Source: a virus
Length of the DNA: 20,665 nucleotides
Reading direction: 5' to 3' (one strand)
Virus record (IMG/VR): IMGVR_UViG_3300043446_002364
Location: 1 to 20,665 of that record
The translations under genes and the position numbers were made by a program. Positions 1 through 20,665 of this stretch are shown here, in pieces. Numbering within the stretch: the first letter of the stretch is position 1; every line of letters starts with the position of its first letter. The notes under the pieces are model-generated. The model worked only from the letters and a program-made list of their open reading frames with translations, did not search any database and had not been told where the DNA came from.

Positions 1-444
1 ATTATCAGGGAAGATTCTACAATAACTTGTAGTCCACGATTCGGAATCCCACCATTCCGACTTGGCAATTTTCTTCGACCACTCGTTCAGCCTCTGCTCA
101 ATATCTTCTGTGGTCAAATCCTTACTCAAGTGAATGCGTTGCTTGACTACTGTCGTTTCATTCATTGTATGAAATTCATATGGAATTGCCATTGATTCGA
201 TGCACTCGAAAACAATCTGAATGCAAATCTCTTCAAGGCAATTATCTCCATCCACTTCAAAGCGAAAAGACTTACCTTCATAAAACTCACGGAGATCGGC
301 GATCAACTTGCCAATCTGGGCATAGTCCATGTCATAGATAATGTTTGCCAATTCACTTGCTGGATATGGCTTGGATTCCATAGCCGATTTGGTAAACGCC
401 AGCACATCTTTGGCAGTCAAGGGAATAGACTTCTTGGCTTTCAT
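1..444 (-). CDS. Hypothetical early protein, 3' end outside window
   Basis: An open frame of 148 codons starts at ATG 444 (minus) and runs off the left edge without a stop, so the protein is incomplete. The start is supported by AGGAG seven bases upstream. The ATG overlaps the stop of the preceding gene as ATGA, which suggests translational coupling. The N-terminus is basic (MKAKKS), followed by mixed helical sequence, a run of acidic residues and a Trp-rich stretch (SEWWDSESW) near the cut end. No family was recognised. It is the last visible member of the four-gene unit that starts at 1347 and is probably driven by the promoter at 1405-1433. Confidence 0.75.
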   Translation of the reverse strand, partial: MKAKKSIPLTAKDVLAFTKSAMESKPYPASELANIIYDMDYAQIGKLIADLREFYEGKSFRFEVDGDNCLEEICIQIVFECIESMAIPYEFHTMNETTVVKQRIHLSKDLTTEDIEQRLNEWSKKIAKSEWWDSESWTTSYCRIFPDN

Positions 445-647
445 TCAGATTCTCCTGTGTTGTTGTCTTCCGCATTGTTATCTTTGACTTCGACCCACCA
501 CGATTCTTCTTCCTCAAACTCTCCAGTCAATCCACTGTGGTCCTCATACCACTTATCCCAAATAGCATGGAAGTCTTGCTCGTTTGGCACCTCAACTTCT
601 TCCTCAATGATGAACGTATTCACAATTTTGAAACGATACTTCTTCAT
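441..647 (-). CDS. Small acidic hypothetical protein (68 aa)
   Basis: Complete 68-residue frame starting at ATG 647, with AGGAG seven bases upstream. Its start overlaps the stop of the upstream gene by four bases (ATGA), and its own stop overlaps the next start in the same way, so it is locked into an operon. The product is strongly acidic, with EEE clusters in the middle and a C-terminal tail rich in Asp, Asn and Glu. Such small acidic proteins are common in phage early regions and sometimes act as DNA mimics or host inhibitors, but nothing here proves that. No family was recognised. Confidence 0.75.
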   Translation of the reverse strand: MKKYRFKIVNTFIIEEEVEVPNEQDFHAIWDKWYEDHSGLTGEFEEEESWWVEVKDNNAEDNNTGESE

Positions 648-1021
648 TTGGATTCTCCTTCAAGAGGTTGGGCATACTTGGAAATATGATTCAAAGCGTA
701 ATCAATGCCATTTGCAAAGGCACGAAGTTCCCTAGCCAGCGCATAGCATTGGGTTTTCAATGCACGGTTGGTCCCTGCTTTCACTGCTTCTTGGAACTCA
801 TGAACAACACTACTGATAAGCCAAGGCAAAGCATTGAATTGATCAGACTTGGCTTTGATGTTGTGGTCCAACCAGTCTTTTTCTTGGGCCATATAAACAA
901 TTTTGCCGAGCCGATCTTCCGCAGTAAAGTTACGAGTCAACGGGACAGACAGATCAGAAAGCAATTGCATGGTCAATCCATGCAAAGTCATTGCAAAGTC
1001 ACGGGCTTCGGTAGGATTCAT
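644..1021 (-). CDS. Hypothetical early protein (125 aa)
   Basis: The frame is open further upstream to 1051, but the start chosen is ATG 1021 (MNPTEARDF). It has AAGGA about six bases upstream and lies just after the stop of the preceding gene at 1039; the longer form would overlap that gene and lacks a ribosome site. The product is 125 residues, largely helical by composition, without Cys clusters or membrane segments. A C-terminal part reads like a regular amphipathic helix (ALARELRAFANGIDYAL). No family was recognised. It is the second gene of the unit transcribed from 1405-1433. Confidence 0.75.
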   Translation of the reverse strand: MNPTEARDFAMTLHGLTMQLLSDLSVPLTRNFTAEDRLGKIVYMAQEKDWLDHNIKAKSDQFNALPWLISSVVHEFQEAVKAGTNRALKTQCYALARELRAFANGIDYALNHISKYAQPLEGESK

Positions 1022-1038
1022 TGAAGTCCTTTCACAAA

Positions 1039-1347
1039 TCACATACACCACTTTTCGACGATGCTACCCCAATCGCCAATGCGAATTTTGCCATTGACAA
1101 TCAGAAGTGTTTGTGCATATGGATCTCCCATATTGACATACTCAATCGTATGTCCATTGCATTCAATCCATTCGACGCCATACCCATCAAGGATTACATC
1201 GGATATAAGCAAGGACATAGGACGACGAGGATAATTACGTCGTTGCGATTCAAGATTCATACGAATCTCGTAACCGCATTCTCCAAACGCATGGCAAAGA
1301 CGCTTGACCGAAGGAATATTCGGACGCTTCACAGCATGAAGATTCAT
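1039..1347 (-). CDS. Hypothetical early protein (102 aa)
   Basis: Complete frame starting at ATG 1347, with AGGAG seven bases upstream (TAGGAGCAACCT then ATG). It is the first gene after the promoter module at 1405-1433 and the leader hairpin at 1369-1390. The sequence has a basic N-terminal half (KRPNIPSVKR, ESQRRNYPRR) and a beta-rich C-terminal half containing GDWGSIVEKW. No family was recognised. The gene is followed by a 17-base gap and then the next start. Confidence 0.75.
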   Translation of the reverse strand: MNLHAVKRPNIPSVKRLCHAFGECGYEIRMNLESQRRNYPRRPMSLLISDVILDGYGVEWIECNGHTIEYVNMGDPYAQTLLIVNGKIRIGDWGSIVEKWCM

Positions 1348-1368
1348 AGGTTGCTCCTATAAGAGAGT

Positions 1369-1390
1369 GCCGGGGAGGTGAGTCCCCGGC
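1369..1390 (-). promoter_or_regulatory. Leader hairpin before the 1347 gene
   Basis: Perfect inverted repeat with 7-bp arms GCCGGGG/CCCCGGC (1369-1375 and 1384-1390) and an 8-base loop, lying in the predicted 5' leader between the promoter and the ribosome site. There is no U-run after it, so it is not a terminator. Similar hairpins precede most genes in this arm. Confidence 0.6.
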
Positions 1391-1404
1391 GGGGCGACGG
1401 TCGA

Positions 1405-1433
1405 AGTGTACCACGGTCGGGCTTGGCTGTCAA
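1405..1433 (-). promoter_or_regulatory. Early promoter module a
   Basis: Read on the minus strand: -35 TTGACA (1428-1433), 17-base spacer GCCAAGCCCGACCGTGG, -10 TACACT (1405-1410). It is one of six copies with the same -35, the same spacing and a related spacer sequence. GGGAGGC precedes the -35, as in the other copies. It should drive the genes from 1347 leftward. Confidence 0.8.
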
Positions 1434-1443
1434 GCCTCCCGTA

Positions 1444-2550
1444 TTACCGGGCAGATACCATCGGTCTGGAATAGAAACCAAAGCCTACTTCTTTTGGTGT
1501 TAGGGTAGCCGTAAACTGTACGGTATCTCCTATCTTCCATTCAGCGGACCTCGGTACGGACCCATAGAGTTTGTACCCTTGGCATTGAAGGGTAATCTTA
1601 AGTGTTTCACCGAAGTCGGTGGACACATACTTCATGGATAGAATCTTGCCGGTTACGGCATGGCGTCCGGTTGGGACAGGTGCGTTGCAATCTTCGCTAT
1701 TGGTACTGATATCCCAACGACGATGCCATCCGGTCATATAGGCAATGTCTTTTGCCTTGCACCAATCCTGTTCAAGAATGCGAACCATATCAGGTTCGTC
1801 CTTGGAAAATTCCACGAACTTGGCGTAGCGTTCAGGATCAAAAACAAAATCTTTCTCCATCTCATAACGAGACCAAGAATGGTTTAGGATATCCCGGCAC
1901 CGACGCCACGTTGCATTGTCGTTGCGGTTATCCCATTGATCCTTCGACGGTATATAGGGTTCACGCTTAAGGTATTCCAAGATACGGAATATCTTTTGCA
2001 CTTCATGCCATCCATCGGTCAAACCTTGAATGCAAGATTCGTCGAACTCCTCATTGTCAAGGTTGACAACAAGATGCATTGCTTCCGATATGGCAGACAA
2101 TGCCTTCACCAAATCGGTTGGAATATACTGGGCAACGCAGTTGCCACCAACCTGAAGCCGCTCCGTTCCACGGTTAATAACAAACGTTTCATTGCGTTTG
2201 ATATTCATGCCGCAGACTTGGCAATCCTGCGACGAAACTTTCGTTTCCCGGTAAGACTTTCGCATATCGGCATCCGTCAATGCCGATCCATACCATTCCC
2301 AAAGGTTACCTTCACGACGGGCAACCAGTTGCCAACCATCTGGCAAATTCGGAATGGATAAAACTACGGGAATCACGGCGATCGGCGTGGATTTTTGCCC
2401 AACGTTTTCGCCCTCCGACGTATAGGTCCATACCCTTCTGGCAATATATTCATTGCCATATTCCACGGTAATACCGGGATGATTCCCCATTGCTCGGGCA
2501 ATAAGTTTCTTGAACTTATCTATATTGCTGGGATGAACAAGCAGATTCAT
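1444..2550 (-). CDS. Putative zinc-binding protein with C-terminal OB-like segment (368 aa)
   Basis: Complete frame starting at ATG 2550, overlapping the upstream stop as ATGA. Residues 110-113 are CQVC, followed by a patch NRGTERLQVGGNC with a third Cys at 138. This CxxC...VGxxC arrangement is seen in a widespread but uncharacterised phage and plasmid protein family and probably binds a metal. The last 70 residues (G-K-I-L-S...KLYGSVP...VQFTATL) alternate in a way that suggests a small beta barrel, possibly an OB fold. The combination hints at nucleic-acid binding, but the function is unknown. It ends 11 bases before the -35 region of early promoter a. Confidence 0.8.
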   Translation of the reverse strand: MNLLVHPSNIDKFKKLIARAMGNHPGITVEYGNEYIARRVWTYTSEGENVGQKSTPIAVIPVVLSIPNLPDGWQLVARREGNLWEWYGSALTDADMRKSYRETKVSSQDCQVCGMNIKRNETFVINRGTERLQVGGNCVAQYIPTDLVKALSAISEAMHLVVNLDNEEFDESCIQGLTDGWHEVQKIFRILEYLKREPYIPSKDQWDNRNDNATWRRCRDILNHSWSRYEMEKDFVFDPERYAKFVEFSKDEPDMVRILEQDWCKAKDIAYMTGWHRRWDISTNSEDCNAPVPTGRHAVTGKILSMKYVSTDFGETLKITLQCQGYKLYGSVPRSAEWKIGDTVQFTATLTPKEVGFGFYSRPMVSAR

Positions 2551-2891
2551 ATTTCCTCCTCCGTAACCGGGACAACACGATTCCCATTACACTCATAGCA
2601 AGTGACATCGTACATACCAGAGAAATAATCTTCCCTGAAGTCGGGATCGTCGAAGTCTTCCGAAGTTAATCCCCCACAATCAATGCTAGGGTTAACGTGG
2701 GTGCCGGTTCCCCGGCAAGTGTCACACACTTCGTAATGACACTTGACTTTACGTTCCACCTCGTCACCATTCTCATCTTCATTGATGACGATGGCGGTCA
2801 TGGTCCGCTCGTCGAACGAGACATACCATTTAGGTTCATTCCGGGCTTGAACCCGATAGTCCCGACGATATTCGCAATCAGTATCGTACAT
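2547..2891 (-). CDS. Small DnaJ-zinc-finger-like protein (114 aa)
   Basis: Complete frame from ATG 2891 with AAGGAG seven bases upstream. It contains CDTCRGTGT at residues 56-64 and CYECNGN at 98-104. These are two CxxCxG half-sites like those of DnaJ zinc fingers, separated by about 35 residues that include VNPSID and GLT. Proteins with this layout are common in phages and plasmids, usually annotated as hypothetical. A zinc-binding role is inferred from the four cysteines. It is coupled to the 368-residue Cys protein downstream through ATGA overlap, so the two putative zinc proteins are probably made together. An intercistronic hairpin (2915-2936) lies just upstream. Confidence 0.8.
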   Translation of the reverse strand: MYDTDCEYRRDYRVQARNEPKWYVSFDERTMTAIVINEDENGDEVERKVKCHYEVCDTCRGTGTHVNPSIDCGGLTSEDFDDPDFREDYFSGMYDVTCYECNGNRVVPVTEEEI

Positions 2892-2914
2892 AGAGTTCTC
2901 CTTTAGGGTAGGGT

Positions 2915-2936
2915 GCCGGGGTATTTCTACCCCGGC
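2915..2936 (-). promoter_or_regulatory. Intercistronic hairpin with GAAA loop
   Basis: Perfect 9-bp arms GCCGGGGTA/TACCCCGGC with a GAAA tetraloop when read as minus-strand RNA. It sits between the ArdC stop (2945) and the ribosome site of the next gene and has no U-run. It could be an RNA-processing or mRNA-stabilising element. Confidence 0.65.
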
Positions 2937-2944
2937 GAAGTAGT

Positions 2945-3838
2945 TTAGAGTTCGACTTCGATAGTGTCCTCTTCAACCTTGGGTGTATAGATTTTCTCCT
3001 GAGGGAAGAGAAGATCAAACGCTTTCTGTGCAGCACTTACTGCACGGATATACATCATGGGGTCGGCTTCGATTCGACCGGCCCAACCGGCACAGTAACT
3101 AACAATCTGTTCTTGGCAACGTGGGTCATCAATCCCGAAGTGCTGAAGGGTAAGAGCCGCTGTCAACTCAGCGACCAACTCCTCCTTGGCATAGCCATTC
3201 GGCTCAAAAGTATCTTGATCGAACCGACCAAGGTAGTTATCATGGCCGGTGGCATGGCCCAATTCATGGGCAAATGTCTGGTAAAAGACATTCTCCGAAT
3301 CGAACTGCTGGGGTTTGGGCAGTCCGATTGCATGACGAATCGGGCTATAGAAAGCCTTGTCTCCACCGTATTTCAAACCGACTTTGATTCGGCTACCAGC
3401 CGACTTCAATTCGGATTCAATATCCGTTTCTTGCCAAGGCTTATTAATTTCTGCCGGTTCAAGACCATCAACTTGGTCTCGGTTGAATACCCAATAAGGC
3501 TTTGCTATTGGGATACGTTTGATGGTGGAGACACCATCAACTTCCTTCTCATCCTCAAAGGTGCCGTAATAGACTACGGTCGTAGCCTTCTCACCTTTAC
3601 GGACATTGCCACCGATAGACTTCCACGCTTTATAAGTAGCCCATTGACCGGTTTCGTAACCGGCCAATTCTCCGGTTGCCCAAAGCAACCAAAGATTCAT
3701 TCCACGATAGGGGGTATTGTGAACTCCGTTAATGGGCCTGATATGGCCCATAGATTTCCACGGCTTGACCCAAGGGCTTTTACCTTCGGCCAAACTCTTC
3801 TTTACGGCTTCAACGATGGGTTCAAGTGTACGGTTCAT
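2945..3838 (-). CDS. ardC: ArdC-like anti-restriction protein with zincin motif
   Basis: Complete 297-residue frame from ATG 3838 with AAGGAG six bases upstream. Residues 1-130 match the ArdC N-terminal (DUF1738) pattern: GKSPWVKPW, NTPYRGMN, the TYKAWKSIGGNVRKGEK block and then PYWVFNRDQ. That domain is known to bind single-stranded DNA. The C-terminal half holds the metallopeptidase motif HELGH at 191-195, with acidic residues about 25 further on (EELVAEL) as the likely third ligand. In conjugative plasmids ArdC protects incoming DNA from host restriction, and an early anti-restriction role fits this position. It is the first gene behind early promoter b. The gene symbol rests on family similarity only. 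Confidence 0.88.
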   Translation of the reverse strand: MNRTLEPIVEAVKKSLAEGKSPWVKPWKSMGHIRPINGVHNTPYRGMNLWLLWATGELAGYETGQWATYKAWKSIGGNVRKGEKATTVVYYGTFEDEKEVDGVSTIKRIPIAKPYWVFNRDQVDGLEPAEINKPWQETDIESELKSAGSRIKVGLKYGGDKAFYSPIRHAIGLPKPQQFDSENVFYQTFAHELGHATGHDNYLGRFDQDTFEPNGYAKEELVAELTAALTLQHFGIDDPRCQEQIVSYCAGWAGRIEADPMMYIRAVSAAQKAFDLLFPQEKIYTPKVEEDTIEVEL

Positions 3839-3862
3839 ACATTACTCCTTGTAGGGTAGAGA

Positions 3863-3878
3863 GCCGGGGCGACCCGGC
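3863..3878 (-). promoter_or_regulatory. Leader hairpin before ardC
   Basis: 6-bp arms GCCGGG/CCCGGC around a 4-base loop (UCGC in the minus RNA), between early promoter b and the ardC ribosome site. No U-run follows. Confidence 0.55.
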
Positions 3879-3892
3879 GAAGCGACGGTGGA

Positions 3893-3921
3893 ATCTTACC
3901 ACGCCGAGGCTTGGCTGTCAA
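3893..3921 (-). promoter_or_regulatory. Early promoter module b
   Basis: Minus strand: TTGACA (3916-3921), 17-base spacer GCCAAGCCTCGGCGTGG, -10 TAAGAT (3893-3898). Upstream of the -35 is TTTGGAGGCGGGC, shared with copies c and d. Drives ardC and the two Cys proteins. Confidence 0.8.
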
Positions 3922-3939
3922 GCCCGCCTCCAAACTATA

Positions 3940-4299
3940 CTACTGATACGATTCGGGATTCTCATTGAATCCCTTGCAGCCTACGACTTTGCCTTCCGAA
4001 TCACGGACAAGGTCGGCAGGACAGAATACGTCTGTCCTACCCTGTTTCCATGCAGCATTGGCGACAATGCTGCTAACAATATAGTAATTGCCATCTGGTT
4101 CAGGAAGATCCTGTATATCTCCGAATGTAGTTGCGAAAATGTCAATCCCAAAAAAGACTCCTGTCCTTTGGGATTTTGTGGCGACCCTTGCCACCATTCC
4201 GCTAGGTGGAATGGTATGAGTTGTATCCCCAATGATATTGATTTCATGGGGGGTAAGGTTGACGAACCGTACATCTTGATACGTTGTAGATATAGCCAT
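3940..4299 (-). CDS. LTPHEI-motif hypothetical protein (119 aa)
   Basis: The start chosen is ATG 4299, one base after the upstream stop (TGA at 4303-4301), with GGAG eight bases before it. Translation from further upstream would overlap the preceding gene. The N-terminus reads VRFVNLTPHEINI and is followed by IPPSGMVARV. Proteins with an NLTPH..I motif and a PPSG..ARV segment recur as uncharacterised small proteins in phages and archaea. Near the C-terminus are YYIVSSIVANAA, DVFCPAD and GKVVGCKGF, also typical of that set. The function is unknown. It is the last gene of the unit driven from promoter c. Confidence 0.78.
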   Translation of the reverse strand: MAISTTYQDVRFVNLTPHEINIIGDTTHTIPPSGMVARVATKSQRTGVFFGIDIFATTFGDIQDLPEPDGNYYIVSSIVANAAWKQGRTDVFCPADLVRDSEGKVVGCKGFNENPESYQ

Positions 4300-4300
4300 G

Positions 4301-4588
4301 TCAGTTGCTCCATTCCTCAATACGGGCCACCATCTTTTGGATGGCAAGATAGTTGATGATATTGCGGTGAATTTTACGATTCACCTGTGCCTTGCCAGAG
4401 CCTATCTCCCAGTTATCGGCAAGGCGTTCAATGCTTTGGCGAATAGCACTAGACTGTAGTCCACTTACGGTATACGCCGTAAGGGTATTTATGATTAGAG
4501 TCTGGTCGAAGGGACGGCCAGCCGCCATGTCCCTTGCCATACGATTGACATAATTCCGAATCTTGTTGATATGCCACAGACGATTCAT
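4301..4588 (-). CDS. Hypothetical helical protein (95 aa)
   Basis: Complete frame from ATG 4588 with AAGGAG seven bases upstream. The product is basic and appears all-helical (IRNYVNRMARDMAAG, NYLAIQKMVARIEEW), with no Cys cluster or membrane segment. No family was recognised. A strong 10-bp hairpin (4611-4634) precedes its ribosome site and separates it from the gene upstream, while it joins the LTPHEI gene with a 1-base gap. Confidence 0.72.
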   Translation of the reverse strand: MNRLWHINKIRNYVNRMARDMAAGRPFDQTLIINTLTAYTVSGLQSSAIRQSIERLADNWEIGSGKAQVNRKIHRNIINYLAIQKMVARIEEWSN

Positions 4589-4610
4589 GGATTTCTCCTT
4601 AGGGGGAAGT

Positions 4611-4634
4611 ATGGGGGATATTACTATCCCCCAT
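4611..4634 (-). promoter_or_regulatory. Intercistronic hairpin with GUAA loop
   Basis: Perfect 10-bp arms ATGGGGGATA/TATCCCCCAT around a GUAA tetraloop (GNRA class) in the minus RNA. It is followed by ACTTCCCCCTAAGGAG, that is, directly by the ribosome site. No promoter is visible here, so the element is intercistronic, like 2915-2936. Confidence 0.65.
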
Positions 4635-4641
4635 TGGGTAT

Positions 4642-4953
4642 TTAGAACTTGCCTCGAAGTCCAGCCTCAAGGCAACGCAGTCCCGATTGAACCACTTTGA
4701 TCTGGTTCAGGGCTTGCTCAACGCAGAAGGCTTCCCTATCTGCAATATCGAATACAAGAGTCCATTCGGACCTAATAGCCCAGAATGGAGAATCTTGCTC
4801 AATACACTCCCATACCGTGGCATCCACGGTCCTATCAATGGACCTCAGAACCATCCGGAAGTTATCGTTGTTGGTGCGAATTGTGTATTCGGCATCTGCA
4901 ATGATGCTATACAACCCGGCAACAATCTGAAGGTTCTTGGCAGTCTTAGTCAT
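4642..4953 (-). CDS. Hypothetical protein (103 aa)
   Basis: The chosen start is ATG 4953 (MTKTAKNLQ) with AAGGAG six bases upstream. A longer open frame reaching 5022 would run into the promoter c region and is rejected. The product is 103 residues with Trp-containing segments (ATVWECIE, FWAIRSEW) and a C-terminal basic helix. No family was recognised. It is the first gene behind promoter c and its hairpin at 4975-4995. Confidence 0.75.
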   Translation of the reverse strand: MTKTAKNLQIVAGLYSIIADAEYTIRTNNDNFRMVLRSIDRTVDATVWECIEQDSPFWAIRSEWTLVFDIADREAFCVEQALNQIKVVQSGLRCLEAGLRGKF

Positions 4954-4974
4954 AACGTACTCCTTAAGGGTAGT

Positions 4975-4995
4975 GCAGGGAGGCTGGCTCCCTGC
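4975..4995 (-). promoter_or_regulatory. Leader hairpin before the 4953 gene
   Basis: 8-bp arms GCAGGGAG/CTCCCTGC with a 5-base loop, between promoter c and the ribosome site. Stem position relative to the gene is the same as at 3863-3878, although the stem sequence differs, so the structure rather than the sequence seems to be kept. Confidence 0.6.
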
Positions 4996-5012
4996 GGGGC
5001 GACGACGGGAAG

Positions 5013-5041
5013 ATTCTACCACTTGGAGGCTGGGCTGTCAA
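5013..5041 (-). promoter_or_regulatory. Early promoter module c
   Basis: Minus strand: TTGACA (5036-5041), 17-base spacer GCCCAGCCTCCAAGTGG, -10 TAGAAT (5013-5018). GGAGGCAGGC lies upstream of the -35. Drives the three genes between 4953 and 3940. Confidence 0.8.
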
Positions 5042-5058
5042 GCCTGCCTCCATATGGA

Positions 5059-5406
5059 TTAGTAGAGCATATCCCAATCGAAGGGAATGACAACTCCCCT
5101 TCGGAAGAATTGGGATTTCTTGCCGTCCCAATAATGCCAGACGTTGGCAGTCTGGCTGATCCTTCCACCAACCATACTCAACAATGCATTGAGACGGCTT
5201 TTCGTGGTTGCCGTTTTCCAATTGGCGTCTGTCAAATGCAACTCATAGTTGCCATCCGCATTGGGTTCGATTGTGGCAATGGTATTGCCAAACAATCTCA
5301 CAGTACAGGTATGGGACTGGCAATCCCAAGATACCGTAGTGTTAACGCCATTCATGGCTTTGCCATTTTTAATGGCGGCAATCATTTGCTGTTCGATCTT
5401 ACGCAT
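5059..5406 (-). CDS. Hypothetical protein, possibly DUF8033-like (115 aa)
   Basis: Complete frame from ATG 5406 with GGAG nine bases upstream. The middle of the protein has alternating beta-type sequence (CTVRLFGNTIATIEP, YELHLTDANWKTATTKSRLNALL is a striking block). A block of the type W-x-T-x-TTKSRLNALL is one I associate with small uncharacterised phage proteins (possibly DUF8033), but this is a memory-level match only. Single-gene unit behind promoter d, ending 18 bases before the -35 of promoter c. Confidence 0.72.
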   Translation of the reverse strand: MRKIEQQMIAAIKNGKAMNGVNTTVSWDCQSHTCTVRLFGNTIATIEPNADGNYELHLTDANWKTATTKSRLNALLSMVGGRISQTANVWHYWDGKKSQFFRRGVVIPFDWDMLY

Positions 5407-5431
5407 TGTTGTTTACTCCATACAGGTCGGT

Positions 5432-5446
5432 GCCGATCGGCTCGGC
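5432..5446 (-). promoter_or_regulatory. Leader hairpin before the 5406 gene
   Basis: 5-bp arms GCCGA/TCGGC with a 5-base loop in the leader downstream of promoter d. It is weaker than the others but at the equivalent position. Confidence 0.4.
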
Positions 5447-5462
5447 GGGGCAACGTGGCGAC

Positions 5463-5491
5463 ATTCTAGCACGGCTCGGCTTGGCTGTCAA
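5463..5491 (-). promoter_or_regulatory. Early promoter module d
   Basis: Minus strand: TTGACA (5486-5491), 17-base spacer GCCAAGCCGAGCCGTGC, -10 TAGAAT (5463-5468, one mismatch to consensus). Upstream is TTTGGAGGCAGAC. The block GCCTCCAAA followed by CATAATGC on the plus strand also flanks promoter e. Confidence 0.82.
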
Positions 5492-5496
5492 GTCTG

Positions 5497-5760
5497 CCTC
5501 CAAACCATAATGCTAATGTCCCATGACAATGCTCCATATATGGACCCATATATGCGTATCGCATTCCATGCCATGCATTACCGTGTCACATTATGGTGAA
5601 TGCATTGATGGCGTACCGCGCCATGCATAAAACATATATGTATATGCAGGAGAAGGAGGCTGTCACCTCCGCTGGGTCTCGCACACGCGCGTAGGCGTAC
5701 CCACATATATGCAATACGCAGTACGGATTAACACTACGCCATAGTGTCAATCGTATATAT
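5497..5760. other. Non-coding repeat-rich region 1
   Basis: No convincing gene on either strand. It is rich in CATATATG, ATGCAT and CATAATG words and holds one copy of the 18-bp motif (5660-5677), followed by GTCTCGC and a short alternating CACACGCGCG stretch. The same order (motif, GTCTCGC, alternating tract) recurs at 6521 onward in a longer form, so the two regions look related. The words CATATATGCAAT and GACAATGC also occur in both. Confidence 0.6.
5660..5677 (-). repeat. 18-bp motif copy 1
   Basis: Plus strand CTGTCACCTCCGCTGGGT, the reverse complement of the ACCCA..GGAGGTGACAG motif. It is identical to the copy at 6521-6538. GGAGG immediately precedes it (5655-5659), giving a short hairpin GGAGG/CCTCC. 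Confidence 0.75.
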
Positions 5761-5796
5761 GGAAAACGGTAGGGGAAGATTGCTCTCCCCCTACCG
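5761..5796 (-). terminator. Terminator after the 5803-6102 gene
   Basis: 9-bp arms CGGTAGGGG (5767-5775) and CCCCTACCG (5788-5796) with a 12-base loop. On the minus strand the stem is followed by TTTTCC, and it lies 7 bases beyond the stop codon at 5803. Confidence 0.7.
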
Positions 5797-5802
5797 CCAA
5801 AC

Positions 5803-6102
5803 TCAGAAAGCGTATGGCAACTTGGGATTTACCATAAGGTCTTTCACATCTTGCAACAACATGATTGCCTTAACCTGTTCAAGGCGTTGCATTGCAGATT
5901 TTTGACCCCAAATATTCAAGGCAAGATTGCTATCCCGAATAAGCCGTTGGGCTTCTTCGTACCTTGCAATTCGACCCTTCCCCTTGAATGCTTTTCGTTC
6001 AATTTGGTAAAGGGTATTGAACAAATGTTGCGACGGATCAATCCGGTTATGCAACATATCAATCATAAGGTCCAAGATGTGAACGTACTGAGCAACTGTC
6101 AT
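5803..6102 (-). CDS. Hypothetical helical protein (99 aa)
   Basis: The chosen start is ATG 6102 (MTVAQYVHIL) with GGAGG six bases upstream. The frame is open to 6186, but that longer version would begin inside the -35 box of promoter e. The product looks all-helical and basic, with no Cys and several aliphatic heptads (LDLMIDMLHN, QRLEQVKAIMLLQDVKDLM). It could be a small coiled-coil protein. No family was recognised. Single-gene unit with its own promoter and terminator. Confidence 0.75.
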   Translation of the reverse strand: MTVAQYVHILDLMIDMLHNRIDPSQHLFNTLYQIERKAFKGKGRIARYEEAQRLIRDSNLALNIWGQKSAMQRLEQVKAIMLLQDVKDLMVNPKLPYAF

Positions 6103-6157
6103 GGTATTCCTCCAAAGGGAATGAAGCGGCGAAGCGACGATTCGCAACGACGCCGAC

Positions 6158-6186
6158 ATTAAATCACGGCGAGGCTTGGCTGTCAA
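6158..6186 (-). promoter_or_regulatory. Early promoter module e
   Basis: Minus strand: TTGACA (6181-6186), 17-base spacer GCCAAGCCTCGCCGTGA, -10 TTTAAT (6158-6163). TTTGGAGGC is present upstream, but 11 extra bases separate it from the -35 compared with copy d. Confidence 0.8.
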
Positions 6187-6460
6187 GGAATCGGCCCAGC
6201 CGCCTCCAAAACATAATGCTTTATAGCCAATAGAAATCTATCTATATGGGACCATTATGCTAATGGAATTTGGCATAGTGGAATTTACAATGGGACCGAA
6301 GCCGGTATTGTATGCATAAATTGGTACTGTACCAACGAATTAATACAGTACCGCATCCCGTGACAATGCCCAGCATACTCCAAAGCATATATGCAATGCG
6401 TAGCATTATGTGTTAATGCCTAGCATTATGTAATGCATTTGCATTATGCATACCCGTGCA

Positions 6461-6478
6461 ACCCAAGGGAGGTGACAG
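6461..6478 (+). repeat. 18-bp motif copy 2
   Basis: ACCCAAGGGAGGTGACAG. It forms an inverted pair with the copy at 6521-6538 (16 of 18 positions can pair), with 42 bases between the arms. Confidence 0.75.
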
Positions 6479-6520
6479 CCCCGCGCCCGTGCAATGCGCG
6501 TGTGTGCGCGAGGGAAAACC

Positions 6521-6538
6521 CTGTCACCTCCGCTGGGT
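6521..6538 (-). repeat. 18-bp motif copy 3
   Basis: Plus strand CTGTCACCTCCGCTGGGT, identical to copy 1 and the right arm of the inverted pair with copy 2. It is followed by GTCTCGC and the alternating GT/GC tract. Confidence 0.75.
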
Positions 6539-6545
6539 GGGGTCT

Positions 6546-6668
6546 CGCGTGTGCGCGTGTGCGCGTGTGCGCGTGTGCGCGTGTGCGCGTGTGCGTGGGT
6601 GCGTGTGGGTGGGTGCGCGTGTGCGTGTGCGTGGGTGCGTGTGCGTGGGTGTGTGTGTGGGTGGGTGC
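6546..6668. repeat. Alternating purine-pyrimidine GT/GC tract
   Basis: From 6546 to 6597 the sequence is a perfect 52-base alternation of pyrimidine and purine, built on an 8-base unit GCGTGTGC. From 6598 to 6668 it degenerates into GTGGGTGCGTGT-type repeats with several GGG runs. Such tracts favour left-handed Z-DNA under negative supercoiling, and the GGG-rich part could fold as a G-quadruplex. Long frames reading through it are repeat artefacts. Confidence 0.85.
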
Positions 6669-6700
6669 GAAAAAAAATCCCTCCCCCGAAGGGGAGGGAT
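6669..6700 (-). terminator. Strong intrinsic terminator with UUCG loop
   Basis: Perfect 10-bp arms ATCCCTCCCC/GGGGAGGGAT (6677-6686 and 6691-6700) with a UUCG loop in the minus RNA, followed by eight T. It lies 7 bases past the stop of the 6708-6971 gene. Confidence 0.92.
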
Positions 6701-6707
6701 TCGGACG

Positions 6708-6971
6708 CTACTTTTTGGGGTAGCAGAAGCCGTTGACGATAACGTAGACCGGTTGACCACCTACGGTGATCTTTGTCCGCATCTTGCTGTATGCTACCGA
6801 CATGGTCTTCTCCGAACCGGAGAGTTTCGGTTTCCGGAGAGGAACCGAGATCTCCAAAGACTTCTTGTCGGCAGAGAGTTTCACCGTCATTTCCGGAACC
6901 AAGGCGATCGGTTCGTCGGAGACGATCTCCGGAGACGGAGAAGCAGCGATATTCTGTTTTGCAGTAGCCAA
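6708..6971 (-). CDS. Hypothetical protein with TTG start (87 aa)
   Basis: The start is taken as TTG 6971, with AAGGAG eight bases upstream (AAGGAGTACCTACC then TTG). The only upstream in-frame ATG (7049) lies inside the promoter f sequence and would not be on the transcript. The product begins (M)ATAKQNIAASPSPE, then has beta-type segments (EMTVKLSADKKSLEISVPL, TKITVGGQPVYVIVNGF) and ends YPKK. No family was recognised. It has its own promoter and a strong terminator, so it is an isolated, probably highly expressed unit. Confidence 0.72.
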   Translation of the reverse strand: MATAKQNIAASPSPEIVSDEPIALVPEMTVKLSADKKSLEISVPLRKPKLSGSEKTMSVAYSKMRTKITVGGQPVYVIVNGFCYPKK

Positions 6972-7039
6972 GGTAGGTACTCCTTCGGAGTGTGGACGGT
7001 GCTGGGTGATTCCAGCGAGGCCGGCGAACCGACATGGCC

Positions 7040-7068
7040 ATTCAATCACGGCGACGTTTGGTTGTCAA
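7040..7068 (-). promoter_or_regulatory. Early promoter module f
   Basis: Minus strand: TTGACA (7063-7068), 17-base spacer ACCAAACGTCGCCGTGA, -10 TTGAAT (7040-7045). The most diverged of the six copies, yet the 3' half of its spacer matches copy e exactly (TCGCCGTGA). A 5-bp hairpin (7001-7016) lies in its leader. Confidence 0.75.
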
Positions 7069-7193
7069 GGCCGGCCTCGGACTTACTTCGTAAAAAATTT
7101 TTCGGAGCCGCCAACCAGCCGAGCCGAGGACTCCCTTTGGCCTCCTTCGGAGGCCGCGCCCGTATACGCATATGCGCGAGGACTCCAATTTCA

Positions 7194-7212
7194 ACCCGAA
7201 CGGAGGTGACAG
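7194..7212 (+). repeat. 18-bp motif copy 4 (one base longer)
   Basis: ACCCGAACGGAGGTGACAG. The core GGAGGTGACAG (7202-7212) is exact, and the left part carries one extra base relative to copy 5. Confidence 0.65.
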
Positions 7213-7236
7213 ACCCCCCAAGGGAAGCCCCACCCC

Positions 7237-7254
7237 ACCCAACGGAGGTGACAG
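7237..7254 (+). repeat. 18-bp motif copy 5
   Basis: ACCCAACGGAGGTGACAG, in direct orientation to copy 4 with the cores 42 bases apart. It is followed by GCGGGACTCC. Confidence 0.75.
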
Positions 7255-7354
7255 GCGGGACTCCGACACCTAAATTCTCATCCCTATATATCTATTTCTC
7301 CCGACGTAGAAACGCCATATTGGAGTATCTCATCATGCAAATGGATTGTCATTG

Positions 7355-7382
7355 TTGCCAATAACTTTACAACTGGTATGAT
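7355..7382 (+). promoter_or_regulatory. Promoter of the thyX operon
   Basis: -35 TTGCCA (7355-7360), 16-base spacer, -10 TATGAT (7377-7382), each one mismatch from the sigma70 consensus. With usual spacing the transcript would start at or next to A7389, which is the first base of an in-frame ATG. Confidence 0.72.
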
Positions 7383-7388
7383 TTGGTT

Positions 7389-7679
7389 ATGGACAAGGTG
7401 ATGCCTGAGGAAGTGTTCAAGGAGTCTGTCGAACGAGCTGACAAGAAGGCTATTGTTTGGGACGAGTTGAATAGTGCAGTGATTGGTAGTGCGCGTATAT
7501 GGCGCGATGGCGAGTGGCGGGATGTGTTGGTGTATGGGTTTGACCGGGTATGCGACGCGGTGCATATCGCTGGTACTGGCGATGACGACTATTCGGATGC
7601 CGTTGACTTTGTCGAGTACAACATTGCTGGTGCATATGTTGGTCCGTATACGCCGTTGTTGGTGAGGGAGTGGGTGTGA
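7389..7679 (+). CDS. Hypothetical protein (96 aa), possibly leaderless
   Basis: Plus-strand frame ending at TGA 7679. ATG 7389 (MDKVMPEEVF) is chosen because it falls at the predicted transcript start; ATG 7401 is the alternative but its only purine-rich sequence (AAGGTG) abuts the codon. The product is acidic, with Trp-rich strands (ARIWRDGEWRDVLVYGF) and an acidic loop (GTGDDDYSDAVDF). No family was recognised. First gene of a three-gene operon with thyX, followed by a 4-base gap. Confidence 0.68.
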   Translation: MDKVMPEEVFKESVERADKKAIVWDELNSAVIGSARIWRDGEWRDVLVYGFDRVCDAVHIAGTGDDDYSDAVDFVEYNIAGAYVGPYTPLLVREWV

Positions 7680-7683
7680 ACGA

Positions 7684-7884
7684 ATGCCGACAAAGCCGTT
7701 GCCGTTTTACGAGAAGGATGCTGTTCGTTGGCATGATCTCGTCGTTGATTCGACGAGTGAATTGCGTCGTGTTCTACGCGCTTGTGCGAATTCACACTAT
7801 GCCACTCAGATTGAGGCGGTTGTTTGGCAGCTTGAGAACGTCACGAAGGACATTCACCAGACGCTGAAGGACCGTAAGCGGTGA
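7684..7884 (+). CDS. Small hypothetical protein (66 aa)
   Basis: Frame from ATG 7684, four bases after the upstream stop, with a GAGGGAG stretch 13 bases before the start. Its TGA overlaps the GTG start of thyX (GTGA), so translation of the two is probably coupled. The product is mixed helical (TSELRRVLRAC, ATQIEAVVWQLENVTKDIHQTL), with no motif recognised. Placement directly before thyX suggests a role in replication or nucleotide metabolism, but that is only context. Confidence 0.7.
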   Translation: MPTKPLPFYEKDAVRWHDLVVDSTSELRRVLRACANSHYATQIEAVVWQLENVTKDIHQTLKDRKR

Positions 7885-8540
7885 GTGTTGAGCTGATTTC
7901 GATCACGCCTGAGGCTGAGAAGCTTATTGGGTACTGCGCTAGGGTGTCATCGCCGGAGAATCAGGGGAACGACGCTGCAAAATTGCTGCGTTACTGCATC
8001 AAGCATGGACATTGGAGTCCGTTCGAGATGGCGCATATGGTTGTTGGGGTGGAAACTACCCGGCAAATCAGCGCACAGATGATCAGGCACCGTAGTTTTG
8101 CGTTTCAGGAGTTCAGTCAGCGGTATTCAACGGTTCGGAATACCCCTGTTTTGCCTTCTATGCGCCTATCTGGGGCGACGAATAGGCAATCATCGCGTGA
8201 TGAGCCGCTCAATGGTACTCAAAGGGCTATCGTGGAACGTGCGAACGCTCTTATGAACTTGATTTACAAGTCGTATGAGCAGATGATTGAGCATGGAATA
8301 GCTAGGGAATCCGCTAGGGCGGTGTTGCCCATGTGTTCGTACACAAAATTGTACATGGCCGGGTCCATACGGTCGTTCCTGCACTACTGTCAGGTGCGTA
8401 TGACGGAAGATACGCAGGTTGAACACAGGGAAATAGCGGAAGCCATAGCCAAATTGCTTGAGGAACAGGTGCCTGTCATCTGGGATGCTTTCATCAAGCA
8501 TCATGCAGGTTATGATTCGTCTATTTCCCAGTCGTCGTGA
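7881..8540 (+). CDS. thyX: Flavin-dependent thymidylate synthase ThyX
   Basis: 219-residue frame from GTG 7881, overlapping the upstream stop. The ThyX signature RHR-x7-S is present: R69-H70-R71 and S79 within RHRSFAFQEFSQRYS. Further family features are the early HGHWSPFEM block (residues 42-50) and the C-terminal substrate region ARAVLPMCSYTKLY followed by SIRSFLHYCQVR. ThyX makes dTMP from dUMP using methylene-tetrahydrofolate, FAD and NADPH, and forms tetramers. Length is normal for the family. Its stop overlaps a convergent minus gene by 31 bases. Together with the nearby dUTPase, which makes dUMP, it forms a thymidylate supply pathway. Confidence 0.96.
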   Translation: MSVELISITPEAEKLIGYCARVSSPENQGNDAAKLLRYCIKHGHWSPFEMAHMVVGVETTRQISAQMIRHRSFAFQEFSQRYSTVRNTPVLPSMRLSGATNRQSSRDEPLNGTQRAIVERANALMNLIYKSYEQMIEHGIARESARAVLPMCSYTKLYMAGSIRSFLHYCQVRMTEDTQVEHREIAEAIAKLLEEQVPVIWDAFIKHHAGYDSSISQSS

Positions 8541-8764
8541 AGCAGGATGTCGGATATCAACAGGAATTTGACCGTATCAACCAATGCGGTAGTCTCTTTG
8601 TGATCCTTCGGCAGATAATGAAGAGTGTCATCGAATGGATCGAACACGACAAACTTGGCTATTCCAGCCATATCCAGATCTTTCACGATCGTTACTCCTG
8701 TTGGTCTGGATACGGATGTGGCTGTTCCATCAATAAGCTTTTCAAGGGCTTTTGGTCCTGTCAT
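8510..8764 (-). CDS. Hypothetical protein downstream of dut (84 aa)
   Basis: The chosen start is ATG 8764 (MTGPKALEKL) with AAGGA six bases upstream. The frame is open further back into dut, but only this start has a ribosome site. The product has a central FVVFDPFDDTLHYLPKD segment and an acidic end (LLHDDWEIDES). No family was recognised. It lies 85 bases after dut and probably shares its transcript; that gap contains a 9-bp inverted repeat AACCGTTGC/GCAACGGTT (8797-8805, 8833-8841). It converges on and overlaps thyX. Confidence 0.7.
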   Translation of the reverse strand: MTGPKALEKLIDGTATSVSRPTGVTIVKDLDMAGIAKFVVFDPFDDTLHYLPKDHKETTALVDTVKFLLISDILLHDDWEIDES

Positions 8765-8849
8765 TTTGTTTCCTTTCAATGATAGAATGAGCGTGGAACC
8801 GTTGCGCTCGGTGATGCCAATCTCTTGGGAGTGCAACGGTTTCGCTACG

Positions 8850-9287
8850 TCAGGTTCCGGTTGATCCAAGACCGCCGCTTCGCTCTTTATCCACGTTGAT
8901 ATCGGGTACTGCGACAGGCACGAACAACAACTGGGCAATACGATCTCCAGCGTATATGGTCATCATTGAGGGATCTTGCGTCACCTTGGTCAATATGACC
9001 TTGATCGTGTCGCGATAGTCCGAATCAATGATGCCCGGTGCGTTGACAACCATGATGCCATGCTTTGCAGCAAGACCGGAACGAGAACACACCATGCCGC
9101 AGAATCCATGAGGGATTGCGGTGACGGCCTTGGTGTCAATGATCGTGATGTTGCCGAACTCCACGACGGCGACATGGGCGGCGATCAAGTCAATACCTGC
9201 GGAACCCCCGGTCTGGGGCAACAACTCGTTGCAACCACCCTCGGACAACACCATCAAACCTGTCGTTTCCTGTGGGACGAACTTCAT
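8850..9287 (-). CDS. dut: dUTP pyrophosphatase (dUTPase)
   Basis: The start is ATG 9287 (MKFVPQETTG), with AGGAG six bases upstream; the two upstream ATGs lie on or before the ribosome site. The protein is 145 residues, the usual length of a trimeric dUTPase, and all five motifs are visible: AGIDLIA (30-36), SRSGLAAKHG (68-77), GIIDSDYRDTIKV (85-97), GDRIAQLLF (114-122) and the C-terminal lid ERSGGLGSTG (135-144). It hydrolyses dUTP to dUMP and pyrophosphate, limiting uracil in DNA and feeding ThyX. A palindrome (9302-9317) just upstream may be its operator. Confidence 0.96.
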   Translation of the reverse strand: MKFVPQETTGLMVLSEGGCNELLPQTGGSAGIDLIAAHVAVVEFGNITIIDTKAVTAIPHGFCGMVCSRSGLAAKHGIMVVNAPGIIDSDYRDTIKVILTKVTQDPSMMTIYAGDRIAQLLFVPVAVPDINVDKERSGGLGSTGT

Positions 9288-9301
9288 TACCTTCTCCTGC
9301 A

Positions 9302-9317
9302 TTGACAAATATGTCAA
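9302..9317. promoter_or_regulatory. 16-bp palindrome, candidate operator upstream of dut
   Basis: TTGACAAATATGTCAA: perfect 6-bp arms TTGACA/TGTCAA separated by 4 bases, 15 bases before the dut start. The left arm is also the -35 box of a plus-strand promoter, so a protein bound here would affect both directions. Confidence 0.6.
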
Positions 9318-9330
9318 AGCATACTACAAT
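9302..9330 (+). promoter_or_regulatory. Consensus-like plus-strand promoter with no gene behind it
   Basis: -35 TTGACA (9302-9307), 17-base spacer, -10 TACAAT (9325-9330): 11 of 12 consensus positions. The transcript would start near 9337 and meet the hairpin at 9353-9391 at once. No coding frame follows on this strand before the convergent endolysin gene. Confidence 0.6.
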
Positions 9331-9347
9331 ACCAACTAGGCAGACGC

Positions 9348-9391
9348 AAAAAAAAGAGGGACCACGGTGGAGACTGCCGTGGTCCCTCTTT
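9348..9391 (-). terminator. Strong terminator after the endolysin unit
   Basis: 15-bp perfect arms (9353-9367 and 9377-9391, containing GAGGGACCACGG) with a 9-base loop. On the minus strand the stem is followed by eight T. On the plus strand TTTGTTT follows, so it may also stop transcription from 9302-9330. Confidence 0.92.
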
Positions 9392-9437
9392 GTTTAGGAG
9401 AAGGAGAACCGACTAGAAACAACGCAATTGTACGTTA

Positions 9438-9989
9438 TTAGAAATCAACAAGCAATACGCCACCATATTCTCCAAGCTCCGACCAACGACGGTCTTTCAT
9501 AAATACTCCATCGCCATCGCGTTCAACCTCGTCCGCATCCTGAGGTTCTGGACTGGTGTTGCCCTCCACGGTGGTGAGGCCACGCTTGGATACCTTGGTT
9601 ATGATTCCAATGTGGGCGATACGGCCCAGCATAGGGAAGTAGAACAACGCCAGATCGCCGGGAAGCAAACGAGTGTACGCATCTCCCGATTTCAAATCGG
9701 ATGCGGATACCCACTTGTTGTTTGCCTTGGCCCACCTGCTCCAGTCGGGCGTGTACCCACTACGAGGAAACGTGGCGTCATACACCATGTTTAGTTTGCT
9801 CGCAGCTGCCTTCATCCGAAAACGAACGAAAGCGGCGCACCAAGGAGAACCGGGAGGAATCGAAGGAACACACGCGGCTTGATACGCTTCGACATACGTT
9901 CCACGATTCTCACCCTCTTCCTGCACACCAATGTTGGCAATCGCACCGAACGCGGTAGCCTCTGCAATAGGACGTTTCTCTGGCCTCAT
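9438..9989 (-). CDS. Probable endolysin, CHAP/NlpC-P60-like amidase (183 aa)
   Basis: The chosen start is ATG 9989 (MRPEKRPIAE), which overlaps the upstream stop as ATGA; there is no good ribosome site, so coupling is likely. The pattern is that of a CHAP-type papain-fold hydrolase: GSPWCAAFVRF with putative nucleophile C51, PGDLALFYF at 110-118, AHIGII with H126, and VEGNTS with E142/N144 as the third polar residue. Such enzymes cut peptide bonds or the amide link in peptidoglycan. No signal peptide or separate wall-binding domain is visible, so export would need a holin; a virion-associated lysin is the alternative. Followed by the strong terminator at 9348-9391. Confidence 0.85.
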   Translation of the reverse strand: MRPEKRPIAEATAFGAIANIGVQEEGENRGTYVEAYQAACVPSIPPGSPWCAAFVRFRMKAAASKLNMVYDATFPRSGYTPDWSRWAKANNKWVSASDLKSGDAYTRLLPGDLALFYFPMLGRIAHIGIITKVSKRGLTTVEGNTSPEPQDADEVERDGDGVFMKDRRWSELGEYGGVLLVDF

Positions 9990-10372
9990 CGAAACTTGGA
10001 TGCTTTCTTTGCAATTGATTTTGGTTGGGCAACAAACTGTTTTCCAGCAGCATTGCCCTTGGCCTTGGCTGCGTTGGTTGCAGCCTTCTCGGATGCGGAC
10101 AAGGAAGACCACGCCTTGTCGGGAAGATAACGCTTCTTGCCTTCGCTGGGCGTACCATCGCTGGTGCGCCACTTCTCCTTTGTCCACTTCGACAAGCTGT
10201 TGTCGGATTCCTTGGGACCGCTGTAACCACCACCACGTTTTTTGTATTCCGTCACAGCCATCTGTGCTTTCCTAGCAGACCACTCGCCGGGATCGCCACC
10301 CTTGCTGCTTGCCTTTGCCTCGGCCACCACCTTGTCCCACAGCTTGGGATTGGAACGTTTCGCACTACTCAT
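9986..10372 (-). CDS. DUF5872-like basic protein (128 aa)
   Basis: Complete frame from ATG 10372 with GGAG eight bases upstream. The sequence follows the DUF5872 pattern: NPKLWDKVVAEA, then GGDPGEWSARKAQMAVTEY, KKRGGGY, SLSKWTKEKWRT, RYLPDKAWSSLS and a Lys/Ala-rich end (KQFVAQPKSIAKKASKFR). This domain is seen in phages and large DNA viruses and has no known function. The product is very basic, so nucleic-acid binding or packaging into the virion is plausible. It is translationally coupled to the endolysin, an unusual partner, and preceded by 23-bp tandem repeats. Confidence 0.85.
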   Translation of the reverse strand: MSSAKRSNPKLWDKVVAEAKASSKGGDPGEWSARKAQMAVTEYKKRGGGYSGPKESDNSLSKWTKEKWRTSDGTPSEGKKRYLPDKAWSSLSASEKAATNAAKAKGNAAGKQFVAQPKSIAKKASKFR

Positions 10373-10399
10373 GGGATAATCTCCAGTCTCTTCAGGGTA

Positions 10400-10449
10400 T
10401 CAAACCTTGCAGGGGGAGGACATCAAAACCTGCAGGGGGAGGGTGTCAA
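10400..10449 (-). repeat. 23-bp tandem repeats upstream of the DUF5872 gene
   Basis: Two complete 23-base units start at 10400 and 10423, and a partial third at 10446; the shared core is TGCAGGGGGAGG. On the minus strand TTGACA, TTGATG and TTGATA fall at the unit joints, exactly 23 bases apart, which equals the -35 to -10 period. This may be a promoter or operator array for the lysis unit, though no good -10 is present. Confidence 0.6.
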
Positions 10450-10469
10450 AAACAGTACCCTCACTACGT

Positions 10470-10497
10470 TTAACTAGAACCAACTTAACTAGAACCA
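10470..10497. repeat. 15-bp direct repeat upstream of the 10516 gene
   Basis: TTAACTAGAACCA occurs at 10470-10482 and 10485-10497, a 15-base period. It lies between the divergent DUF5872 and membrane-protein genes and could be a regulator site. No clear -10 box accompanies it. Confidence 0.5.
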
Positions 10498-10515
10498 TTG
10501 AACAAGGAGTATGTC

Positions 10516-10836
10516 ATGGAAATCATTGCGTTCATTCTAGTCGGCCTATTGCTTGGTCTCCTTATCGGCAGGATGTTCGATGTTATTTTTTCGGCACATC
10601 AACCACGGGGACGCTGGTGCGTTGTCTTTCATAACAAAGAAAAGAAAACATATTCCGCTGCAACGTTGGCATATCAAGCAAATGAAGAAGACAAGTTCGT
10701 TGCAATCAAGCTATACGATGCACGACTTGATACCTTTCGCGAAATACCAATGTTTATCAGTAGGGATAAAGTACGTTTCTATCACGATGATGGAGAACCA
10801 ATTCGCAAAGATAATATAGATCGGTTTGCAAATTAA
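10516..10836 (+). CDS. Small membrane-anchored protein (106 aa)
   Basis: The start is ATG 10516, with AAGGAG six bases upstream. Residues 3-20 (IIAFILVGLLLGLLIG) form one clear transmembrane segment, followed by a basic, probably cytoplasmic region of about 80 residues with beta-type sequence (WCVVFHNKEKKTYSAATL) and a charged C-terminus. No family was recognised. A single N-terminal membrane helix near an endolysin could suggest a lysis accessory or membrane-bound regulator, but the gene is divergent from the endolysin, so the link is weak. Confidence 0.75.
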   Translation: MEIIAFILVGLLLGLLIGRMFDVIFSAHQPRGRWCVVFHNKEKKTYSAATLAYQANEEDKFVAIKLYDARLDTFREIPMFISRDKVRFYHDDGEPIRKDNIDRFAN

Positions 10837-10854
10837 TCAGACGCGCTGTACAAT
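10826..10854 (+). promoter_or_regulatory. Promoter of the ssb unit
   Basis: -35 TTGCAA (10826-10831), 17-base spacer, -10 TACAAT (10849-10854). The -35 sits in the last codons of the upstream gene. The predicted leader carries GTCA-GAAA-TGAC, a small tetraloop hairpin. Confidence 0.65.
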
Positions 10855-10875
10855 TTGTCGTCAGAAATGACATAC
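10846..10875 (+). repeat. Promoter/leader element copy A
   Basis: CTGTACAATTTG followed by a GTCAGAAATGACA block. The same order of words recurs at 13263-13292 (CTGTATAGTTTG, then GTCAGAAACG), about 23 of 30 positions alike. Both span a -10 box and the start of the leader. Confidence 0.5.
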
Positions 10876-10892
10876 TCTAGTCAGGAGAAGAG

Positions 10893-11177
10893 ATGAAGAT
10901 CATTCGTTACAATCAGTCGTGCGATGTCGAAGTGGACATGGATGTCAACAACTACGGCGAATCCCTTGAGATCTGCTGGAAGACCGAAGATGGCGTTCGT
11001 ATTGAAACGGCGCAGGACTATTCCAGCGCGTTTCGCATCCTCTACAACATCTACATGAACGAGCGCGGCGTCAAACTTCCCGCCAAGTTTGTCCTTGAGT
11101 TTGCCCTGATGGTCATCAATGGGCTGACTCCGCACCGCAACGTGGAATGGACGCAATCGGCTGGCGAAGCGCGATGA
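10893..11177 (+). CDS. Hypothetical protein upstream of ssb (94 aa)
   Basis: ATG 10893 has AGGAG five bases upstream. The product starts with beta-type sequence (MKIIRYNQSCDVEVDMDV, ESLEICWKTEDG) and continues with helices (DYSSAFRILYNIYMNERG, KFVLEFALMVING). No family was recognised. Its stop overlaps the ssb start (ATGA), so the two are co-translated, which suggests a replication-related role by context only. Confidence 0.75.
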   Translation: MKIIRYNQSCDVEVDMDVNNYGESLEICWKTEDGVRIETAQDYSSAFRILYNIYMNERGVKLPAKFVLEFALMVINGLTPHRNVEWTQSAGEAR

Positions 11178-11584
11178 ACCGCATCTGCATCGTTGGGCGT
11201 CTGACCGACGAACCAAAGTCTAGGGAAGTTGGAACGCAGGTCGTTGCCGAATTTTCCGTGGCTGTCGGTCGTATGAAGAAAGAGGAAACCGATTTCTTCA
11301 ACGTCAAGGTGTGGGGAAAACAAGCGGAGTTCGTAATGAACTATCTTTCCAAAGGACGACTTGTATCCGTCAGCGGAAGGATGGAATCCCGCAAGCACGA
11401 AAAGGATGGGCGCACGACCACTTACTGGGACGTGGTTGCCGATCAAGTAAACGGACTGGATCGCAAGGATGACAGCGCACCAAAGGCTGCTCCCGATATG
11501 TTTGGTTCGTTCGTGAAGAAGAAGGCACCTGCGCCTCCTCCTCCGCTACCCGGCGAAGACGATCTGGAAGATCCATTCGCCTGA
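11174..11584 (+). CDS. ssb: Single-stranded DNA-binding protein
   Basis: The start is ATG 11174 (MNRICIVGRLT), overlapping the upstream stop as ATGA. The 136-residue protein has the bacterial SSB OB fold: N-terminal strand with GRLTDEP, then EFSVAVGR, TDFFNVKVWGKQAEFVMNYL, KGRLVSVSGRMESR and TTYWDVVADQV. After residue about 98 comes a short Pro-rich linker (APAPPPPLPGED) and an acidic tip LEDPFA, like the DDDIPF tail through which SSB recruits partners. It is shorter than host-type SSB of about 170 residues because of the short linker. It would coat single strands during phage replication and ends in a double hairpin terminator. Confidence 0.95.
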   Translation: MNRICIVGRLTDEPKSREVGTQVVAEFSVAVGRMKKEETDFFNVKVWGKQAEFVMNYLSKGRLVSVSGRMESRKHEKDGRTTTYWDVVADQVNGLDRKDDSAPKAAPDMFGSFVKKKAPAPPPPLPGEDDLEDPFA

Positions 11585-11587
11585 CAA

Positions 11588-11665
11588 AATCAAGGGGTTT
11601 TTTTCCTTTCCCCCTTGATTCCAATGCCAGCCATCTTTCTATTCCGGTGGCTGGCATTGTGTTTT
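11588..11665. terminator. Double-hairpin bidirectional terminator between ssb and HTH gene
   Basis: First stem AATCAAGGGG/CCCCTTGATT (11588-11597, 11611-11620), second stem AATGCCAGCCA/TGGCTGGCATT (11623-11633, 11648-11658). The second is followed by GTGTTTT on the plus strand. The genes on both sides converge here. Confidence 0.8.
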
Positions 11666-11870
11666 ATGCTTTGGGCGGGCCAATCATACCGACAGCATTG
11701 AGCAAACGTATGTTCCTGCGCGTACCATTGGGAATGCGATAGATGGCGTACAGCAACTGCAAACGATAGTTGACGGAACGAACGCTGATGCCTAGACGCT
11801 CCGACATTTCCTTTGCCGTGAGTCCTTCGGCAATCAGTTCAAGCAACTCAACCTCTTCAAATCTATTCAT
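11664..11870 (-). CDS. Small LuxR-type HTH protein (68 aa)
   Basis: The start chosen is ATG 11870 (MNRFEEVELLEL), eight bases after AGGA; an ATG at 11879 overlaps that ribosome site. Residues 8-50 match the LuxR/GerE helix-turn-helix: LLELIAEGLTAKEMSERLG, then ISVRSVNYRLQLLYAIYRI. There is no receiver or ligand domain, so this is a bare DNA-binding domain, as in GerE-like and small phage regulators. The tail ends AVGMIGPPKA. It is likely a transcription regulator, perhaps of late genes. It is transcribed divergently from the small-gene chain that starts at 11946. Confidence 0.85.
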   Translation of the reverse strand: MNRFEEVELLELIAEGLTAKEMSERLGISVRSVNYRLQLLYAIYRIPNGTRRNIRLLNAVGMIGPPKA

Positions 11871-11897
11871 GCTGCACATCCTATAAAGTTTGCGACA

Positions 11898-11925
11898 ATT
11901 ATATCAGTTGCGAGAATCTTGGTAA
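11898..11925 (-). promoter_or_regulatory. Promoter of the HTH gene, extended -10
   Basis: Minus strand: -35 TTACCA (11920-11925), 16-base spacer, -10 TATAAT (11898-11903) preceded by TGA, giving the extended TGnTATAAT form. The transcript would start near 11891, leaving a leader of about 20 bases with AGGA. Confidence 0.75.
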
Positions 11926-11938
11926 CTTGGCCTATAAT
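11908..11938 (+). promoter_or_regulatory. Promoter of the small-gene chain
   Basis: Perfect -10 TATAAT (11933-11938). The best -35, TTGCGA (11908-11913), is 19 bases upstream, which is long. It overlaps the divergent HTH promoter, so the two may compete or share a regulator. Seven bases separate the -10 from ATG 11946. Confidence 0.55.
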
Positions 11939-11945
11939 CAATACT

Positions 11946-12188
11946 ATGGGCGTCCTGAAAAAATACCAAGATCCAAAAGGCGGTCTAAATGCCGCCGGTC
12001 GTGCCTACTTCAAGCGGGAACATGGCAATGATCTGAAACCACCCGCTCCCAATCCGCAGACCAAAGCGGACGCAGGACGCCGCAAGTCTTTCTGCGCTCG
12101 TATGGGTGGCATGGCGAAACAGTTCCCCAACGCTGCCAAAGATCCAGATTCGCGTCTTCGCAAAAGCCTTAGGGCTTGGAACTGCTAA
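11946..12188 (+). CDS. DUF6321-like basic protein (80 aa), possibly leaderless
   Basis: ATG 11946 begins MGVLKKYQDPKGGLNAAGR. The sequence follows a known small viral pattern: GGL-A-GRAYFKREHGNDLKPP, then RRKSFCARMGGM and a C-terminal R-A-W-N-C. I associate this with DUF6321, a domain of phages and large DNA viruses with no known function. The protein is basic with two conserved Cys. There is no Shine-Dalgarno site, and the -10 box ends seven bases before the ATG, so the mRNA may start at the initiation codon. First gene in a chain of five tiny Lys-rich genes. Confidence 0.8.
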   Translation: MGVLKKYQDPKGGLNAAGRAYFKREHGNDLKPPAPNPQTKADAGRRKSFCARMGGMAKQFPNAAKDPDSRLRKSLRAWNC

Positions 12189-12190
12189 CT

Positions 12191-12499
12191 ATGCTCAACC
12201 ATATGAACAAACATATCAACTCCTTATCCATCGCATCCGTCCAGTTGTTGGAAAAGGGAGAGCATGGGCTTAAGAAAAAACCTACTCCTGCTGAGATGCA
12301 GTCAATGGAGACTGCCGAGCATGGATTGAAGAAGAAGCCCACACTTCGCGAACTTCTTAAAATGGAAACCAAGGAACACTCCAAGGTGGAAGTTGAAGAA
12401 CCGGGTGAAACCGAAGACGATTCGGAAGAAAACGGCAAGGCACAAGAACCCAGTTATGAAGGACTTGGTTCTCTGATCGTCAAGTCTGGGAGGAAGTAA
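12191..12499 (+). CDS. Lys/Glu-rich protein with two 19-residue repeats (102 aa)
   Basis: The start is taken as ATG 12191, two bases after the upstream stop; ATG 12203 is possible, and neither has a good ribosome site. The protein carries a tandem repeat of 19 residues: EHGLKKKPTPAEMQSMETA then EHGLKKKPTLRELLKMETK, and a truncated third start EHSK. The C-terminal half is very acidic (EVEEPGETEDDSEENG) and ends basic (VKSGRK). No family was recognised. Its stop overlaps the next ATG (TAATG). A structural or DNA-condensing role is possible but unproven. Confidence 0.72.
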   Translation: MLNHMNKHINSLSIASVQLLEKGEHGLKKKPTPAEMQSMETAEHGLKKKPTLRELLKMETKEHSKVEVEEPGETEDDSEENGKAQEPSYEGLGSLIVKSGRK

Positions 12500-12672
12500 T
12501 GCTTTCCAAATTGATGGGCATCAAGCAAGGCAAGATGCAGAAGGTCATGCATGAATTCAAGGCTGGAACCTTGAAGTCGTCGTCTGGTCAAAAGGTGACG
12601 AATCGAAAGCAAGCCATTGCAATCGGAATGTCCGAAGGCGCGGCTGCTGTAAAGAAAAAACGAGGTAAGTGA
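12499..12672 (+). CDS. DUF6496-like small basic protein (57 aa)
   Basis: ATG 12499 has GGAGG five bases upstream and overlaps the previous stop by one base. The 57-residue product contains QKVMHEFKAGTLKSSSGQ, then KVTNRKQAIAIGMSEG, the hallmark of DUF6496 proteins (KVM-E-K-G-L-SGSG-KV-RKQAIAIALSE). The family is found as short proteins or domains in phages, bacteria and viruses, with unknown function. The tail is Lys-rich (AAVKKKRGK). It is easily missed because of its size. It sits between two other small basic genes and is probably co-translated. Confidence 0.82.
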   Translation: MLSKLMGIKQGKMQKVMHEFKAGTLKSSSGQKVTNRKQAIAIGMSEGAAAVKKKRGK

Positions 12673-12673
12673 A

Positions 12674-12838
12674 ATGCCGATGGGTATGCCGTATCCGAAA
12701 GGTGACATGGCCATGCAGGGCGGTAAGCCTTCCATGTCCGAACTGATGGGTGTTGAGAAGAAGGGTATGCCGATGCCTCCTCCTGCAAAGGGCAAGGGCA
12801 AGGGCAAGGGCAAGCCGATGCCCTTCAAGAAGAAGTAA
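12674..12838 (+). CDS. Met/Gly/Lys-rich low-complexity protein (54 aa)
   Basis: ATG 12674 follows the upstream stop by one base. AGGT (12664-12667), six bases before it, is a weak ribosome site, and coupling is likely. The product is low complexity: MPMGMPYPKGDMAMQGGKP, then SMSELMGVEKKG, then a (GK)n run and PMPFKKK. SELMGVE resembles the SKLMGIK start of the preceding gene, which may mean partial duplication. It overlaps the next ATG as TAATG. Similar tiny Met/Lys-rich proteins occur near head genes of some phages. Function unknown. Confidence 0.62.
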   Translation: MPMGMPYPKGDMAMQGGKPSMSELMGVEKKGMPMPPPAKGKGKGKGKPMPFKKK

Positions 12839-13044
12839 TGGCACGACCAGCAAAACAACCTGTTCAGAATACGCAACCGCAGGAACAGCGTATTCCATTC
12901 AATCGAATGGGACAGATCCTACAAGCGAATCGCGTACTTGGTCAGATGGGAAGTTCGACGCGGATTGGGAATCTGATGAATCCTGCTTTGCGTCAGTCGC
13001 CGTGGGATACGAGTAATCTTCAATCGCACGACGAAGATCAGTAA
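12838..13044 (+). CDS. Gln-rich hypothetical protein (68 aa)
   Basis: ATG 12838 overlaps the preceding stop by one base (TAATG). The sequence is rich in Gln, Asn and Arg (ARPAKQPVQNTQPQEQR, then FNRMGQILQANRVLGQMG) with no motif recognised. The last 146 bases overlap the 3' end of the minus-strand DUF3310-like gene, so one of the two reading frames could be shorter or spurious in this stretch. The regular TAATG coupling supports this gene. It closes the chain that starts at 11946. Confidence 0.6.
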   Translation: MARPAKQPVQNTQPQEQRIPFNRMGQILQANRVLGQMGSSTRIGNLMNPALRQSPWDTSNLQSHDEDQ

Positions 13045-13294
13045 CAATTCCATCAGCCAGCAAACGGCGATGATCAACAGGCATGAACTCGGAAGCGGTC
13101 TCGTACACCAAGTACCAGACCGCTTTCAACATATCGGAGAATTGCGATTCCGAAGACTTGTGACCAGCCCGTTGAAGATACTTCAATACATTGAAAATCG
13201 GTATTGAAGAACACCATGCTTCGGAAACAAGCAAGGCATCAATGTGACTCGACCGATAATGGCTGTATAGTTTGCTGTCAGAAACGTCAATCAT
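12899..13294 (-). CDS. DUF3310-like protein (131 aa), probably leaderless
   Basis: ATG 13294 begins MIDVSDSKLYSHYRSSHID. The pattern SHY...IDALLVSEAW, then FNVLKYLQRAGHK and SDMLKAVWYLVYE resembles DUF3310, a small domain common in phages and often labelled as a nucleotide-kinase-like protein; T7-type homologues are not understood in detail. The core ends near residue 95. The last 35 residues are Ser/Asp-rich and overlap the opposite-strand gene, so the end may be loosely constrained. There is no ribosome site, and a -10 box (TATACT, 13301-13306) ends six bases before the ATG. It is divergent from the next gene, with 17 bases between the two start codons. Confidence 0.75.
   Translation of the reverse strand: MIDVSDSKLYSHYRSSHIDALLVSEAWCSSIPIFNVLKYLQRAGHKSSESQFSDMLKAVWYLVYETASEFMPVDHRRLLADGIVTDLRRAIEDYSYPTATDAKQDSSDSQSASNFPSDQVRDSLVGSVPFD
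13263..13292 (+). repeat. Promoter/leader element copy B
   Basis: CTGTATAGTTTG then TGTCAGAAACGTCA, matching copy A at 10846. TATAGT (13266-13271) corresponds to the -10 TACAAT of copy A. The copy lies inside the start of the minus-strand DUF3310-like gene and upstream of the plus-strand 13312 gene. Confidence 0.5.
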
Positions 13295-13306
13295 ATTGAC
13301 AGTATA
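13284..13306. promoter_or_regulatory. Divergent start region: palindrome and minus -10 box
   Basis: GTCAATCATATTGAC (13286-13300) is an inverted repeat with 6-bp arms GTCAAT/ATTGAC and a 3-base centre, overlapping the minus start codon. On the minus strand TATACT (13301-13306) is a likely -10. A factor bound here would cover the starts of both divergent genes. The core words TGTCAA/TTGAC recall the dut palindrome, in a different arrangement. Confidence 0.5.
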
Positions 13307-13311
13307 CAAGC

Positions 13312-14034
13312 ATGGAAACACAAGATCTGGCTATCGTTGAAACGAAATGCAATGCAACCGTCAATGGGCGGCAATGCAAAATGAGACCAGTCAAAGGTCG
13401 TAGGTTCTGTGCCAAACACGGCGGTCTGACTGCTATCGGGCCAGACACAGGCAACTTTAAACACGGTCTTGCATCCCTCAATCGTAAACGATTCGCAACC
13501 ATTGGGAGCGAATTGCTTAGTCGTATTGATGATTACAGGGATGACCCAGAACTGTTTTCATTGCGCGATGATGCGGCATACATGACCGCACTAATTGATC
13601 GTCGTGCGGAAGCTGCCGCATCTGGATTTGGCATTGAGGTATTCAAAGAATTGCGAGGGCTTTACTCAGCGGCCAACAAAGCCTATCGCGCATCCGATAC
13701 CGAATCATTTGATGCATCATTCAAGAAGATGGGAGAGATATTCTCCCAAGGTGGAGATGAGGCTAAATCAACGGATGAAGTCGTTGATCTTATTTCCAAA
13801 CGTGTGCAACTAGTTGAAGCCGAACAACGAGTTGCTCACGCCAAAGCGTATACTCTTGAAGTAGATCAGGCGTATTCATTGGTTATGCAGGTAGTAGGCA
13901 TTGTGAAACAATCTGTACGAAATGCGGATGAACTAACGTCAATTAAAAATGGCGTGGCACGGCTACTTAAAGTGTATCAACAAGATATTGATAATAATGT
14001 TATTGATGCTGAGGTAGTTGATGAAACAACGTAG
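13312..14034 (+). CDS. Probable terminase small subunit with N-terminal zinc knuckle (240 aa)
   Basis: ATG 13312 begins METQDLAIVETKC. Residues 13-36 hold a putative zinc site (C13, C22, C33, H36) in the form C-x8-C-x10-C-AKHGG, a pattern I have seen in small proteins just upstream of phage large terminases. The rest is helical (residues 60-220), with a coiled-coil-like middle (SKRVQLVEAEQRVAHAKAYTL is its core). A role as DNA-recognition subunit of the packaging motor is inferred from position: its end overlaps the large terminase start by 14 bases. No HTH is evident, and the start has no ribosome site. Confidence 0.65.
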   Translation: METQDLAIVETKCNATVNGRQCKMRPVKGRRFCAKHGGLTAIGPDTGNFKHGLASLNRKRFATIGSELLSRIDDYRDDPELFSLRDDAAYMTALIDRRAEAAASGFGIEVFKELRGLYSAANKAYRASDTESFDASFKKMGEIFSQGGDEAKSTDEVVDLISKRVQLVEAEQRVAHAKAYTLEVDQAYSLVMQVVGIVKQSVRNADELTSIKNGVARLLKVYQQDIDNNVIDAEVVDETT

Positions 14035-15757
14035 TTCTGTCAATACGCGAGTCACACCTCGTAACCTTAAGAAGTTCATACGCCCAGACAAACCGTTGTC
14101 CGTAGCTCTGCTTGAAGCTATGGAGGATGAGTTTGACACAATCATAAAGGTTGGGGATTTCGACAAAGGCAGGGCATACCCAATCGAAGGTAGCGATCTT
14201 GAATACAAATCATGGCTTCGCACCTATGCTCCACACGCTGCATCCAGTCCACTTGCCGAACATCATATTCGCGCATGGGAGTGGGCCGAATCAATTGTTG
14301 ATGGTAACCCACCACCTGCCCTGATCGAATGCTGGTTTCGTGGTGGTGGCAAATCAACGACAATGGAATTGATTGCCAGCCGCATTGCAGTCAAAGCAAC
14401 CAAACGATTCCTCCTATATGTCTGCGCTACTCAAGAGATGGCAGATAGGCACGTTCAAGATATTGCCACCACGATGGAACGATGTGGTATCGAACGTGCC
14501 GTCAACAAGTACGGATTCTCAAAAGGATGGAACGCATCCAAATTGAGAACCGAAAACGGTTTCAACGTTCTGGCATTCGGACTTGATACCGGTGCCCGTG
14601 GTGTCAAGCTTGATTTCCTTCGACCTGACTTCATCATCTTTGACGACATTGATGAACTTGATGACAGCGTGAGTCGTGTTGACAAAAAGATTTCAACGAT
14701 TACGCAAACAATTCTTCCTGCGAAGTCAACCGATTGTGCAATCGTATTTGTGCAGAACAGGATTCATGCAAATAGCGTGATGTCCAAGGTTCTAAGCGGT
14801 GAAGTGGATATGCTTCAAAGCCGCGTTCAATCCCCTATTGTTCCTGCCATCAAGAATCTGACATATACGACGGATGAAAAAGATGATGGGCGCGTTGGAT
14901 ACAAGATCACGGGTGGCACACCATCGTGGTCCCACAAATCCATTGAAGTCTGTCAACGTGAGATTGATGACTATGGACTTATCTCGTTCCTTCGTGAATG
15001 TCAGCATGAAGTAGGTGTCGGCGGTCTGTTCTTTCCAGACTTTAGGGAATACGGATTGGATGGAGAGCCTTGGCACGTTGTTGATTCCATACAGATTCAA
15101 CCGTGGTGGCGTATGTGGGCAAGTCACGACTTTGGTACTGGCGCACCATGTTCGTTCATACTGTATGCATCAGATGAAAAAGAAAACATCTATGTTATTG
15201 ATGAGGTCTATGAAAAAGGTCATGTGTCATCCAGCCAAGCACAACTTGCATTGAACTGCTTGCAGATACATGGTGCTGCGGAACCTTCTGATCGCAGGTT
15301 TCCAGATGCAAAATGGAATACACGATTGGAAGCGATTGCGTTTGACTGGGCCAATACATTCCCTCCCGAAGATGTCAGGCAACGCATTGGTGAATATCCT
15401 GTGGAAATTTGGTGGGAGCGTGGTCTTCCTGCGGTTCGTGCTGTCAAGGATCGCAAGGCTGGTTGGCGGCGTCTCAAGGAATGGCTGGTTGCCACACGCA
15501 TGGTGGATGGAAAACCAAAACCAAAACTTGTCATAGCTCGGAAATGTCAGAATCTAATTCGTGAACTTTCCAAAACTATGGCAGATCCACGCGATCCTGA
15601 AGAGATTGATCGCGGCACGAAGAACGATCACGCCATAGACTCGTTCCGTTACGGAATGATGTGGCGGGAATATCCTGTTGCTTGCCCAGAGATTGATGTC
15701 AAGCAATCTAACAAACCATCTTGGCTGAATGAAGATAGGAAACGGGAATGGCTTTGA
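14021..15757 (+). CDS. terL: Terminase large subunit
   Basis: The start is ATG 14021, with GAGGT five bases upstream inside the previous gene. The 578-residue protein has the two-domain layout of TerL. The ATPase domain has Walker A FRGGGKSTT (residues 106-114), Walker B FIIFDDID (204-211) and a VFVQNR coupling-type motif near 243-248. The RNase H-like nuclease domain shows ASHDFGTGAP with D370, VIDEVYEKG with D394/E395, and the C-terminal NDHAIDSFRYG with D536/D540. It pumps DNA into the prohead and cuts it. It overlaps both neighbours, which points to strict translational coupling. Class of packaging (cos, pac or other) cannot be read from the sequence. Confidence 0.95.
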   Translation: MKQRSSVNTRVTPRNLKKFIRPDKPLSVALLEAMEDEFDTIIKVGDFDKGRAYPIEGSDLEYKSWLRTYAPHAASSPLAEHHIRAWEWAESIVDGNPPPALIECWFRGGGKSTTMELIASRIAVKATKRFLLYVCATQEMADRHVQDIATTMERCGIERAVNKYGFSKGWNASKLRTENGFNVLAFGLDTGARGVKLDFLRPDFIIFDDIDELDDSVSRVDKKISTITQTILPAKSTDCAIVFVQNRIHANSVMSKVLSGEVDMLQSRVQSPIVPAIKNLTYTTDEKDDGRVGYKITGGTPSWSHKSIEVCQREIDDYGLISFLRECQHEVGVGGLFFPDFREYGLDGEPWHVVDSIQIQPWWRMWASHDFGTGAPCSFILYASDEKENIYVIDEVYEKGHVSSSQAQLALNCLQIHGAAEPSDRRFPDAKWNTRLEAIAFDWANTFPPEDVRQRIGEYPVEIWWERGLPAVRAVKDRKAGWRRLKEWLVATRMVDGKPKPKLVIARKCQNLIRELSKTMADPRDPEEIDRGTKNDHAIDSFRYGMMWREYPVACPEIDVKQSNKPSWLNEDRKREWL

Positions 15758-15894
15758 CATTTGAACAAACAATTATGTTGTTCTTGGTTGCTATTTCCGC
15801 AGGACAATTTGTTGTTTTGTTGCTACTCTATTGGCATCTAATTATTATGCCGAACCCGAAACGTAAGAATACTTCCGATAAGAGGTGGTTGTGA
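15748..15894 (+). CDS. Small membrane protein between terL and portal (48 aa)
   Basis: ATG 15748 lies within the end of terL (10-base overlap), with AGGA seven bases upstream. The frame ends at TGA 15894, and the last A is the first base of the portal ATG. The 48-residue product has one hydrophobic segment (residues 9-34, including LFLVAISAGQFVVLLLLYW) followed by a basic tail (PKRKNTSDKR). The chain terL-small gene-portal with overlaps on both sides is strong evidence that it is translated. A single-helix protein with a basic C-terminal tail could be a holin- or pinholin-like protein or a membrane anchor for packaging, but its function is unknown. Confidence 0.75.
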   Translation: MALTFEQTIMLFLVAISAGQFVVLLLLYWHLIIMPNPKRKNTSDKRWL

Positions 15895-18083
15895 TGGCAC
15901 TAGCGGATATTTTGAATGCTGCCGCAATGAAAATGGCCGAACGCACACGGCCACGTATGACTGCTTTGAACGCACCTCAAAATAATGGAACGCCGGGTTC
16001 GTTTCAAACGAAGAACGTTGATCTTGTCAATGATGAAGATCTTACTCTCGACCACAATTCCCAAGACTGGAAACAAGCACCAGAACTGGATGTGGAAGAA
16101 GAACGACGCATAGTTCGTTTTGTACGCGATCAGTTTGATCTTGCGTATCGCGCACGGCAAGAGATGGAACTTGAATGGGCATTGTCCACCGCGTTCTTTG
16201 AAGGACGACAATGGCTTCGCATTGCAAGCCAGACTCGCAATCTCATTCAGCTGCAAAATCCTACCGAACCCAACCGATACATCACCATTCAAAAGATGCG
16301 CCCCCTGATTGATGGCGTAGTCGGCAAGCTTACGCAAGTTTCTCCAGATGCATATGCAATTCCTCTATCGGATACGGAAACCGATAGGTATGCATCCGAT
16401 GAAGCCAACATCATCTGCAATCATTTCAATAGGAAGTTCAGTCGTGAAACGCAGCTCAAAGAAAGAGTTCGATGGGCTTGTGTCTGTGGTACTTCTTATT
16501 TGAAAATTTATTGGGACGCCAAAGGTGTTCAGACTATTCCATTCTTTGATCCAGATACCAATGAGATTCTTGGTTATCAGCAAATGAATGTTGGCGATGT
16601 GCGAGAGGAAATCCTGCCAGCGTTCGATGTCTTTGTTGATCCGACGGCAAAGCGGGATCAAGATATTCGATACATGATTCACGGATCGGTGCGTCCTCTT
16701 TCTTGGTTTATTGATAGCTACGGAGAAGCTGGCAAGAAGGTAAGCGCGGATGCTATCTCTGGACAAAACTCTGGCTATATTGACGCCTATCTTGAAGGTG
16801 GCAATGGTAGTGGCAATGGTTGGGTTCCTGCTTCTACCGCCCGATTGGGACAAATCGAATCGCGTAAACGAGCTGCAATTGTTTACGAATACTGGGAAAA
16901 ACCAAATGACCAGTATCCGAACGGAAGGTATATCGTATCCACAAACTCGGCTCTTCTTTACGCCGGTGATTGGCCCTATCAAAAGAAAGACGAATTCCCA
17001 TTCGTGCCACTTCGTTGGCAACCCCGTGCTGGTACGGTCTATGGCTATTCGCTAGGATTCGATCTCTGTCCTCTGCAACAAACCTACAACCGCGTGTACT
17101 CGCGAATGCTTGAACAGTTTGAAGCGCAGAAGGATTACGTCATGGTTCAGAAGTTGAGCGGTATCGGAGCCGATGCGTTCAACAATCAGAGCGATGATGT
17201 GGACGATGCCAATCGCACTTACCGCAAGATCTATTACAACCAAGCAACCGCACCACCGGCAATTGTCCGAAGCCCCGGCATTGGGCAGGATTTGTATCCT
17301 ATGCTGCAAATCCTTGAAAAGGACATGATGGATATTGCAGGCTTGCACGATGTGTCGCAAGGTATGGCGCAAGCGGGAACACCTGCGGAATCGGTCAGGC
17401 TTCTTCAACGTGCGGACAATACGCAACACAGTTACATCCGATCCGATATTGAAATCAGCAACGCAAAAATCAAGGAGTGGGAAGTTGCGTTGGTATCCCA
17501 GTTTGGAGTTGCGCCGTTTGTCGGTCAGATGGAGGAACGTCGTTCTCCTGCGGAAGAATTGCGAACCGGAGTTATTACGTTTGATCACATCAGGAATGGT
17601 GGTCAGTTCCGAATTGAATACGTTCCCGGTTCCGCGCAGGAAGAATCACCGGATCAGAAACTCCAAAGGATGATGGCATTCAGGCAGATGGGACTGTTTG
17701 GAGATCCAGCCGATCCAGCTACCAATATGCTTGTAGTCAAGATGTTGAAGATGCCTGATAGCAGCATGATCTTGGAACATCTTGCAGCGCAACAGGAACA
17801 AGCCGCAATTATGCAGGAAGCTGCTATGCAAGCTGCTGCACAATCGGAACAACCTCGGAGTACATTCGATCCAGAAGCGGAACAGATGCGTACTCAGTTG
17901 GATATCTCCAAAATTCAAGCTCAACAGGGTGCGAAATTGGAGGCAGATCTTGCCAAGATGCGCGAACGTTCTCGCCTCTTGCAAGAAAATGACGCCGCAA
18001 AAAGCATGGTTGATGTTTCCAAACAAACAATTATGCGAAATATTTTTGGCGATCAACAAAAAAATCCTAGCAAGAACGGGTAG
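15894..18083 (+). CDS. Portal protein, P22-like
   Basis: The start is ATG 15894, which shares a base with the preceding stop; GAGGT lies seven bases upstream. The protein is 729 residues, the size of P22-type portals. Supporting blocks are the N-terminal FDLAYRARQEMELEWALS with FEGRQWL, the NRYITIQKMRPLIDGVVGKL block, a VFVDPTAKRDQD segment, an FVPLRWQPRAGTVYGYSLGF stretch and the helical core (YPMLQILEKDMMDIAGLHD followed by VSQGMAQAGTPAESVRLLQ). The C-terminal 100 residues are Gln/Ala-rich and coiled-coil-like, as in the P22 barrel. It forms the dodecameric ring for DNA passage and prohead nucleation. Confidence 0.9.
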   Translation: MALADILNAAAMKMAERTRPRMTALNAPQNNGTPGSFQTKNVDLVNDEDLTLDHNSQDWKQAPELDVEEERRIVRFVRDQFDLAYRARQEMELEWALSTAFFEGRQWLRIASQTRNLIQLQNPTEPNRYITIQKMRPLIDGVVGKLTQVSPDAYAIPLSDTETDRYASDEANIICNHFNRKFSRETQLKERVRWACVCGTSYLKIYWDAKGVQTIPFFDPDTNEILGYQQMNVGDVREEILPAFDVFVDPTAKRDQDIRYMIHGSVRPLSWFIDSYGEAGKKVSADAISGQNSGYIDAYLEGGNGSGNGWVPASTARLGQIESRKRAAIVYEYWEKPNDQYPNGRYIVSTNSALLYAGDWPYQKKDEFPFVPLRWQPRAGTVYGYSLGFDLCPLQQTYNRVYSRMLEQFEAQKDYVMVQKLSGIGADAFNNQSDDVDDANRTYRKIYYNQATAPPAIVRSPGIGQDLYPMLQILEKDMMDIAGLHDVSQGMAQAGTPAESVRLLQRADNTQHSYIRSDIEISNAKIKEWEVALVSQFGVAPFVGQMEERRSPAEELRTGVITFDHIRNGGQFRIEYVPGSAQEESPDQKLQRMMAFRQMGLFGDPADPATNMLVVKMLKMPDSSMILEHLAAQQEQAAIMQEAAMQAAAQSEQPRSTFDPEAEQMRTQLDISKIQAQQGAKLEADLAKMRERSRLLQENDAAKSMVDVSKQTIMRNIFGDQQKNPSKNG

Positions 18084-18101
18084 TAAGGACACATAATAAC
18101 A

Positions 18102-18941
18102 ATGTCGGAAGAGATGGTGACACTCACCTCGGATTCACCAGCCGGGGCTTCGGACAGCGGCGCGGCAAACGCCATCATGGATATGGTTCGGGATACCGTC
18201 GATCCCGGATCTATTGCCCAAGACGTTAACAACACGGGCGTCCAAGAGTCATACGATGTGTATGACTTGCTGGGTGTTGATCAAACACCCACGCAACCTG
18301 TAGCGCAGGAAGAACCCAATCCTGTTCCCTACGATAGGTTTCGCGAAGTCAATGAACGAGCGAAATCTGCCAACGATAGGTTGAGTCGTTGGGGCGATGT
18401 CATTTCCGAATTCGAGCGTCAGGGTTTTGGCTCTGCCGCCGATGTGCAAGCTGCGTTGATTCAACAGCAACAGCAAGCGCAGGAACAGGCAATCGTTGAT
18501 CGGTACAGGGAACTGGAACAGCAGGAACTGTTGGACCCGCAAACTAGCCAGCTGCAAATGGCTGCTGAGTTGGAACGCTTTCGGTATCAACAGGCGATGC
18601 AACAAGTGTCGCAGTTCATGCTGGATCAACAAAAGTCTTCTTCGTATGCTCAGTACCCGCTAGCCAAGAAGAATGAAGCTATGGTTGATGATCTTGTCAG
18701 CCGTGGTGTTCAGCCTACTGAAGCAGTCCGTATTGTGCATGAACAGGTTGATCGCCTTACCAAGGCGTTGGTTCCTGAACTACTTTCCCGTATGCAGAAG
18801 GGGCAAGCTGCCCCAACTCCCTCTGGATCTGGAAATAGCGCAAGACCTGCTATCGCCAATGGTGGGCAACCAGTTTCCCAAGGAGCGCGTAGCTCCCTGA
18901 GCCAACTGCTAGGTATCGGTCAAAACCGTAAATCCATTTGA
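18102..18941 (+). CDS. Probable scaffolding protein (279 aa)
   Basis: ATG 18102 has AAGGA twelve bases upstream, a long spacing; ATG 18114 is an alternative. The product is Gln/Glu-rich and helical with disordered ends. Residues 75-90 read NPVPYDRFREVNERAK, typical of phage scaffold proteins, followed by Gln-rich coiled-coil stretches (IQQQQQAQEQAIVDRY, QQAMQQVSQFMLDQQ) and a C-terminal Ser/Gly tail ending NRKSI. Its position between portal and major capsid gene is the usual one for scaffolds. A scaffold directs prohead assembly and is removed before packaging. No protease domain is seen. Confidence 0.8.
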   Translation: MSEEMVTLTSDSPAGASDSGAANAIMDMVRDTVDPGSIAQDVNNTGVQESYDVYDLLGVDQTPTQPVAQEEPNPVPYDRFREVNERAKSANDRLSRWGDVISEFERQGFGSAADVQAALIQQQQQAQEQAIVDRYRELEQQELLDPQTSQLQMAAELERFRYQQAMQQVSQFMLDQQKSSSYAQYPLAKKNEAMVDDLVSRGVQPTEAVRIVHEQVDRLTKALVPELLSRMQKGQAAPTPSGSGNSARPAIANGGQPVSQGARSSLSQLLGIGQNRKSI

Positions 18942-18952
18942 GGTAAAAAACA

Positions 18953-19969
18953 ATGGCTATTGACTTCAATGGTGCCTTGACTCTGGCGGATCATGCCGCG
19001 ATCAGCAATGACCCGCTCGTCAAGGAAATCACCAAATCCCTTCACCAGACTTGGAATGCCCTCAAGGACATTCCGCTCTTTACGTCGCCGTCGCTCAAGC
19101 AGGTTGGAATGCGGTATCTCAATACCAATATTCCTCTGCCGAACTGGTCTACCGTCAACGGTGAGCCTGTTCCAGTTAAGGGTCGCCCCAAATCCTACGA
19201 AGAGAATATGTATCTTGTTCGCAACAAGATCCTTGTTGACCATCTTCTTCTGGATCAGCCGACCAATATTATTGATCCAATTGAAGCTCAAGTGCAGATC
19301 TTCCTTGAAGGTTTTGCCTATGACTTCAATGACAAGTTCATTAATAACAACCCGGCTACTGGTACTGTGGACTGCTTCCCCGGCCTTGCGTATCGTCTGG
19401 ACAATGCTGCTGATTTCGATATTCCGTCGCAGATGTCGGTTATTGCTCCTGATGCAGCGCGTATTGACTTGAGTGCTAATACTACCTCGTCTACTGCAAA
19501 TACTTTTTTTGCGTATCTTCAAGAACTGCTTGACAACATGAATGCTCCGAATGGAGATGGCATTGTCTTGTATATGTCCGAGAAGTGCAAGCGTCAGGTT
19601 GAATATGCCATTCGTGTCATGGGCATTGGTGCTGGATTTGATGTTACGCAGGATTCGTTCGACCGACCTGTTGAGAAGTTCAAGAATGCAACGGTGCGCG
19701 TAGTCGGACGAAAGTCTGATGGTGTTACTGGAATTATTTCCGATGCTCAATCGGCATCTGGAATTACTGGAGCAACTGCATCTACGATCTATGCTGTTCG
19801 TTATGGCACTGGCTATGTTCAGGGTTGGCAGTCGGGTCCGTTCAAGCCAACGTACCTTGGCCTTTCCAAGGAAAATGGCATCATGCACAACGTTGTCTTC
19901 GACTGGGGTATTGGTCTCTGGGTGCCTCATACCCGTGCTATTGGTCGGCTCTTCTGCCGCGTTGCGTAA
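18953..19969 (+). CDS. Major capsid protein
   Basis: ATG 18953 has GAGGT eight bases upstream, overlapping the scaffold stop. The 338-residue product has the composition and position of an HK97-fold capsid protein. Notable blocks are an N-terminal helix (DHAAISNDPLVKEITKSL), the E-loop-like QVGMRYLNTNIPLPNW segment, a spine-helix-like region (EAQVQIFLEGFAYDFNDKF), and the C-terminal YGTGYVQGWQSGP with a VVFDWGIGLW strand. It lacks a long N-terminal delta domain, in keeping with a separate scaffold gene. It forms the icosahedral shell. Family assignment beyond this would need a profile search. Confidence 0.88.
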   Translation: MAIDFNGALTLADHAAISNDPLVKEITKSLHQTWNALKDIPLFTSPSLKQVGMRYLNTNIPLPNWSTVNGEPVPVKGRPKSYEENMYLVRNKILVDHLLLDQPTNIIDPIEAQVQIFLEGFAYDFNDKFINNNPATGTVDCFPGLAYRLDNAADFDIPSQMSVIAPDAARIDLSANTTSSTANTFFAYLQELLDNMNAPNGDGIVLYMSEKCKRQVEYAIRVMGIGAGFDVTQDSFDRPVEKFKNATVRVVGRKSDGVTGIISDAQSASGITGATASTIYAVRYGTGYVQGWQSGPFKPTYLGLSKENGIMHNVVFDWGIGLWVPHTRAIGRLFCRVA

Positions 19970-19989
19970 TAAGAAAGAGAGTTTGAATT

Positions 19990-20583
19990 ATGGCTAAAGA
20001 TGCAAAGCTGACATTCAGCTTCGCGGCGGTTTCCGCTAGTACTGCCAACCATATTCTTCAGACTGCCACTACGGGTGTTGTCACTCTTGGTGGAGCTGCG
20101 GATACTTGGCAGCGAGGTTATTCCAACACGCTCAATGTAGGTGGATTTACCAGCTATGCTGCTGCGTCTGGACCTGTGCCACCGGCAACTGAAACCGGAA
20201 TTGTTTCCGCTACGGCTCCTATCCAAGGAAGTATGACTGGCATGATGGGTTGTGACGTTTACGTCACTTCTACGATTGCTTCGTCGCTTACCTTGGCTGG
20301 AACTCCTGCGGGTGTTGTAACCATTTTCGTTGAAGGGGCCAATGACAGTTCGGCTGGATCTGGTACTGCTGGAAGCGATTGGGGGCCGGTATCTGCTGGT
20401 TACGTTGTTCCTGCTTCGCTTTCTGCAAAGCGTGTGAATATTCAGTTGACCGATACGACGAAGCCGCATCTTCGTATTGCCGTGATGGTTAATCATGGTG
20501 GCACGACTGCTTCGACGGGTACGGTTACGATTACCAATGCGGCTCTCTCCTTGGGCCGTGATGGAATTAACCCGGTCGGTTGA
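19990..20583 (+). CDS. Putative capsid decoration protein, beta-rich (197 aa)
   Basis: ATG 19990 follows the capsid gene by 20 bases, with only a weak purine-rich site (AGAGAG). The product is rich in Thr, Ala, Gly and Val, with alternating strands (TTGVVTLGGAADTW, SSLTLAGTPAGVVTIFV). The ending KPHLRIAVMVNHGG, then STGTVTITNAALSLGRDG resembles Bbp16-like capsid cement proteins, which lie right after the capsid gene in several phages. That match is from memory. No Cys cluster and no membrane segment. A role as shell-stabilising protein is likely from position and composition. Confidence 0.65.
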   Translation: MAKDAKLTFSFAAVSASTANHILQTATTGVVTLGGAADTWQRGYSNTLNVGGFTSYAAASGPVPPATETGIVSATAPIQGSMTGMMGCDVYVTSTIASSLTLAGTPAGVVTIFVEGANDSSAGSGTAGSDWGPVSAGYVVPASLSAKRVNIQLTDTTKPHLRIAVMVNHGGTTASTGTVTITNAALSLGRDGINPVG

Positions 20584-20586
20584 TAA

Positions 20587-20665
20587 ATGACTAGGGCGCA
20601 ACTCAAACAGCGAATCCGTGTCCTTGGTTCGCACCTGTTTAACACAGGTGCGGATCAAGACCCGT
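20587..20665 (+). CDS. Connector-like gene, cut by the window edge
   Basis: ATG 20587 begins three bases after the upstream stop and the frame stays open to the end of the window. Only 26 residues are visible, beginning MTRAQLKQRIR and then VLGSHLFNT. Short openings of this type are usual for head-tail connector (adaptor) proteins, which normally follow the capsid genes, but 26 residues are too few to name the family. No stop codon is in view. Confidence 0.6.
   Translation, partial: MTRAQLKQRIRVLGSHLFNTGADQDP

Follow-up and report, generated by a model that had tools for sequence, protein, structure and literature searches.

The promoter modules of the window

The question raised by this locus is why six minus-strand promoters of one phage share not only their hexamers and their spacing but also the bases between them. 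The window, that is the whole stretch of DNA that was analysed, comprises the 20,665 nt of IMG/VR virus record IMGVR_UViG_3300043446_002364 and is a fragment. All six modules (6/6) consist of TTGACA, a 17-base spacer and a -10 box, exactly as the first-pass annotation had described them, and their -35 boxes begin at 1433, 3921, 5041, 5491, 6186, and 7068 (Table 1). The positions given in that annotation (1405, 3893, 5013, 5463, 6158, and 7040) are the lowest coordinates of the -10 boxes. TTGACA occurs 21 times on the minus strand of the window, and T[AT]NNNT follows at exactly 17 bases in six cases, where about 0.7 would be expected; two of the six -10 boxes, TTTAAT and TTGAAT, have T, not the key A, as their second base. 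A generic promoter scan of the window found 21 promoters against 14 +/- 3.8 in shuffles, which alone is not striking, and the case therefore rests on the spacer.

The sites are confined to one 5.7-kb minus-strand block (1.4-7.1 kb) with none in the other 15 kb, so the "genome-wide" regulon originally proposed is not supported; the promoters of this block are presumably early and would answer to one signal. The upstream element that had been proposed with the modules, TTTGGAGGC, is good at 3921, 5041, and 5491; at the other three it is displaced or degenerate. The site of P6 is the most diverged of the six.

Table 1. Promoter modules, hairpins and terminator of the window
Feature	Position	Strand	Details
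P1: TTGACA-17-TACACT	1405..1433	-	operator-like site CTTGACAGCCAAGC at 1421-1434; drives ORF 1039-1347
P2: TTGACA-17-TAAGAT	3893..3921	-	operator-like site CTTGACAGCCAAGC at 3909-3922; drives ArdC-like antirestriction gene 2945-3838, probably also 2547-2891 and 1444-2550
P3: TTGACA-17-TAGAAT	5013..5041	-	operator-like site CTTGACAGCCCAGC at 5029-5042; drives ORFs 4642-4953, 4301-4588, 3940-4299
P4: TTGACA-17-TAGAAT	5463..5491	-	operator-like site CTTGACAGCCAAGC at 5479-5492; drives ORF 5059-5406 (Kyano_Gp96-like)
P5: TTGACA-17-TTTAAT, weak -10	6158..6186	-	operator-like site CTTGACAGCCAAGC at 6174-6187; drives ORF 5803-6102
P6: TTGACA-17-TTGAAT, weak -10	7040..7068	-	site CTTGACAACCAAAC at 7056-7069; drives ORF 6708-6971 (TTG start)
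Inverted repeat around P3 -35	5024..5052	-	TGGAGGC-A-GGC-TTGACA-GCC-CA-GCCTCCA; z -5.4 vs flank shuffles
Weaker inverted repeat around P2 -35	3906..3930	-	GAGGC-G-GGC-TTGACA-GCC-AA-GCCTC; z -1.1, alone not significant
5'-leader hairpin	1369..1390	-	GCCGGGG..CCCCGGC, between P1 and Shine-Dalgarno
5'-leader hairpin	3863..3878	-	GCCGGG..CCCGGC, between P2 and Shine-Dalgarno
5'-leader hairpin	4975..4995	-	GCAGGGAG..CTCCCTGC, between P3 and Shine-Dalgarno
Start-associated hairpin	2915..2936	-	before ORF 2547-2891, without promoter
Start-associated hairpin	4611..4634	-	before ORF 4301-4588, without promoter; differing stem ATGGGGGATA/TATCCCCCAT
Intrinsic terminator	6675..6702	-	after ORF 6708-6971

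Conservation beside the -35 box

The spacers are indeed alike far beyond chance, as had been claimed: across spacer positions 1-8 the mean pairwise identity in the window is 0.83, against 0.37-0.38 in shuffles (z ~10.5), a value reached by 0/1000 and 0/500 shuffles in two runs. Positions 15-17 read GTG (identity 0.76), which is partly an extended -10 TGn, and the 14 nt upstream (z 7.4) and spacer positions 9-14 (z 4.6) are likewise similar among the modules. Conservation in related genomes had been proposed as a check, and we compared two relatives, G001 and L046 (TerL 87% and 71-72% identical), whose promoters were picked without reference to the spacer. The identity of positions 1-8 is 0.71 in G001 and 0.65 in L046 (null 0.28-0.38, z 7.8-10.5 across the three genomes); positions 9-14 are at null in both. 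Conservation in G001 is limited to TTGACA and the following 6-8 bases, the flanks and remaining spacer being at background, and L046 shows the same limits with weak conservation immediately upstream. Five unrelated promoter-rich phage contigs, taken as controls, gave 0.26-0.30 for positions 1-8 against a null of 0.25-0.27 (z 0.7-3.0). As these sequences define it, the conserved element is TTGACA plus the next 6-8 bases, reading GCCAAGCC in the window and G001 and GACCAGAC/GACAGG in L046, with a 3' half specific to the lineage. Every site in the window and L046 has C directly before TTGACA, as against only 2/8 sites in G001.

Such likeness could reflect a mobile promoter cassette copied so recently that its spacers have had no time to diverge, and the upstream and mid-spacer similarity within the window, together with four near-identical 30-bp blocks in L046, would fit this. 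In G001 and L046, however, the similarity is lost abruptly beyond the core, and the window and G001 have GCCAAGCC in common despite an identity of only 32-39% between their alignable early proteins (ArdC-like proteins 39%, proteins of ORF 1444-2550 32%). A conservation concentrated in 14 bp already disfavours the cassette, and we regard it as very improbable. Some local copying of modules is nevertheless likely, because the upstream flanks in the window are alike and L046 has its four blocks.

Strong sites in the window and in the G001 contig (both fragments) are found only at promoters with 17-nt spacing on the early strand, and none lies outside promoters. L046 has 11 sites, of which 4/11 fall inside the spacer of a promoter with TTGCAG or TTTCAG at the -35 position, and in a further relative, G023, one site is likewise displaced from the -35 position. 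Since they are nearly identical in sequence, the four displaced L046 sites probably go back to one event. Orthologous promoters of L046 and G023 have CTTGACAGACAGG in common and not the rest of the core. The first-pass annotation had left the choice between cassette and regulator; with only the block conserved and copies persisting off the -35, the comparative data favour the regulator, the local copying noted above apart.

These displaced sites also bear on a second possibility, that an extended -35 of this sequence is favoured by the host's polymerase or sigma factor without any regulator. Such an intrinsic preference would also give lineage-specific conservation: the element directly adjoins the -35 in most copies, and its sequence varies between phage lineages whose hosts may differ. 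It does not account for the five sites, four in L046 and one in G023, at which the element lies off the -35 position, and sigma-70 region 4 is not known to read bases as far as 6-8 bp beyond the -35. We consider this explanation improbable.

When viral contigs were scanned for TTGACAGCCAAGCC-N5-GTG, 3 contigs matched, about the chance level. A looser pattern matched 37 contigs, with two exact hits only in G001 and L186. L186 and its kin were considered as carriers of the motif and rejected, being promoter-rich phages without conservation of spacer 1-8; they were taken as controls instead. On opposite strands of L006/G003 lie two perfect 17-bp sites, about 90 bp apart.

Hairpins around the -35 box

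Many start codons are preceded by a hairpin, and some modules also have one around the -35 box; an Rfam search gave nothing credible. In one reading, known from T4-type PeSL cassettes, a hairpin would terminate the transcript arriving from upstream: TTGACA would lie in its loop or close to it, and the conserved spacer would form its 3' arm. The left flanks in G001 pair better with their own spacers than with those of other modules (mean MFE -16.3 vs -12.2 kcal/mol when swapped, p 0.001), a result that holds with any single module omitted (p <=0.01) and for the window and G001 together (p 0.0002). The hairpin arms are perfect at 8739 and 4088 in G001 and at 5041 in the window, where the P3 repeat follows directly on the stop codon of ORF 5059-5406. 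In the window taken alone, however, swapped arms pair equally well (p 0.30), there is no significant hairpin at 6186, 7068, and several G001 modules, and in L046 the spacer is conserved although it forms no inverted repeat (swap p 0.18). The stems of the window and G001 are not followed by a T-run, and complementarity of arms leaves unexplained the recurrence of GCCAA from genome to genome. A composite terminator and promoter is thus unlikely to explain the conservation, although the G001 inverted repeat does explain part of the variation at spacer 7-17, a point against the operator proposed below.

A proposed operator

We suggest that the modules are promoters of the host sigma-70 type, each with an asymmetric operator, CTTGACAGCCAAGC, for one sequence-specific regulator. 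The operator would span the base before the -35, the -35 hexamer and the next 6-8 bases, so that the regulator, once bound, would occlude the -35 box and keep RNA polymerase out; early transcription units that are driven separately would thereby be switched together. That an asymmetric operator overlaps each early promoter and is read by a single regulator is, in our judgement, probable. The regulator may well be phage encoded; since the promoters already have perfect -35 boxes, we favour a repressor over an activator. It counts against our model that no regulator gene was identified, although all site-bearing contigs are fragments, and that the base before TTGACA varies in G001.

A symmetric operator, GGCTTG-N5-CAAGCC, was rejected: it is perfect at 1433 and 3921, but G001 shows no conservation of its left half (upstream z 0.2-0.5). 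A small GerE-type HTH protein (11664-11879) was rejected as the regulator; its own gene has no site, and it occurs in 16/25 TerL relatives, some of which are site-less. A crude enrichment of 8-mers upstream of ORFs was discarded when its own positive controls failed.

Comparison with known systems

The T4-type PeSL (promoter-early stem-loop) is reportedly a strong sigma-70 early promoter with a stem-loop, found in small intergenic gaps of the variable early region (Arbiol 2010). It resembles some modules of the window in joining such a promoter to a stem-loop and differs in that the conserved part here is a fixed 14-bp block and the stems lack a T-run. The TerL has only partial matches of 26-30%, to Arthrobacter, Rhizobium, Roseobacter, and Vibrio phages, and gives no T4-type affiliation; a prophage search for the host found no TerL relative in genome contigs. 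PeSL cassettes are mentioned in PMC4503421. The SAS/ESAS of cluster K are repeated elements that precede start codons, and about half of them have an inverted repeat upstream (PMC3203893). They resemble the leader hairpins of the window, but these are single GC-rich stems with varied arms, and the SAS 13-mer GGGATAGGAGCCC is absent from the leaders inspected. Our model has a single regulator and repeated asymmetric operators in common with the C1 regulon of bacteriophage P1, in which one repressor serves about 22 dispersed asymmetric operators (PMC8546580); the 17-bp operator of P1, ATTGCTCTAATAAATTT, is unrelated in sequence, and P1 is an E. coli phage.

A close likeness is to the operators and stoperators of cluster A phages (L5, D29, Bxb1). 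Both systems have an asymmetric 13-14 bp site set in the direction of transcription, with CTTGA(CA) and a specificity half, present in many copies and overlapping the -35 and proximal spacer of early promoters, as at L5/D29 Pleft. The complement of the window site, GCTTGGCTGTCAAG, matches the A13 stoperator GCTTGGGTGTCAAG at 13/14 positions (PMC5559632) and the L5 site GGTGGMTGTCAAG at 11/13 (PMC5559632, PMC3029335). The D29 genome, whose consensus is that of L5 (PMC1934351, PMC5712189), has 25 CTTGACAKCCACC sites in our scan, some exactly at a -35 with the -10 17 nt on; those at 48299 and 48426 have the geometry of the window modules. The invariant G1 and terminal TCAAG of cluster A sites are present in the window complements, which read G...TGTCAAG in 6/6. 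The trailing G, invariant in cluster A, is absent from most G001 sites (kept in 2/8). All six window sites overlap the -35 of a promoter, compared to 3/25 sites at promoters in D29 and 5/32 in Bxb1; cluster A genomes have 20-34 genome-wide sites, mostly away from promoters and including structural genes, where the window has none. The repressors Bxb1 gp69 and SkiPole gp84 found no tblastn relative in the loci examined (best E 0.28), nor was a tyrosine integrase found in 25 related contigs, the contigs being incomplete in both searches, and the TerL of the window is not recognisably that of cluster A. Membership of cluster A is not demonstrated, as the search of these loci gave no repressor homologue and no strong site in the window or the G001 contig is away from a promoter. 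A repressor unrelated to cluster A Rep could have converged on the same solution, with an operator on every early -35 and the half beyond it varying between lineages as an immunity code, which we hold to be rather unlikely.

If our model is correct, operators of a whole regulon can be read in uncultured phages from sequence alone, by spacer conservation beside the -35, and which phages have common early control or immunity becomes a testable prediction. In such a site the specificity half would evolve and the promoter half stay fixed, and multi-operator control of the L5/P1 type would extend to a lineage without an isolate. By analogy, it looks as if all six promoters could be switched together by one regulator, much as in the immunity system of L5.

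The early block and its promoters

The first-pass annotation had placed six promoters on the minus strand, each with TTGACA, a 17-nt spacer and a -10 box; a check of the sequence found all of them exactly as written, and every one heads a transcription unit. Two have poor -10 boxes (TTTAAT and TTGAAT). In the minus-strand block, which lies below 7.1 kb, an ArdC-like antirestriction gene and a Kyano_Gp96-like gene are accompanied by small unknown genes; the terminase and portal-like genes lie beyond it on the plus strand. Megablast of the 20,665-base IMG/VR phage fragment against the phage collection gave no match. We found no close relative spanning the early region: where TerL is 99% identical, the contigs are 4-7 kb long and cover the structural side only. 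Among contigs that do include an early region, the nearest is G001 (22,885 b, TerL 87%), whose ArdC-like protein and counterpart of the ORF 1444-2550 product are 39% and 32% identical to those of the window. A site scan of both located strong sites at promoters exclusively, and the proposed regulon, described earlier as genome-wide, is confined to the early block within the available sequence.

Promoters and other elements of the window and of two phage contigs
Feature	Source	Position	Strand	Remark
Promoter	window	1433	minus	precedes ORF 1039-1347
Promoter	window	3921	minus	precedes ArdC gene
Promoter	window	5041	minus	precedes ORF 4642-4953
Promoter	window	5491	minus	precedes ORF 5059-5406
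Promoter	window	6186	minus	precedes ORF 5803-6102
Promoter	window	7068	minus	precedes ORF 6708-6971
GGAGGTGACAG, five copies	window	5655-5677, 6461-6482, 6520-6543, 7196-7216, 7238-7258	both	CCCA/TGGG flanks
Alternating CA/CG repeats	window	6549-6669		~120 bp, GTGTGCGC units; adjoins strong terminator
Palindrome TTGACAAATATGTCAA	window	9302-9330		TTGACA on each strand; flanked by intrinsic terminator and dUTPase gene
Three imperfect direct repeats	window	10395-10455	minus	~24 bp, TTGACACCCTCCCCCTGCAGGT-like
Small GerE/LuxR-type HTH protein	window	11664-11879	minus	conserved place in 16/25 related contigs
~14 near-identical hairpins	G001 (L096)	3186-10772	minus	GCCCCGG..CCGGGGCACCG, immediately before Shine-Dalgarno sequences
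Two perfect GGCTTGACAGCCAAGCC sites	L097 (G003), unrelated 61-kb phage contig	36741-36848		~90 bp apart, divergent; one upstream of small helix-turn-helix-like gene

The GGAGGTGACAG copies lie where the early block has long non-coding stretches, and may be an origin or the sites of a second regulator. The palindrome could be a divergent promoter or another kind of dyad operator.

Conservation of the proximal spacer

Spacer positions 1-8 have an identity of 0.83 in the window as against 0.37 in composition-preserving shuffles (z ~10.5; 0 of 1000 reach that value), which bears out the claim that the spacer is conserved beyond chance. Positions 15-17 (GTG) are partly explained by an extended -10 TGn. 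Because part of the G001 sites had initially been found through spacer similarity, promoters were re-picked blind to the spacer, by TTGACA-17-T[AT]NNNT alone, with 500 shuffles per genome. Identity at positions 1-8 was 0.83 in the window (n=6), 0.71 in G001 (n=5) and 0.65 in the more distant contig L046 (n=6; TerL 71-72%), and in each none of the 500 shuffles was as high; positions 9-14 gave 0.54, 0.32 and 0.27 (null 0.32, 0.32 and 0.25). Over the upstream 14 nt, the window shows conservation (z 7.4), G001 shows none (z 0.2) and L046 a weak signal (z 3.4). At positions 1-8, a control set of five promoter-rich phage contigs unrelated to these gave 0.26-0.30. With conservation in three genomes and low controls, we conclude that constraint in this lineage acts on an element made up of TTGACA and the six to eight bases that follow it. 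To judge by the sequences, the 3' half of this element is specific to each lineage. In G001, GCCAAGCC is common to eight minus-strand modules, and L046 has seven further promoters (16-18-nt spacing) with a different proximal spacer, GACCAGAC or GACAGGAT.

Two further features belong with the modules. One, an inverted repeat that flanks the -35, is pronounced in certain copies (window 5041, z -5.4; G001 8739, z -5.9), and its arms covary in G001 (arm swap p 0.001; <=0.01 with any single module left out), consistent with a hairpin ending the upstream transcript. Several modules, and L046 as well, lack this repeat or have it without significance, and it therefore does not account for the spacer conservation.

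The other feature is a GC-rich hairpin directly 5' of the Shine-Dalgarno in many early genes, promoter present or not. The window has five, with differing stems; more than half of those in G001 lack a promoter, marking a start-associated element. In the large phage contigs L214, L186, L187, L203 and L206, a TTGACA-17-TATAAT promoter lies ahead of many small genes, and some have a perfect hairpin round the -35, AAGGGCATTGC-TTGACA-GCAGTGCCTTTTT, like terminator/promoter composites.

Comparison of the related contigs indicates that the operator-like site can be separated from the -35 box. Four of the 11 copies of CTTGACAG(A/T)C in L046 (2890, 2539, 2188 and 1791) have no -10 box 17 nt downstream; here the site is inside the spacer, which runs from TTGCAG (or TTTCAG) to TACCAT, TACAGT or TAGACT. 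These shifted blocks are near-identical and so likely reflect a single event. On another related contig, G023 (TerL 72%), CTTGACAGACAGG is retained at the gene orthologous to one of L046, and the subsequent core differs.

The conserved spacer had been attributed either to copying of a mobile promoter cassette or to a regulator that binds it. We disfavour copying and consider it rather likely that the modules form a multi-promoter operator, in which a single regulator, probably a repressor, would bind the -35 and proximal spacer.

Comparison with known multi-operator systems

The repressor of cluster A mycobacteriophages binds asymmetric sites with a TCAAG end (L5 site GGTGGMTGTCAAG; PMC3029335), and positions 2-8 of the stoperators (A13 GCTTGGGTGTCAAG, A15 GGGGATTGTCAAG) follow immune specificity (PMC5559632). 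The L5/L1 operator overlaps Pleft (PMC1934351, PMC5712189). D29 has the same consensus as L5, and we found 25 sites in it at <=1 mismatch, three of them at promoter-like spacing (e.g. CTTGACAGCCACC...TAGAGT), and such spacing at 5 of 32 sites in Bxb1. Searches for Rep homologues in the loci examined and for a tyrosine integrase in 25 related contigs, all fragments, found none. The complement of the window site, GCTTGGCTGTCAAG, differs by one base from the A13 stoperator; as the match is 6/7 outside the seven bases dictated by the -35, and several consensus sequences were compared, we regard this likeness as a lead, not proof. A further analogue is C1 of P1, a phage with 22 dispersed asymmetric operators (PMC8546580).
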